Part shown: positions 1 through 64,000 of the stretch, one piece after another | How positions within the stretch are numbered: the stretch's first letter is position 1 | Layout of the letters: every line of letters begins with the position of its first letter | DNA from: Oscillospiraceae bacterium | GTDB lineage: Bacteria; Bacillota; Clostridia; Oscillospirales; SIG627 | Assembly (NCBI GenBank): GCA_015064635.1 | Contig: SVRV01000003.1 | Span: 62,001 to 126,000, forward strand | Direction of reading: 5' to 3' | Length of the DNA: 64,000 nucleotides | Notes under the pieces: model-generated | Databases searched by the model: none | Told to the model about the DNA's origin: nothing | The model's input: the letters and a program-made list of their open reading frames with translations, nothing else | Position numbers and translations under genes: made by a program

Positions 1-1002
1 GGTGTAATAGGCGCAGGCGGAATGGCATCTTTCATTCACGTTCCTTGTATTTCGGAAATCGAAGAGGCTGAAATAGTTGCAATATGCGACCTCTTTGAGG
101 ACAAGGCAAAGGCGCTTGCAGAAAAGTACGGTGTAAAGAAGACATATGCACTTCATCACGAGATGCTTGAAAAAGAAGACCTGGATGCTGTTGTAGTTCT
201 TGTAAACCCCGAGCGTGCATATTGGGTAGTAAACGACTGTCTCAGAGCGGGCAAGCACGTTCTTACAGAAAAGCCCGCAGGTATAAACGCATACCAGGCA
301 CACTCTCTTGAAAGAACCGCAAAGGAAATGGGCAAGATTTGCGCTGTTGCAATGAACAGACGTCATATGCCTCTCATTCAGGAGGTTTTGAAGAAGGTAA
401 GAGCCGCTACAGAAATTACACAGATTGACTGCCGCTTTATGAAGTTCTGCGAAATAGATAAGGCTTGGCATTATATCAGCGCATATACCTCCGATATTAT
501 CCACGCAGTTGACCTTCTCCGCTTTGCGGTAGGTTCAGAGCCTCTGGATGCTGCCACAATTATTGGCAAGTTCAACAATTCTCCCGTTGACAACGCTTGG
601 ACCAGTGTTATCCGCTTTGAAAACGGTATTACAGGTACACTCCGTGCAAACTACCAGACAGCAACACGTCTCCATGACCTTGAAATTCACGGCCCCGGTG
701 CTTATGCATATGTAAACCTTGGCTTCGGTGATATGCTTGCAAATGCGAAGATATTCTACAACAAGGGCGCATCTCTTTACTCAGCAGCTGCATCAGGCGG
801 TGGACTTGGCGTGCCCGAAATGGAAACTCTTGATGCCATTGAGCTTGCAGGCAACAAGGAATACTCTCACTATTACGGCTACAAGGCTGAAAACGTTGAC
901 TTCATTCAGGCTATTCTCAATAACAGAGCACCTCTTTGTACAATTGAGGACGCCGCAAAGTCAATGGATATGTCAGAGTTCATTCTCGAAAAGAAGATAT
1001 AA
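1..1002 (+). CDS. Gfo/Idh/MocA family oxidoreductase (5' end outside window)
   Basis: Frame 1 is open from base 1 (GVIGAGGMAS...), so the listed ATG at 22 is internal; Rossmann GxGxxG, EKPAG motif; close paralog of 4491..5507. Confidence 0.9.
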   Translation, partial: GVIGAGGMASFIHVPCISEIEEAEIVAICDLFEDKAKALAEKYGVKKTYALHHEMLEKEDLDAVVVLVNPERAYWVVNDCLRAGKHVLTEKPAGINAYQAHSLERTAKEMGKICAVAMNRRHMPLIQEVLKKVRAATEITQIDCRFMKFCEIDKAWHYISAYTSDIIHAVDLLRFAVGSEPLDAATIIGKFNNSPVDNAWTSVIRFENGITGTLRANYQTATRLHDLEIHGPGAYAYVNLGFGDMLANAKIFYNKGASLYSAAASGGGLGVPEMETLDAIELAGNKEYSHYYGYKAENVDFIQAILNNRAPLCTIEDAAKSMDMSEFILEKKI

Positions 1003-1051
1003 AACCCCAAAGCTTCTTAAAAGGGAGCTATTGATACATATTATATTTACA

Positions 1052-1082
1052 GACAGTCGCTTGAAGGCGGCTGTCTTTTTTC
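1052..1082 (+). terminator. intrinsic terminator
   Basis: GACAGTCGC-TTGA-AGGCGGCTGTC hairpin followed by TTTTTT downstream of the first CDS. Confidence 0.8.
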
Positions 1083-1208
1083 TTCCTTCGCAAATACATA
1101 AGTTGCGCAAAAAGTCGATATTTTATAAAAATAAGTTGCTATTGTCTAAAGCATTTTTTCGTGTATTTCGCTACAATTTAAGTGAACAATCAAAAGGAGT
1201 TGGTTTTT

Positions 1209-2147
1209 GTGATAAGAATAGGAGTTGTAAATATAGACTGCTCCCATCCTCTTGCGTTTGCACGAGAGCTCAACAAAGGAGACAGAGCAAGATACACAGC
1301 GGTTTTCAATGACGGCTTTCGCGGTGAGGATGAAGTAAATGCATTCGTAAAAAACGAAGGACTTGAAAAGGTGTGCCACAGTGCCTCGGAGCTTGCCGAG
1401 TGCACCGATGTGGGATTTATTCAGGGATGCGATTGGGATAAGCATATAGGATATGCAATGGAATTTATCAATAGAGGTAAGCCTGTATTTATAGATAAGC
1501 CCATCGTTGGTAATACAGCCGACTGCAAAAAAATAATTGACCTTGAAAAGAGCGGTGCTGTAATACTTGGCGCATCCTCGGCGAGATATTGTAATGAGGT
1601 GAGAGAATTTCTGTCCCTTGACCGCGAGGAAAGAGGAGATGTACTTCACATTGATATTACCGTCGGGGTTGATGAATTCAATTATGCCATACACGCAATT
1701 GAAGCACTTTGCGAAATGGCGGGTAATGAGCCGATATCCGTGAAATATGTGGGCAGAGGGGAAAAGGATTCCAGGACCTGCGATACCTTCTTCGTTGAAT
1801 TTGAAGGCGGTGCAACCGGCTTATATCACTCGGTGCTCGGAAGATTTGCAAAATTCAGTATAATTGCTTTGACCACAAAGGACAATTATACATATACAGT
1901 AGACAATACAAAGCTTTATAAAGCGCTTCTTGATGAAATATGCAATAAGCTTGAAGGCAAAGAAAACAACCTTGCATCAATGGAGAGAATATGTGAGAGC
2001 ATAAGAGTTGCTCTTGCGGGTAAATATTCCATGGAGCATGGGGGAGTGAGAGTGGAAATTGATTCACCACTGCTCGATACGGTTTCCTTTGACGGTGCGG
2101 AATTTGTAAAAGGCTATGCTGCGGCATCATCGCCTATGTATCTGTGA
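1209..2147 (+). CDS. Gfo/Idh/MocA-like NAD-binding oxidoreductase (divergent)
   Basis: ORF 1182..2147; GTG start at 1209 preceded by AAAGGAGT; RIGVVNIDCSHPLAFARELN, DKPIVGN motif. Confidence 0.75.
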   Translation: MIRIGVVNIDCSHPLAFARELNKGDRARYTAVFNDGFRGEDEVNAFVKNEGLEKVCHSASELAECTDVGFIQGCDWDKHIGYAMEFINRGKPVFIDKPIVGNTADCKKIIDLEKSGAVILGASSARYCNEVREFLSLDREERGDVLHIDITVGVDEFNYAIHAIEALCEMAGNEPISVKYVGRGEKDSRTCDTFFVEFEGGATGLYHSVLGRFAKFSIIALTTKDNYTYTVDNTKLYKALLDEICNKLEGKENNLASMERICESIRVALAGKYSMEHGGVRVEIDSPLLDTVSFDGAEFVKGYAAASSPMYL

Positions 2148-2167
2148 ATCAGAAAGGGAAAAACTCT

Positions 2168-3454
2168 ATGTCGTTTCGTATAATAAATGCATCCTGCACA
2201 TATGAAAGGGAGCCGTTAAAAACAGCCTTTGATTTTAAAGGCAGCGCCCTTACTTGCCTTTGGCAAAGTGTCGTGAAGCTTGAAACCGAAGAAAACTCGG
2301 CAATCGGACTTGGCGTTCAAAGTGTATTGTGGTCCGATTCGGCACTATATTCGAAAAAGGGCGAAGAAGAGGGAAACCGTTTAATGTTTTCCCTGACATG
2401 CTACGCCGTTGAGCTCCTGAAGAATATGGAGATAGAAGCTCCTGATGAGGTCATATCTGCCTTGATTCCCGAGCTTTATACATATGCGGTGAAGCTTACG
2501 TCATCACCGAGCCTGAGACTCACATTTGTGCTCAATTCACTTGTGCCGGTTGATTTTGCACTGTGGCAGCTTTGGTGCAAGGAAAATGGTAAATCATCAT
2601 TTGATGATATTTGTACCTTTGACGGTGTGCGGCAAGATAAGCTTTTGAATATTCCGCTTATAACCTATAATACACCGCTTGATTCTGTAAAAGAGCTTGC
2701 CGAGGGCGGTGCATCGCTTCTTAAAATCAAGATAGGCTCAAATCCCCTTGGCAATGATGACAAAGAGGCAATGCTTGAATGGGATAAAAACAGAATTACC
2801 GACATTCATAATACGGTGTCGGATACAGTGACCGCTCATACCGAATCAAAACACATTCTCTACTACCTTGACGCAAACGGAAGATATGATACAAAGGACA
2901 GACTTCTTCGTCTTATCGACCGTGCCGATAAATGTGGCTTTCTTGACAGAATAATTCTTCTGGAAGAGCCGTTTGACGAGAAAAATAAGCTTGATGTATC
3001 GGATATCCCCGTTTGTGTTGCCGCAGACGAAAGTGCACACAGTGTTGAAGACGTTGAGGAAAGAATTTCCCTTGGCTACAAGGCACTTGCACTCAAGCCC
3101 ATAGCCAAAACACTCAGCATGACGGCTCTCATGGCGAAGAGTGCAAGAGAACATAATATGTTTTGCTTTTGTGCAGACCTCACGGTCAATCCGATGATGG
3201 TTTCGTGGAATCAGTGTGTTGCATCCCGACTTGCACCGCTTTCGGGCATGAAAATAGGTGTTGTAGAGTCAAACGGCGCACAGAATTATAGCAATTGGGA
3301 CAAAATGCAGAGATACCATCCTCTTTTCGGCGAAGCCTTTACAAAATGTGAAAAGGGAATATATATTCTTGACAATAGCTTTTACACTAAAAGCGGCGGT
3401 ATTTTTGAGTCCTCCGCCCACTACAAAAAGCTTTTTGAGGGGGAGCGAGCATGA
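2168..3454 (+). CDS. enolase-superfamily (mandelate racemase/muconate-lactonizing-like) enzyme
   Basis: LKIKIG, YYLDANG, LLEEP, AADES, ALKP motifs in the expected order of enolase-superfamily barrel residues; ATG 2168 chosen over GTG 2144. Confidence 0.75.
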   Translation: MSFRIINASCTYEREPLKTAFDFKGSALTCLWQSVVKLETEENSAIGLGVQSVLWSDSALYSKKGEEEGNRLMFSLTCYAVELLKNMEIEAPDEVISALIPELYTYAVKLTSSPSLRLTFVLNSLVPVDFALWQLWCKENGKSSFDDICTFDGVRQDKLLNIPLITYNTPLDSVKELAEGGASLLKIKIGSNPLGNDDKEAMLEWDKNRITDIHNTVSDTVTAHTESKHILYYLDANGRYDTKDRLLRLIDRADKCGFLDRIILLEEPFDEKNKLDVSDIPVCVAADESAHSVEDVEERISLGYKALALKPIAKTLSMTALMAKSAREHNMFCFCADLTVNPMMVSWNQCVASRLAPLSGMKIGVVESNGAQNYSNWDKMQRYHPLFGEAFTKCEKGIYILDNSFYTKSGGIFESSAHYKKLFEGERA

Positions 3455-4467
3455 AGCGTTTCGGATTTGCCATATGGGGTTGCGGTGCAATATCCAAAAT
3501 TCATGCCGAGGCAATATGCAGTATAGACGGTGCACGTTTGGTCGGTGCCTATGACATAAACGGAGATGCACTTAAAAAGTTTTGTGTTGATTTCGGCATA
3601 GAGGCTTTCCGGGATATTGACACGCTTCTTGAAAGTGCGGATATAGATGCTGTGTGCATCTGTTTGCCAAGCGGGTTGCATCACGAAGCCGCACTTCGCT
3701 GTATCGAAAGCGGAAAAAATGTTGTAATAGAAAAGCCCATAGCATTGACGTCCGAGGAAGCAGACGATATAACAAAAAAAGCAGAGAAAAAAGGTGTTTT
3801 CGTAACCGTTATATCACAGCTTCGTTTTTCTGAGGCGGCAAGGCGTGTAAAAGATATTGTTGACAGTGGAAAACTTGGAACAATAACTCTTGGAAATGCT
3901 CATATGAAATATTGGCGCTCGGATGAATATTACGAGACGAGCAAATGGAGAGGCACGTGGAAAATGGACGGCGGCGGAGCTCTTATGAATCAGGGAATTC
4001 ACGGAGTTGACCTGCTGCAATATTTCATGGGCAAGGTCGTATCGGTTTTAGCTGTCGCAAAAACTCTTGTGCATAAAATCGAGACCGAGGACACGCTGAC
4101 AGCCGTCCTTGAATACGAAAACGGAGCGGTTGGCACAATACAGGCAACTACTTCGGTTTACCCCGGCTACAACAGACGGATTGAAATATGCGGCTCAAAG
4201 GGAAGCGTTGTTTTGTGTGAGGACAGAATAGAAATATGTGACGTTGAAGGGGAGGAAAAGCCCAAAACGGAAGACCGTCTTTACAGCACAGCGGGAAGTC
4301 CTATGAACATGGATTCAAATCTTCACGCACTCCAGCTTAAAAGCTTTATCGAAGATGTCATTACAAAAAGGACGCCGTTGCTTGATGCCCGAGAGGGTAA
4401 AAAATCAGTGGATATTATTTGTGCTATATATAAGTCGGCACAAACAGGTAAAAAAATATATTTATAA
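3451..4467 (+). CDS. Gfo/Idh/MocA family oxidoreductase
   Basis: FAIWGCGAISKIHAEAI, VVIEKPIALT, GGGALMNQGIHGVDLLQYFMG; ATGA overlap with previous gene. Confidence 0.9.
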   Translation: MKRFGFAIWGCGAISKIHAEAICSIDGARLVGAYDINGDALKKFCVDFGIEAFRDIDTLLESADIDAVCICLPSGLHHEAALRCIESGKNVVIEKPIALTSEEADDITKKAEKKGVFVTVISQLRFSEAARRVKDIVDSGKLGTITLGNAHMKYWRSDEYYETSKWRGTWKMDGGGALMNQGIHGVDLLQYFMGKVVSVLAVAKTLVHKIETEDTLTAVLEYENGAVGTIQATTSVYPGYNRRIEICGSKGSVVLCEDRIEICDVEGEEKPKTEDRLYSTAGSPMNMDSNLHALQLKSFIEDVITKRTPLLDAREGKKSVDIICAIYKSAQTGKKIYL

Positions 4468-4490
4468 TTTAATTTCAGGAGGATTTTATC

Positions 4491-5507
4491 ATGGCAAAAA
4501 AGGTTAGACTTGGTATTATAGGTGCGGGAGGAATGGCAACAAACATCCATGTACCCAGTATCGCAGAAATTGAAGAGGCGGAAATAGTTGCAATATGCGA
4601 CCTCTTTGAGGACAAGGCAAAGGCACTTGCAGAAAAGTACGGTGTAAAGAAGACATATGCGCTTCATCACGAAATGCTTGCAAAGGAGGACCTTGACGCA
4701 GTTGTTGTTCTTGTCAACCCCGACCGTACATATTGGGTTGCATATGACTGTCTCATGGCAGGAAAGCATGTGCTTATGGAAAAGCCTGCAGGCATCAATT
4801 CCTATCAAGCACATTCACTTGAAAGAACAGCGAAAGAGGTTGGTAAGATTGCGGCTGTTGCAATGAACAGACGTCACATTCCTCTCGTTCAGGAGGTTTT
4901 GAAGAGAGTTAAGGCAGTAACTCCCATAACACAGGTTGACAGCCGCTTTATGAAGTATTCCGACGTTGACAAGGGTTGGCATTATGCAAGTGCATATCAC
5001 TGCGATATCATTCATGCCATCGACCTTCTCCGTTATGCGGTAGGCTCGGAACCCCGTGATGTGGCAACTGTTGTGGGAAGCTTCATGTCACCTGTTGACA
5101 ACGCATGGAGTAGTGTGATAAAATTTGAAAATGGTGTTACCGGTACACTCCGTGCAAACTACCGAAGTGCTTCACGTCTCCATGACCTTGAAATTCACGG
5201 CCCCGGTGCTTGTGCGTATATCAATCTCGGCTTCGGCGATATGAAGTGTGAAGCAAAAATTTACTATAACCAGGGCGGTTCAATGTATTCTGCCGCATCT
5301 GCAGGTGTAAAGCAGGCAGAATATGAATACATTGATGCAATAGAAGTTGCCGAGGGCAGAGAAGAGTATTCTCACTACTATGGCTACAAGGCTGAAAATG
5401 TTGACTTTATAGATGCCATAATCAATAACAGAGAGCCCCTTTGTACTATTGCGGATGCCGCAAAGTCAATGGATATGGCTGAGCTTATGCTGGAAAAGAG
5501 AATTTAA
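4491..5507 (+). CDS. Gfo/Idh/MocA family oxidoreductase (paralog of 1..1002)
   Basis: VRLGIIGAGGMATNIHVPSI, LMEKPAG; AGGAGG RBS. Confidence 0.9.
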   Translation: MAKKVRLGIIGAGGMATNIHVPSIAEIEEAEIVAICDLFEDKAKALAEKYGVKKTYALHHEMLAKEDLDAVVVLVNPDRTYWVAYDCLMAGKHVLMEKPAGINSYQAHSLERTAKEVGKIAAVAMNRRHIPLVQEVLKRVKAVTPITQVDSRFMKYSDVDKGWHYASAYHCDIIHAIDLLRYAVGSEPRDVATVVGSFMSPVDNAWSSVIKFENGVTGTLRANYRSASRLHDLEIHGPGACAYINLGFGDMKCEAKIYYNQGGSMYSAASAGVKQAEYEYIDAIEVAEGREEYSHYYGYKAENVDFIDAIINNREPLCTIADAAKSMDMAELMLEKRI

Positions 5508-5525
5508 CACATACGGAGGAAATGT

Positions 5526-6479
5526 ATGTCAAAATATGTTACGCTCAGTGCAATAGGCGCACCCCAGGCGGATTTTACGTCTTTGCCTAAGGATTTTTCG
5601 GTCTATGAGAGGGAAATGAAGGCAAAGCTTCAAAGAAGTCTTGATGATGTTCTTCCCTCAAAGCCCGACCTCATTGTATTCCCGGAGTGTGCAAACCGAT
5701 ATATTCCGTTTACAAGGGCGGGACTCAAGGAGTATTATAAATACCTTGGGGATTCACTTGTGGATTTCCTCAAAGAGGTGGCTGTAAACAATAATACCAA
5801 CATTGCTTACAGTGCTTACCGCTATCTTGAAGACGGAGGCGAAAAGCCCTTCAGAAATTCTACAATATACATCGGCAGAGACGGAAGCATCTGTGGAATA
5901 TATGACAAGAATCATCTTGTGGTTGAGGAATATACCGAGGGAGATGTAAAGTATGGCACGGAAGCGAAAACTGTTGACCTTGACTTTGGCAGAGTTGCCT
6001 CGGCTATCTGTTTTGACCTCAATTTTGACGAGCTTTTGTATAAGTATCCCTCACAGAATCCAGACCTCATCGTATTTTGCTCAATGTTCCACGGAGGACT
6101 GAAACGCCAGGCACAATGGGCTTATACATGCCGTAGCTTCCTTGTAAGTGCGGTCTGCGGAAATCCGTGCAATATACTCAACCCCTACGGTGATGTTATT
6201 GCGACCTCCACAAATTACACCGACCATGTAAGCGGAAGGATAAATCTGGATTACAAGCTATGCCATTGGGATTATAACAGAGATAAACTCAAGGCGGCAA
6301 AGGCTAAATTCAAGGATGCCCTGACAATTTATGACCCGGGTTATGTGGGCTCACTTATGCTGTCCTCCGAGGATAGTGATATAACAGTGGATGAGATGAT
6401 ACGTGAATTTGAAATAGAGACACTTGAGGATTATTTTGCAAGGGTGAGAGAGCACCGTGCAGAAAATATTAAAATCTAA
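5526..6479 (+). CDS. carbon-nitrogen hydrolase (nitrilase superfamily)
   Basis: Glu in VFPECANRY, Lys in YDKNHLV, Cys in SAICFDLNF form the E-K-C catalytic set. Confidence 0.85.
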   Translation: MSKYVTLSAIGAPQADFTSLPKDFSVYEREMKAKLQRSLDDVLPSKPDLIVFPECANRYIPFTRAGLKEYYKYLGDSLVDFLKEVAVNNNTNIAYSAYRYLEDGGEKPFRNSTIYIGRDGSICGIYDKNHLVVEEYTEGDVKYGTEAKTVDLDFGRVASAICFDLNFDELLYKYPSQNPDLIVFCSMFHGGLKRQAQWAYTCRSFLVSAVCGNPCNILNPYGDVIATSTNYTDHVSGRINLDYKLCHWDYNRDKLKAAKAKFKDALTIYDPGYVGSLMLSSEDSDITVDEMIREFEIETLEDYFARVREHRAENIKI

Positions 6480-6491
6480 AAGGAGAAAACT

Positions 6492-7289
6492 ATGCAGATC
6501 AGCGATTTTGATATAATCTGGGTTGAGATTTGCAATTATCCTATAGCTTCAAGTATACAGATGCACAGCCATGACTTTTTTCATTTCATATATGTGGACG
6601 GCGGAGAGGGGTGTATAACTCTCGACGGAGTTCCGTACCCTATGACGTCGGGCACACTTTTTCCCATTCCGCCTTGCAGGGAGCATGGCTTTTGCAACTC
6701 TGCGGATGAGCCTCTCAGAACGTTTGAAATAAAATTCAGCCTCAAGGACGAGGAAAAGGTGAAAACCTTGCTGTCGTTTCCCCATCAGCTTGAGGTGACA
6801 GACTCTTCTGTGAAGGCGAGCTTGCTTGCACTGTACAGAGAGCTTCATACAAAGCAATCCTTCGTATCGGATGTAGTTTATTTGCATTTTAATCTTTTTC
6901 TCACATATCTTGAGAGATACAGTGAAAGTCTGCACAAGTCTGCAAAGCTTTTTGGCACCAAAAGTATTCTTTCTCCGGAAATAGAAAAAACGGTGTCCTA
7001 TATCCGTGAAAACTTCACAGGCGATATAAACCTTGATGCACTTTCGGAGCTTGCAGGCTTTGAAAAAAATTATTTCCTCAGAAAATTCAAAAAGCAGACG
7101 GGTGTGACTCCCATGGATTATATCCTTGCCAAAAGAATGGAAAAAGCAAAAGAATTACTTCGCTATTCGGATATGAACATAACACAGATAGCTTATGCCA
7201 CAGGTTTTAAAAGCGTACACTATTTCTCCAAAGTCTTTTTCGACAACATGAAGGTAAGGCCTTCGGATTGGCGACTTAACCAAAATTAA
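6492..7289 (+). CDS. AraC family transcriptional regulator
   Basis: N-terminal cupin-like region; C-terminal double HTH (LSELAGFEKNYFLRKFKKQTGVTPMDYILAKRMEKAKELL...ITQIAYATGFKSVHYFSKVF). Confidence 0.9.
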   Translation: MQISDFDIIWVEICNYPIASSIQMHSHDFFHFIYVDGGEGCITLDGVPYPMTSGTLFPIPPCREHGFCNSADEPLRTFEIKFSLKDEEKVKTLLSFPHQLEVTDSSVKASLLALYRELHTKQSFVSDVVYLHFNLFLTYLERYSESLHKSAKLFGTKSILSPEIEKTVSYIRENFTGDINLDALSELAGFEKNYFLRKFKKQTGVTPMDYILAKRMEKAKELLRYSDMNITQIAYATGFKSVHYFSKVFFDNMKVRPSDWRLNQN

Positions 7290-7381
7290 AATCTTTTTAT
7301 ATGACAGTCGTGGCGGTTTTTTAACAGTCTTAACTGCTATATATATTCAGGACTGCTATATAAATTTAGGAGGGAAATATT

Positions 7382-10300
7382 TTGTTTACAAAAAAGGTAT
7401 TCCATCTTTTTATTACAGCGGCATTTCTCATAACGCTTTTTACCCTGACGACTTTTGCCTACTCCTATGATATTTACGGATGTGTTACAGGTCTTGAAGA
7501 AGGTAAGGAATACACCGTAGCAAAATATGATATTACGGCCGAAGAATGGAGTAGTGAAACAGAGCTTACAGCCGAAACAGTACTTCCCCACGGAATTTGG
7601 CGTATTACCGAAGAGAATGGCGGAAGTGAAGAACTGTTCATAGGTAATGAAAACAGCGGACATATAAATTATTGGAATGCGGACGGTTCAAATCCGGGGA
7701 ATTTCCTCGGTAGTGCAGTTGAGGGAATTGTGTCGGGCAAATGGACAGTTAATACAACCGGCGCATATACAAGACTTGTCCATTCCTCAATGCAAAGCAG
7801 TACAATTCCCACGGTTTGCATATATTTTGAAAAATCTCTCTTTTTAAATACTGTGGATGGAAGCTATGCCTATGGCACTCCCAAAACAGGCTCGGATAAT
7901 TTGTTGCAGGAAAGTAAGATTTCTTATGGATTTACATCAGATGCTGTAGTTCCTGCAAGACTTGCAAATTCAATTACTTTCCTCGGAGTCCTTATTCGTA
8001 CAAGCTCACTTGCGTACAGCGAGGGTTATTCTCTTAAGGATGCCGTGGGCGAGTTTACCTTCATTGTAAAAGTGCCCGACAGCGAGGGATACGAATACTA
8101 CACAGTTGAAACAAATGTTGACGAGTATAAAGCCCTGACGGTGACAGTACCCGAGGGAATGAAAAACTCGGAAGGCTACCTTGTAGGCTTTACATGGGCA
8201 CCCTATGCAAAATGTCCCGATGGAATTTACTCGGGTTCAAAGAGTGCGGAGCAACGTTGTTATGCCCATCTCGGAATAGGAAAAAGCGACCTTTACGTTG
8301 ATTTTACACCCGTTGAACCTGCTATCCCCGATAATTACTCTCCCAAGGGGCTTGAATATGAAAACGGTGTAATCTCGGGACTTGATGAAAAGATTTCCTA
8401 TGAGTATGCACAGTTTGATATCAACGGAATCTCCGATTGGATATCCGTTTCGGGCAAAACCGAGATAAAGACCGACCTTTGCGGTCTCATTGCGGTGAGA
8501 TTCGACGACGAGCGTTCAACTCCTGCTTTTCTTTACGCACCCGGAAGGAATCGCACAAATATTATTCATACAACACCGACTCTTAATTACGAGGGCACGG
8601 CAACCATTGATGTTGTAGATGTTGTAAATGCAGGTAAGTTTGCGGATGCAAGAGGCAGAGTGGCTTTCAACGAGGGCAAGTGGACGGGTATTGCACTCTC
8701 AAACTCGCTTGCACTCAGATACAACTACGACAGATTTACACTCGGCACCACGGGCATTATTCCTGTTACCATTGCGGATTCCTTGAAGAATGCCACCGAT
8801 AGCGCAGAAATTGAGAAGGCACGTGCTGACGCTGCCAAGGCTTCGGCTGATATATATTTTTCCTATGCATATGCTCCCGATGAGATAATTCCCATGTCTG
8901 ATTTTATCGGCTTTGATTTCAGAGTTTCGTACAGACAGGGTGGCTTCAATGTCAACGGAAGTGTTCAGACAAAGCTTGTTTTTAAAGTTATCGACAAGAA
9001 CGGAAAGCTTGTTGACCGTGAAGTGTACAAGGATGCAGCTTACACCTTTGCGGGTACAAATCACAAGATTACGCTTTCCGACTTTGCAAAAACCGACGGA
9101 TATATTGTGGGTATCGTTATTTATCCCTATGTACTTACCGAAGGTTCATATTTTGAGTACAAGAACAGCTACTACGGTGACTATTGCGTGTATCTCTCCG
9201 AGGAAGCATATAAGGTAGATGTTATAATGCCATCCGATAAGCCCATACTTTCAATTACCGAAAAGGATGCGGTTATAACTATTGAAAATTATAACAAAAA
9301 TGTTACTTACGCCTATTCCGATAACGGTGGCAAGGATTGGGTGACATTTGAGGCATGCTCTTTTGTTCCCATGAAGGCAAGTGCAGAATATATTGTCAAG
9401 GCACTTGGAAACGATAAGTACCTTGAAAGCGATGTGTCGGAGGTTGTCATGTCTCCCGCACTTACCGTGACAGGTGTCAGCCTTGTGCTTGACGGAACTC
9501 TCGGTATCAAGGTGTATATGGACATCGACAGAGCTACCCTTGAAGATGTTGACTTCATGACAAAGAGAATAAACAAGGACTTTGAGGAGTATGCCGAAAG
9601 ATATGTCACAGAAGAGAGTGCGAACTTTACAAACGGTTGCGATTGGCTCTCTCCTATAACTCTTGATGATGAAACGGGACTTTATTACACTATCATAAGT
9701 CTACCTGCCAAGGATACTGACAACATGAGCTTCCTTTGTGATATCGGTGGATATATTGACGGTGAAAGAGTAACTATCAGCACAATAAACGGCAATGAAT
9801 TGAGCTTACCTCTTTATGTCGAAAACGCAAAGACTCTTGCTCTTGCGGGAGATATTGAATTTATCAAGGCTCAGAATCTTATAAATTCTCTTGAAACCTA
9901 CGTTGACTATGCGGATAATTACTTTAGCGGGGGAGATATGCCAGAATATACAATATCGGATACAATCTCTGCTGAATCCCCCTCCCGTACAGGCAACCTT
10001 GACGGTGCGACCTTCTATGGCACATCTCTTATCCTGGAGGACAGCATCACACTCCGTCATTACTTCAAGCTGACCGACAGAGATGCTTTCTTTGATAAAT
10101 ATGCTCCTCACGGCGAGAAGAATGGCTTTGTATTCTATGATATAAAGGACATTCCCGCACAGGATATTACAAAGACTCAAAAGCTTACAATAAGCGATGC
10201 AAACGGGACTTCGGCAGAGATAAGCTACAGTATTGCAAACTATATTAAAGACGCAAAGGATAAAGAGGACACACGCCTTACAAGTCTTATGAATTCAATG

Positions 10301-11170
10301 TATGATTATGGCACAGAGACAAATCGTTATGCATATCCCAAGTCTCTTTATGTGAAGTACGATTCGGGTATAAAGAAGGAATCGGCGTTGGGCGGAATAC
10401 ATATCTACATTCCCACGGCTGAAGGATATATAGACCACACATATGTTCATACCGTGAGCACAAAGCAGAATGCCGATATATGGCGTCTTTCGGTGGTTTA
10501 TCTCTGCGACGATGACCTGAACTCACTCTATCCCATAACCGTAGAAAATGCCGAATGGGATATGGCACTTAAAATGAATGACCGTCCCGATTTCGTAGGC
10601 GGTTATGCACATGGCGACGAGTTTATGACCGATGTGAAATTTACCCTTGACGGAAACGTGGTTGACGTGACAACTCTCACTTCACCCACCGAGTTTACAA
10701 AGCTTGAAATACTTGAGAATTCTATCGGTTATGACCCCATAGACGGTATTACTCCCGCGTTAAAGCATAAGAAAAACTATATAATCACACATGCGGGTGT
10801 GAGACTTGAGCACAGAGTTGAGTGGCTTGGAGACTACAGTCTTGGCTATTCATATCTTGCAATGCTTCCTCCACCCAAAACTTACACAGATATGTACTAC
10901 ACCAATACAACCGCTCCCACAGCAATTATTCAGGGCGGTTCAAACAAGGTTGACGGTGCCACATCTGTCACAGTTTACGGAAGTGAAAGCGGTCTTTACT
11001 ATACCATGACGGTAAATTACTATAACACCTTCAATGAGCCCCATATGTTCATTACCGATAATGCAGGCGGCTCATATAACAAAACTTACTTCGCCTACGT
11101 CAAGAACGGCTCTGTCAAGAATGGCGACGTTTGGGAAACATTCACTCATTACAAAATAGAGAAAAAATAA
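7382..11170 (+). CDS. large secreted modular protein of unknown function (1262 aa)
   Basis: TTG start with GGAGGG RBS; signal-peptide-like N-terminus; modules shared with 13255..18969. Confidence 0.8.
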   Translation: MFTKKVFHLFITAAFLITLFTLTTFAYSYDIYGCVTGLEEGKEYTVAKYDITAEEWSSETELTAETVLPHGIWRITEENGGSEELFIGNENSGHINYWNADGSNPGNFLGSAVEGIVSGKWTVNTTGAYTRLVHSSMQSSTIPTVCIYFEKSLFLNTVDGSYAYGTPKTGSDNLLQESKISYGFTSDAVVPARLANSITFLGVLIRTSSLAYSEGYSLKDAVGEFTFIVKVPDSEGYEYYTVETNVDEYKALTVTVPEGMKNSEGYLVGFTWAPYAKCPDGIYSGSKSAEQRCYAHLGIGKSDLYVDFTPVEPAIPDNYSPKGLEYENGVISGLDEKISYEYAQFDINGISDWISVSGKTEIKTDLCGLIAVRFDDERSTPAFLYAPGRNRTNIIHTTPTLNYEGTATIDVVDVVNAGKFADARGRVAFNEGKWTGIALSNSLALRYNYDRFTLGTTGIIPVTIADSLKNATDSAEIEKARADAAKASADIYFSYAYAPDEIIPMSDFIGFDFRVSYRQGGFNVNGSVQTKLVFKVIDKNGKLVDREVYKDAAYTFAGTNHKITLSDFAKTDGYIVGIVIYPYVLTEGSYFEYKNSYYGDYCVYLSEEAYKVDVIMPSDKPILSITEKDAVITIENYNKNVTYAYSDNGGKDWVTFEACSFVPMKASAEYIVKALGNDKYLESDVSEVVMSPALTVTGVSLVLDGTLGIKVYMDIDRATLEDVDFMTKRINKDFEEYAERYVTEESANFTNGCDWLSPITLDDETGLYYTIISLPAKDTDNMSFLCDIGGYIDGERVTISTINGNELSLPLYVENAKTLALAGDIEFIKAQNLINSLETYVDYADNYFSGGDMPEYTISDTISAESPSRTGNLDGATFYGTSLILEDSITLRHYFKLTDRDAFFDKYAPHGEKNGFVFYDIKDIPAQDITKTQKLTISDANGTSAEISYSIANYIKDAKDKEDTRLTSLMNSMYDYGTETNRYAYPKSLYVKYDSGIKKESALGGIHIYIPTAEGYIDHTYVHTVSTKQNADIWRLSVVYLCDDDLNSLYPITVENAEWDMALKMNDRPDFVGGYAHGDEFMTDVKFTLDGNVVDVTTLTSPTEFTKLEILENSIGYDPIDGITPALKHKKNYIITHAGVRLEHRVEWLGDYSLGYSYLAMLPPPKTYTDMYYTNTTAPTAIIQGGSNKVDGATSVTVYGSESGLYYTMTVNYYNTFNEPHMFITDNAGGSYNKTYFAYVKNGSVKNGDVWETFTHYKIEKK

Positions 11171-11179
11171 TTCCTCTTT

Positions 11180-11220
11180 ACAAGGGGTTGCAGCAACGTT
11201 TCGCTGCAACCCCTTGTGCT
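11180..11220 (+). terminator. intrinsic terminator
   Basis: CAAGGGGTTGCAGC-AACGTTTC-GCTGCAACCCCTTG hairpin then GCTTTTT. Confidence 0.85.
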
Positions 11221-11267
11221 TTTTGATGTGTGATGAATTTTGTTTCGGTTAAAAATCAAAAAAGCTC

Positions 11268-11298
11268 TTGACATTGCCCCAGGGGAATGGTTTAAAAT
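11268..11298 (+). promoter_or_regulatory. putative MerR-type promoter (19-bp spacer, internal dyad)
   Basis: TTGACA (11268-11273), 19-nt spacer containing CCCC-A-GGGG dyad, TAAAAT (11293-11298), just upstream of the MerR-fusion gene. Confidence 0.65.
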
Positions 11299-11317
11299 AA
11301 ATACAAGGGGTGATAGC

Positions 11318-13045
11318 GTGAAAATAAATGACGTTGAGAAAATAACCGGTCTTACACAAAAAGCCATACGCTTGTATGAAAACAAAGGGCTTATAGTTGT
11401 TTTGAGAGACGTTAACGGATACAGAAATTATTCCGAAGAAAATATACTTACTTTGAAGGAAATAAAACTTCTCAGAAGTGTCGGAGTCCCGATTGCCGAT
11501 ATCAAGCTATATTTATGTGAAGTTATGAGTCTGGAGGAAGTAATAGCCAGGCTTAAATCTGAAATTTTAAAAGAAAGCGGAAAGAATTCGGAAAACTATC
11601 GAATTTGTGAAAAAATATCCGATAAAAACAATTTTGAAGAGTTGAAAGATGCGAAATTATTTTCGGAAAATGAAGAAATAACGTCTAAAGAGTATGGTGA
11701 TATTGCAGTAGGAATAGATATAGGTACTACCACTATCAGTGCAGTTGTGTATGATATTGACAACAAAGAGCATCTTGAAGCATATACGGTTCCGCATAAT
11801 GCAAATGTTCACAGCGATGCTTATTCCGAGCAGAAAACCGCAACTGTTTTGGATAAAGCAGAAAAGCTTTTATACCATATTTTGAATTGCTACACAAGTG
11901 TTGTCAGTATAGGGATTACGGGACAGATGCATGGAATTGTTTATGTAGATTCAGAGGGGAATCCTGTTTCCGATCTGATAAATTGGCAGGATGGACGTGC
12001 GGACATAGTACTTGACAACGGTATGACAACTTGTGAATATATTACTCATATCACAGGTGAAAGAATATCGTCGGGCTACGGTATTGCAACCCATTGTTAC
12101 AATATAAACAATAATCTTGTTCCCCTGAATGCAACCGGATTTTGCAGTATAATGGATATGTTTGCCATAAAGATATGCGGACTGAAAAAAGCAATAACGC
12201 ATACGTCTGTCGCGGCAAGCTTTGGAATGTTCGACGTGGAAAAAGGCGAGTTCAAGAAGGATAAACTATCACTTCTGGGAATCGGCGAGGAGTTCTTACC
12301 GTGTGTGACCGAAGAAAACCTTATTATAGGAGAATGTCGGGGAATAGCGGTTTCGGTGGCTATCGGAGATAATCAGGCAAGCTTTTTGGGGTCTGTACAA
12401 AAAAATTCGGAAGATGTACTTGTAAATATAGGAACAGGCTCTCAGATATCTGTTGCGGGTGATTTTTGTAAAGTGGGGGAGGAGCTTGAAGTAAGACCTT
12501 TTATAAACGGTAAGTATTTGATATGCGGCTCGGCTCTTTGCGGAGGCTTTGCATATTCTATGGTTGAGCAGTTTTTTAAGAGCTACGTTTCATATGTGGG
12601 GATTACGGATGAACCTCAGTATAAAGTTATAAACAGACTTGCTTTGGAAGCTTATGAGCGCGGTGAGAATAGTCTTGAAGTAGATGTTTCTTTTTTTGGA
12701 AAGAGAAGCGAGCCCGAAAAAAGGGGATATATCAGAAATATCGGAAGACAAAACTTTACTCCATCGGCTCTGATACTTGGCATTTTGCAAGGAATGTGCA
12801 ATGAACTGTACGAAATGTATGAGGAATTGGAAGAGAAGAAAAAGAATGTAATAGTTTCGGGCGGCGCGGCAAGAAAAAACAAAGTTCTTTGTAAACTTAT
12901 TGCAGAGCGCTTTGGCTCATCGGTGTTCTTGAATGCTTTTGAAGAGGAAGCGGCAACGGGAGCTGCATTATTTTCTTTGATTGCTATAGATAGAATAAAA
13001 TATGAGGACGGTTTTTCAAATTATATAAAGCAGATGTCTTTATGA
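11318..13045 (+). CDS. MerR-type HTH domain fused to FGGY carbohydrate kinase (sedoheptulokinase-like)
   Basis: GTG 11318 with AGGGGTGA RBS; N-term KINDVEKITGLTQKAIRLYENKGLI...YRNYSEENILTLKEIKLLRSVGVPIADI (MerR); C-term VGIDIGTTTISAVVYD, GITGQMHGIVYVD, INWQDGRAD, IGDNQASFLGS, NIGTGSQISV, VIVSGGAARKN (FGGY). Confidence 0.9.
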   Translation: MKINDVEKITGLTQKAIRLYENKGLIVVLRDVNGYRNYSEENILTLKEIKLLRSVGVPIADIKLYLCEVMSLEEVIARLKSEILKESGKNSENYRICEKISDKNNFEELKDAKLFSENEEITSKEYGDIAVGIDIGTTTISAVVYDIDNKEHLEAYTVPHNANVHSDAYSEQKTATVLDKAEKLLYHILNCYTSVVSIGITGQMHGIVYVDSEGNPVSDLINWQDGRADIVLDNGMTTCEYITHITGERISSGYGIATHCYNINNNLVPLNATGFCSIMDMFAIKICGLKKAITHTSVAASFGMFDVEKGEFKKDKLSLLGIGEEFLPCVTEENLIIGECRGIAVSVAIGDNQASFLGSVQKNSEDVLVNIGTGSQISVAGDFCKVGEELEVRPFINGKYLICGSALCGGFAYSMVEQFFKSYVSYVGITDEPQYKVINRLALEAYERGENSLEVDVSFFGKRSEPEKRGYIRNIGRQNFTPSALILGILQGMCNELYEMYEELEEKKKNVIVSGGAARKNKVLCKLIAERFGSSVFLNAFEEEAATGAALFSLIAIDRIKYEDGFSNYIKQMSL

Positions 13046-13067
13046 TTTGTGCCTTTGCTATATATGG

Positions 13068-13093
13068 TATAATTGCACAAACTTGATTGTGCA
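13068..13093 (+). promoter_or_regulatory. TATAAT followed by TTGTGCA-type dyad
   Basis: TATAAT 13068-13073 then TGCACAA-N6-TTGTGCA 13074-13093. Confidence 0.4.
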
Positions 13094-13119
13094 TAACTGT
13101 AAAACCGTGGCAATTGGTA

Positions 13120-13147
13120 TTGACTTTAGTTTTATTTATAATATAAT
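13120..13147 (+). promoter_or_regulatory. sigmaA-like promoter for the 1904-aa gene
   Basis: TTGACT (13120-13125), 16-nt spacer, TATAAT (13142-13147). Confidence 0.5.
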
Positions 13148-13254
13148 GATATTATGGGAAAAGTGCAGAAAAACTTCAACAGATAGTTTTCCTTGACTCT
13201 CATGACTTTTTTTAATAAAATAAAATTGTAAATAAATTAAACGGAGGATAAAAC

Positions 13255-16200
13255 ATGAAAAAGCTTTTTGCTATCACTTTGGCACTTCTCACGGCTCTTT
13301 TTTGCATTACTGCAATTGCAGATGAGCCGGCTCTTGATGATGACGAGCTTGAAATAGTTGTTCCCGAATCCGAGGAACGCTATGTTGCAAGTGTCACCAT
13401 CAATTCCACAGGTGACGGACTCAAGGTAGGAGAGTATCAGCTCCTGACCAATGAACTTGACCTCACAGGACTTTACTATGTAGCAAAGGATATGAACGGT
13501 ACCGATAAGGTGCTGGACTATGTTCCCGGTGAGTATTCTGACAGAGCCAATCTCGGAAGCATGGTGGAGATCACTCACACATCCGGAAACTACGAAATGT
13601 TCAAAATGAAAAACACTACCGATTGGATCCCCGGTACATGGACAGGCGAAGGACTTACTACAAGTATAAGAGACTACCGCTATGAGGTGTTTAAGTATCA
13701 CCTTATTCCTTACGGAAGAATTACTGCGGATTATGCCGAAAAGTTCTACCTTTATACAAATGACAAGACAGAAACTCTTGCTTTGTATGAAACTAATTTC
13801 GGTCAGGACAGTGATGTCTATAAAAAGATAGTAGAATATTATGGCACACTTGATGCAGACGGCATGGCTGCAGCTGTAGTTGATATAAAAAATTACGCAA
13901 AGTCACGTCTTGAGAGCAATATCGTTTATTATGCCTTTGATGAAAATGAGATCATCCCCGTAAATGAGATGAAAACTTACAAGTTTACCTCATATAAGCA
14001 GCAGGGCGCATTCAACTCTACCTCAAACATATATGCAAAGGCGATTTTCTACGTTGCCAACACCGACGGCACAGTTACAACTCACACATGGACAAGTGAG
14101 GCGTTTAAGTTTGGCGGCGGTGTAAAGCACACAATTGACGTTCAGGCAATCGAAGGACTTCCCGAGGAGGGCTGGATAATAGGTATCGAGCTTCGTCCCT
14201 TCGCAGTTGTCGAGGATGCTTCTCTCTTTACAGTCAAGACAAGTACAATGACATCAACAAATCAGGGACTTCGTTTCCTTGCAACACAGTTTATGCCCGC
14301 AATTTATCCCACAGAGTATGTTATCACAGAGCAGGCAGAAACTCCCGAGCTTGCTTATGACTATGTTGACGGTAAATTTGTTATTACAATCACTAACGCT
14401 TCGGCAGACACTACATACAAATACAAGAGCGAGACAAGCGGATGGTCAACTGTTGCGGCGGGGGAGAGCTCCTTTAACGTAACAACAACAGGCTACTGGT
14501 TTGTAAAAGCAGTCGGCGGCGAAAATGCAAACGACAGTGTTATCGCAAAGATAAAGATTGATAACGTTAAGCCACAGCCCACACTCAAGCTCGGCGAAGG
14601 ATATACTCTCACCGCACCCGAGGGTGATGTGTATGAAATTGCAAAGCTTGAATTCAACAAGGAGCCTTCCTATCAGGCACTTACTACTGCAACTCTTACA
14701 GCAGGCGTTTGGGCGGTAAGAAAAGCGGCAGATGGTATTCTCGACGCGTCTATTCCTCAGTATTTCTACGTTGAGGGTGCAAAGGCAGGTACTGCCGTAT
14801 TTGCAACCGCAACCGGCAGAGATTTTGTTAAAAACCGCTGGACAGGTGTATTGAGAAATCCCACGCTGTTTGACTTTTGGTATGTGTGGAAAAATGCCGC
14901 AAACAAAACAGCCTACGGAAATACAAATATTGAGATTTATCATCAGCTCACAAAGACGGAATTCACAAATAAAACATACTCTGCATACGGATATAAATAT
15001 CTTTTCAGTGACGACGAAATAGTACCTGTATCTGCACTTAACGATATCACCGTAAAGGGTATAAACAATAATTCATACTATTACAATGATGCAAACGGTA
15101 CAAAAACCAGAATTGAAAAAGGTAAGACTCTCGCCCGCGTTCATGTATTGGGTGCTGATGTGCCTTATTATGATGTTTTAACAGATGCAACCTTCCATAC
15201 ATCTCTTTCTATGGAGCTTTCACAGCTTTCTGACAAGAAGGGTTATGTTGTGGCAATTGAATATTACCCTATATATGAGCTTTACGATGCCGAGGGAAAT
15301 AAGGTGACAGACCCTTATATGGATAGTGATATTTCATATGCTATCAGGTTTGCTCCCTTGAAAATTGTTGATGAATCCGTAGTGCTCAATACTACAGGCT
15401 ACGGTCATGCAGGTGTTGATGCAAACGGAAATCACAAATTCGAGCTTATTCTTGCAACTAAGGCAGAAACTCCTACTCTCGCAGTTGAAAGCAAAAACGG
15501 CAAGTATATAATCAAGGTTACCAATGCGATTGAAGGCGCTATATATCAGTACAAGAGTGCAGCTTCCGGCTGGATAACACTTGATAAGGGAGAAACCTCC
15601 TTTGAAGTAGATGACGCAGGCACATATTCGGTTAAGAGCACCGCAACAGGCAAATATCTTGGAAGTGATGTTGCTACAATCGTATTTGAAGGCGTAAAGG
15701 AAACTCCCAACCTTATTCCCGACGAAAACGGCGTAATTACTGCACCTGAGGGAGAAACCTATCAGTATGCTAAGCTTGGCTACGGTGTAACACCCGAATA
15801 TACCACATTCACAACCACGACTCTCACTCCCGGTCTTTGGGCGGTAAAGGTGCTTGGTAACGGAACTACTGTTTTTGACTCAGACGCTCAGATAATATAT
15901 GTAATGGGTGATGGAACAGGTACAGTGGGCTTTGGTGCAAATATAGGTACAACTACCGCTGTAGCGGGACTTTGGACAGGAACAAAGACGGGTGCACAGC
16001 TCTTTGACTGGGACTATTATTCCAATGCAGACAAAATATTTACAACCGATCACATTGAAATATACGCAAACTTTGCAAAGACAGCGCTTGAGGATAAAAC
16101 CTTCAGAGATTATGGTTACAAGTACATTCTCAAGGACAGCGAAATCGTTCCTCTCTCCGAGCTTATTGACCTTAGTGCAAAGATAAGAAACTCTACGACC

Positions 16201-18969
16201 ATTACAATGAACGGCGCCGCTGTAAATTATGCCAGAACAAGAGCAAGAGTTCATGTTGTAGGAGGAGACGTTGCGTACTACGACGTATACACAGACTGTA
16301 ACTTTACATCTGCTCCCGGATTCGTATTTGACCTTTCAAGCCTCAATGACAAGAAGGGATATGTAACAGCAATCGAGCTTTATCTCTTTGATGAATATCT
16401 GGCGGCAGACGGAACTGTACTTGCAGGACCGTTTACCACAAACACAGTAAACACATCATACGGTATCACATTTGCAAACCTTATTCTCCATGAGGAAATT
16501 GAGCTTGCAAGCAAGGCTATCAACAACTCCGGTCTCAGCGCAGACGGCAAGTGCCGCTACTCAATCAGAATCGCAAATGATCAGAGAAGCCCCAAGTTTG
16601 AAGCTCTTGAGACAAATCCCAACGGAATCCGCATTACAAACTACATTCAAGGCGAAAAATATGCTTATGCCACATCAACAAACGGTCCATGGACAGAGTT
16701 TGATGGTGACACTGTAGAATTTACTGCCTTTGGTGAATACTACATCAAGCTTGTAGCAAACGATGACCACGAGGATATAATTAACCTCGTTCCCTTTAAG
16801 ACATCGGGAATCATGGTTGAAGGCACAAGCCTTGTGCTTGACGGCGCTATCGGTGTCAAGGTATACTTCGGTGCTGATGCCGATTACACAGCTTCATACA
16901 AGGTAATGAATAAGACAACAAACGAGGTTATCCTTTCAAACGACGATGTTGAAGTGGAAACTGTTGACGGAAAGCTTACCTTTACCATACCTGTATACCC
17001 CAAGGATGCAAGCGTTGCAAAGGTGATTGCAACGGTTAAGAATGATGAGGACGGAAAAGAAGTAACAATTGAGACAAGCATTCCCGAATACATAGAAACA
17101 CTCAAGGATATGGCAGAGGATGGAGACCGTGAGTGCATTGATGCACTTGGCGTTGTTGAAGCAATTGAAGGCTATGCCCTTTATGCAAAGAACTACTTCA
17201 ACAAGGCAAACGAGGATGCACTTCCCGATGTAACCGCAAATGTTGAAGGTGTTGACAGTGCAAATATCATTGACAATCTCGCAGGTGCAAAGTATCACGG
17301 TACATCTCTTATCCTTGATGAGGATACAACTCTCCGTCATTACTTCGATGTGACCGATTCCGTAGCATTCGCAACCTATACGGCTTATGTAAACGAAGAA
17401 GTTGTATATCCCACAATACTCACAGATAACAACGGTACGACCTTCGCATACTACGAAATCAAGGATATTCCCGCACACAAGCTTGGTAACAAGTATACCC
17501 TTGAAATCTACGGCGCAGAAAATACAATTGCGGCGAAGGTTACATACAGTGTAACAAATTACATTACAAAGCAGATAAACAGCGAGGACACAAGACTTGC
17601 AAATCTTATGAAGACTCTTTACAATTACTACGAAGCCTCCGATGAATATGCTCCCATAGCTCAGAATAAGGGACAGAGAGCAGAGATTTGGGCGGCAATG
17701 ACACTTGCCAAGGAAACCACTCCCGCATGGAAGGAGGTTCCCGCCTACGCTCCCACAAAGGATGGCTACACACATATCAAGGCAATCACCTATGATGGCT
17801 TTGAATATAAGGGCGGCAAGACCAAGATATTCGCATACGTTGGCTTCCCCGAGGGCGCAACAGCCGATTCTCCTGTTCCCGCAATCGTGCTTGTACACGG
17901 TGGCGGCGGACATCCCTATGCACATTGGGTAAAGCTTTGGAATGACAGAGGCTATGCGGCAATCGCCATGGAAACAACAGGCTACTTCCCTGCATCAGGT
18001 ACTGTTACTTACACCGAGAGCGAAAACTCCAATTTCGTTTATGGCATTTCAGGTGACTTTGTTGAGGAAGGATATGTAAGCGCACCTTCAAGAAGCTATC
18101 CCACATCTTACACTCCCGTAGCTGACCAGTGGGCATACCACGGACTCAGCCAGGTTATCCTTGCCTCCAACATTCTCAGAGCAGATGAAAGAGTTGACTC
18201 GGACAATATCGGTATTACAGGCGTTTCGTGGGGCGGTACAATGACCTCACAAGTAATCGGCTATGATAACCGCTTCTCATTTGCTATTCCCGTATACGGA
18301 ACCGCTTACCTCGGCAACGAAATGCATACCTTCTCGAATTTCAATAACGCTTATGTAAATTCACTTTGGGCGGCAGAAAGAAATCTCGATAATGCCAAGA
18401 TGCCGATCTTCTGGTATGCGTATAACGATGACAACAACTTCTGCGTTCCCGCGTACTATATGTCTTATCAGCACACAGCACCCTTTAATGACAAGACATC
18501 ACTTCTCATGCTTGGTAACTGGTCGCACTCACACGGCTCGGTATTCAATAAGAAGCACAGCTTCTGGTTTGCAGATTGGGTAACCTATGGTAAGAACGGT
18601 CTTGTAACCTTTGCAGATCAGCCCAAGGGCAAGGTAGTAAATTGCAATATTAATATCCCCGATGACCTTGAAGGCGATATCACCGCAAAGGTACACTATA
18701 TCACAGAGCCTATGACCTATAGCACCTTCGATAAGCACGGCTGGGGCTCGTATAAGTTCCTTACTCCTTATTGGCAGACAAATACCACATGTCTCACAGT
18801 TGACAAGGAAACAGGCAGAGTAAGCGGTACGATACCCGCAGATGCTGCAGGCTTCTACATCAATCTTGTTTACACAATTGAGGGAACAAGCTGTGAAACA
18901 AGCTCTATCTACATCCCCGTAGATAATGAATCAACCCCTGAAAACGAAGCAGATTGGACCTGGAAATAA
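13255..18969 (+). CDS. giant secreted modular protein (1904 aa) with C-terminal alpha/beta-hydrolase (acetyl-xylan-esterase/dienelactone-hydrolase-like)
   Basis: Signal peptide MKKLFAITLALLTALFCITAIA; repeated modules; C-term VLVHGGGGHPYAHW, GVSWGGT nucleophile elbow, YNDDNNF, WSHSHGS candidate triad. Confidence 0.85.
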   Translation: MKKLFAITLALLTALFCITAIADEPALDDDELEIVVPESEERYVASVTINSTGDGLKVGEYQLLTNELDLTGLYYVAKDMNGTDKVLDYVPGEYSDRANLGSMVEITHTSGNYEMFKMKNTTDWIPGTWTGEGLTTSIRDYRYEVFKYHLIPYGRITADYAEKFYLYTNDKTETLALYETNFGQDSDVYKKIVEYYGTLDADGMAAAVVDIKNYAKSRLESNIVYYAFDENEIIPVNEMKTYKFTSYKQQGAFNSTSNIYAKAIFYVANTDGTVTTHTWTSEAFKFGGGVKHTIDVQAIEGLPEEGWIIGIELRPFAVVEDASLFTVKTSTMTSTNQGLRFLATQFMPAIYPTEYVITEQAETPELAYDYVDGKFVITITNASADTTYKYKSETSGWSTVAAGESSFNVTTTGYWFVKAVGGENANDSVIAKIKIDNVKPQPTLKLGEGYTLTAPEGDVYEIAKLEFNKEPSYQALTTATLTAGVWAVRKAADGILDASIPQYFYVEGAKAGTAVFATATGRDFVKNRWTGVLRNPTLFDFWYVWKNAANKTAYGNTNIEIYHQLTKTEFTNKTYSAYGYKYLFSDDEIVPVSALNDITVKGINNNSYYYNDANGTKTRIEKGKTLARVHVLGADVPYYDVLTDATFHTSLSMELSQLSDKKGYVVAIEYYPIYELYDAEGNKVTDPYMDSDISYAIRFAPLKIVDESVVLNTTGYGHAGVDANGNHKFELILATKAETPTLAVESKNGKYIIKVTNAIEGAIYQYKSAASGWITLDKGETSFEVDDAGTYSVKSTATGKYLGSDVATIVFEGVKETPNLIPDENGVITAPEGETYQYAKLGYGVTPEYTTFTTTTLTPGLWAVKVLGNGTTVFDSDAQIIYVMGDGTGTVGFGANIGTTTAVAGLWTGTKTGAQLFDWDYYSNADKIFTTDHIEIYANFAKTALEDKTFRDYGYKYILKDSEIVPLSELIDLSAKIRNSTTITMNGAAVNYARTRARVHVVGGDVAYYDVYTDCNFTSAPGFVFDLSSLNDKKGYVTAIELYLFDEYLAADGTVLAGPFTTNTVNTSYGITFANLILHEEIELASKAINNSGLSADGKCRYSIRIANDQRSPKFEALETNPNGIRITNYIQGEKYAYATSTNGPWTEFDGDTVEFTAFGEYYIKLVANDDHEDIINLVPFKTSGIMVEGTSLVLDGAIGVKVYFGADADYTASYKVMNKTTNEVILSNDDVEVETVDGKLTFTIPVYPKDASVAKVIATVKNDEDGKEVTIETSIPEYIETLKDMAEDGDRECIDALGVVEAIEGYALYAKNYFNKANEDALPDVTANVEGVDSANIIDNLAGAKYHGTSLILDEDTTLRHYFDVTDSVAFATYTAYVNEEVVYPTILTDNNGTTFAYYEIKDIPAHKLGNKYTLEIYGAENTIAAKVTYSVTNYITKQINSEDTRLANLMKTLYNYYEASDEYAPIAQNKGQRAEIWAAMTLAKETTPAWKEVPAYAPTKDGYTHIKAITYDGFEYKGGKTKIFAYVGFPEGATADSPVPAIVLVHGGGGHPYAHWVKLWNDRGYAAIAMETTGYFPASGTVTYTESENSNFVYGISGDFVEEGYVSAPSRSYPTSYTPVADQWAYHGLSQVILASNILRADERVDSDNIGITGVSWGGTMTSQVIGYDNRFSFAIPVYGTAYLGNEMHTFSNFNNAYVNSLWAAERNLDNAKMPIFWYAYNDDNNFCVPAYYMSYQHTAPFNDKTSLLMLGNWSHSHGSVFNKKHSFWFADWVTYGKNGLVTFADQPKGKVVNCNINIPDDLEGDITAKVHYITEPMTYSTFDKHGWGSYKFLTPYWQTNTTCLTVDKETGRVSGTIPADAAGFYINLVYTIEGTSCETSSIYIPVDNESTPENEADWTWK

Positions 18970-18973
18970 TAAT

Positions 18974-19016
18974 GAAAAAGCCTTGGATGCATTAAACGCA
19001 TCCAAGGCTTTTCGCT
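18974..19016. terminator. bidirectional intrinsic terminator
   Basis: AAAAGCCTTGGATGC-ATTAAAC-GCATCCAAGGCTTTT between convergent genes. Confidence 0.85.
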
Positions 19017-19017
19017 T

Positions 19018-19560
19018 TTAAATCGTTAAGTTTGCTTTTACATTTCCCTCGAAATCCTTTAGGGTAAACTCTCCGTTTTCAAGTATAGCATATCCGTGGT
19101 GTGAATTTTCTTTGGGGATTGCAACAGAGCCCGGATTTATCAGAATGTATCCGTCACGTCGCTCACATACAGGGACGTGGGTGTGTCCGTGTACCAGCAC
19201 GTCTCCGTCGCAAAGGGGAGGAAGGTTGTTTTCGTTATAAATGTGACCGTGAGTGAGAAAAACAGTCTTTTTTTCATAGGGAATCATGGTGTAGTCTGCA
19301 AGCACCGGGAAGGAGAGCACCATCTGGTCAACCTCCGCTTCACAGTTGCCCCTTACGGAAATCACCCGTCCCTTTAATACATTGAGTTCTTCAATAACCT
19401 CCTTTGGAGCATAGCCGTCGGGCAGGTCATTTCTCGGACCGTGGTAGAGAATATCACCCAAGAGAATAAGTCGATCTCCTTTTTCGCTTTCAAATGCTTC
19501 AATGAGCTTTTTGCACCAGAAGGCTGAGCCGTGAATATCGGATGCAATTATATATTTCAT
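19018..19560 (-). CDS. yfcE: YfcE-family metallophosphoesterase
   Basis: SDIHG, LLGDILYHGPRN, RGNCE, THGH, GHTH motifs. Confidence 0.85.
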   Translation of the reverse strand: MKYIIASDIHGSAFWCKKLIEAFESEKGDRLILLGDILYHGPRNDLPDGYAPKEVIEELNVLKGRVISVRGNCEAEVDQMVLSFPVLADYTMIPYEKKTVFLTHGHIYNENNLPPLCDGDVLVHGHTHVPVCERRDGYILINPGSVAIPKENSHHGYAILENGEFTLKDFEGNVKANLTI

Positions 19561-19673
19561 TTAAATCAACTCCTTTATTAGATTCTATCAAAAATGTTCA
19601 TAAAATGCAACACTTTCCTTTGACATATGGGGAAATATGTGTTAAAATGAATAGAAAGTCAAGGAGGTGTCAT

Positions 19674-20660
19674 ATGAATATATACGATATAGCAGAAAAA
19701 GCAGGAGTTTCCATTGCAACAGTATCAAGAACTCTCAACGGCGGTCCCGTGAAGGAGAAGACAAGAGAGCTTATTATGCGTATAATCGAGGAGGAAGGCT
19801 ACGTCCCCAACGTTTACGCAAAGAATCTGAACTCACAGTCCGTTAAAATTGTCGGTGTATTGCTACCCGATGTTGAGGATATATATGGCTCGAGAGCCGT
19901 TGCCGTTTTGGAAAAGGAAATGAAAAAGCAAGGCTACGATATGATACTTTACAATATCGGAGATGCTATAAATGAAATCAGCCGATACGTTTCAATGATG
20001 CTCAGCAGAAAGATTGACGCACTCTTTGTTGTCGGCTCAAAATTTCAGGAATCGCCCTCCCTTGAGGTGCTTGCAAAGGCGGCACAGAAGATGCCCGTTA
20101 TAGGCATAAACACAGATTTCGAACCCGAGGGAATGTATTCGGTGCTCACCGACGACAGAGCCACTGTTTCGGGCGTGGTGAAAATGCTCTACGACAGAGG
20201 ACACAGACGCTTTTTGTATCTTTATGATACCCGCACCCCCAGCGGTATGAAGAAGCTTGGAGGTTTTTGCGAGGGTATTGCGAATACGGGACTTGACATT
20301 GAAAATCAGATAATGTATCTGTCAAACCGTTACTATGCCGATGCCAAAAAAGCAACTGCGGAGATACTTAAAAACAATACGGATATTACCGCTATTGTGT
20401 GTGCGGAGGATGAGCTTGCCGTGGGTGCTGTCAAGGCTTGCCTTGAATTCGGATATAAGATACCCGAGGATATTGTGGTCACGGGATATGACAATTCGCA
20501 TCTCTCTTATTGTCTTATTCCTGAGCTTACCTCGGTGGATAATCTTCCAAACGAGCTTGGCGCTCTTGCTGCAGATGTATTCTCAAAGGTTGCGGCAGGG
20601 GAATTTGCACCAAAACGTCAGGTCATAGAATGTAATATAGTCGAAAGGGAAACAACATGA
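19674..20660 (+). CDS. LacI family transcriptional regulator
   Basis: ATG 19674 with AAGGAGG RBS; MNIYDIAEKAGVSIATVSRTLNG HTH; periplasmic-binding-like C-terminus. Confidence 0.92.
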   Translation: MNIYDIAEKAGVSIATVSRTLNGGPVKEKTRELIMRIIEEEGYVPNVYAKNLNSQSVKIVGVLLPDVEDIYGSRAVAVLEKEMKKQGYDMILYNIGDAINEISRYVSMMLSRKIDALFVVGSKFQESPSLEVLAKAAQKMPVIGINTDFEPEGMYSVLTDDRATVSGVVKMLYDRGHRRFLYLYDTRTPSGMKKLGGFCEGIANTGLDIENQIMYLSNRYYADAKKATAEILKNNTDITAIVCAEDELAVGAVKACLEFGYKIPEDIVVTGYDNSHLSYCLIPELTSVDNLPNELGALAADVFSKVAAGEFAPKRQVIECNIVERETT

Positions 20661-21094
20661 AAATAAATTATAAAAAGACATCCCCCAACGCCATATGTCC
20701 CACCTACGGAACGGAGTACTCCGCAGGTGCCGACCTTTATGCGCTTCTTGATGAGGATGCAGTGATAAAGTCGGGCGAAACTCTTCTTGTACATACGGGG
20801 ATTGCAGCAGAGATCCCCGAAGGGTATGTGGGACTTGTTTTTGCAAGGAGCGGTCTTGCTACAAAGAAGGGACTTGCTCCCGCAAATAAAGTTGGCGTCA
20901 TAGATGCCGACTACCGAGGAGAGATAATGGTACCACTTCACAATCATTCCTCCGAGGACAGAGTAATATCACACGGAGAGAGAATTGCACAAATGGCAAT
21001 AGTTCCCTTTTTGAAGGTTGAATATAACGAGGTTGACGAGCTGTCCGAAACGGTCAGAGGTCTTGGCGGCTTTGGTTCTACGGGAAATAAATAA
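20657..21094 (+). CDS. dut: dUTP diphosphatase
   Basis: AGADLYA, ARSGLA, GVIDADYRGE, HGERIAQM, RGLGGFGSTG (five dUTPase motifs); ATGA overlap with upstream gene. Confidence 0.92.
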   Translation: MKINYKKTSPNAICPTYGTEYSAGADLYALLDEDAVIKSGETLLVHTGIAAEIPEGYVGLVFARSGLATKKGLAPANKVGVIDADYRGEIMVPLHNHSSEDRVISHGERIAQMAIVPFLKVEYNEVDELSETVRGLGGFGSTGNK

Positions 21095-21104
21095 GGGTGA
21101 AAAT

Positions 21105-22601
21105 ATGTTTGATTTGATAATAAAAAACGCAAATATAATTGACGGTACGGGCAAGGATGCTTATGTCGCCGATATAGCAATAAAGGACGGAAAAATCGCA
21201 GTTGTCGGAAAGGTGACCGACACAGCTGACGAGATAATTGATGCAACCGGACTTACTGTAACTCCCGGCTGGATTGATTCTCACAGCCATTCCGATAAAA
21301 CCATGATTTCCGCTCCCGACCAGAGAGAAAAGGTAGAGCAGGGAATAACCTTCTCTGTTACCTCCAATTGCGGAACGTCACAAGCACCCATAATGAACGG
21401 AATGACAATGGGTGACTTTCTCAATAAAGTAGACCTTATTCCACAAGGCTCGTCCGCATCGGTCTTCATAGGACACAATACCCTTCGCTCTGCCGTTATG
21501 GGGAAGGTTAACCGTCAGCCTACCGCCGATGAAATGGAAAAAATGAAAGCTCTTCTCCGCGAAGGGCTTGAAGCGGGTGCTCTCGGAATGTCCTTTGGAC
21601 TTTACTATATACCGGGCTGCTATGCAACCATCGACGAGTGCATCGAACTTGCAAGGGTAGTTGCCGAGCATGGGAAGCTTATTACCTCGCACGTGAGAAA
21701 CGAGGCAGACGGTCTTATCGAAGCGGTTGAAGAATTCCTTACCATCGCAAGAGAATCGGGCTGCAGAGCCGTATTCTCTCATCATAAGGCAATGGACAGA
21801 GCAAACTGGGGAAAGGTAAAGGACACTCTTGCTATTATAGATAAAGCGGTTTCGGAGGGAGTGGACGCATATCAGGATGTATATCCCTATATAGCCTCCT
21901 CGACCACGGTTATGGCACGTTTCGTTCCCAAGATGTTCCACCCTGAGGGTACAAAGGATGCTGTGTCCCTTCTTTATTCAAAGGAAAAGTGCGAAGAAAT
22001 AAAAGCTCATTGGATAAAGAAATGGGGAAACGATTTAAGCTGGGTGCTTGTTATTTCTTGCGGTGAGCATAAGGAGTATGTAGGTAAAAATGTAAACGAG
22101 ATTGCCGAAATGATGGGATATACCGACCGATATGAGGCAGTGTTCGATATCATCCGTCTTAGTAACGGAGGAGCACAGGCGTGCTTCTTTATGATGTGCG
22201 AGGAGGATCTTGAATACGTTCTCAGTCATCCGAGGACAATGATTTGCACCGACGACGTTGCAAGCGGTAATAACATATATCACCCACGCCTCCGAGCCTC
22301 ATTCCCCAGGGCAATAGCAAAATATGTCAGAGAAAAAAATGTTCTCACTCTACCCGAAATGATTCGCAGAATGACATCCCTTCCCGCACATGTCTATCAC
22401 CTTGATACAAAGGGCAGAATAGAAGAAGGCTTCGATGCTGACCTCTGCATAATCGACCCGGAGAATATCACAGACTGCGCAGATTTCGTTAACTGTACTC
22501 TGCACAACAAGGGACTTGAATATGTTATAATCAACGGTAAAAAGGTGCTCGAAAAGAATAATTACAACGGAACCCGAGCAGGAAAGGTGTACAGACTTTA
22601 A
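21105..22601 (+). CDS. N-acyl-D-amino-acid deacylase-type amidohydrolase
   Basis: MFDLIIKNANIIDGTGK..., PGWIDSHSHSD, SNCGTS, SHHKA, TDDVASG, TKGRIEEGFDADLCI. Confidence 0.85.
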   Translation: MFDLIIKNANIIDGTGKDAYVADIAIKDGKIAVVGKVTDTADEIIDATGLTVTPGWIDSHSHSDKTMISAPDQREKVEQGITFSVTSNCGTSQAPIMNGMTMGDFLNKVDLIPQGSSASVFIGHNTLRSAVMGKVNRQPTADEMEKMKALLREGLEAGALGMSFGLYYIPGCYATIDECIELARVVAEHGKLITSHVRNEADGLIEAVEEFLTIARESGCRAVFSHHKAMDRANWGKVKDTLAIIDKAVSEGVDAYQDVYPYIASSTTVMARFVPKMFHPEGTKDAVSLLYSKEKCEEIKAHWIKKWGNDLSWVLVISCGEHKEYVGKNVNEIAEMMGYTDRYEAVFDIIRLSNGGAQACFFMMCEEDLEYVLSHPRTMICTDDVASGNNIYHPRLRASFPRAIAKYVREKNVLTLPEMIRRMTSLPAHVYHLDTKGRIEEGFDADLCIIDPENITDCADFVNCTLHNKGLEYVIINGKKVLEKNNYNGTRAGKVYRL

Positions 22602-22645
22602 TAAAAAACACCAAAACGCCAAAAACTTAATAAAAGTAAAATATG

Positions 22646-22687
22646 AGCTAAGATACCTTTTTATTCAAGGATATCTTAGCTCTTTTT
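22646..22687. terminator. intrinsic terminator between convergent genes
   Basis: GAGCTAAGATA ... TATCTTAGCTC followed by TTTTT. Confidence 0.8.
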
Positions 22688-22720
22688 CGACTATGTCTGA
22701 GTGAAGCAAACCCTATATGA

Positions 22721-24604
22721 CTAATCAAACTTTCTGTCGTATAACAACGCCGCAATGAGTACTACAAAGCATGAGCCTGCGTTGTGCACCAGAGCGCCCG
22801 TTGTGGGAGTGAGTATTTTTGCCACCGACAGTATAATCGCCGCAAAATTTATGATAAGCGACAGCGAAATGCTGAGTTTTATTGTTTTAACTGTCGCTTT
22901 AGAGAGCCTCATAAGATAGGGAAGTCTTGAAATATCGTCGCCCGCCAGGGCAATGTCCGCCGCCTCCAAAGCAATATCACTTCCCATTGCACCCATTGCA
23001 ACTCCTATATCGGCACTCTTCAGTGCGGGGGCATCGTTTACGCCGTCTCCCACCATACATACCGTCCTACCCTCGGATTGGAGCTCACCTATCTTTTTAG
23101 CCTTGTCCTCGGGGAGAAGGGAAGCGAATACATCATTGATATTTACAGCTTTTGCGAAGTGAGAGGCTGTATTTTTGTTGTCACCCGTGAGAAGAACGCT
23201 GTTCAATCCTATTTTCTTCAGCTCACTCACCGCAGTGACTGCACTTTCCCTCAAGGTGTCCGACAGCGCAACGGCTCCTACCGCTTTGTCGCCGACAGCG
23301 ACTATTACAATAGCTTTTCCTTCATCACGAAGCCTTGATATGCGCTCGTCCGACAGCACAATTCCGCTTTCCTCTATATATCGCTCGTTTCCGCAAAGAA
23401 CAGTGTTACCCGATATCGTAGCCCGAACACCTTTTCCTGCCTCCATGTAAAATTCGTCACTTTCGATGAGCTTTATGTTTTTCTCTTTTGCAAGCTCGGT
23501 TATTGCACGTGCCAACGGATGCTCGCTCTTTGCTTCCGCAGAGGCACAGAGCGCAAGTATCATATCCTCGTTTATGCTTTCGCTGAATGAGATTATATCC
23601 GAAACCGTAAGCCGTCCCAAGGTAAGAGTTCCTGTCTTGTCGAAGGTCACAGTGTCGGCGTGTCCCAGCTTTTCAAGGGCGGCTCCCGATTTTATGATAA
23701 CGCCGTGTTTTGTTGCCTGACCTATTGCCGCCATAATGGCTGTCGGTGTGGCAAGTACAAGAGCGCAGGGACAGAATACTACAAGCACCGTTACCGCAAC
23801 CTCAATGTCACGCATAATAATGCCGGAGACAATGGCAATGACCATTGCAAGAGGGACAAGGAGACTTGCCCATTTGTCGGCAATTCTCTGAATGGGCGCT
23901 TTCTTTTCCTCTGCTTCCTTAACCATTCGGATAAGCTTTTGAAGGGATGAATCACCGCCTGTTTTTGTAACCCTTATGTCAATTGAGCCAAAGCAGTTAA
24001 CGGTACCACTGTAAACGCTGTCTCCCACGTTTTTGTCAACGGGAAGGGATTCTCCCGTCATTACCGACTCGTCAACCGTAGTGACACCGCTGACAATTTC
24101 GCCGTCAAGAGGAATCCGCTCACCCGGTACTACTCTTATTATTTCGCCAACCCCGACCCCCTCGACAGCCACCGTGTCACCGTTTATCCGTCTTGCTTCA
24201 ATCGGCTGAAGGTCGATGAGCTTTTTAAGTCCCTTTTTGGCGCGCTCTGTAGTCATATCCTCGAGTATCTCACCCAGAGCCATAATGAAGGCAACTTCAC
24301 CTGCGGCAAAAAGGTCGCCTATCAGAATTGCCGCAACCATTGCAACGGATATCAAAAGGGCAGAGGAGATTTTGGAAATACCCTTATTATGTATTATTCG
24401 CTTTATTGCAAGCAGGGCAAGTGGAATTCCCGAAATCAACACCGTTATCCAGGCGGGGTCAAGGTACATCGGGATACTGCGTCCTAAAATCATCGGCAAG
24501 AACAGACTTAACGCCAGAAATATACCGCTGATGACAGTACCTCTTACCTCTGTAAAACATTCCTTTAATTTCTCAAACATAATTGACAAAGCCTCCAATA
24601 TCAT
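22721..24604 (-). CDS. heavy-metal translocating P-type (P1B) ATPase
   Basis: CPC ([13 protein letters not shown]), [28 protein letters not shown]; no N-terminal HMA domain; exact start uncertain. Confidence 0.92.
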
Positions 24605-24732
24605 GTATACTTTATTCGATACCGAACATGTTGTTCTATAAAAATTATATAGTAATTTTTCGAAAAATCAACAATCAAATAAAGATAAATGTAACTTACC
24701 GAACATTTGTCAAGATTTGTACGGGAGGAATT

Positions 24733-25278
24733 ATGGACAGACGACAGCTTAAAACCAGAAGGGCAATATTCAAGGCGTTTCGCACGCTTCTTGAAACAAA
24801 GCGTTACGACCACATAACAGTTCAGGATATAATAGATTGTGCCGACGTGGGACGAAGCACCTTCTATGCTCACTTTGAAACCAAGGATATGCTTCTTGAG
24901 GCAATGTGCTCTGAAATTTTCTTTCACGTGTTTGAATACGATCCCTGTCCCTGGTCGGGCAAGGAATATGACCTCAAGGGGAAGCTTACTCACACTTTGT
25001 GGCACGTAAAGGATAGCCGTTCCGACTTGAAGGGAATCCTCACCTCCGACAGCGGCGAGCTTTTTATGAACTATTTCAAAAAGCATATCACCACCCTTTT
25101 CGAAGCGAATATAGATTCCTTTTCATTTGATGTGCCCCGTGACTTTCTCCTGAATTTTCTCTCCTCCACCGTATCGGAAGCCGTCAAGTGGTGGGTAAAC
25201 ACCGATTTCAAAGAATCTCCCGAGGAGCTTGGCGAATATATCATGACACTTGTGAAATCTGATAGCGGGAACAATTGA
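24733..25278 (+). CDS. TetR/AcrR family transcriptional regulator
   Basis: ATG 24733 with GGGAGG RBS; RRAIFKAFRTLLETKRYDHITVQDIIDCADVGRSTFYAHFETKDMLLEAM; divergent from the P-type ATPase. Confidence 0.9.
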   Translation: MDRRQLKTRRAIFKAFRTLLETKRYDHITVQDIIDCADVGRSTFYAHFETKDMLLEAMCSEIFFHVFEYDPCPWSGKEYDLKGKLTHTLWHVKDSRSDLKGILTSDSGELFMNYFKKHITTLFEANIDSFSFDVPRDFLLNFLSSTVSEAVKWWVNTDFKESPEELGEYIMTLVKSDSGNN

Positions 25279-25280
25279 AA

Positions 25281-25318
25281 ACAAAAAAGCTCTGAACTTT
25301 GGTTCGGAGCTTTTTTAA
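25281..25318. terminator. intrinsic terminator
   Basis: AAAAAGCTCtGAAC-TTTG-GTTCgGAGCTTTTTT. Confidence 0.75.
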
Positions 25319-25327
25319 TTAAAAAAT

Positions 25328-25735
25328 CTAAAACCACACTCTCACTTTAAAGTCCTTTTTGCATCTTGGACATACGGCGCTGTGCTTCCCTTTTTTTCTG
25401 GGGAAGCGTATTGTAGCCTTGCAGTGCGGACAATTCTTGTATACATGTGTTTTGTCACGGCGCCTTTCCTTTGTCTGACGGAATTTCTTTGTCACCTTGT
25501 TCTTTAGGAGAAGGTATTTTGCTCTTTCTCTTTGTCTTGCCGATAGATTTCTTGAGAATACTCTGAAAAAGGAGTAAATGAGCAAGAACAGCATGAGAAG
25601 GCTGATAATCGGTGAGCGGACAAATATGTTTATAACAAATAAAACAAAATATAAGACGAAGAAAAAGTTATAGAGCTCGTCGGGACCGTAACGTCCTGAC
25701 ATAAAGTTCATAAGCATGTATTTGAATTTACTCAA
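25328..25735 (-). CDS. small membrane protein with C-terminal zinc ribbon
   Basis: TM-like hydrophobic segments plus CPHC...CPRC; probable TTG start with GAGGTGA RBS. Confidence 0.7.
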   Translation of the reverse strand: MSKFKYMLMNFMSGRYGPDELYNFFFVLYFVLFVINIFVRSPIISLLMLFLLIYSFFRVFSRNLSARQRERAKYLLLKNKVTKKFRQTKERRRDKTHVYKNCPHCKATIRFPRKKGKHSAVCPRCKKDFKVRVWF

Positions 25736-25851
25736 TGTTTTCACCTCAAGGCTATTATATACCAAATTTTAGTAAAAAACATTAACAAAGATTAAAAAAT
25801 CCAACAATTTATATCAGGCTATGCCATGAAACCTTAATACCTTTTTGTAAA

Positions 25852-25888
25852 GAGGGAGAGTACTTTTTGTGAAAAAGTACTCTCCCTC
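25852..25888. terminator. strong inverted repeat / terminator
   Basis: GAGGGAGAGTACTTTTT-GTG-AAAAAGTACTCTCCCTC. Confidence 0.7.
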
Positions 25889-25910
25889 AATATAATTAAA
25901 ACTCAATAAC

Positions 25911-26747
25911 TTAAGCCTTAGCAATAATCTTGTCAAGAGCAGATGAGATTTCCGAGAAGAACTCGTCGAGATTTGTATCGGGAGTGGGGAAGAGCTCAGC
26001 TGTCATAGGACCGTCATAGTACTTTGCAAGCTTGGGAATAGCAACATCCCAGTTAACATCACCCTCAAGAAGCTTACAGAAGGTACCGCCTGCGTGGCAT
26101 CCGCCGTTTCTCTTGAAGTCCTTGATATGTACCTTAACGATGTACTCACCGATGATGTCAATCCACCATTCAGCCTCGGAGAATTCAATCATGTTACCGA
26201 TATCGAAGTAGATACCAACGTTCTTGTCAGCGATTCCGTCAAGAACATACTTTGCATCCATGGGAGATGAGAAGAAGTTGTTCCATACGTTTTCAAGACC
26301 AACTCTTACGCCGGAAGCCGCGATTTCGTCCTTCAAGCCGCGGAATACTTCGATTGTATTCTCAAAGCTCTTCTTGAGACCGATTTCGTTGTCAACACAT
26401 GTTACAACGAGAATGCCGTCAGCACCGATACCCGATGCACATCTGAGCTGTGTGCGGAGAATTTTGAGAGCTTCCTCTCTCTTTTCGGGAACTTCGCTTG
26501 CGAAAGCGCCTGATGACCAGTAAAGACCGGTTGAAACGCTCTGTACATCGATTCCGTACTTTGCCTTGAGTGCAACTACTTCAGCAATTGTTTCATCTGT
26601 TGTCTCGTAGTTGAAGGAGTGCTTGTTTGCACCTACTGCATCAACATTAAGCTCCATTGCCTCATAGCCGTATTTCTTTGCTGTCTTAAAGATGTCCTCA
26701 AATGTCATCTCAGCGGGGAATGCCCATGCGTTAATTGACTTTTTCAT
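25911..26747 (-). CDS. sugar phosphate isomerase/epimerase (xylose-isomerase-like TIM barrel)
   Basis: GLENVWN, YFDIGNM, KVHIKDFKR, MTAELFP metal-site motifs. Confidence 0.85.
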   Translation of the reverse strand: MKKSINAWAFPAEMTFEDIFKTAKKYGYEAMELNVDAVGANKHSFNYETTDETIAEVVALKAKYGIDVQSVSTGLYWSSGAFASEVPEKREEALKILRTQLRCASGIGADGILVVTCVDNEIGLKKSFENTIEVFRGLKDEIAASGVRVGLENVWNNFFSSPMDAKYVLDGIADKNVGIYFDIGNMIEFSEAEWWIDIIGEYIVKVHIKDFKRNGGCHAGGTFCKLLEGDVNWDVAIPKLAKYYDGPMTAELFPTPDTNLDEFFSEISSALDKIIAKA

Positions 26748-26772
26748 AATTTTTATTCCTTTCGTTTATAAA

Positions 26773-27612
26773 TTAATTTGCTTTAGCAATTATAGTTTTT
26801 ATAGCTTCGTTAGTGTATGAGAAGAATTCTTCCGCCGTATCGTCTGCAGTCATTGTTACCTCGGCTGTTATCGCTCCGTCATAGTACTTTGCAATGAGGG
26901 GAGAGAGAACATCCCAGTTAATGTCGCCTTTAAGAAGTCTGCCAAATCCACCGCCTGTGTGACAGCCACCGTTTCGCTTGTAGTCTTTTACATGAATCTT
27001 CAAAATGTATTTTCCGATAATGTCAATCCACCATTCGGGACAAGAATATGCCATCATGTTTCCGACGTCGAAATACATTCCCACGTTTTCGTCACCAATT
27101 GCCTCGATGAGATATTTGTAGTCCATTGCGGAGGTAAAGAAATTATTTCCGACATTTTCAATGCCGACCTTTACACCGCTTGCGGCTATCTCGTCCTTGA
27201 GGCTCTTGAATACTCGGACTGTGTTGTCAAAGCTTCGCTCAAGTCCAAGCTCTTTTACAGGGGAAGTAACAACAAGGATTGCTTCCGCACCTATTGCGGC
27301 GGCACATTTCAGCTGTGTGCGGATGATTCTCAGGGCTTCACCAAGCTTTGCCTCGTCCTCATGTGCGAATGTACCGTATATCCAGTAGAGTCCCGTGGAT
27401 ACACTCTGTACTTCGATTCCGTATTTTTCCTTGAGTGCATTTACTTCGTCAAAAACCTCGTCGGTTGTGTTGAAATTGAAAGAGTGAGCATTTGCACCCA
27501 CAGCGTCAACATTGAGCTCGATTGCTTCAAATCCACTGTCTTTTGCCAATTTGAAAATTTCCTCAAAGGTCATATTTTTTGGGAAAGCCCATGCATTAAT
27601 TGATCTTTTCAT
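26773..27612 (-). CDS. sugar phosphate isomerase/epimerase (xylose-isomerase-like TIM barrel)
   Basis: Paralog of neighbours; GIENVGN, YFDVGNM, KIHVKDYKR, ITAEVTM. Confidence 0.85.
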   Translation of the reverse strand: MKRSINAWAFPKNMTFEEIFKLAKDSGFEAIELNVDAVGANAHSFNFNTTDEVFDEVNALKEKYGIEVQSVSTGLYWIYGTFAHEDEAKLGEALRIIRTQLKCAAAIGAEAILVVTSPVKELGLERSFDNTVRVFKSLKDEIAASGVKVGIENVGNNFFTSAMDYKYLIEAIGDENVGMYFDVGNMMAYSCPEWWIDIIGKYILKIHVKDYKRNGGCHTGGGFGRLLKGDINWDVLSPLIAKYYDGAITAEVTMTADDTAEEFFSYTNEAIKTIIAKAN

Positions 27613-28457
27613 ATAGCAGCACCTCCTGCCATTTCGATTATTTTTCCAATGGATGCGGAGAGCTTAGGATAAAATTCTTCAGCCGATCTATCGCCCTGTG
27701 ATATCTCTGCAGTCAACGGGCCATCGTAGTATTTTGCAAGGAGTGGCATTGCCTTCTCCCAGTTCAGGTCTCCTTCAAGCAGGTCACAGAAAGCTCCGCC
27801 CGAGCGATATGCCTTGGTACGTTTGAAATCCTTTACATGAACTTTAAATATGTACTTGCCAATCATGTCTATCCACCAATCGGTGTCTGCGAATTCAACT
27901 ACATTACCCATGTCGAAGTAAAGTCCTACATTCGGGTCATCAATGCCGTCAAGGACATACTTTATGTCGTAAGGGGAGGAGAAGAATCCGTTCCATACGT
28001 TTTCAATACCCACCTTAACGCCCGATGCCGCAATTTCGTCCTTCATGCTGCGGAATACTTCAATGGTGTTGTCAAAGCTCTTTTTGAGTCCAATCTCGTT
28101 GTCAATATTGGTAACAACAAGTATTGCCTCGGCACCGATACCCGATGCACATCTGAGCTGTGTACGGAGAATTTTTAAAGCCTCTTCTCTCTTTTCGAGA
28201 TTTTCACTTGCGAAAGCGCCCGAAGACCAGTAAAGACCTGATGAAACGCTCTGTACATCAATTCCGTATTTAGCTTTGAGTGATTTTACTTCTGCAAATG
28301 TTTCTTCTGTTGTCTCGTGGTTGAAGGTGTGCTTACTTTTATTGCCACTTGAAACAGTAAGCTCGATTGCCTCAAATCCGTATTCCTTTGCTGTCTTAAA
28401 GATGTCTTCGAAGGTCATTTCTGAGGGAAATGCCCCGGCATTAATCGACTTTTTCAT
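27609..28457 (-). CDS. sugar phosphate isomerase/epimerase (xylose-isomerase-like TIM barrel)
   Basis: Paralog of neighbours; ORF track begins at 28469, MKKSIN start at 28457 more likely. Confidence 0.85.
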   Translation of the reverse strand: MKKSINAGAFPSEMTFEDIFKTAKEYGFEAIELTVSSGNKSKHTFNHETTEETFAEVKSLKAKYGIDVQSVSSGLYWSSGAFASENLEKREEALKILRTQLRCASGIGAEAILVVTNIDNEIGLKKSFDNTIEVFRSMKDEIAASGVKVGIENVWNGFFSSPYDIKYVLDGIDDPNVGLYFDMGNVVEFADTDWWIDMIGKYIFKVHVKDFKRTKAYRSGGAFCDLLEGDLNWEKAMPLLAKYYDGPLTAEISQGDRSAEEFYPKLSASIGKIIEMAGGAAI

Positions 28458-28475
28458 AATATCACCCACTTAAAT

Positions 28476-29315
28476 TTATTTTGCCATTTCAATCATTTTT
28501 GCAAGTGCTGCATTTACAGATTTGTAGAATTCGTCGGGGTCAACTCCTGCACCGGGGAATACCTCGGCAGTCATTGCTCCGTCATAACACTTGCCGAGCA
28601 TGGGACAAACAACCTCCCAGTTAACGTCACCTTCAAGAAGGTCGCAGTCATCACCTGTGTAATATTTTCCGTCTTCTCTTTTGAAGTCCTTAACGTGTAC
28701 CTTAATGATGTTCTTTGCAAGAACCTCAACCCACCACTCTGCGTCATTCATAACGATCATGTTACCAAGGTCAAGATAGATACCCACATTTTCGTTTCCA
28801 ATGCCGTCAATTACGTATTTTGCATCCATGGGAGAGGAGAAGAAACGGTTCCAAACGTTTTCAAGTCCTATCTTGATGCCGGATGCATTGATTTCCTCCT
28901 CAAGCTCACGGAAGGTGGCAATAGTGTTGTCATAGCTTCCGAGAAGTCCCGCTTCTCTGTCGATACAGGGAACGACAAGAATGGCTTCGGCACCAACGCC
29001 CTTTGCACATCTTATATGATTGCGGAGCATTTCTACCGCAAATGCCTTCTTTTCGGGGTCAACACTGCCAAACATGGCTTTATTCCAGTATGTTGAACAA
29101 GCAACGCTTTCAACTGCGATTCCGTACTTTTCCTTAAGAGCTCTGATTTCCTCAAAGTCCTTTTCTGTTGATTCTGTAGTCAAAGAACGTTTACTTGAGC
29201 CTACTGCATCCACGGTAAGCTCAACTGCCTCAAATCCTATTTCTTTTGCTTTTTTGAACACGTCCTCAAATGTCATGGTACCGGGAAATGCCCATGCGCT
29301 TATTGCTCTTCTCAT
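28476..29315 (-). CDS. sugar phosphate isomerase/epimerase (xylose-isomerase-like TIM barrel)
   Basis: Paralog of neighbours; GLENVWN, YLDLGNM, KVHVKDFKR, MTAEVFP. Confidence 0.85.
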   Translation of the reverse strand: MRRAISAWAFPGTMTFEDVFKKAKEIGFEAVELTVDAVGSSKRSLTTESTEKDFEEIRALKEKYGIAVESVACSTYWNKAMFGSVDPEKKAFAVEMLRNHIRCAKGVGAEAILVVPCIDREAGLLGSYDNTIATFRELEEEINASGIKIGLENVWNRFFSSPMDAKYVIDGIGNENVGIYLDLGNMIVMNDAEWWVEVLAKNIIKVHVKDFKREDGKYYTGDDCDLLEGDVNWEVVCPMLGKCYDGAMTAEVFPGAGVDPDEFYKSVNAALAKMIEMAK

Positions 29316-29331
29316 AATTTTTCTCCTTTAT

Positions 29332-29970
29332 TTAAATTATAAATGCTTCACTTTTTATATTTCCGAGATGAGAGTCGTCGGAGTATCTCGCAACGCTTCC
29401 CACACCGTTTTCAAATACGACCTCGGTTATCGAGCAATTGCCCGGTACCTTTGTTTGATTGAATAATTTATCGTCACATCCGGCAAAATATGAAGGCACG
29501 GTTTTGATTACACCGCCGTGGCAGGCAACAAGTACAGTCTGCCCCTTGCATTTTTCACAAAGCCCTTCAAGCGCCCTGCCAACTCTTTCCCTTACCTCAT
29601 ATCCGCTCTCACCCGAGGGCATTCTGAGATGTGAGACATCGTTTTTCCAATAGTAGTATTCCTCGGGAAAGGCTTCCTTGAGGTCATCAAAGTGCATTCC
29701 TTCCCATTTTCCGGCACACCATTCGATAAGCTCGGGAATTATTTCGATTTCAAGTCCTCGTGCCGTTGCGAAGGGGAGGGCAGTAAGTTTTGCCCTTTCA
29801 AGCGGACTTGAAAAAATTCGGTCTAAGTGAAGATCCTTGAGGGATTCGGCTGCCATTCTTGCCTGCTCTTCACCCAAAGCTGTAAGAGGGATATCGGTTC
29901 TACCCGCAAAAAACTTTTCAATATTTGCAACACTCTGTCCGTGCCTGAGTAAAAGAATTCTCGTTTCCAT
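29332..29970 (-). CDS. histidine phosphatase family protein (phosphoglycerate mutase-like)
   Basis: LLRHGQS, FSSPLERAKLTA, CHGGVI. Confidence 0.9.
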   Translation of the reverse strand: METRILLLRHGQSVANIEKFFAGRTDIPLTALGEEQARMAAESLKDLHLDRIFSSPLERAKLTALPFATARGLEIEIIPELIEWCAGKWEGMHFDDLKEAFPEEYYYWKNDVSHLRMPSGESGYEVRERVGRALEGLCEKCKGQTVLVACHGGVIKTVPSYFAGCDDKLFNQTKVPGNCSITEVVFENGVGSVARYSDDSHLGNIKSEAFII

Positions 29971-30121
29971 GGTTTTATTCTCCTATTATCTTATATTAAC
30001 GCAAACTAAGAAAAACTTCAATAAACAATTCAACGGTTTTTATGGACAAAACGACTGTTTTGTGCTTTTTTGGAGAGAATATGTAAAATATCAAAAATAT
30101 TTTATTTTTATTGAAATACTA

Positions 30122-30150
30122 TTGACAATTTATGTCGAATTCGTTAGAAT
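30122..30150 (+). promoter_or_regulatory. sigmaA-like promoter for BMP operon
   Basis: TTGACA (30122-30127), 17-nt spacer, TAGAAT (30145-30150). Confidence 0.7.
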
Positions 30151-30210
30151 ATATACGTATGTAAAAGTAATTTTACTAAATTATTAGCCTAAAAGGCAAG
30201 GAGAAGAAAA

Positions 30211-31437
30211 ATGAAAAAGTTTTTAGCTATTCTCATGGTAGCCCTTCTCTCTCTTTCACTTTGCGTGAACTTTGTTTCATGTAGTGAAGAAGAAGGCACA
30301 GGTACTCCCGCAGCGGCAGGAGATGACATCAAGGTTGGATTTATCTTCCTTCATGATGAAAACTCAACCTACGACAAGAACTTCATTGATGCAGCAAAGG
30401 CTGTACAGAAGAAGCTCGGTCTCAAGGATGACCAGGTAATCATGGTTACAGGCATTCCCGAAGGCGCTGAGTGCTACGAAGCAGCAAAGAGCCTTGTAGC
30501 AGACGGATGCGATGTTATTTTCGCAGATAGCTTCGGTCACGAAGACTATATGATCCGTGCAGCTAAGGAATTCCCCAATGTTCAGTTCTGCCACGCAACA
30601 GGTACAAAGGCTCACACAGAAGGACTTGCTAACTTCCACAACGCATTTGCTTCAATCTATGAAGGCAGATACCTTGCAGGTATTGCAGCAGGTATGAAGC
30701 TCAACGAAATGATTGCAGCAGGTAAGTTTACAGCTGAAGAAGCTCAGATCGGTTACGTTGGTGCATTCCCCTACGCAGAGGTTAAGTCAGGTTACACATC
30801 TTTCTTCCTTGGCGTAAGATCAGTATGCCCCACAGCTACAATGGAAGTACAGTTCACAGATTCATGGTATGACGAAGCTAAGGAAAGAGAAACAGCAAAC
30901 GCTCTTATCAGCAACGGTGCAAAGCTTATTTCTCAGCACGCTGACTCAATGGGTGCTCCCTCAGCTTGCGAAGAAGCAGGAATCCCCAATGTTTCATACA
31001 ACGGAACAACAATCAATGCTTGCCCCAACACTTATATAATTTCTTCCAGAATTGACTGGGCTCCTTACTTCGAGCTTATGATCAATTCCGTTAAGGAAGG
31101 TAAGGCTATTCCTACTGACTGGTGTGGCGGTATCAAGGAAGGCTCTGTAAAGCTTACAGACCTCAACACTGCAGTTGCAGCAGCAGGCACACAGGAAGCA
31201 ATTGATGCAGCGAAGGCTCAGTTCGAAGCAGGTACTCTTAAGGTATTCGCAACAGAAAACTTTACAGTTGAAGGTGCGGCTCTTACAGAAGACTATATGG
31301 CAGACGTTGATACAGATGCAAATTACGAAGCTGATACAAAGGTAGTAAGCGACGGATATTTCCACGAATCAGAATATCGTTCAGCTCCTTACTTTGCTAT
31401 CAACATTGACGGCATCACTCTTCTCAACGGATTTTAA
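30211..31437 (+). CDS. BMP family ABC transporter substrate-binding lipoprotein
   Basis: Lipoprotein-like signal LCVNFVSC; KVGFIFLHDENSTYDKNF, GYVGAFPYAEVKSGYTSFFLGVRSV. Confidence 0.9.
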   Translation: MKKFLAILMVALLSLSLCVNFVSCSEEEGTGTPAAAGDDIKVGFIFLHDENSTYDKNFIDAAKAVQKKLGLKDDQVIMVTGIPEGAECYEAAKSLVADGCDVIFADSFGHEDYMIRAAKEFPNVQFCHATGTKAHTEGLANFHNAFASIYEGRYLAGIAAGMKLNEMIAAGKFTAEEAQIGYVGAFPYAEVKSGYTSFFLGVRSVCPTATMEVQFTDSWYDEAKERETANALISNGAKLISQHADSMGAPSACEEAGIPNVSYNGTTINACPNTYIISSRIDWAPYFELMINSVKEGKAIPTDWCGGIKEGSVKLTDLNTAVAAAGTQEAIDAAKAQFEAGTLKVFATENFTVEGAALTEDYMADVDTDANYEADTKVVSDGYFHESEYRSAPYFAINIDGITLLNGF

Positions 31438-31519
31438 TTGACAACGGTACAGGGCGCGGCAAAAGTACTGGTTACAGCCTTTTGTCCGCCCTTTTTCCGA
31501 TTTTACGGAGGTATTCCCT

Positions 31520-33043
31520 GTGCAAAATACTTATGCAATAGAACTAAAAAATATTTCCAAACGCTTTGGAACCGTTCTTGCAAACAATAATGTCAATCTC
31601 AGTGTAAAACGCGGTGAGATAATGGCAATTCTTGGTGAAAACGGAAGTGGTAAGACCACTCTTATGAATATGATATCGGGAATTTACTATCCTGATGAAG
31701 GTCAGATTTTTGTAGACGGTAAAGAGGTCTCCATCGCATCTCCCAAGGATGCCTTTAAATACAATATCGGTATGATACATCAGCATTTCAAACTTGTTGA
31801 TGTCTTTTCAGCAACCGAAAATATAGTACTCGGTGTAAAAGACGAGGGAAAATACAATAAAAAGACAGGACGTCGCAAGGTTGTTGAGATCAGCCAGAAA
31901 TACGGCTTTGACATTTCCCCCGATAAAAAAATATACGAAATGTCAGTTTCGGAAAAACAGACAGTTGAAATTATAAAGGTGCTTTACAGAGGTGCCGATA
32001 TACTTATTCTTGATGAACCTACAGCGGTTCTTACTCCTCAGGAAATCGAAAAACTCTTTGCCGTACTTCGCCGTATGCGCGATGACGGTAAATCTATTAT
32101 AATCATTACACATAAAATGAACGAAGTGCTCTCTCTTTCGGATAGAGTAGCGGTGCTCAGAAAGGGTGAGCATATTGCTACCGTCGAAACTGCAAATACT
32201 TCAGTTGCCGAACTTACTGAGCTTATGGTTGGTAAGAAAATATCTCTTAACATCAACCGTACCGAACCTCACGACACATCCGACCGTCTGGTCGTTTCAA
32301 ATATAACCTTGCAGAACTCCGAAGGGGTTCGTATTCTTGATGATGTTTCCTTCACCGCTAAATCCGGTGAGATTCTCGGAATTGCGGGAATTGCGGGAAG
32401 CGGGCAGAAGGAGCTTCTTGAATCCATTGCAGGACTCCAGACCTTGACAAAAGGAGAAATTTTGTATCACTCTCCCGAGGGTGAAATTTTCAATCTCCGC
32501 AAACGTACCCCCGAGCAGATAAGAGAGCTTGGAGTCAGACTTTCATTTGTACCCGAAGACAGACTCGGAATGGGACTTGTGGGAAATATGGACATTGTTG
32601 ATAACATGATGCTCCGTAGCTATAAAAAGGGGCACTCCATTTTCCTTAACAGAGCAACACCGAAGAAGCTTGCCGAAACCATAGTTGAAGAGCTTGAGGT
32701 TGCAACACCCGATATAAAAACTCCTGTTCGTAAGCTTTCGGGCGGCAATGTACAAAAGGTACTGGTGGGACGAGAAATTGCATCGAAGCCCAAGGTGCTT
32801 ATGGCGGCGTATCCCGTCAGAGGTCTTGATATCAACTCATCATATGTAATTTACAATCTTCTCAACGAGCAAAAGGAAAAGGGCGTTGCTGTTGTTTTTG
32901 TAGGCGAGGACCTTGACGTGCTTCTCGAGCTTTGCGACAGAATAATTGTAATTGCATCAGGAAAAATCACAGGCTGTCTTGATGCAAGAAAAACTACCAA
33001 AGAAGAAGTCGGTCTTCTTATGACACAGAATAAAAGGGGGTAA
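31520..33043 (+). CDS. ABC transporter ATP-binding protein, two NBDs (nucleoside/BMP type)
   Basis: ILGENGSGKTTLMN, ILDEPTAVLTPQE, second half GIAGSGQKELLE, LSGGNVQKVLVGREI. Confidence 0.92.
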   Translation: MQNTYAIELKNISKRFGTVLANNNVNLSVKRGEIMAILGENGSGKTTLMNMISGIYYPDEGQIFVDGKEVSIASPKDAFKYNIGMIHQHFKLVDVFSATENIVLGVKDEGKYNKKTGRRKVVEISQKYGFDISPDKKIYEMSVSEKQTVEIIKVLYRGADILILDEPTAVLTPQEIEKLFAVLRRMRDDGKSIIIITHKMNEVLSLSDRVAVLRKGEHIATVETANTSVAELTELMVGKKISLNINRTEPHDTSDRLVVSNITLQNSEGVRILDDVSFTAKSGEILGIAGIAGSGQKELLESIAGLQTLTKGEILYHSPEGEIFNLRKRTPEQIRELGVRLSFVPEDRLGMGLVGNMDIVDNMMLRSYKKGHSIFLNRATPKKLAETIVEELEVATPDIKTPVRKLSGGNVQKVLVGREIASKPKVLMAAYPVRGLDINSSYVIYNLLNEQKEKGVAVVFVGEDLDVLLELCDRIIVIASGKITGCLDARKTTKEEVGLLMTQNKRG

Positions 33044-33048
33044 GCGAA

Positions 33049-34152
33049 ATGAACGAAGTAAAAACTGAAAAAAAGCGTGAGCCTCTGTTTCATATTGTAA
33101 AAAGAAATGCCATTCCTTTTTGGAAATCATGGCTTTTCAGAGTGGTTGCAATAGTGGCGGCGGTTGTGGTTTGCTCCGTTGTTACAGTTATTATGACAGA
33201 CCTTAATCCTATTTCGGTCTGGGATGCAATGTTCAAGGGTTCATTCAAAAACGAAATGAAAACATGGTGGATGCTCAGAGAACTTGCGCTACTTCTCGGA
33301 GTTTCACTTGCCGTAACTCCCGCATTTAAAATGAGATTCTGGAACTGCGGTGCAGAAGGTCAGGTGCTTATGGGTGCACTTTGTTCGTATGCCACAATTA
33401 TGTTCTGCGGTGATAAAATGTCATATGTTCCTTTGATGATAGTGACACTTGTTGCAGCTCTTCTCGGTGCGGCTATCTGGGGTGTTATTCCAGCCATATT
33501 CTTTGCATTCTTTAAAACCAATGAGACTTTGTTTACTCTTATGATGAACTATGTTGCAAAGGGACTTATCACCTTCTGTGTAATTTTCTTTGCATGGGAA
33601 AATGTCTATGGCTCAGGTAAGGTAAACTTTATAAGTACCGGTATTCTTCCCATGGTATACAATAATGAATTTTTGATAATTCTTATTATAGCAATCATGA
33701 CGTTGTTTATGTACATATATCTTAACTATACCAAGCAGGGATACGAAATATCGGTTGTGGGCGAGAGTGAAAACACAGCTAATTACATTGGTATCAATGT
33801 TAAAAAGGTGGTTATCCGAACAATGCTCATCTCGGGTGCAATCTGCGGAATTGTAGGCTTTTTGCTTGTTACGGGAAGAGATTATGTGGTTTCACCCGAG
33901 TCGGCAGCAGGAAGAGGATTTACAGCAATTATGGTTTCATGGCTTGCTAAGTTCAATCCCATATTCATGATTCTTACATCATTCCTGGTTGTATTTTTCC
34001 AGTTCGGTACAGAAGAGATTACAAAAGCATTCGGACTCAACGAATACTTTTCGGATATACTTATCGGCATCGTAATATTGTTCATTATCGGCAGTGAGTT
34101 CTTTATAAATTACAGACTTAAATTCCGCAAAGGCGCAAAGGAGGTAGAATAA
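33049..34152 (+). CDS. ABC transporter permease (BMP/nucleoside type)
   Basis: Polytopic; FWNCGAEGQVLMGAL; operon position. Confidence 0.9.
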   Translation: MNEVKTEKKREPLFHIVKRNAIPFWKSWLFRVVAIVAAVVVCSVVTVIMTDLNPISVWDAMFKGSFKNEMKTWWMLRELALLLGVSLAVTPAFKMRFWNCGAEGQVLMGALCSYATIMFCGDKMSYVPLMIVTLVAALLGAAIWGVIPAIFFAFFKTNETLFTLMMNYVAKGLITFCVIFFAWENVYGSGKVNFISTGILPMVYNNEFLIILIIAIMTLFMYIYLNYTKQGYEISVVGESENTANYIGINVKKVVIRTMLISGAICGIVGFLLVTGRDYVVSPESAAGRGFTAIMVSWLAKFNPIFMILTSFLVVFFQFGTEEITKAFGLNEYFSDILIGIVILFIIGSEFFINYRLKFRKGAKEVE

Positions 34153-35130
34153 ATGACAGTATTTATACAAGGTGCAATACGTCAGGCGATGCCCCTCCTT
34201 TTTGGTGCTACAGGTGAGATACTTACCGAAAAATCAGGTAACCTCAATTTGGGTATTCCGGGAATAATGTACGTCGGTGCAATTGGCGGTGTTATAGGCG
34301 CTACTCTTTACGAACGTGCAGTTACCTCAGCAGGAATTGTTCCCATAATGGCAGTTATGGTAACTATGTTAAGCGCTATGCTTGCTTCTTTGCTAATGGG
34401 ACTTATATATTCATTCCTCGTTATTACCTTGCGTGCAAATCAAAACGTAACCGGTCTTGCATTGACAACCTTCGGTATTGGTATAGGTAATTTCTTCGGT
34501 GGCTCTCTTAATAAATTGCTTGGCGCCGAGAGTGCCAGCATTTCCCTTGGTAATATCAGTAAGTATTTCAAAATGACACCTCCCTTTGCAGACAATCTCG
34601 GCTGGTTTGGAGAATGGTTTTTCTCTTATGGATTTTTGACATATCTTGGAATTATAATTGCAATAATTGCAGGCTATGTTCTCAGCCACACAAGAGTGGG
34701 ACTTCATCTCAGAGCTGTTGGAGAAAATCCCGCAACAGCAGATGCCGCGGGAATCAATGTTGTAAAATACAAATACTTTGCAACCTGTATAGGAAGCGTT
34801 ATTGCAGGACTTGGCGGTGTATATTACATATTTGAATACACTGCAAGCTGGTCAAACAACGGATTCGGTGACAGAGGATGGCTTGCAATAGCACTTGTTA
34901 TATTTGCTCTTTGGAAGCCGGGAATCGGAATTGTCGGATCCTTGATTTTCGGTGCTCTTTATATGCTGGGCATTACAACGGTGGGTATCAGCAGAACAAC
35001 AAAGGTAGTTTATGAGATGCTTCCTTATCTTGCTACAATTGTTATTCTTATCATTACATCAATTCGCAACAAGAAAGAAAATCATCCCCCCGCATCCCTT
35101 GGTCTCTCATATTTCAGAGAAGAGCGATAA
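34153..35130 (+). CDS. ABC transporter permease (BMP/nucleoside type)
   Basis: Polytopic; GEILTEKSGNLNLGIPGIMYVGA; operon position. Confidence 0.9.
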   Translation: MTVFIQGAIRQAMPLLFGATGEILTEKSGNLNLGIPGIMYVGAIGGVIGATLYERAVTSAGIVPIMAVMVTMLSAMLASLLMGLIYSFLVITLRANQNVTGLALTTFGIGIGNFFGGSLNKLLGAESASISLGNISKYFKMTPPFADNLGWFGEWFFSYGFLTYLGIIIAIIAGYVLSHTRVGLHLRAVGENPATADAAGINVVKYKYFATCIGSVIAGLGGVYYIFEYTASWSNNGFGDRGWLAIALVIFALWKPGIGIVGSLIFGALYMLGITTVGISRTTKVVYEMLPYLATIVILIITSIRNKKENHPPASLGLSYFREER

Positions 35131-35134
35131 AGGA

Positions 35135-35170
35135 AAAAGTCAAGAGCTTTTGTCTCTTGACTTTTTTTGC
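35135..35170 (+). terminator. intrinsic terminator
   Basis: AAAAAGTCAAGAG-CTTTTGT-CTCTTGACTTTTTTT. Confidence 0.85.
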
Positions 35171-35213
35171 TTTTGTGATATAATTATGAAAAAGAAGAGG
35201 GAGGGGGAGAGAT

Positions 35214-35981
35214 ATGATACTGACAGTCGATATCGGAAACACTGTCATAACACTTGGCGGTTTTGAATCGGACAAGCTCGTCTTTGTATCACGCATTTCC
35301 TCAAGCCTTGAAAGAACAGACGACGAATACGCTGTGAGTATATTGGACGCTTTCAGACTTCATAAAGTCAGCTCATCCGATATTGCGGGAGTAATCGTTG
35401 CGTCTGTTGTGCCTCCTTTGAACTCGGTGATTGAAAAAGCAATTCGGTTTGTTTTAAACGAAACACCGCTCTTTGTGGGACCCGGTATAAAAACGGGAAT
35501 AGGAATAAGATGCGATATTCCGTCATCGGTGGGTGCTGACCTTATTGCCGCATCTGTTGGTGCACATTACGTCTACGGCAGTCCGTCACTTATAATTGAC
35601 ATTGGTACTGCTACAAAGATGACTGTGGTCAACAATAAAGGTGAATTTATAGGAACATCAATCATTCCGGGAGTCCTCATGGGACTTGATGCCCTTTCGG
35701 GAGGAACTGCACAGCTTCCAAAGGTGAGCCTTGAAGTGCCGACAGGCGTGATTTGTAAAAATACAGCTGACTGTATGAGGTCGGGCGTCATGTACGGTAA
35801 TGCCAGTCTTATTGACGGCATGATAGAGAGAATCATCAGCGAATTCGGTGAGCAGCTTGATATTATTGCCACGGGAGAGCTTGCCTCACTTATAATTCCG
35901 CTTTGCTCACACAATATATTTATTGACGAACATCTTGTCTTAAAAGGACTTAACTTACTTTATAAAAAGAATAAAATGTAA
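35214..35981 (+). CDS. coaX: type III pantothenate kinase
   Basis: MILTVDIGNTVITLGGFE, GPGIKTGIGIR, DIGTATKMTVV, PGVLMGLDALSGGTAQLPKV. Confidence 0.93.
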   Translation: MILTVDIGNTVITLGGFESDKLVFVSRISSSLERTDDEYAVSILDAFRLHKVSSSDIAGVIVASVVPPLNSVIEKAIRFVLNETPLFVGPGIKTGIGIRCDIPSSVGADLIAASVGAHYVYGSPSLIIDIGTATKMTVVNNKGEFIGTSIIPGVLMGLDALSGGTAQLPKVSLEVPTGVICKNTADCMRSGVMYGNASLIDGMIERIISEFGEQLDIIATGELASLIIPLCSHNIFIDEHLVLKGLNLLYKKNKM

Positions 35982-36065
35982 CTCGGTATTAACTGCGAAA
36001 GCAGATAATATAAATTTTATGCGTTGTACTGCAAAAAGCAGACGACAGCAAGGAGGATTTTTATT

Positions 36066-36641
36066 ATGAACACAAAAAACAAAACACAAACCATGGTGCT
36101 TCTGGCACTGCTTACTGCAATTGTGGCTGTGCTCTCTTACCTCGGCGGATTTATTAAGATTGGCGGATTTGCATCAATCTCCCTTACTCTTGTACCCGTT
36201 GTAATCGGCTCGGCTATCTGTGGACCGTTGGCAGGTGCGTGGCTGGGAGGCGTTGCAGGAGCGATATTCTTTACTACTGCCGATGCGGCATTCTGGGTTG
36301 GAATGAGCATTCCCGGAACCGTTATAACAGTTATGATAAAGGGTATTCTATCCGGTTACCTCGCAGGTGTTGTGTATAAATTGCTTGAAAAAAAGAACCG
36401 CTATCTTGCGGTTATATCGGGAGCTATCGTTTGTCCCGTAGTGAATACAGGTATCTTTCTTTTGGGATGCCGCATATTCTTCTTCGATTTTGTAAAGGGA
36501 AGTGCGGTTGCTGAAGGAATGTCATCTTTTGCTTGGATGTTGGTATTCTTTGTAGGTCTCAACTTCGTGTTTGAGCTCCTTGTGAATATCATACTCAGCC
36601 CCGGTATACTCAGAATAATCAATATAAGAAAAAAGAATTAA
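36066..36641 (+). CDS. ECF transporter S component, candidate pantothenate transporter
   Basis: ATG 36066 with AAGGAGG RBS; hydrophobic S-component-like sequence (LALLTAIVAVLSYLGGFIKIGGFASISLTLVPVVIG); adjacent to coaX. Confidence 0.8.
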   Translation: MNTKNKTQTMVLLALLTAIVAVLSYLGGFIKIGGFASISLTLVPVVIGSAICGPLAGAWLGGVAGAIFFTTADAAFWVGMSIPGTVITVMIKGILSGYLAGVVYKLLEKKNRYLAVISGAIVCPVVNTGIFLLGCRIFFFDFVKGSAVAEGMSSFAWMLVFFVGLNFVFELLVNIILSPGILRIINIRKKN

Positions 36642-36646
36642 ATTAT

Positions 36647-36673
36647 GAAAGCACCCTTGATGGGTGCTTTTGT
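36647..36673 (+). terminator. intrinsic terminator
   Basis: AAAGCACCC-TTGA-TGGGTGCTTTT. Confidence 0.8.
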
Positions 36674-36764
36674 TGTGGTTGTAGCAAAATATGCCACAGG
36701 CATATTTTTTAACGCTTTGTCCCTCCGTGAGGTTCGAGTCCTTTCCAAATGATAATATGCAAAC

Positions 36765-36792
36765 AAAAAACCACCCCGATGGGGTGGCTTTT
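36765..36792 (-). terminator. intrinsic terminator of the four-helix-bundle gene
   Basis: AAAACCACCCC-GAT-GGGGTGGCTTTT, read on the minus strand ends in TTTTTTG. Confidence 0.8.
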
Positions 36793-36798
36793 GTGATG

Positions 36799-37143
36799 TT
36801 ATAATTTTTCTTTTAACGTTTTACAGCTTGCAATCAACATTCGTCTTATTCTTCCGCAAAGATTTCTAAGTTTTTTGAAATTGTTTTCGTCAATGGTATT
36901 TGTGTTGAATAAAAGCTGAAGCCATCCTTCGGTTTCACCGCATTCTTTAAGAGAAATTTCGAATTTAGAAAGCATGTCTGCCTTACTTTGCCCGTACTGG
37001 GCTTCACGGATGTTTGCATAAATGCTACTTGAACTTTTTCGTATTTGGAACATAGTGTTTGAAGGAATTTTTATGTTTTGACACAATATTTCTATGCTTG
37101 TTGCCAGCTTTTCGGAGTATTCCATTAAATAATTTTTCGCCAC
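36799..37143 (-). CDS. four helix bundle protein (S23 / Avd-like)
   Basis: GTG start with AAGGGGTG RBS; sequence pattern of the four-helix-bundle family known from 23S rRNA intervening sequences (SSSSIYANIREAQYGQSKADMLSKFEISLKECGETEGWLQLL). Confidence 0.8.
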   Translation of the reverse strand: MAKNYLMEYSEKLATSIEILCQNIKIPSNTMFQIRKSSSSIYANIREAQYGQSKADMLSKFEISLKECGETEGWLQLLFNTNTIDENNFKKLRNLCGRIRRMLIASCKTLKEKL

Positions 37144-37189
37144 TATATCACCCCTTAAGAGAAATTATACTACAAATTCAAGAAAAAAC

Positions 37190-37375
37190 AAGGCGTAAGC
37201 CTTGTATATCATCAAAACAAAGTTTTGTATATCATCAATACGGAGTATTGTATATCATCATTGCGAAAGTGGTTATATACACACTTGAAGGTGCGATGAT
37301 ATACAACAACGGCATTAAGCCGTTGTTGATGATATACAGCCTTCGGCTGATGATATACCATTGCTTTCGCAATGG
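37190..37375. repeat. inverted array of small hairpins separated by GTATATCATCA / TGATGATATAC linkers
   Basis: GTATATCATCA at 37204, 37227, 37250; TGATGATATAC at 37327 and 37348 (perfect), CGATGATATAC at 37294, TGGTTATATAC at 37270; a short stem-loop sits in each interval. Confidence 0.9.
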
Positions 37376-37376
37376 A

Positions 37377-37408
37377 TAAAAACTCCAAGTCACAAGACTT
37401 GGAGTTTT
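37377..37408 (-). terminator. terminator downstream of tRNA-Arg
   Basis: AAAACTCCAAGTC-ACAA-GACTTGGAGTTTT perfect inverted repeat. Confidence 0.85.
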
Positions 37409-37411
37409 GGC

Positions 37412-37484
37412 CTTCCCTACAGGACTCGAACCTGCCGCCTTCAGAATCGGAATCTGACGCTCTATCCGGATGAGCTAAGGGAAG
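37412..37484 (-). tRNA. tRNA-Arg (anticodon CCG)
   Basis: Minus-strand cloverleaf: CTTCCCT...AGGGAAG acceptor, D-arm TAGCTCATCCGGATAGAGC, anticodon arm TCAGA-TTCCGAT-TCTGA, T-arm GGCAGGTTCGAGTCCTG. Confidence 0.93.
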
Positions 37485-37507
37485 ATGTAAGTGCTGATTT
37501 CAGCACT

Positions 37508-38785
37508 TTATTTTTTTGATTTCTTTCTTTTTGAAACTCTTATAAGGAATATAACGAGTATGATAACGGCTGTTGCGGTAAGTGTTATGGAAAGAATGTC
37601 CATAACGGTTGCGGCTGTGTTTCCGTCATTTAACTCCGTGAAGGTTTTTGTCTTGCTTTTTTTCTCAACGGCTTCCACTGCAATAAGTGTTTCTGTAAAA
37701 ACGTCATCGCCCACTTGAACGGTGACAGTACCCACTTTTTCGCCTACGGCTATGGGAGCTGTGAGTTTTTCATCAATATTGAGAGTCACAACAGGGGAGT
37801 CATCCAATGCTATCAGCGTGTCTATGCTGTTTTTTGCCTTTACTCCTATTTCCTCCGTTTTCCCCTCGGATACCTTTGCCATACCCAGCACGTCGGTATT
37901 GTTCAGAACGGTTTTTATAGAGTACTGTGCGAAATGATATTCGAAAAGCGTTATGGCATCGGTGAAAGCCATATTACCCTCGTAGTATCTGTCACGGTTT
38001 GCACCTAAAGTTACAAGAAGGTAGGTTTCGCCGTTTTTTGTAGCCTTGGTTATGAGGCATCTGCCTGCCTCGTCTGTAAAGCCTGACTTAACTCCGGTAA
38101 CATAGGGATAATAGAGAGGATTTTCCGGATCTTCGATTTCAATAGTTGTGTTAAGAACACGTTCTTCCGACTTATTGGTTGCCGGTATCGTACAGCTGTA
38201 CTCCTTGATTATATCACAGAAGGTTTGATTTTTCAAGGCGTATTCTGCGATTAAGTACATATCTTTGGCTGTGGAATAGTGGTTGTCATTGTGAAGACCG
38301 TGGGCGTTTACAAAATGAGTGTTTGTGGCGCCGATTTCAATCGCCTTAGCATTCATTTTCTCAGCAAAGGCTTCAATGCTTCCCGAAACATACCAGGCAA
38401 GAGCATTTGCAGTATCACAGGTCGAGCGAATCATGGTGGCACGGATGAGGTCACCGACTGTTACCTCTTCGCCCGTTTTCAACTTCATATTAACACCGCC
38501 GCCTGCGTAAACATCGTCGAATATGCCCGACGGCATTGTAACAATTTCGTCAAGCGACTCGCAGTGCTCGATTGCCAGAATACATGTCATTACCTTTGTG
38601 AGGGAAGCGGGGTAGGTAAGGACTTCACTGTCAAGCTCGTAGACTACCTTGCCCGTATCGGTATTCACCATATAAACGTGGTCGGAATAAATGTTTTTTC
38701 CGTCCGCAAAGAAGTCATCTGCGTTGACAGTCAGTGTGAAAAGTGTTATAATTATAAAAAATGATATAAGTAAACGTTTTTTCAT
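37508..38785 (-). CDS. D-alanyl-D-alanine carboxypeptidase (PBP5/6 / DacF-like)
   Basis: SXXK in YPASLTKVMT, SxN-region STCDTANALA, KSGFT; signal peptide and C-terminal TM. Confidence 0.9.
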   Translation of the reverse strand: MKKRLLISFFIIITLFTLTVNADDFFADGKNIYSDHVYMVNTDTGKVVYELDSEVLTYPASLTKVMTCILAIEHCESLDEIVTMPSGIFDDVYAGGGVNMKLKTGEEVTVGDLIRATMIRSTCDTANALAWYVSGSIEAFAEKMNAKAIEIGATNTHFVNAHGLHNDNHYSTAKDMYLIAEYALKNQTFCDIIKEYSCTIPATNKSEERVLNTTIEIEDPENPLYYPYVTGVKSGFTDEAGRCLITKATKNGETYLLVTLGANRDRYYEGNMAFTDAITLFEYHFAQYSIKTVLNNTDVLGMAKVSEGKTEEIGVKAKNSIDTLIALDDSPVVTLNIDEKLTAPIAVGEKVGTVTVQVGDDVFTETLIAVEAVEKKSKTKTFTELNDGNTAATVMDILSITLTATAVIILVIFLIRVSKRKKSKK

Positions 38786-38793
38786 TATGTACC

Positions 38794-39873
38794 TTATAGC
38801 TTTCTTGCCGACATAAAGTCTGCGGCTGTTTTGAGTATTTCTTTATATTCTGAATCCTTTATGACTTCAAGCTCTGTCATAGCGTTTTCGATATAGCTCT
38901 GTGCAAGGCTCTCGGCATATTCGATACCTCCGCAGGATGCGAAGATTGCCTTTACCTTTTCGATGTCCTCGGATGACGCATCCTTGTTTCCAACGGTGTT
39001 TTCAATGATTTTCTTTTCACTCTCCGAAGCATTTTTGTACGCTTCCTGGAGAATCACCGTCTTTTTAGCCTCACGTATGTCCGAGCCGATAGGCTTGCCA
39101 AGTGTTTTCTCGTCGGACACTATTCCCAGAATATCGTCCTTAAGCTGGAAGGCGATACCGCACATTCTTGCAAAGTTGCCAAGGGCTGCGACCTCCTTTG
39201 CGTTGCTGTCGGAGGTGTCGAGTCCGAACATTGCACCTGCCTTTGCGCAGTATTCGAAGAGAATACCCGTCTTTTTGGTCATAACGTCAAGGGTGGTTTC
39301 TCTGTCTCCGATATCAAAGCTGCCGGATGATATAAGACCGAGTCTTGTGTCCACAGCCTCACCCTCAAGCAGTCTGTTGATACATTCTCCCTCAAGCATA
39401 CCAAGTACACCGAGGAGAGTACCGCTTGAAAAGCCTTTGCAGTCAAGTAGCATCTTTACCGCAAGTGCATGGAGAGAGTCACCTGCAAGGATTGCAATGT
39501 CTCTGCCGTAGTCATCGGCAAAAGGGCTGTCCTGAAACATATCACGCACCAGAACGTGTACACTCTTTCCACCTCTGCGTGTGCTGTCATTGTCTATTAT
39601 ATCATCGTGGACCAAAGTGAAGGTGTGAAACAGTTCAACACTCACCATTGCGGGAGTTACGGCTTTTTCCGCCTTTTCACCGCCAACGGCACCTGCACAA
39701 AGGGACATAAAAGCAGGACGGAGTCTTTTTCCTCCTCGAAGAAAATATTCTGTAACACCTGCCCTGAGCTCGGGTGGCTGTATATCATTTTTGGGATAGC
39801 TGTCGAAATACTTAGCACAGCGATTCTCGCATGATTTTAAATACTGTTTTAATCTTTCCATAAGTGTTATCAC
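38794..39873 (-). CDS. polyprenyl synthetase family protein
   Basis: GGKRLRP, LVHDDIIDND, FQLKDDILGI motifs. Confidence 0.92.
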   Translation of the reverse strand: MITLMERLKQYLKSCENRCAKYFDSYPKNDIQPPELRAGVTEYFLRGGKRLRPAFMSLCAGAVGGEKAEKAVTPAMVSVELFHTFTLVHDDIIDNDSTRRGGKSVHVLVRDMFQDSPFADDYGRDIAILAGDSLHALAVKMLLDCKGFSSGTLLGVLGMLEGECINRLLEGEAVDTRLGLISSGSFDIGDRETTLDVMTKKTGILFEYCAKAGAMFGLDTSDSNAKEVAALGNFARMCGIAFQLKDDILGIVSDEKTLGKPIGSDIREAKKTVILQEAYKNASESEKKIIENTVGNKDASSEDIEKVKAIFASCGGIEYAESLAQSYIENAMTELEVIKDSEYKEILKTAADFMSARKL

Positions 39874-39934
39874 TTCCTTATCAGTTAATTATACCACAGC
39901 TTATCGCATTATTCAATAGTCAGGAGATGATTTT

Positions 39935-42900
39935 TTGCTGTCATTTGTTTTAGGCCCGTCGGGGTATGGCAAAACCCATACAGTTATCAGTGAAATTAAA
40001 AGAATTTTAGATATGGGTACGGGTAAAAAAATATTCGTCATAGTACCCGAGCAGGAAAGCGTAAAAATGGAAGCAGAGCTTCTTGAGGTATGCGGCAACC
40101 GAATCAACGCCGATGTGGAGGTTATAAACTTCTCCCGTCTTGCAAACCGAGTGTTCCGTGAATCGGGTGGTATGACCTATAAATATATCGACAGCTCCGG
40201 CAAAGACCTGATGACGGCTGTGATACTTGAAAGGTTAAAGAGCACCTGCAAAACCTTTTCAAAGGTGTCAGACGATACAAAATACGTTCAGCTTATGCGT
40301 TCCGAAATGGATCTGCTCAGGAGTCACGGTATTCACGCCTCGGATATGGTAGAGGCTGCAGATAAGCTTTTTGAAATGGACAAGGGCGGAAAGTCACTCC
40401 ATTCAAAGCTTGTTGATTTTGCCGTTATTTTTGCCTCTTATGAAAAATCCCTCAAGGAAAATTGCACCGACACCACCGACGATATAGTTAGGCTTGCCGC
40501 AACTCTTGAGGATTTTGATTTCTTTGAGGATAGTTATGTATTTGTTGACGGCTTTTACGATTATACAGCACCTCAATACTCGGTGCTTGAAAGTATTATG
40601 AAAAGCTGTGCGGATATGACGGTCACGTTTTCTCTTGCACTTCCCGATACGGAAGAGGTGTTCAGAAAAACCGCACTGGCTTATACAAAGCTTCGTGAAT
40701 GTGCCGAGAAAAACGGGTTGGAATACAAAACGCTGAAGCTTGAAGAGAATAAAAGAAGCGAGAGCGAAGCCTTGAGGACACTGTCAGAGGTTATTATGAC
40801 AGGAGAGGAGCTTCATTCCGAAAGCAGTGAAGGAATCACTCTTACCTCGGTTAAAACCGCATATGATGAATGCGTTTTCGTGGCACGTGAAATTGTACGC
40901 CTTGTCCGTGACGGAGCAGCTTTTTCGGATATTGCCGTATGTGCCGCAAATATTGATTCCTATTCATCAACGCTTACGGATGTATTTGAAGCCTACGGAA
41001 TTTCACACCTCAGATGCACCGAAAAAAGTGTTATGCAATCGCCGATAGTATCCTTTGTACTTTCGGCACTGGACGTTATAAATTCCTCCTTCTATTGGAA
41101 GAATATAAAATCATATTTGAAAAGTCCGTATACAGGCTTGAGCGAGGAGGAGACGTATCTCCTTGAAAACTACATCACGGTTTGGACGCTTGGCAAGAAA
41201 AACTGGTACTCCGAGGAGGATTGGACATATCATCCGAGAGGTTATGTGGAAAACTTTACACGCCGTGACACCGCCGAGCTTGAAATTGTAAACACCGCAA
41301 GGAAAAAAATATTCCCACACCTTAAAAAGCTTGCCGCGGGTATAAGCGAAATGACCCCTGTAAGAGACAAGGCAATGGCTCTTGTACATTTCTTTGACGG
41401 ACTTGGACTTTCCGAGGAGGTTGAGCGTTTTAACACTGCGCTTGGTGAATCCTTGGGCGTTGGGGATTATGACGATGAGATAAGTGCCTGGAACAATCTT
41501 GTGGATGCGCTGGATATTTTTGTCAGCGGCGCAGGTGAGCTTACTCTCTCCCGTGATAAGTTTATAAAATATCTCCGACTTATTCTGTCGGATATGTCCT
41601 TTGGCAAGATTCCTTCATCACTCGACGAGGTGGAGGTCGGAAACGTTGAATTTGTAAGAAGCAAAAACATCAAGCATCTCTTTTTCATCGGCTTTAACGA
41701 AGGGGTTTTCCCTTCGGCGGGAGATACAAAATCGGTATTTACCGAGAGTGAACGCCGTTGGCTGTACGAAAACGATATAAAGGTAGAGGACAGCAGCGAG
41801 GACAAGCTAAAGGACCAGATGTTCCACTTCCTTCTTTCTGTATTGCGCCCGTCAAAGGCTTTGCATCTTGTGTACCATACAGCCTCGGACAACAAAAAGT
41901 CACGCTCCTTGCCTTCATATTTTGCAACCTATGTTACGGATACTGTGAATATTGAGGCAACCGTGCCCGACACCAGTGAGCCTTTGTCACCACATGAGCT
42001 CATGGACTATCTTATGACTCACGATGAGGATTTATCAAGGTATTTTGACTCGGAGGAGACGGCATCCTTCTTGCGTGAAACAAATGCCCTTAAAGCCTTT
42101 TCCGAGGCGGCAAGACAGCCTTTTCACATTGATTCCGACAAAGATATTATTCCCGGTGAATATAAGCTCACTCAGTCAAAGCTTGAAAAATACGAAAAGT
42201 GCCGCTTCTCCTATTTTGTAGAGCATATGTTGGGTGTACGTACTCGTCAGAAGGCGGAATTCAGCAAGGCTGAAATAGGCAGCTATGTGCATAAAATCCT
42301 TGAAAAGGTTTTGAAAAAGCTTTCATCGGACGGACGTGATGTTACCCTTGCAACCGAAGAGGAGATACGCCGTGAGACCGAGCTTTGCTCGGCAGAGTAT
42401 ATAGAAACGGTGGCACCGAATATCAATGAAAGCTCGCCGAAGTATAAATATCTGATTGCAAATATCAGCTATTTCGTTGTGTTTATTATCAATAATATAA
42501 AGGAAGAATTCAAGGCATCCCTTTTCAGGCCAAAATATTTTGAAGAAAACATTTCTCACTCCGATGTGGTAAAGCCCTATGAGGTTGCCCTCTTCGACGG
42601 CACAAAGCTTACCTTTGGCGGTGTGGTAGACCGAGTTGACAGCTACACCGACGAAAACGGAAGAGAATATATACGTGTGGTCGATTATAAAACCAAGTCG
42701 GGTGGAAAGAGCTTTTCTCTTGAGGATGTACTCAACGGAATCAATCTGCAAATGCTTATATATCTATATGCCTTCACCTCCTCACCGTCGGACACAGAGA
42801 GAAGGGAAGCGGGTATTATGTATATGCCTGCCATGAATGAGGAGTTTTCTCCCACCGATACGGAATTGAGTGACGACGAAATCCGTGATATTATGGACAA

Positions 42901-43282
42901 AAAGCTCAAAAGAAGCGGAATGTATCTGGATGACCGAGAGATAATTGATGCAATGGAATCGGGAAAGGAAAAGCGCTATGTCAGCTTGAAGTATGACAAG
43001 GAGCAGGACATTTATTTGCCAAACAGCTATTCCACTCTTGCAACTCTTGAAGAATTCGGATTGATACGCAGATATATTGATTCACTGTTTGACGAGACCG
43101 TTAAGAATATCAAATGCGGAAACATTGAGGCAAACCCCATTGAGGAGGAAAACTCTGAGGGAAGTGCCTGCGCATATTGTCCCTATCATCCCATTTGCCG
43201 TTATGAAGGTGATGCTCGTGAACGCTTGACAAGTGAATTCCCTTTAAAAACAATGAAGGAAATGCTTGACAGAAATACATAG
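39935..43282 (+). CDS. addB: ATP-dependent helicase/nuclease subunit B
   Basis: TTG start with AGGAGA; GPSGYGKTHT Walker A-like, C-terminal RecB-nuclease VVDYKTK and Fe-S cysteines (C...CAYCPYHPIC). Confidence 0.88.
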   Translation: MLSFVLGPSGYGKTHTVISEIKRILDMGTGKKIFVIVPEQESVKMEAELLEVCGNRINADVEVINFSRLANRVFRESGGMTYKYIDSSGKDLMTAVILERLKSTCKTFSKVSDDTKYVQLMRSEMDLLRSHGIHASDMVEAADKLFEMDKGGKSLHSKLVDFAVIFASYEKSLKENCTDTTDDIVRLAATLEDFDFFEDSYVFVDGFYDYTAPQYSVLESIMKSCADMTVTFSLALPDTEEVFRKTALAYTKLRECAEKNGLEYKTLKLEENKRSESEALRTLSEVIMTGEELHSESSEGITLTSVKTAYDECVFVAREIVRLVRDGAAFSDIAVCAANIDSYSSTLTDVFEAYGISHLRCTEKSVMQSPIVSFVLSALDVINSSFYWKNIKSYLKSPYTGLSEEETYLLENYITVWTLGKKNWYSEEDWTYHPRGYVENFTRRDTAELEIVNTARKKIFPHLKKLAAGISEMTPVRDKAMALVHFFDGLGLSEEVERFNTALGESLGVGDYDDEISAWNNLVDALDIFVSGAGELTLSRDKFIKYLRLILSDMSFGKIPSSLDEVEVGNVEFVRSKNIKHLFFIGFNEGVFPSAGDTKSVFTESERRWLYENDIKVEDSSEDKLKDQMFHFLLSVLRPSKALHLVYHTASDNKKSRSLPSYFATYVTDTVNIEATVPDTSEPLSPHELMDYLMTHDEDLSRYFDSEETASFLRETNALKAFSEAARQPFHIDSDKDIIPGEYKLTQSKLEKYEKCRFSYFVEHMLGVRTRQKAEFSKAEIGSYVHKILEKVLKKLSSDGRDVTLATEEEIRRETELCSAEYIETVAPNINESSPKYKYLIANISYFVVFIINNIKEEFKASLFRPKYFEENISHSDVVKPYEVALFDGTKLTFGGVVDRVDSYTDENGREYIRVVDYKTKSGGKSFSLEDVLNGINLQMLIYLYAFTSSPSDTERREAGIMYMPAMNEEFSPTDTELSDDEIRDIMDKKLKRSGMYLDDREIIDAMESGKEKRYVSLKYDKEQDIYLPNSYSTLATLEEFGLIRRYIDSLFDETVKNIKCGNIEANPIEEENSEGSACAYCPYHPICRYEGDARERLTSEFPLKTMKEMLDRNT

Positions 43283-43289
43283 AAAATAA

Positions 43290-43335
43290 AATAGTAGGCT
43301 GTAGCAATGTGTTTTGCTACAGCCTATTATTTTAA
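43290..43335. terminator. bidirectional intrinsic terminator
   Basis: AATAGTAGGCTGTAGCA-ATGTGTTT-TGCTACAGCCTATTATT. Confidence 0.85.
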
Positions 43336-45912
43336 TTACTTATTTATAATGGATGTTCCTATTACAGGCAGTGACCACACGATATGATAGAGTATGATAA
43401 ACATAGGTGTTATCTTTTCATGTGAGCCGTCTGCAAGGAAAGCAATAACCAATACTGCAAGGGCAAATACAAGACTTATGTACTTTGCAAGGGTGTTGAG
43501 TGATATTGCTCTTGAAAGCTTGTCAGCCGCAAGGAATGTACGGAGCATATTGGGTACGGAGGATGAAACTATACCGCTCTGCAATGAATCGGAAATTTCC
43601 ACATCGGCGCCTTGAGGAACAGAGGTGTTCTTTACAACAACAATGGGGTAGTTGTCATCATTTACAAGCTGGGTTACAAACTCTGTGCTGAGGTTGGGGT
43701 CACGTGTGCTTATTGACATGCAAATTCCAAGGTCCTTGAAGGAATCAAGAAGTGCCTTGAATTTTCTTCCCAGTGCATATTTAAGGTAGAACTTAGCACT
43801 GATTTCTCCGTTGATGACGATGTAGAATATTCTTCCGTTCTTTGAGGTGAACTCGTCGTCAATTGTATCGTCAATATGAGTATGACCGTTTGCTTCAATG
43901 AACTCGGTAGTACCGAGGAGTATGTTTTGTCCATCAACTAAAGCATTTATTCCGGTTTCGCACACACTTAAAATTTTATCTTGGCTGTTGTCAGTTGATG
44001 TAGCTATTACCGAGCGGTTGAATACCTCCTTGAGAGGACCGCCAACAAGGTTGAATACCTTTGCGGCAGTGAGGTATGTGTTATCTATACGGCTCTTTCC
44101 GTAGGTTTTGATTGACGTAATCTTAATTCCCTGAGGATTGAACACGTCAACGTCCTCAAAGGAAACAAGAGAGGTGTTTGCAAACTCTTCAACAGCCGCC
44201 TCGCCGAGTATTGCCGAATTTCGAGCGGCAAGCTTATTTGAGGTTGCAAAGAAGGGAAGTGCTACAATAAACACCGAGGATACGGGAAGTGCTATCATAA
44301 ATGCCGCTGTAAAGTTGTTGAGCGCCATGCAGAAGGTGGCATTCTCTGTGAGCGTATAGCTTAAAATGCCGAATATTGCCGATGCAAGAAGAACCAAGGG
44401 AATTGATATTTTGTACATCTCGTTGTAGGGGCAAGGACGAGATGAGGTCTTGAAGAAGCCGTCAATGAAGCGTGTCTTTTCAATTTTGTGAAGCAATGCG
44501 TCCTCGGGTAAAAACTCACTGAACTTGTTGTATTCATCGGAGCTTTCGCTGAGTGTCGAAACGGAATTCTTGACCTGCGAGGATGCAACAATTTTAAAGG
44601 CTGCATACTCACGTCTGAATTCAATGTAAGAGGTGAGAGCCGTAACAACCGCAATGATTGCAAATACAGAGGAATAAAGCTGTGTGCAGGCTGAATCTTT
44701 ATCGTGAACTGTGTGAAGCACTATCTGTATTACTGTCACAACAAAGGAAACGAATGCAATACTGTTTCTGTTGGGACGCCACGTAAACAGTCCCTTGGCG
44801 CCGTCGATTATGGGTGTCAGTATGCAAATTGCCGATATGAGCACAAACTGAAGGTCTGCCATAAGATAAACAAGTCCAAACTTACCCTGTGTCATCCAGT
44901 AGGGATGAGGGAGAGAAGGTGTCTCTATGTATATCAGCACCAACGCCGAAAGGAAGGCTATGGCAAGAGATATCAGACTCATCTGTCCGCGCTTCATAAA
45001 GATGTCACAGAATTCGTCTCTTTCCTCAAGAGATTTGAATTCACGCACTTCTTTTTCAACACGCTGTTTCTTGACTTTTTCCTTCTTTGGAACTACAATG
45101 CTGTCGTCATCCACATAAATATCGTCATCGTCGCTTGAAGGCTCGCTTTCGTACTCATAGCTGTCGGAGTCCTCGTTTTCTTCAACGAAGTCATGGGACT
45201 CGGAGGGAGTGTCGTTTTCTTCGAGCTCAACGTCTTCAAGACCGTCGTAGGTATCTTCCTCCGCATCAGCGGAAGCAGCTTCCTCGGGAGAGGAACTTGC
45301 ACGAGGTACGACCGCAGGATTAAGAGCACTCTCGTCAAATTCAGGCATAACAAAAGGAGTGTCATCCTCTTCCGAATCAAGGGCGGGTGCATTTATCGGT
45401 GTGCTGACCTTAGTAGAGTCAAGCTTATTCTTAAGCTCCATATCTTCGGTTACGGGATATTCGTTTTTCTCCGAGAAGATTCCGGCAATATCGACCTTAT
45501 TACCGCTTGCAATGTTTTCCTTTATTTTGTCAACCGATAAATCGTCTTCCTTGAAAATGTCTTCCACCTTCATGACGATATCCTGACTTTCGTCATTGGA
45601 ATCCTTTTGCTTTTTGTGATTCAAGAAGCTGTTGAAGGAAAAATCGGAGTGCTTATCGTATTTTTCGTGCTTTTCGTGTTTTTCCTTATGCTTTTCCTTA
45701 TGCTTCTTCTTTTTCTTTTTATGCTCCTCTTCTTCATCATCAATGAAGGGGAGGAATATATCGTTGTATTGAAGTTCTTTTTTTACCTCGGATTTTTTGA
45801 ATATCGCAGTGGATTCTTCGGGTGATGCCGAGGCATTCATAATTCTGCCTTCGGTTTGACTTTCCGCCGTGTTTTCGGCTGAGTCTTTTCTTTTAAACGT
45901 ATATTTACTCAT
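43336..45912 (-). CDS. P-type-ATPase-like membrane protein, catalytic motifs apparently lost
   Basis: TM helices plus P/N-domain-like layout (AVEEFANTSLVSFEDVDVFNPQGI; INALVDGQNILLGTTEFIEANG; ISAKFYLKYALGRKFKALLDSFKDLGICMSISTRDPN) with no DKTGT, TGDN or GDGxNDxP. Confidence 0.65.
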   Translation of the reverse strand: MSKYTFKRKDSAENTAESQTEGRIMNASASPEESTAIFKKSEVKKELQYNDIFLPFIDDEEEEHKKKKKKHKEKHKEKHEKHEKYDKHSDFSFNSFLNHKKQKDSNDESQDIVMKVEDIFKEDDLSVDKIKENIASGNKVDIAGIFSEKNEYPVTEDMELKNKLDSTKVSTPINAPALDSEEDDTPFVMPEFDESALNPAVVPRASSSPEEAASADAEEDTYDGLEDVELEENDTPSESHDFVEENEDSDSYEYESEPSSDDDDIYVDDDSIVVPKKEKVKKQRVEKEVREFKSLEERDEFCDIFMKRGQMSLISLAIAFLSALVLIYIETPSLPHPYWMTQGKFGLVYLMADLQFVLISAICILTPIIDGAKGLFTWRPNRNSIAFVSFVVTVIQIVLHTVHDKDSACTQLYSSVFAIIAVVTALTSYIEFRREYAAFKIVASSQVKNSVSTLSESSDEYNKFSEFLPEDALLHKIEKTRFIDGFFKTSSRPCPYNEMYKISIPLVLLASAIFGILSYTLTENATFCMALNNFTAAFMIALPVSSVFIVALPFFATSNKLAARNSAILGEAAVEEFANTSLVSFEDVDVFNPQGIKITSIKTYGKSRIDNTYLTAAKVFNLVGGPLKEVFNRSVIATSTDNSQDKILSVCETGINALVDGQNILLGTTEFIEANGHTHIDDTIDDEFTSKNGRIFYIVINGEISAKFYLKYALGRKFKALLDSFKDLGICMSISTRDPNLSTEFVTQLVNDDNYPIVVVKNTSVPQGADVEISDSLQSGIVSSSVPNMLRTFLAADKLSRAISLNTLAKYISLVFALAVLVIAFLADGSHEKITPMFIILYHIVWSLPVIGTSIINK

Positions 45913-45932
45913 GGGGAAATCCCTTTCTGTTA

Positions 45933-46727
45933 TTATCTTCTTGCTTTTGCTACTTCAAAAAGCACAACCGCCGAAGCGCATGAAACGTTAAGCGAGTTGA
46001 CCTTTCCTTTCATTGGAATTGATGCGATGAAATCACAGTTTTTCTTTACAAGGTCCGAAATGCCCTCGCCCTCGCTTCCAAGCACTAAAGCCAGGGGCAT
46101 ATCGTAGTCTATGGTATCGTATTGCTGACCGCCTGCCTCACATCCGACTATCCAAAGTCCCTTCTTTTTCAAATCGTTTATTGCAAAGGAGAGATTTGAT
46201 ACCTTGGCTATGGCAAGATGCTCAACTGCACCTGCCGAAGCTCTTGCCGCAACGGGAGTAAGTCCCGCACTTCGTCTTTTCGGGATAATGAGTCCGTGTA
46301 CGCCCGCACCCTCGCAGTTTCGTATAAGAGCACCGAGATTGTGTGGGTCGTTTATTGAATCGGCAATCACTATAAAAGGCTTTTCGCCACGGCTTTCGGC
46401 AATTGCAAGAATATCTTCTATTTCCACATATTCCTTTGCCGCCGCCATTGCGATAACACCCTGGTGCATAACGCCCATTGCCATTTCGTCAAGCTTTTCA
46501 CGCTTAACCTCCACAATGGGTATGCCGTGAGCCTTCGCTTCTGCGATTATAACTATAATAGAACCCTCAATATCGTTCTGCTTTACAAAGAGCTTGTCAA
46601 CACTTCTTCCCGAGCGTATGAGCTCAAGAACGGCGTTTCTTCCGCAGATGATATTCTCATCCGGTCCCTCAAGGGGAGCGGGGGTATCAAATTGCTTTTT
46701 TTCTTTTTTATTGTCATAAAATTTCAT
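45933..46727 (-). CDS. rlmB: 23S rRNA 2'-O-methyltransferase, TrmH/RlmB family
   Basis: CGRNAVLELIRSGR, DSINDPHNLGALIRNCEGAGVHGLI, VLGSEGEGIS, SLNVSCASAVVLFE; start 46727 with GAGAGGT RBS. Confidence 0.92.
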   Translation of the reverse strand: MKFYDNKKEKKQFDTPAPLEGPDENIICGRNAVLELIRSGRSVDKLFVKQNDIEGSIIVIIAEAKAHGIPIVEVKREKLDEMAMGVMHQGVIAMAAAKEYVEIEDILAIAESRGEKPFIVIADSINDPHNLGALIRNCEGAGVHGLIIPKRRSAGLTPVAARASAGAVEHLAIAKVSNLSFAINDLKKKGLWIVGCEAGGQQYDTIDYDMPLALVLGSEGEGISDLVKKNCDFIASIPMKGKVNSLNVSCASAVVLFEVAKARR

Positions 46728-46817
46728 ATCTATATTACCTCTCACTATAGTATATCATAAAAAAACATATTTGTACAGAAATTTTCAAAAAACGTCAAGA
46801 AAAAAATAACCAAAAAA

Positions 46818-46845
46818 TGTGCAATAGTCATATGACTATTGCACA
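46818..46845 (-). terminator. 28-bp perfect palindrome, probable terminator
   Basis: TGTGCAATAGTCAT/ATGACTATTGCACA followed on minus strand by TTTTTTGG. Confidence 0.7.
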
Positions 46846-46870
46846 TCGAAATTGCTCACTGTAATATATA

Positions 46871-47149
46871 TTACTGCTGCTCTTTCATTGCTGAGAAGCA
46901 TGCACTGCAGTAAACAGGGCGATCATTGCTGGGCTGGAAGGGAACTTTAGCCTCTCCGCCGCAATTAGCACATACTGTTGTGAATAATTCTCTGGGTGCC
47001 TTACCGTTTGCTTTTCTTGCATCGCGGCACTCCTTGCATCTCTGAGGCTCGTTTGTCAAGCCTTTTTCAGCGTAGAATTCCTGTTCGCCTGCTGAAAAAA
47101 CAAACTCCTTGCCACATTCTTTGCAAACTAATGTCTTGTCCTCGTACAT
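46871..47149 (-). CDS. zinc-ribbon domain protein
   Basis: CKECGKEF, CKECRDARK, CANCGGEAKVPF, CSACF cysteine pairs. Confidence 0.8.
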   Translation of the reverse strand: MYEDKTLVCKECGKEFVFSAGEQEFYAEKGLTNEPQRCKECRDARKANGKAPRELFTTVCANCGGEAKVPFQPSNDRPVYCSACFSAMKEQQ

Positions 47150-47280
47150 TTGGTTACCTCTTTCGGTTAATTAATTTATTGCCTTTCGGCAGGCCTGTAA
47201 ACGGATTTTCACCGATATCATTCCTTTTGGAATCGCTTTGTTTAAGCTATACAGACATATTGGCTGATTTTCTGAATACA

Positions 47281-47859
47281 TTATGCTCGGATTAATGACT
47301 TCAGCTTACTTCTGATGCGTTGAATTGCGTTGCCTACCGACTTGGTTGACATGCTTAACCGACTTGAAATTTCCCCGTATGTCATTCCGTCCAAAAAAAG
47401 CTTTAGTACACTTCGCTCCATCTTCGACAGTGTTACATCAATCCTTTGGAGAAGAGCTTCGTAGCTTTCCTTTTCGATGAACAGACATTCGGGCTCAGTA
47501 ACCTGACCCGGATTTTGAATCCCCGTGATACTCTCTTCGTCACTGTCAAGGGACAGGGATGAGCGCACGGGATAATTCTTTTTGCCGTAATATATTCGTA
47601 ATGCGGAAATTATGCTGTGCTTGATGCAAACCCTCGCATAGGTGGCAAAGGATGCATCGGAATCCTGACGGTATGTCATAGAAGCCTTATAGAGACCGAT
47701 AAGACCCTCTTGATACAAATCATCGGCTTCGGTCACGTCCGGGCAACTTTGAGAGATAATCCCACGTATCATACTGTCAAAATCCGATTTTAAAACGGTA
47801 AATGCTCCTTGGTCGCCCTTCTTTACAAGATGCACCAATTCGCTGTGTGATAGTGACAT
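47281..47859 (-). CDS. RNA polymerase sigma-70 family factor (SigH-like)
   Basis: Region 2 DLYQEGLIGLYKASMTYRQDSDASFATYARVCIKHSI; region 4 MTYGEISSRLSMSTKSVGNAIQRIRSKL. Confidence 0.88.
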   Translation of the reverse strand: MSLSHSELVHLVKKGDQGAFTVLKSDFDSMIRGIISQSCPDVTEADDLYQEGLIGLYKASMTYRQDSDASFATYARVCIKHSIISALRIYYGKKNYPVRSSLSLDSDEESITGIQNPGQVTEPECLFIEKESYEALLQRIDVTLSKMERSVLKLFLDGMTYGEISSRLSMSTKSVGNAIQRIRSKLKSLIRA

Positions 47860-48005
47860 TGGAACTAACTCCTTGATATTGCCTTACATAATCTCCGAGT
47901 TTAAGTATAACATTTTTTTTGCATATGTCAATACTTTTTTTGACCAAAATTCACAACTTTTTAACAGATATGTCATTTTGATTAAAAAATAGAGCAAAAA
48001 ACAAA

Positions 48006-48037
48006 AAAACCTTGTGCAAAAAGTACACAAGGCTTTT
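48006..48037. terminator. intrinsic terminator
   Basis: AAACCTTGTG-CAAAAAGTA-CACAAGGCTTTTT. Confidence 0.75.
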
Positions 48038-48042
48038 TATCT

Positions 48043-48804
48043 TTATTGTTCTGTCTCGTAACCGCTGTATTTGCCGTATTTGTGGTAGTAGCTTCTTCCG
48101 TAATAGCTTCTTCCGTGATAATAAGGCTGGGTTGAATCTGTGCCGATATAAATGACTCCGAGAATTTTTGCATCAATCATCTGGAGGTTTGTAATAAGCT
48201 TATTGAAATCCTTTGTTGTGATAACAAGCTCACGTGCCACAAGAATAACACCGTCAGATTTCTTTATAAGGGGAAGTGCATCGGATACTACGTTTACAGG
48301 GGGAGTATCTATAATTATGAAATCATATCTTGAGCTTATTTCATCCAGCAAATTATTCATTGCTCTTGAAGCAAGTATTTCGGCAGGATTTGTAACCGTA
48401 CTTCCTGTGGAAAGGAAGTCAAAGTTCGGATACTTTGTAACGTTGATTGCATTGTCAAAGGTAGCTTCACCTCTTACAACGTCTGTGAGGCCGGTTGTAG
48501 AGTGATACTTGAGATAGCGGGATGCTCTCTTCTTACGAAGGTCACCGTCAATCATAAGCACCTTCTTGTCAAACTGTGCTATTGCAATTGCAAGGTTGAT
48601 AGATGATGTCGATTTACCCTCACCCGCAACCGAGCTTGTTATAGTGATTATATGACAAGGCTTTTCGTCGAGATTGAGTATAAGATTTGTACGTATTGTC
48701 TTGTAGGCTTCCTTTATGGCAAAAAGAGTGGTGGATGAAACAGAGGAGCCGGAGCCGATCAGATTGTCTCCTCCGGATTGAGTCTTTTTCTTTTTCAATT
48801 CCAT
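48043..48804 (-). CDS. capsular exopolysaccharide tyrosine-protein kinase (BY-kinase, CpsD/CapB-like)
   Basis: SSVAGEGKSTSSINLAIAIAQ Walker A, VLMIDGDLRKKR, IIIDTPPV; C-terminal tyrosine cluster YYHGRSYYGRSYYHKYGKYSGY. Confidence 0.9.
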   Translation of the reverse strand: MELKKKKTQSGGDNLIGSGSSVSSTTLFAIKEAYKTIRTNLILNLDEKPCHIITITSSVAGEGKSTSSINLAIAIAQFDKKVLMIDGDLRKKRASRYLKYHSTTGLTDVVRGEATFDNAINVTKYPNFDFLSTGSTVTNPAEILASRAMNNLLDEISSRYDFIIIDTPPVNVVSDALPLIKKSDGVILVARELVITTKDFNKLITNLQMIDAKILGVIYIGTDSTQPYYHGRSYYGRSYYHKYGKYSGYETEQ

Positions 48805-48806
48805 TG

Positions 48807-49520
48807 TCAGTCCTCCTTATCTTCTTTTCCGCGTCCGCCCTTGGTTTCGGGGGAAGTATCGGGTACTACACCCAAAATCGGGATGTCGTATATGCTTGTA
48901 ATGTCTTCAAGATTCTTTATCTTCTTATCCATGAGCTCCTTGAGCACAAAGGCTGCTGATGCAAGAAAAGCACCTACTATGAGTCCCATAAATGTATTTT
49001 TGGTTACATTGGGAGAGGAAGGAACGATAGGCTTTAACGGATCGTCAATAAGACTTATTTCGTTGAGCGCCTTGTACTCATCTGCCTTTACCTTGGCATA
49101 ATCCGAAATTGTGTTTGCCAGATTGAAGGCGAGATCAGGATTTGATGCTGTTATTCTTATTGTAAAGTAGGGCTGATCCTCATTGCTTGCGGGAGAAATG
49201 CTGGTCATTGCTCTGAGGTTTGAAGCGGTATATTCGGTGTTATATTCAGCGTTGTATATTTCTGCTGCCTCTTTGAAAAACTTTTCTGTTTCATAGATGG
49301 CAAGATAGGAGTGAATTGCTTCCTTTACAAAGTTTGCCTCGGTGGACTTACTGTTTGTTTCGTCCATGGTTACGAGAAACTTAGCCGTTGACGTATATTG
49401 CTCGGATACAAACATTTTTGTATATCCGAAAGTTGCAATAGCAAATATAAGTGCCACGAGCACAATATACTTGAGTCTTGCAAGCAAAAGGTTAAGCATC
49501 TTGCTTATGTTCATTTCCAT
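48807..49520 (-). CDS. Wzz-type chain-length determinant / BY-kinase activator (CpsC-like)
   Basis: Two TM helices flanking extracellular region, NISKMLNLLLARLKYIVLVALIFAIATFGYTK; adjacent to CpsD-like gene; start inferred. Confidence 0.82.
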   Translation of the reverse strand: MEMNISKMLNLLLARLKYIVLVALIFAIATFGYTKMFVSEQYTSTAKFLVTMDETNSKSTEANFVKEAIHSYLAIYETEKFFKEAAEIYNAEYNTEYTASNLRAMTSISPASNEDQPYFTIRITASNPDLAFNLANTISDYAKVKADEYKALNEISLIDDPLKPIVPSSPNVTKNTFMGLIVGAFLASAAFVLKELMDKKIKNLEDITSIYDIPILGVVPDTSPETKGGRGKEDKED

Positions 49521-49711
49521 TTTTAATATCCAGCCTCCTAAGACATATCTATTCGAGTCTACATTAGAGTATATCACGAACTTTCAAAAAAATCAATAAG
49601 CAAATCGCATAAACTTGAAAATATATTCATATTTTTTATGTTAATATTGTTTGTTCTGCATATAGTCGGAGTATTGAGAGATAATAAAATAAAAACGAGA
49701 GGAGAGAAAAA

Positions 49712-49876
49712 ATGAAAAAAACAGTAAAAATGATAGAAGGACTTGCTGTGGGAATGATAATAGGCGGAGTTGCTGGTGCAATTATAACTCACCGCCTTCA
49801 AAAGTGCTCGGGTGCGAGCCGCCGCTTTACAAAGGCGCTTCGCTCTGCCTGCGGAATGATAGAAAGTATTTTTTGA
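49712..49876 (+). CDS. 54-aa small protein with glycine-rich transmembrane helix
   Basis: Below ORF-track cutoff: MKKTVKMIEGLAVGMIIGGVAGAIITHRLQKCSGASRRFTKALRSACGMIESIF; GAGGAGAG RBS and downstream terminator. Confidence 0.7.
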   Translation: MKKTVKMIEGLAVGMIIGGVAGAIITHRLQKCSGASRRFTKALRSACGMIESIF

Positions 49877-49883
49877 TAGTATA

Positions 49884-49911
49884 AACAGCCGTGAAGAGCG
49901 GCTGTTTTTTG
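49884..49911 (+). terminator. intrinsic terminator
   Basis: AACAGCCG-TGAAGAG-CGGCTGTTTTTT. Confidence 0.85.
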
Positions 49912-49955
49912 CTATAGGAACTATTATCGCCGAGAAAATCCCTTTTCGGCTATAC

Positions 49956-49984
49956 TTGACTTTGTGAAAGGTGTGTGATAAAAT
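49956..49984 (+). promoter_or_regulatory. sigmaA-like promoter
   Basis: TTGACT, 17-nt spacer, TAAAAT upstream of 50013 start. Confidence 0.6.
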
Positions 49985-50012
49985 AATAAAAAAATGTCAA
50001 GGAGAAATAAAT

Positions 50013-50999
50013 ATGATTTGGGCACTTTATGTTGAACTGGGCGTTCAGATGTGGCGCGAAAAATTTGATGAGCTTATTTTTGATGATGAGGCATGGAACA
50101 GAACCGTTGATGAGTCACACAAGGCAGGAATAAACATGATAGTTCTTGACATAGGTGAGGGCATAGAGTGGAAAAGCCATCCCGAGCTTTCTGTCAAGGG
50201 GGCATGGAGCTACTACCGTGTAAAAAAGGAAATAGAGAGGCTCAAAGCACTGGGGATTGCACTTATTCCCAAGCTTAATTTTTCCGCAACCCACGACCTG
50301 TGGCTCGGAGAATACAAAAAGCTTATGTCTACAAAGGCATATTATGACGTTTGCCGTGACCTTATATGCGAGGTGTATGACCTTTTTGAAAAGCCTGAAT
50401 ACATACATCTTGGTATGGATGAGGAGGGGAACGCAAACATTCTGAGAAATTACGAGGGACTCGTAAACTTCCGCAAAGGTGAGCTGCTGTGGCACGATTT
50501 GAAATTCCTTTGCGACACGGTTACATCCCTTGGAGCAAAGCCTTGGATCTGGGCGGATATCTGCTGTGAGATGCCCGAGGAATTCAAAAAGAGATTTGAT
50601 ACCGACGAGGTTATTCTCTCTCCATGGTATTATTTTGCTTTCAAGAAAGAACATTTCAAGAAGATTGCAGACAGCTCTCAGGCTGATATTGATTTTTATG
50701 CCAACACCTTCCCTTATAATAAAATGAATCTTACATACATTGAAGAGGACCCGGGATATGTGAAGATGCGAGAGGATATGATAAACAGTGCTGCTCTCGG
50801 CTACGGACTTGTGCCTTGCTTTTCAAACTGGGGCAAGACACCTTATAATGCCATGGACCTTGTGGAAATGTATAAAGAAAAAGCCCCCGAATATATCCGA
50901 GGCTTTATGGTGGCACCGTGGTGCCGCACTTTGAATGAAAATGCGGATGAGATTATAGAAAACATTCACACAATGGAAGAGCAGATAAAGAATTTCTAA
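50013..50999 (+). CDS. TIM-barrel glycoside-hydrolase-like protein (GH20-like D-E motif)
   Basis: ATG 50013 with AAGGAGA RBS; YIHLGMDEEGN resembles the GH20 catalytic Asp-Glu pair; no signal peptide. Confidence 0.6.
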   Translation: MIWALYVELGVQMWREKFDELIFDDEAWNRTVDESHKAGINMIVLDIGEGIEWKSHPELSVKGAWSYYRVKKEIERLKALGIALIPKLNFSATHDLWLGEYKKLMSTKAYYDVCRDLICEVYDLFEKPEYIHLGMDEEGNANILRNYEGLVNFRKGELLWHDLKFLCDTVTSLGAKPWIWADICCEMPEEFKKRFDTDEVILSPWYYFAFKKEHFKKIADSSQADIDFYANTFPYNKMNLTYIEEDPGYVKMREDMINSAALGYGLVPCFSNWGKTPYNAMDLVEMYKEKAPEYIRGFMVAPWCRTLNENADEIIENIHTMEEQIKNF

Positions 51000-51745
51000 A
51001 ACATGCTTTCCCGTCTTATTTCTCTGGGAGTCATTCCCGTGTGCTTTTTCAAAAGCTTTCTGAAATAGGATGCCGAGCTGATTTTCAAAAGCTCGCTTAT
51101 TTCTTCAACACTCTTATTGGTCGACAGCAACAGCTGTCGGCCTTTTTCACATATCAGCTTCTGTCTGTACTCATTGGGGGTTGTGCCAAGGTGCTTTTTG
51201 AAGAGCACGTATACATATGGCTCGCTTATGTGTATCGCCCTTGCGATATCGGGAACCGAGCATTCCGAATGAAATCTGAGGTAGCTTACTGCTTCCTTTA
51301 TGAGAAGCTCGTCACGCTTTGCCTCCTTTTGCTCCATTATGGGAAGAAGCTCAGCCATTATTCCGTAAAATTCGGCAAGAGTCTTGCAGGAGGTATCATT
51401 TACCGAAAGATTGACGATTCGACGGTGCAGCGCCTCGGAGCATTCTATAACCTGTAATTTCGGTTGCATGCTGTCGGAGGTGTCAAGTCTGTCAAAACCG
51501 AAGGATAGAAAAGAGATATCATCGTGTCCGTACCAGAACGACTCGTATGGGAGTCCCTTTGGAATATAGAATACTTCTCCTTCTTTTACTTCTATCGTAT
51601 TTTCGTTGCTGACAATTTTACATTCACCCTTCAGCATACAAGCCAAAAAGTTCAAGGGAGAGCCTTTTCGGTTATCGCTGTAATTGTATTTTTTTCTGTC
51701 GTATTTGTTAAAATAGAAGTTATTATATAAAACAGTGCTATTCAT
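50996..51745 (-). CDS. AraC family transcriptional regulator
   Basis: C-terminal double HTH: VPDIARAIHISEPYVYVLFKKHLGTTPNEYRQ...VEEISELLKISSASYFRKLLKKHTGMTPREIR. Confidence 0.9.
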   Translation of the reverse strand: MNSTVLYNNFYFNKYDRKKYNYSDNRKGSPLNFLACMLKGECKIVSNENTIEVKEGEVFYIPKGLPYESFWYGHDDISFLSFGFDRLDTSDSMQPKLQVIECSEALHRRIVNLSVNDTSCKTLAEFYGIMAELLPIMEQKEAKRDELLIKEAVSYLRFHSECSVPDIARAIHISEPYVYVLFKKHLGTTPNEYRQKLICEKGRQLLLSTNKSVEEISELLKISSASYFRKLLKKHTGMTPREIRRESMF

Positions 51746-51852
51746 GGCTCAAATACCTCAAATCAGTATAGAATATTACCCTTTTTGTATATTATAATGT
51801 ATTTTGTATTTTCTGTCAATATGTTACAATTGAGAAAACGGAGGTTGATAAT

Positions 51853-52872
51853 ATGAAACAGAATAAACGTATAGTATTTACAAAACCCAATACAGCCGAG
51901 CTTTTGGACTGTGACTACGTTGCACCGGGACCCGGTCAGGTTGTTGTTGAAACAGCATTCAGTACGGTTAGCCCCGGTACTGAAAAAGCAAATTTCATAG
52001 GTGACCCCAATGTTGCGGGAAGCGGTCCTTCAAATGTTGTATTTCCAAGATACGTTGGATATAGCTCATCGGGTGTAATCGTTGAAAAGGGAAGCGGTGT
52101 TACCGATTTTGAAATTGGCGACAGAGTAGCCGTATTTACAGGAATCCATGCTCGCTATAAGACAATGAACACCTATAATGTGATAAAGATAAATGACAGC
52201 ATTTCGCTCAGCGAAGCGGCGATGTGTTACATTGTGACATTTCCTCTTGCCGCTGTCAGAAAAACCCGTCTCGAAATCGGTGAGTCTGCTCTTGTTATGG
52301 GACTTGGACTACTCGGACAAATTGCAGTCCGCCAGTTAAAAACCGCTGGCGCTGCTCCAATAATTGCGGTAGACCCTGTTGAAAGCCGCAGGAAGGAAGC
52401 ACTTGAGGCAGGTGCAGACTATGCCTTTGACCCCTATGAAGAAGGCTTTGCGGGAAAGGTGAGAGCGGTATCCAACGGCGGTGTAAACGTTGCAATTGAG
52501 GTAACGGGCGTTGGTGCGGGTCTTGACGGCGCTCTCGACTGTATGGCACGCTTTGGAAGAGTGGCATTGCTTGGATGTACAAGAGATAAGGAATTCACTA
52601 TCGACTATTACAGAAAGGTGCATTTCCCCGGTATCACTCTCATTGGTGCACACACTATGGCTCGTCCCGACTTTGAGTCATCTCCAGGATGGCACACACA
52701 TCCCGATGACATAAAGACCATGTTCAAGCTTATTGAATATGGAAGAATCGACATAAAGCCTCTTATAAAAGAAATTCACTCCCCCGAGGATTGCGGAGCT
52801 GTTTATACACGCCTTGCAACCGACAGAGCTTTCCCGTCTACAATTCAGTTTGATTGGAGTATGTTAAAATGA
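51853..52872 (+). CDS. zinc-binding/medium-chain alcohol dehydrogenase family protein
   Basis: GDRVAVF, ALVMGLGLLGQIAVRQLKTAGA cofactor-binding motif. Confidence 0.88.
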   Translation: MKQNKRIVFTKPNTAELLDCDYVAPGPGQVVVETAFSTVSPGTEKANFIGDPNVAGSGPSNVVFPRYVGYSSSGVIVEKGSGVTDFEIGDRVAVFTGIHARYKTMNTYNVIKINDSISLSEAAMCYIVTFPLAAVRKTRLEIGESALVMGLGLLGQIAVRQLKTAGAAPIIAVDPVESRRKEALEAGADYAFDPYEEGFAGKVRAVSNGGVNVAIEVTGVGAGLDGALDCMARFGRVALLGCTRDKEFTIDYYRKVHFPGITLIGAHTMARPDFESSPGWHTHPDDIKTMFKLIEYGRIDIKPLIKEIHSPEDCGAVYTRLATDRAFPSTIQFDWSMLK

Positions 52873-53870
52873 GAAAAATAAGAATTGCGCAGATAGGACT
52901 CAACACCTTGAGCCACGCCACCTCAATTTTTAATTCGCTTAAAAAATTCCCCGACGTATTCGAGATTGCAGGCTATGCACTCCCCGAAAACGAAAGAGAA
53001 AAATTCCCCAAGTCATTGGGAGTGCTTGAGGGATATCCCGAGCTTACTCTTGATGATATACTCAACGATGACACCATCGAAGCGGTAACTATTGAGACTG
53101 ATGAAATACATCTTACAAAATATACTATCCTTGCAGCCGAGCACGGAAAACATATACATATGGAAAAGCCGGGAGGCGTTGACCTTGAAGCTTTTGAAAA
53201 GATGATTGAGGCTATTAAGAAGAGCGGTAAAACCTTCCACACGGGATATATGTACCGATATAACCCCTATATTTCAGAGCTTATCGAGGATGTAAGAAAA
53301 GGTGAGCTTGGTGACATTATTTCGGTAGAAGCGCAGATGAACTGTCTCCACACACCCCAAAACCGTCAGTGGTTAGAATGCTTTCCCGGCGGAATGATGT
53401 TCTTCCTTGGCTGTCATCTTATTGACCTTATTTTAACCTTGCAGGGGGAACCCGATAATATCATCCCTCTCAACAGAAGCACAGGCAAGGATGGAGTCAC
53501 CAGCGACGATTTTGGTATGGCTGTATTGGAATACAAAAACGGCGTATCCTTTGCAAAGACCACGTCAGCCGAGACGGGAGGCTTCCTCAGACGTCAGCTT
53601 GTAGTTACGGGTACAAAGAAGACGGTAGAGCTGAAGCCCATGGAAAAGAACGTTGCGGGCGGGCAGATAACGGGCAGAACGGTGTCTCCCGAAATTGACG
53701 ACTGGCGTACAGAGGGTACTTATTCGGAGAGCCCCGTTCATGACAGATACGACCCGATGATGCTCTCCTTTGCGGCTATGGTAAGAGGGGAGAAGACTAA
53801 TCCCTATACTCCCGATTATGAGCTTATGCTCTTTAAGTACGTTCTTAAGGCTTGCGGCGTAATAAAATAA
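52869..53870 (+). CDS. Gfo/Idh/MocA family oxidoreductase
   Basis: ATGA overlap with previous gene; IHMEKPGGVDLEAFEKMI, GGMMFFLGCHLIDLIL. Confidence 0.88.
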   Translation: MRKIRIAQIGLNTLSHATSIFNSLKKFPDVFEIAGYALPENEREKFPKSLGVLEGYPELTLDDILNDDTIEAVTIETDEIHLTKYTILAAEHGKHIHMEKPGGVDLEAFEKMIEAIKKSGKTFHTGYMYRYNPYISELIEDVRKGELGDIISVEAQMNCLHTPQNRQWLECFPGGMMFFLGCHLIDLILTLQGEPDNIIPLNRSTGKDGVTSDDFGMAVLEYKNGVSFAKTTSAETGGFLRRQLVVTGTKKTVELKPMEKNVAGGQITGRTVSPEIDDWRTEGTYSESPVHDRYDPMMLSFAAMVRGEKTNPYTPDYELMLFKYVLKACGVIK

Positions 53871-53888
53871 CAGAAAAGGAATAAAGAT

Positions 53889-54872
53889 ATGAAAGCAATA
53901 CTTGTAAACCAGGATAACTCACTTTCGTGGAGTGACGTTGAAAACCCAATAATCAAAAGTGAAGAGGTGCTGGTTGAGATACACTGTGCGGCTCTCAACC
54001 GTGCTGACCTGATGCAAAGAGCGGGTGACTATCCGCCACCTCCCGGATGCCCCGAATGGATGGGACTTGAAATTTCGGGTGTTATTGTTGAAATGGGTGA
54101 TGAAGCAAAGGCGAAGTCCGATTGGAAAATCGGCGATAAGGTCTGCGCACTTCTCGGCGGAGGAGGCTATGCCGAATATGTTGCGGTTAAATACGATATG
54201 CTTATGCCCGTACCCGAAAACTGCTCTATGGTAGAGGCGGCGGCCATCCCCGAGGCTTTTGCTACGGCTTATCTCAATCTCTTTATTGAGGGCGGTATCA
54301 AGGAGGGTAACACACTTCTTATGCACGCAGGTGCATCGGGACTTGCCAGTGTCATTATTCCCATGGCGAAGGCGTTCGGCATCCGAGTAATTACCTCTGT
54401 ACTCAATGAAAATATTAAAAACAACATCAAGCATCTTAATGCCGATGTTGTAATTGATATGTCAAAGGAAAAGACGGCAGATGTACTCAAGGCAGAGCTT
54501 GATGCAGGTCACGGTGTTGATGTTGCCATTGACTGTCTTGGCGGCTCGTACATGGGTGAGTGTCTCCACTACCTGAAGCATGGCGCACGCTGGATAATGA
54601 TTGCGGCACTTGCGGGACAGAAGACCGAAATTGACTTGAAGAACATTTACGTCAGAAATGTGCGTATAGTGGGAAGCACTCTCCGTTCAAGAACTCCCGA
54701 AATGAAGGCGCATATCCTCAGCGAGCTTGTTAAAAATGTGTTCCCCAAAATTTCAGAGGGTAAGGTGAAGCCTACTATCTACAAAGTGCTTCCCATAACC
54801 GAGGCAGAGGAGGCTCACGCTATCCTCGAACGTGGAGAAAACGTGGGCAAGGTAGTTTTGACGGTTAAATAA
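53889..54872 (+). CDS. NAD(P)H-quinone oxidoreductase (MDR family, PIG3-like)
   Basis: MKAILVNQDNSLSWSDVENPIIKSEEVLVEIHCAALNRADLMQRAGDYPPPPG; LLMHAGASGL. Confidence 0.9.
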   Translation: MKAILVNQDNSLSWSDVENPIIKSEEVLVEIHCAALNRADLMQRAGDYPPPPGCPEWMGLEISGVIVEMGDEAKAKSDWKIGDKVCALLGGGGYAEYVAVKYDMLMPVPENCSMVEAAAIPEAFATAYLNLFIEGGIKEGNTLLMHAGASGLASVIIPMAKAFGIRVITSVLNENIKNNIKHLNADVVIDMSKEKTADVLKAELDAGHGVDVAIDCLGGSYMGECLHYLKHGARWIMIAALAGQKTEIDLKNIYVRNVRIVGSTLRSRTPEMKAHILSELVKNVFPKISEGKVKPTIYKVLPITEAEEAHAILERGENVGKVVLTVK

Positions 54873-54979
54873 TTGGAAGAACTTTATTGTATCAAGGCTC
54901 TGCCTTGAAAACCGCTTAAAACCTTTTTGTAAAAAGGTTTTAAGAATTCCAAAAACTTTGAATATAAGTTTTCAACAGA

Positions 54980-55014
54980 AAAACCTCCGATTTTTGTCGG
55001 AGGTTTTTCGTTAA
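54980..55014. terminator. intrinsic terminator
   Basis: AAAAACCTCCGA-TTTTTG-TCGGAGGTTTTT. Confidence 0.85.
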
Positions 55015-55024
55015 AAGACATATC

Positions 55025-56215
55025 TCATAAGCTTGTCATGAGAAGAAAATCCTTTAGTTTTATGTGTTTGACAGTGCTTGTGGAATAGTCGATGTCATCG
55101 TTTGTAATGATAATCTTTTGCGAAAGATTATCAATGCTTTTGAAAGCATTAAATTCTCTTGCATATGTTTTATCCTCGGCTACACTGTAAGCTACCTGTA
55201 TGAAATACTGCTTTCCGTCTTTTGTAGCAAGAAAATCAATTTCTTTGTTACCGTCGTTGTATACATACAGTTTATAACCCATATATACAAGCTCGTTATA
55301 TACAATGTTTTCTAAATTGTGTGTAAGGTCATACCGATTATTCATGCATCTGATTGAATTTAAGGCGACATCTTCATTATAGATTTTGGAATAGTATTTT
55401 AATTCCTTTTTTGTTTTTGTGGAATACTGCTTGACAGTCTCAATGATATATGCTTCTTCAAGATAGTCTATATACTTCATTATAGTGTTAATGGAGCAGT
55501 TTTCATGTTCTTGCTTTATATATGTGTGTATAGAATTTGCTGATATAATTCTGCTGTTACTTCGGAGGATGAAGTTTACAAGGCTTTTGAAAAGACTTGC
55601 TTTTTTGATTTTGTACCGTTTGATTAAATCGTTGATTACAATGGTGTCATCAAGGTCATTCAGGTAACGTTCTTGTGCGGAGCCTGATTCAAATTCAAAG
55701 CGTTTAGGAAATCCGCCCCAAACAAGATAGTCGGTGATTGTAACTTCCTTCCCCAACTGTGCGGCGTATTCCAATATTTCCTTATAGACAAACGGACGGA
55801 CACGGAATGATACAAATCTTCCGCTTAATTCTTTTGTAAATTCCCCGGAAAGCAATTTTGAATTTGAGCCTGTAATGAAAATTGAATTATCATACAGTCT
55901 CAATGTCCTGCATGCATCCTGCCAGTTTTCAAGTTCTTGAATTTCGTCAAAGAAAAGATAACATTTCCCGTCTTTGCGATTCTCTTCAACATATTTTATT
56001 AACTTATCCGATGTACTGATATTTGACGATACCTTTTTATCTTCGAAGTTCAGATAGATGATATTGTCGCATTTGGAACTCAATTCTTTTGCAATTTGCT
56101 CCAAGATTACAGATTTTCCCCCTCTTCTGATTCCTGTAATTACTTTTATCAAATCGGAATCGTAAAAAGGTCGAACTTTTTCGATATAATGCTCTCTGTA
56201 TATCAAATGAATCAC
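55025..56215 (-). CDS. AAA-family ATPase with C-terminal DUF4143-like domain
   Basis: Walker A GIRRGGKSVILEQI, LFFDEIQELENW Walker B, ITGSNSKLLSGEFTKELSGR, C-term EIDFLATKDGKQYFIQVAYSV. Confidence 0.88.
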   Translation of the reverse strand: MIHLIYREHYIEKVRPFYDSDLIKVITGIRRGGKSVILEQIAKELSSKCDNIIYLNFEDKKVSSNISTSDKLIKYVEENRKDGKCYLFFDEIQELENWQDACRTLRLYDNSIFITGSNSKLLSGEFTKELSGRFVSFRVRPFVYKEILEYAAQLGKEVTITDYLVWGGFPKRFEFESGSAQERYLNDLDDTIVINDLIKRYKIKKASLFKSLVNFILRSNSRIISANSIHTYIKQEHENCSINTIMKYIDYLEEAYIIETVKQYSTKTKKELKYYSKIYNEDVALNSIRCMNNRYDLTHNLENIVYNELVYMGYKLYVYNDGNKEIDFLATKDGKQYFIQVAYSVAEDKTYAREFNAFKSIDNLSQKIIITNDDIDYSTSTVKHIKLKDFLLMTSL

Positions 56216-56230
56216 CTCAATAACATTATA

Positions 56231-56308
56231 CTGAAAGATTTTGCGAAAGTCAATAAAATCTTTCAGTAAAGTGAAAGATTTTGCTTGAATTCAAAAATCT
56301 TTCACTTT
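56231..56308. repeat. two adjacent inverted repeats sharing GAAAGATTTT core
   Basis: CTGAAAGATTTT...AAAATCTTTCAG (56231-56266) and AAAGTGAAAGATTTT...AAAATCTTTCACTTT (56268-56308). Confidence 0.85.
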
Positions 56309-56509
56309 GCCCTAACGCTTTCTCTTCTTTCCATAAGTCTCAAGACAACGGGGCGGTTATAGCGTTGGACTACTGTACATAAACAGGGCAGGACCGCTTA
56401 ATTTAGAATTTTTCATATTTAAAATCAGTTTATAAATTGAATTTCATCATCAAAGTTTCTTGGTGGGTGTTAGGGCAAAGCCCTAATATAATGTGATAAA
56501 ATAAAACTA

Positions 56510-57256
56510 TCAAATCTCCAGCTCGAGGCCGTCTGTAGCAAGGAATATTTTTTGTTCGGGCAATTTTTTTATAAGCTCGAAGGCTGATTGCAAATGAATA
56601 TTTGAATAGTGATTGATGCATACGGCTTTAATGTTAGCCTTATCCTTCAGCAAAGAATAGTATTTGTCAGGCGCATCGAAATGAGCAAGCTCAAGAATTG
56701 CAAGGTCCAGACCTTTATCAAATTCCTGAACGGGAATATCGGCAAGAGGCGAATCCAAATACAGGGGCGAGCGTAAATCACCCGAGAAATATACACGCTT
56801 TCCCTCTGCCTCAAGCAGATATGAGAAGGATGCATCGGTATGCTTTGTGCGAAAAGCGGTGAGCCTTATGCTTTCATCCTCATATACAAATCCGTCATCC
56901 ACATGTCCAAATTTAAAAGCTCTCATTTCCTGACCTACGCAGCTTATCCAATTACGAATGGCTTCGACACTCTTATCTGTGTTACCCGGCAGATAAAACT
57001 CGGGGTCAGCATCTTTAAAGTACCAGGAGCAGAGGTCGATAAAGGAAATAAGACCGTTTGTATGATCACCGTGCATGTGAGTAATAAAGCACGCCTTGAT
57101 CGTTTCGGGACGTATACCTCTCGTTATAAGCTGTTCGATGGACTGAGTTCCCATGTCAATGAAGTAACGGGCTCCACCTGTTTCAATCATCGTGGAGGAG
57201 CAACGGCGGTTTGGCTCCGGCACTCCGTGGGAAGTACCAAAAAAAACTATTTTCAT
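56510..57256 (-). CDS. MBL-fold metallo-hydrolase (RNase Z-like superfamily)
   Basis: FFGTSHGVPEPNRRCSS, THMHGDHTNGL, SGDL, NHYS. Confidence 0.85.
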   Translation of the reverse strand: MKIVFFGTSHGVPEPNRRCSSTMIETGGARYFIDMGTQSIEQLITRGIRPETIKACFITHMHGDHTNGLISFIDLCSWYFKDADPEFYLPGNTDKSVEAIRNWISCVGQEMRAFKFGHVDDGFVYEDESIRLTAFRTKHTDASFSYLLEAEGKRVYFSGDLRSPLYLDSPLADIPVQEFDKGLDLAILELAHFDAPDKYYSLLKDKANIKAVCINHYSNIHLQSAFELIKKLPEQKIFLATDGLELEI

Positions 57257-57306
57257 ATCTACCTCGAATAAAGGGAGTGCCTTTGTACACTCCCTTATTT
57301 GTTGAT

Positions 57307-58680
57307 TTATTTAAGATATTCCTTGATGTATTCGATTTGTGCGTTCACCGAATCGGGACCCGTACCGCCTTGAGAAATACGCTTCTTTACGCAGGTAAAG
57401 AGGTTTATCTCGTCATAAAGGTCGGAATCGAACATATCGGAGAACTTCTTGTATTCCTCAAGCGGCATGTTGTCAAGCACGAAATTGTTCTCAATGCAGA
57501 ATCTGACAATCTGTCCCGTAATCTTGTACGCCTCACGGAAGGGCATCCCCTTCTTTGTGAGATAGTCTGCAAGGTCGGTCGCATTGATAAATCCACGGTT
57601 TGCCGCGGCAAGAGTATTTTCCTTGAGGACGGTCATTGTTTCGATCATGGGGGAGGTAACCTGAAGGCAAACCTTTACGGTATCAAAGCTGTCGAATATC
57701 GACTCCTTGTCCTCCTGCATATCCTTGTTATAGGCAAGGGGAAGTCCCTTGAGCATAGTGAGAGTCTGCATAAGGTTTCCGTACACTCTGCCTGTCTTTC
57801 CTCGCACAAGCTCTGCCATGTCGGGATTCTTCTTCTGGGGCATAATGCTGGAGCCGGTTGTGTATGAATCGTCAAGCTCAACGAACTTGAATTCCCAGCT
57901 CGACCAGAGAATTATCTCCTCGGAGAGTCTTGAAAGGTGAGTCATAATGAGTGAGAGCGCACTCTGAAGCTCAACGCAGAAGTCACGGTCGGAGACACCG
58001 TCAATACTGTTGAGAGTGTAGCCGTCAAATTCGAGAAGCTTTGCCGTGTGTGTTCTGTCGGTGTTGTAGGTTGTGCCCGAGAGTGCACAGCTGCCAAGAG
58101 GAGACAGATTCATTCTCTTTACAGCATCCTCTATGCGTCCCGCATCTCTTATAAACATCATCGCATATGCAAGAATGTGATGCGCAAAGGTTATGGGCTG
58201 CGCTCTTTGTAAATGAGTGTAGCCGGGCATTACGGTGTCGGTATTCTTCTCCGCCTGAAGGCAGATGGCACCGATGAGCTTTTTGATAAGCTCAAGCACC
58301 TCGGCAGCCTCGTCTCTGAGGTAGAGTCTCACGTCAAGTGCCACCTGGTCGTTACGGCTGCGTGCGGTGTGAAGTCTCTTGCCCGCATCTCCTATTCTTG
58401 CTGTAAGCTCGGTTTCCACAAAGGAATGAATATCCTCCGCTTCGCTTGTTATTTCAAGCTTTCCCGAATCTATATCCTCAAGTATGGAGCTGAGTCCGTC
58501 AACTATGAGAATTCCGTCACTTTCCTCAATTATGCCCTGCTTTACCAGCATTGAGGTGTGCGCCATTGACCCCTGAATGTCCTGACGGTACATGCGTGAG
58601 TCAATGTCTATGGACGAATTGAAGCCGAAAGCAATTTTGTCCAGCTCTTTTGTAAATCTTCCTGCCCAAAGCTTTTCCAT
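57307..58680 (-). CDS. argH: argininosuccinate lyase
   Basis: LWAGRFTKELD, GSSIMPQKKNPD signature, ARSRNDQVALD. Confidence 0.96.
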   Translation of the reverse strand: MEKLWAGRFTKELDKIAFGFNSSIDIDSRMYRQDIQGSMAHTSMLVKQGIIEESDGILIVDGLSSILEDIDSGKLEITSEAEDIHSFVETELTARIGDAGKRLHTARSRNDQVALDVRLYLRDEAAEVLELIKKLIGAICLQAEKNTDTVMPGYTHLQRAQPITFAHHILAYAMMFIRDAGRIEDAVKRMNLSPLGSCALSGTTYNTDRTHTAKLLEFDGYTLNSIDGVSDRDFCVELQSALSLIMTHLSRLSEEIILWSSWEFKFVELDDSYTTGSSIMPQKKNPDMAELVRGKTGRVYGNLMQTLTMLKGLPLAYNKDMQEDKESIFDSFDTVKVCLQVTSPMIETMTVLKENTLAAANRGFINATDLADYLTKKGMPFREAYKITGQIVRFCIENNFVLDNMPLEEYKKFSDMFDSDLYDEINLFTCVKKRISQGGTGPDSVNAQIEYIKEYLK

Positions 58681-58689
58681 TATAACCTC

Positions 58690-59919
58690 TTACTTTAAGT
58701 TGTTCTTAGCCTTCATCTTTGCATAAACCTTAACGGGGAGTCCGTAAAGATTGATGAATCCTGCAGAATCTGCCTGGTTGTATACCTCGTCCTCGTCGAA
58801 GGTTGCGATTTCGGGGTCGTAAAGTGAATAGGGAGATGTAACGCCTGCGTTTATCATATTGCCCTTATAGAGCTTGAGTGTTACATCGCCTGTAACTGTC
58901 TTCTGTGTTGTCTTAACAAATGCAAGAATAGCCTCCGTGAGGGGAGTGAACCACTGTGCATTGTAAACTATCTCGGCAAGCTTCTGCGCTACAAGTGACT
59001 TGTAGTGAGCGGTTTCCTTGTCAAGTGTGATGGTCTCAAGCACCTCGTGAGCCTTGTAGAGAATAGCTCCGCCGGGAGTTTCATATACGCCGCGGCACTT
59101 CATACCTACAAGTCTGTTTTCAACAATGTCAAGAAGTCCGATGCCGTTTGCACCACCAAGCTCGTTGAGCTTTGTAACAAGTGCAACAGAGTCCATTTCA
59201 ACACCGTCGATGGCAGTGGGAACACCCTTTTCAAAGTGAATCTTTACGTAGGTGGGCTTGTCGGGAGCCATTTCGGGTGAAATGCCCATTTCAAGGAAGC
59301 CTTCCTTGTTGTAAAGAGGCTCGTTTGCAGGATCCTCAAGGTCGAGACCTTCGTGTGAAAGGTGCCAGATGTTCTTGTCCTTTGAGTAGTTTGTCTCACG
59401 GCTTATCTTGAGAGGAACGTTGTGTGCCTCTGCATAGTCGATTTCTTCCTCACGGGACTTGATATCCCACTCACGCCAAGGAGCGATGATGGGCATGTCG
59501 GGAGCAAATGCCTTGATGGCAAGCTCGAATCTTACCTGGTCGTTACCCTTACCTGTACAGCCGTGACAGATAGCGTCAGCACCCTCTGCAAGAGCAATTT
59601 CAGCAACTCTCTTTGCAATCGGAGGACGTGCAAACGCTGTACCGAGGAGATACTCCTCATACTTTGCGCCTGCCTGCACACAGGGGAATACATAATCCTC
59701 AAGGAATTCCTTTGTGAGGTCTTCTATGTAAAGCTTGGAAGCACCTGTCTTTATTGCTTTTTCTTCAAGTCCCTCAAGCTCGCTTGCCTGACCTACATTT
59801 CCCGATACTGCGATTATCTCGGGATTGTTGTAGTTTTCCTTTAACCACGGAATGATGATTGAAGTATCAAGTCCTCCCGAATAGGCGAGAACTACCTTTT
59901 TGATTTTTGTCTTGTCCAT
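58690..59919 (-). CDS. argG: argininosuccinate synthase
   Basis: [33 protein letters not shown]; start 59919 with AGAGGTG RBS. Confidence 0.96.
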
Positions 59920-60161
59920 TTTAAACACCTCTTGTATGAATATTCATTTTGTTTACATAATTATACAACCATAGACACGGATTGTCAATAGTAAATACAA
60001 AAAATTATATTGGTATTATCTCACGATAATATGAACATTTTTTTAACAAAACTATGCATTTTAATCAAAAGGTAAAAAAATATGAAAGTACGTGTATTAC
60101 TATTGAAAAATCCGCCGTTTTGTGCTACAATATGTCGTATAAAAATTTGGAGGTCGCTTTC

Positions 60162-62225
60162 TTGAAAAAAGCTTGTGAATACATAAATAATCTAAAGCCG
60201 ACAAAGCACTTTTATATAACGCTTGTCATTGTATATCTTTTTGCAATAATATGTGAGTGCGGTATGCTTCCGTTTTCAAGACCGTTTTATTCGGTGCTCT
60301 GTCTGGTCTTTATTCTCTTTGGCTTTTTGTCGAAGGAGCCGCTTGTGAAGGTCAGCGCAAAGCCGACTCGTTTTTTCTACACGGTTTTGTTTCTCACTTT
60401 TTTGTTTGCAGTACTGTGTGAATGTGAGTTTTTGCCCTTTTCAAGACAGGGATATTCCCTTATTGCGCTATTTTTCATATTCTTCTCCTTTGTCAGATTC
60501 GAAATAAGAGAAATACCTCTCTGGGACATTGTTTTACCCCTTTTCAATTCCTTTATTTTTACCTTGGTTTTTCAGCTTATGCTTTCCCAGGATATTGCTC
60601 ATCTCAACGAAACAACGCTCATGGGTAATTTTGCACTCAATGCGGGCATTACGTATGCACTTTTATTTATTACAAACAGAGTGCGCCTTGCAATAACTGT
60701 ATCAAACATACTCCTTACCGGCTTTGCCTTTGTGGATTATATGGTAATAAGCTTCAGAGGCAGTGAGATAAAGTTCTGTGATATATATTCCCTCCGCACA
60801 GGTATGTCGGTTATGGGACAGTATAAAATTGAGTTTACAAGAGCGGTAATATACGCATTTGTTGTACTTGCCTTTGTTCTCTTTTTCGCATGGTCAACGA
60901 AGGTAAAACGCATATCGAAGAGAAATCAGCTTCCCAGAATCACTGCTGTTTTGTGCGTGGGAATTGCTCTCAACACCGTTTCCTGGTGCATGAATAACTC
61001 CGAAAACTATATGCAGCTTTGGGCTACTGACGGTATAAAGTACAACGGACTTACCTATAATTTCCTTATTGAAGCACGTGACAGCCGAGTTGAGGTGCCC
61101 GAGGGATACTCGGACGAAAAGGCGAATAAAATACTTTCCGCCTATGGCAAAGGAAAGTCGGAAAAGGACACTCCGAACATCATTGTTATAATGTCCGAGG
61201 CGTTTGCGGATTTGTCAATAATCGGCGAGTATGAAACAAATAAGGACCCAATGGAGTTTTACAATTCCATAAAGGAAAACTGTACAAAGGGTTATGCGCT
61301 GTCGTCCGTTTACGGCGGAAATACAGCAACCTCCGAGTGGGAGTTCTTAACCGGTAATACTCAGGCATTCTTGCCATACGGCTCAATTGCTTACCAGCAG
61401 TATATCAAGTCCAAGGCTAACAGTATTGTTGACGTAATGCGTGAAAACGGCTACACCACAGTAGCAATGCATCCCTTCAAATCCACAGGCTGGCGCAGAA
61501 ATATTGTCTATGACGTTTTCGGCTTCGACGAGATATATTTTGAAGAGGAGCTGACCAGACAGGGCAGAGTGAGAGGCTTTATCAGCGACTCCACGCTTTT
61601 CGGCGATATTATAAACAGATTTGAAAATAAAAAGGACGGCGAAAAGCTTTTCTGCTTTGCCATCACTATGCAAAATCACGGCGGTTACGAATTTGGAGGC
61701 TTCCCATCGGAGGTAACGGTTGACGGTATGGATATTTTGAGCGTAAATCAGTACCTCACCCTCCTTGACAAGAGTGACAACGCTCTCCGTGAGCTTATAA
61801 CCTATTTTGAAAGTGCCGACGAGGAAACGATGATAGTTATGTTCGGTGACCATTTTCCGGCGGTTAAGGGCGAATTTTATACCAACCTTATGGGAAAAGA
61901 GTATGCTGACTCCTATGAGGGCACGATTAAGAGATATATGGTGCCCTATATGATATGGACAAACTACGATACTCCCGAGGAAAAGGGTGAGCTTACAAGT
62001 CTCAACTTCCTATCAACCGAAATGATGAAGAGAGCGGGAATCGGACTTACGCCGTATTATTCCTATCTCGATTCACTACGTGAAAAGATGCCGGTCATAA
62101 GCTTCTTCGCCTACCATTCCGCACTTGACGGAAAGCTCAAGCGACCCGGGGAAGCAACAGGGGAGGAGCTTCGTCTTCTCAATGAGTACAGAACCGTTCA
62201 GTACAAAAACGTTTTCAATCCTTAA
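60162..62225 (+). CDS. LTA synthase family protein (membrane sulfatase-like)
   Basis: N-terminal TM helices; PNIIVIMSEAFADLS, GGNTATSEWEFLTGN, MFGDHFPA; TTG 60162 preceded by GGAGG. Confidence 0.88.
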   Translation: MKKACEYINNLKPTKHFYITLVIVYLFAIICECGMLPFSRPFYSVLCLVFILFGFLSKEPLVKVSAKPTRFFYTVLFLTFLFAVLCECEFLPFSRQGYSLIALFFIFFSFVRFEIREIPLWDIVLPLFNSFIFTLVFQLMLSQDIAHLNETTLMGNFALNAGITYALLFITNRVRLAITVSNILLTGFAFVDYMVISFRGSEIKFCDIYSLRTGMSVMGQYKIEFTRAVIYAFVVLAFVLFFAWSTKVKRISKRNQLPRITAVLCVGIALNTVSWCMNNSENYMQLWATDGIKYNGLTYNFLIEARDSRVEVPEGYSDEKANKILSAYGKGKSEKDTPNIIVIMSEAFADLSIIGEYETNKDPMEFYNSIKENCTKGYALSSVYGGNTATSEWEFLTGNTQAFLPYGSIAYQQYIKSKANSIVDVMRENGYTTVAMHPFKSTGWRRNIVYDVFGFDEIYFEEELTRQGRVRGFISDSTLFGDIINRFENKKDGEKLFCFAITMQNHGGYEFGGFPSEVTVDGMDILSVNQYLTLLDKSDNALRELITYFESADEETMIVMFGDHFPAVKGEFYTNLMGKEYADSYEGTIKRYMVPYMIWTNYDTPEEKGELTSLNFLSTEMMKRAGIGLTPYYSYLDSLREKMPVISFFAYHSALDGKLKRPGEATGEELRLLNEYRTVQYKNVFNP

Positions 62226-62242
62226 AACAAATATACCTCCGG

Positions 62243-63145
62243 TTAATTTCCGGAGGTATTGTTTTGTATCTTCACCGCTTCCTTTGAAAAGCTTCTGTAT
62301 TCGGAAGGAGAGCAATTTTTTATTGATTTGAATACACGGTTGAAATATGAAACCGAGGAGAATCCGCTGTCAAGAGCCACCTCAAGCACACTCTTGTCAC
62401 TTTCGGTGAGCATTTCACTTGCATGGTAAATTCTCACCGCATTAAGATAGTCGGTGAAGCCGATCTTCAGCGTGTTTTTAAACAGACGGCAGAAATAGTA
62501 GTTGCTCATTCCGGCTTTTTCGCATACGTCGGAAAGGGAGATGTCCTCCTTGTAGCTTTCCGATATGTATTCAAGAGCGGGAGTGAGCTTTTTTATTTTC
62601 TTTCGGTCGATCTCCTCACACTCGTCGGCAAAAAATCCGCACTTGTAAAGGGATGCCATAATTCCGTAAATGCCCGAGGTAAGATATAGCATACGGGAGG
62701 GCTCGGCTTCCTTTGCCGTGTCAAAAAGGAACTTGCAATAGCTGTTTATCTCGCAATCACTAAAAATTTCGATTTGCTTTCCCATAGCGCCACGAACTAT
62801 ATTAAGGTAGGAGTCATAGCTGTGGCGGTTCTTCGTAAATGCATCCGCCTTGAATTGAATGAGTCCGTACTTCATATTGCCCGCATCGGCGGCAAAGGTG
62901 GCGTGTACAACGTTTGAATTTATGCACACAACATCGCCGGGTTTGGCGGTATACTCATAGCCGTTGGCAAGCCTTGTGCCAAAGTATCCCGAAAAAATGT
63001 ACAGAAGCTCAATCTCGCCGTGTAAGTGGGAGCCGCACAGCTGCATGCCCTTTTCTACATGAAAATCGCTTTGCCCCTCGTTTATTTTCAGCGGGACTCC
63101 ACTGATATTTGGAATGACCTTTTCAAACCTTACCGTTTCTTTCAT
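62243..63145 (-). CDS. AraC family transcriptional regulator
   Basis: Cupin N-term; LSDVCEKAGMSNYYFCRLFKNTLKIGFTDYLNAVRI...VLEVALDSGFSSVSYFNRVFKSIKNCSPSEYR. Confidence 0.88.
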   Translation of the reverse strand: MKETVRFEKVIPNISGVPLKINEGQSDFHVEKGMQLCGSHLHGEIELLYIFSGYFGTRLANGYEYTAKPGDVVCINSNVVHATFAADAGNMKYGLIQFKADAFTKNRHSYDSYLNIVRGAMGKQIEIFSDCEINSYCKFLFDTAKEAEPSRMLYLTSGIYGIMASLYKCGFFADECEEIDRKKIKKLTPALEYISESYKEDISLSDVCEKAGMSNYYFCRLFKNTLKIGFTDYLNAVRIYHASEMLTESDKSVLEVALDSGFSSVSYFNRVFKSIKNCSPSEYRSFSKEAVKIQNNTSGN

Positions 63146-63294
63146 AATGACAATATTTTTCACTTTCAAGCAAATATAAAAACTTTAAGACAATTATACA
63201 CTATACTCTTTTTTTGTCAAGTCAAATGCGAAATTATATTCTTTTCGGGTTGACTTTTTTGTATAATGGGAATATAATACATATAACAAAATTT

Positions 63295-63410
63295 GTTTCA
63301 GGGCGAGGTGTGATTCCTCACCGGCAGTTACAGTCTGCGAGCGAAGGTGTTTTCCTTTGCCGAATCGGTGAAATTCCGATACCGACGGTTATAGTCCGGA
63401 TGAAAGAAAC
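63295..63410 (+). ncRNA. FMN riboswitch (RFN element)
   Basis: P1 GTTTC/GAAAC; AGGGCGAGGTGTGATTCCTCACCGGCAGTTACAGTCTGCGAGCGAAG...ATCGGTGAAATTCCGATACCGACGGTTATAGTCCGGATGAAAG matches RFN consensus. Confidence 0.97.
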
Positions 63411-63432
63411 AGAGGTAGGCTTACCTCTTTTT
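63411..63432 (+). terminator. candidate expression-platform terminator
   Basis: AGAGGTA-GGCT-TACCTCTTTTT immediately after the riboswitch aptamer. Confidence 0.65.
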
Positions 63433-63455
63433 ATGTCCTGAAAGGAGGTAATTTT

Positions 63456-64000
63456 ATGAAAAGAGTATCTAAAACCAGAACAATTGTCATCACAGCGCTT
63501 CTTGCCGCAATTTCAAGTGTACTTATGTACCTGAATTTTGCACTGCCCTTTGCACCTGCCTATCTGAAGATTGACTTTTCCGATTTTCCCGCACTCCTTG
63601 CATCGTTTTCACTGAATCCCGTGTGCGGAATGGTTGTATGCCTTATCAAGAATCTTATCAGCCTTCCCGCTTCAAATACGCAGTTCGTGGGTGAGATATC
63701 AAACTTCATTCTCAGTTCTACCTTCGTTATGACAGCAGGCTTTATCTATCGCCGTCATAAGAGCAAGAAGAGTGCTCTTGTGGGCTGCCTTGTAGGTGCT
63801 TTTGCCATGTCCGTTATGGCAGTGTTTTCAAATTACTTTGTAGTTTATCCCGCATATGTGCGACTTATGTTTGGCGGCTCTGAAGCACCACTCATCGGTA
63901 TGTCATCGGCGCTTATTCCTTGGATTGACAGTATTCTCAAGGTAGTGCTTGTATTCAACTTCCCCTTTACGCTTTTGAAGGGTATAATAAACGCACTTAT
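63456..64000 (+). CDS. ribU: ECF transporter S component, riboflavin (RibU-like; 3' end outside window)
   Basis: ATG 63456 with AAAGGAGGT RBS; TIVITALLAAISSVLMYLNFALPFAPAYLKIDFSDFPALLASF; under FMN riboswitch. Confidence 0.93.
   Translation, partial: MKRVSKTRTIVITALLAAISSVLMYLNFALPFAPAYLKIDFSDFPALLASFSLNPVCGMVVCLIKNLISLPASNTQFVGEISNFILSSTFVMTAGFIYRRHKSKKSALVGCLVGAFAMSVMAVFSNYFVVYPAYVRLMFGGSEAPLIGMSSALIPWIDSILKVVLVFNFPFTLLKGIINAL

Follow-up and report, generated by a model that had tools for sequence, protein, structure and literature searches.

The window analysed here, a 64,000-nucleotide stretch of an Oscillospiraceae genome, carries an array of small hairpins between a tRNA gene and a gene for a four-helix-bundle (4HB) protein of the S23P/IVP family. 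The features of the locus are as follows, with the strand given where one applies:

36799..37143, minus strand: gene for a 4HB protein of 114 aa, S23P/IVP family (PF05635, TIGR02436)
37164..37191, minus strand: candidate promoter of the 4HB gene, recognized by eye, with -35 TTGTTT (37186-37191) and -10 TATAAT (37164-37169)
37190..37203: outer hairpin AAGGC-GTAA-GCCTT (sequence, fold)
37204..37214, plus strand: linker GTATATCATCA, exact match
37214..37226: hairpin AAAAC-AAA-GTTTT (sequence, fold)
37227..37237, plus strand: linker GTATATCATCA, exact match
37237..37249: hairpin AATAC-GGA-GTATT (sequence, fold)
37250..37260, plus strand: linker GTATATCATCA, exact match
37259..37269: array centre CATTGCGAAAG, complementary to 37364-37374 of the terminal hairpin HP0 (alternative pairing)
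37280..37293: imperfect central hairpin CACACTTGAAGGTG (sequence); other loci have a perfect hairpin here
37294..37304, minus strand: linker GTATATCATCG, one mismatch
37305..37327: hairpin AACAACGGC-ATTAA-GCCGTTGTT (sequence, fold)
37327..37337, minus strand: linker GTATATCATCA, exact match
37338..37348: hairpin AGCC-TTC-GGCT (sequence, fold)
37348..37358, minus strand: linker GTATATCATCA, exact match
37358..37375: terminal hairpin HP0, CCATTGC-TTTC-GCAATGG (sequence), with arm and loop complementary to the array centre
37379..37408: bidirectional terminator-like hairpin AAAACTCCAAGTC-ACAA-GACTTGGAGTTTT, an inverted repeat and part of the putative mobile unit
37408..37484, minus strand: tRNA-Arg(CCG) (ARAGORN; Rfam tRNA, 57.9 bits), at whose 3' end the array element directly starts
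37508-38785, minus strand: D-alanyl-D-alanine-carboxypeptidase-like gene, putative dacF, named by appearance

Along the minus strand (T+), the dacF-like gene is thus followed by tRNA-Arg(CCG), a terminator consisting of an A-run, hairpin and T-run, ATCC with the terminal hairpin, linkers and hairpins, the centre, reverse-complement linkers and hairpins, the candidate promoter and the 4HB gene. The stem-loops that an earlier note on this DNA had placed between 37190 and 37375 are all present at those positions. Its linkers also stand where they are exact (37204, 37227 and 37250 on the plus strand, 37327 and 37348 on the minus strand) and in the degenerate copy at 37294, but the "degenerate linker" at 37270 is a stub behind the imperfect central hairpin and no true linker. 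The array element is longer than that description allowed and includes the adjoining terminator at 37379-37408; the complementarity between the core of the centre, TTGCGAAAG (37261-37269), and the terminal hairpin (37364-37372) is likewise new. With up to one mismatch allowed, GTATATCATCA has 12 matches in the whole 64-kb window against 1.16 expected, a number that 0 shuffles reach, and 6 of the 12 fall inside a 155-base part of the array.

Folding of this stretch is far more stable than expected from its composition, with the T+ strand reaching -49 kcal/mol as DNA compared with -16.7 kcal/mol in shuffles (z -10.6) and -79.7 kcal/mol as RNA (z -10.1), and with the plus strand as RNA giving a z of -10.3 against shuffles. 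The proposal that the mirror halves pair into a rod is borne out by the minimum-energy DNA fold, which has linker:linker helices with a hairpin at every junction. Across loci, the arm and loop of HP0 are complementary to their own centre over 9.6 nt on average, compared with 6.1 nt when centres are swapped, so HP0 has two possible pairings, one within its own stem and one to the centre.

The earlier note had proposed to check its candidate by a genome-wide search with stem covariation and by association with four-helix-bundle genes. A pattern of two exact linkers, searched in the GTDB genome set, found at least 120 stretches, of which those listed are nearly all from Clostridia and mostly from animal guts; the arrays come from draft and metagenome-assembled genomes. 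Among the matches listed, ∼135 arrays with the window linker, parsed in one orientation, have a common plan: a tRNA or tmRNA 3' end, a terminator, variable hairpins alternating with linkers, a centre, and variable hairpins alternating with the linker in reverse complement. A promoter and a gene often come next. An A-run/hairpin/T-run precedes ATCC in nearly all homologous arrays, and one linker word is common to both halves of an array. The 332 between-linker units are of 229 distinct kinds, with perfect stems that average 5.7 pairs compared with 2.7 in shuffles. That stems vary while pairing is kept is confirmed by 24 different sequences at one array position, where doubly changed cells number 22 versus 6.5 in shuffles, with a covariation score of 0.359 versus 0.114 shuffled (0/500) and with failure of all slid controls.

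No known RNA family was recognized: in Rfam 15 only the neighboring tRNA exceeds its threshold, with the best other model at 23.4 versus 45 bits. The original description of an undescribed structured element with varying stems, constant linkers and mirror halves able to pair holds, and we found no account of such arrays in the open-access literature, where absence is no proof. A CRISPR array, with direct repeats and unrelated spacers, was rejected because the "spacers" are palindromic and the orientation flips at the centre. By eye, two array layouts can be told apart, one in L028, L031 and L282 and the other in the window, with units of a linker followed by a GNA loop directed inward or outward; the inward layout has GTATATCATC and GTATGGAATC linkers and the outward layout has RTGAWRT-type linkers.

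The window protein is a clear member of its family (PF05635, E 3e-19, 69.6 bits against a cutoff of 33.8; TIGR02436, E 3e-21, 75.5 bits against a cutoff of 24). Its AlphaFold model (pLDDT 94.7) is predicted to have the four-helix-bundle fold of a pentamer-type subunit, with the best fold matches to S23P (2RLD, TM 0.86, and 2GSC), followed by the Avd protein of diversity-generating retroelements (DGR; 4DWL, TM 0.77). No match to a defense or phage family was found in PADLOC or PHROG. The window's genome encodes 8 TIGR02436 genes, 7 of which are preceded, as judged by eye, by mirror arrays that follow this plan but differ in linker word. A de novo array finder, which was supplied with no linker and tested on 99 TIGR02436 genes of the order, called arrays upstream of 49/99, downstream of 1-2, and in 0/107 shuffles, with >15 linker words in the upstream arrays. 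Genome tiles from dacF-homologue loci were positive in 1/184 cases, in a set that includes L157, itself array-bearing. Each of ten array-negative loci of the order, when inspected by eye, turned out to have an array overlooked by the finder (only half an array in L238). For 44/99 of these 4HB genes, a same-strand tRNA or tmRNA gene is present <600 nt upstream, compared with 0 on the opposite strand. Canonical IVP genes across the phylum, a sample taken best-scoring first and thus biased to the canonical type, had neither an array (0/27) nor a tRNA (0/27). The association with four-helix-bundle genes is strong and clade specific (49/99 versus 0/27).

Plasmid-borne 4HB genes of other phyla had no convincing arrays, with L288 giving a weak strict score of 4 on a very long branch. 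Three plasmid loci carry their TIGR02436 gene among defense genes: between cas2 and cas1 in Anabaena (L284), between DISARM drmD and a type IIL restriction gene in Planktothrix (L288), and between hsdS and hsdR in Monoglobus (L289).

In the protein tree, all arrays of the order lie inside one clade (fork 99/92), and the sole array call outside it is weak and on a very long branch. Linker similarity is correlated with protein identity (Mantel-type r 0.45, 0/2000 permutations), still at 0/2000 permutations once pairs with >80% identity are removed, and the share of pairs with ≥7/8 linker bases in common falls from 51% at >80% protein identity to 19% at 65-80% and ∼1% at <55%. Among pairs with <60% protein identity only a weak correlation is left (r 0.13, 58/2000 permutations), and common descent, which by itself would also tie linker to protein, could partly account for the relation. 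The 4HB proteins of the window and of L031 are examples from different clades, and linker words include GTATATCATC and GATGAAAT. We note a 4HB chimera at L107:6579-6950, whose N-terminal half resembles the GTATATCATC clade and whose C-terminal half resembles the GTGAAGT clade, next to a GTATATCATC array; array and gene start may travel together by ordinary recombination.

Where the flank is present, which the tRNA search requires, arrays often sit directly behind stable-RNA genes: a tRNA (of many kinds) or tmRNA gene ends <130 nt upstream of 48/90 arrays. The site is not restricted to tRNA, since a tmRNA gene immediately precedes the array at L094:379-746 and a further one lies ahead of that of L227. 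Different genomes share near-identical terminator-plus-array units of ∼220 nt, with the same terminators, downstream of different tRNAs. Those of L079 and L124, at tRNA-Leu and tRNA-Pro, are 95.4% identical along 219 nt, and those of L052 and L132 94.7% along 228 nt (with the tRNA of L052 uncalled), with dissimilar flanks in both pairs. One contig, L140, has two copies at 90% with unrelated flanks, and the window's genome has a dispersed copy on C1 and C17. The placement of tRNA-Arg(CCG) behind dacF is shared with four congeners, and the site has five different states in the five congeneric genomes: besides that of the window, it is empty in L155 and is filled in L156 by another hairpin unit in three tandem copies, in L157 by a tandem pair of arrays together with a copied 3' end of the tRNA, and in L158 by a 4HB gene, another ORF and a partial array. 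From these differently filled sites and unrelated flanks, terminator and array appear to move between sites as one mobile unit. As for carriage by viruses, the linker pattern had 7 matches in IMG/VR, of which 5 were inspected and none was an array. In two unannotated fecal "phage" contigs, L282 (MT835815) and L283 (MT835590), a mirror array does stand upstream of a 4HB gene, preceded in L282 by a tRNA-Arg; these contigs may be host DNA.

The first downstream gene encodes a 4HB protein in 12/42 arrays with a callable gene. Varied genes follow the others, a pattern that would fit non-autonomous copies as well as a unit supplying a promoter. Directly after the array in L073, L079, L090 and L094, a stretch AAACTCACCGATAAATAAGAATTTGA is conserved behind the promoter and before different genes, perhaps as a shared leader.

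Several loops were originally called GNRA-like or purine-rich, but only 11/53 tetraloops are GNRA. In linker orientation, 41/70 triloops are GNA and 1/70 is TNC, with a C-G closing pair in 63/70, and the 53 tetraloops include 21 GNNA, 10 CNNG and 0 UUCG; d(cGNAg), d(cGNNAg) and CNNG are the better description. These three types are said, in work associated with Hirao and with Nakano and Bevilacqua, to form unusually stable DNA hairpin loops. Extraordinarily stable DNA mini-hairpins also exist as a notion in the literature (PMC10527192). Owing to the mirror symmetry, the stable-DNA types are confined to one half of the array on each strand. The loop types favor a role as single-stranded DNA, short of proof.

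We hypothesize a small mobile element that lives directly behind tRNA and tmRNA genes and has two halves, the array as its nucleic acid and the cognate S23P/IVP-type 4HB protein, a reading that we give an even chance of being right. The wider claim, that this is a new class of mobile element in which S23P/IVP pentamers read clade-specific linkers in mirror arrays folded from single-stranded DNA and colonize the 3' ends of stable-RNA genes, is more tentative, and we put it somewhat below an even chance. Full copies would encode the 4HB protein, and copies without it resemble non-autonomous ones. As single-stranded DNA (or RNA), the linker-plus-hairpin units would adopt the shape of a rod with stacked junctions. 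The pentamer-type protein would recognize these units, probably while the strand is single, behind the replication fork or during transfer, and copying of the element, or its insertion at stable-RNA 3' ends, would depend on the resulting complex. The cutting or copying enzyme would come from outside the element, from the host or acting in trans, because the element encodes no recognizable transposase or reverse transcriptase. In the window's genome (90% complete), at family thresholds, Y1 (HUH) transposase PF01797 had 0 matches, with control genomes positive, and reverse transcriptase PF00078 had 0; there were two tyrosine recombinase matches. The case for mobility is comparative, and we infer the binding of protein to array. 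Counting against the model, many arrays precede genes other than 4HB, the L107 chimera may point to spread by ordinary recombination, the linker-protein correlation fades among distant proteins, and duplication of the tRNA 3' end, expected of site-specific insertion, is found in only 3/49 arrays with a usable tRNA tail. With three cases, such duplication was rejected as a general rule.

By analogy, the best reading is that such an element would be REPIN/RAYT-like in logic. REPIN/RAYT systems and BIMEs are likewise short, palindromic, mirror-arranged intergenic mobile repeats (PMC3116915, PMC3686654), some REPIN/RAYT copies have a cognate protein gene, and the repeat covaries with the protein clade, as here. 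However, two features that define REPIN/RAYT are absent: RAYT is a Y1 HUH transposase whereas the partner here is a four-helix bundle, and REP conserves the palindrome whereas window-type arrays conserve the linker and vary the hairpins. The position behind tRNA genes also differs. Intervening sequences (IVS) of 23S rRNA share the protein family and fold, the link to a stable-RNA gene, and repeats upstream of the ORF; they lie inside the 23S rRNA gene with an S23P/IVP ORF, are cut out by RNase III, have long been suspected to be mobile, and in Coxiella carry tandem heptamers upstream of the ORF (PMC4990558). Unlike these, the arrays lie behind tRNA and tmRNA genes, and that of the window is an eight-hairpin mirror array adjoining tRNA-Arg, with its 4HB gene between protein-coding genes and no rRNA match. 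DGR Avd is alike in fold, but unlike a DGR or group II intron, the window's genome lacks a reverse transcriptase match. Integron attC sites and gene cassettes similarly keep structure while sequence varies and have variable downstream genes, but the arrays have many hairpins and use the tRNA 3' end as their site, and near them no integron integrase or attC core was recognized.

An alternative that we regard as unlikely but worth weighing is that the array works as structured RNA, either a leader or a small RNA, with transcription running up to the bidirectional terminator or on into the mRNA of the 4HB gene, and is bound by a self-regulating 4HB protein. The RNA fold is very stable, the terminators bear an A-run and a T-run, the arrays of L279, L257 and L030 adjoin the gene start with no promoter evident by eye between them, and the related Avd sits in a ribonucleoprotein reverse transcriptase of DGRs (PDB 8UB7, among the fold matches). 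However, TATAAT occurs within 140 nt past the array in 49/76 arrays, compared with 8% of random pieces, and the terminator lies before it, which in the usual layout puts the array outside the 4HB transcript; with arrays between terminator and promoter in many loci, RNA is not the obvious functional form. Most arrays are also followed by unrelated genes, and the C-GNA-G loops are not specifically of the GNRA/UNCG kind.

It is improbable that the array is instead a stationary REP-like DNA-binding platform, coated by the 4HB protein, that insulates the strongly transcribed tRNA unit and has spread by recombination with no active mobility. Its constant place between the tRNA terminator and the next promoter would fit, but near-identical units behind different tRNAs with dissimilar flanks, and an orthologous site that is empty or differently filled, argue against it. 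We consider rather improbable a cassette that targets tRNA genes and is mobilized in trans by a tyrosine recombinase, for which the folded array would serve as an attC-like site. Copies of the tRNA 3' end between tandem units in L091, L129 and L120, another element present as three units in tandem in L156, the two recombinase matches and the variable genes behind arrays are consistent with this, but such copies are rare, the same unit lies behind different tRNAs with different 3' ends, and each array has many hairpins rather than one folded site. The possibility of chance, or of a decayed simple repeat or an assembly artifact, the two refutations named in the earlier note, is negligible given the covariation, the 0/107 shuffles and the dozens of independent assemblies, and we found no point in its support.

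S23P/IVP proteins are widespread, and to our knowledge they have no known function, although genes for them were discovered in rRNA insertions decades ago. The arrays link one clade of the family to a specific, covarying nucleic-acid partner, with both tied to tRNA and tmRNA 3' ends, and make its function directly testable through binding specificity and insertion. If true, the mobile-element model would provide a first function for the S23P family, and the system would either add a REPIN/RAYT-like partnership without the known transposase kinds or expose a new regulator of tRNA-proximal DNA.

A second repeated element also occurs at tRNA sites, in the window at 36715-36795 (minus strand, with GGAAAGGACTCGAACCTCACGGAGGGACAAAGCGTTAA) and in L156 (three tandem copies), L021 (1739-1868), L028 and L184. 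It consists of an inverted T-arm-like GGACTCGAACC followed by a GGGACAAAGCGTTAA-hairpin, and in L156 and L021 it is closed by a direct copy of the 3' end of the neighboring tRNA, such that it looks tailored to each tRNA.
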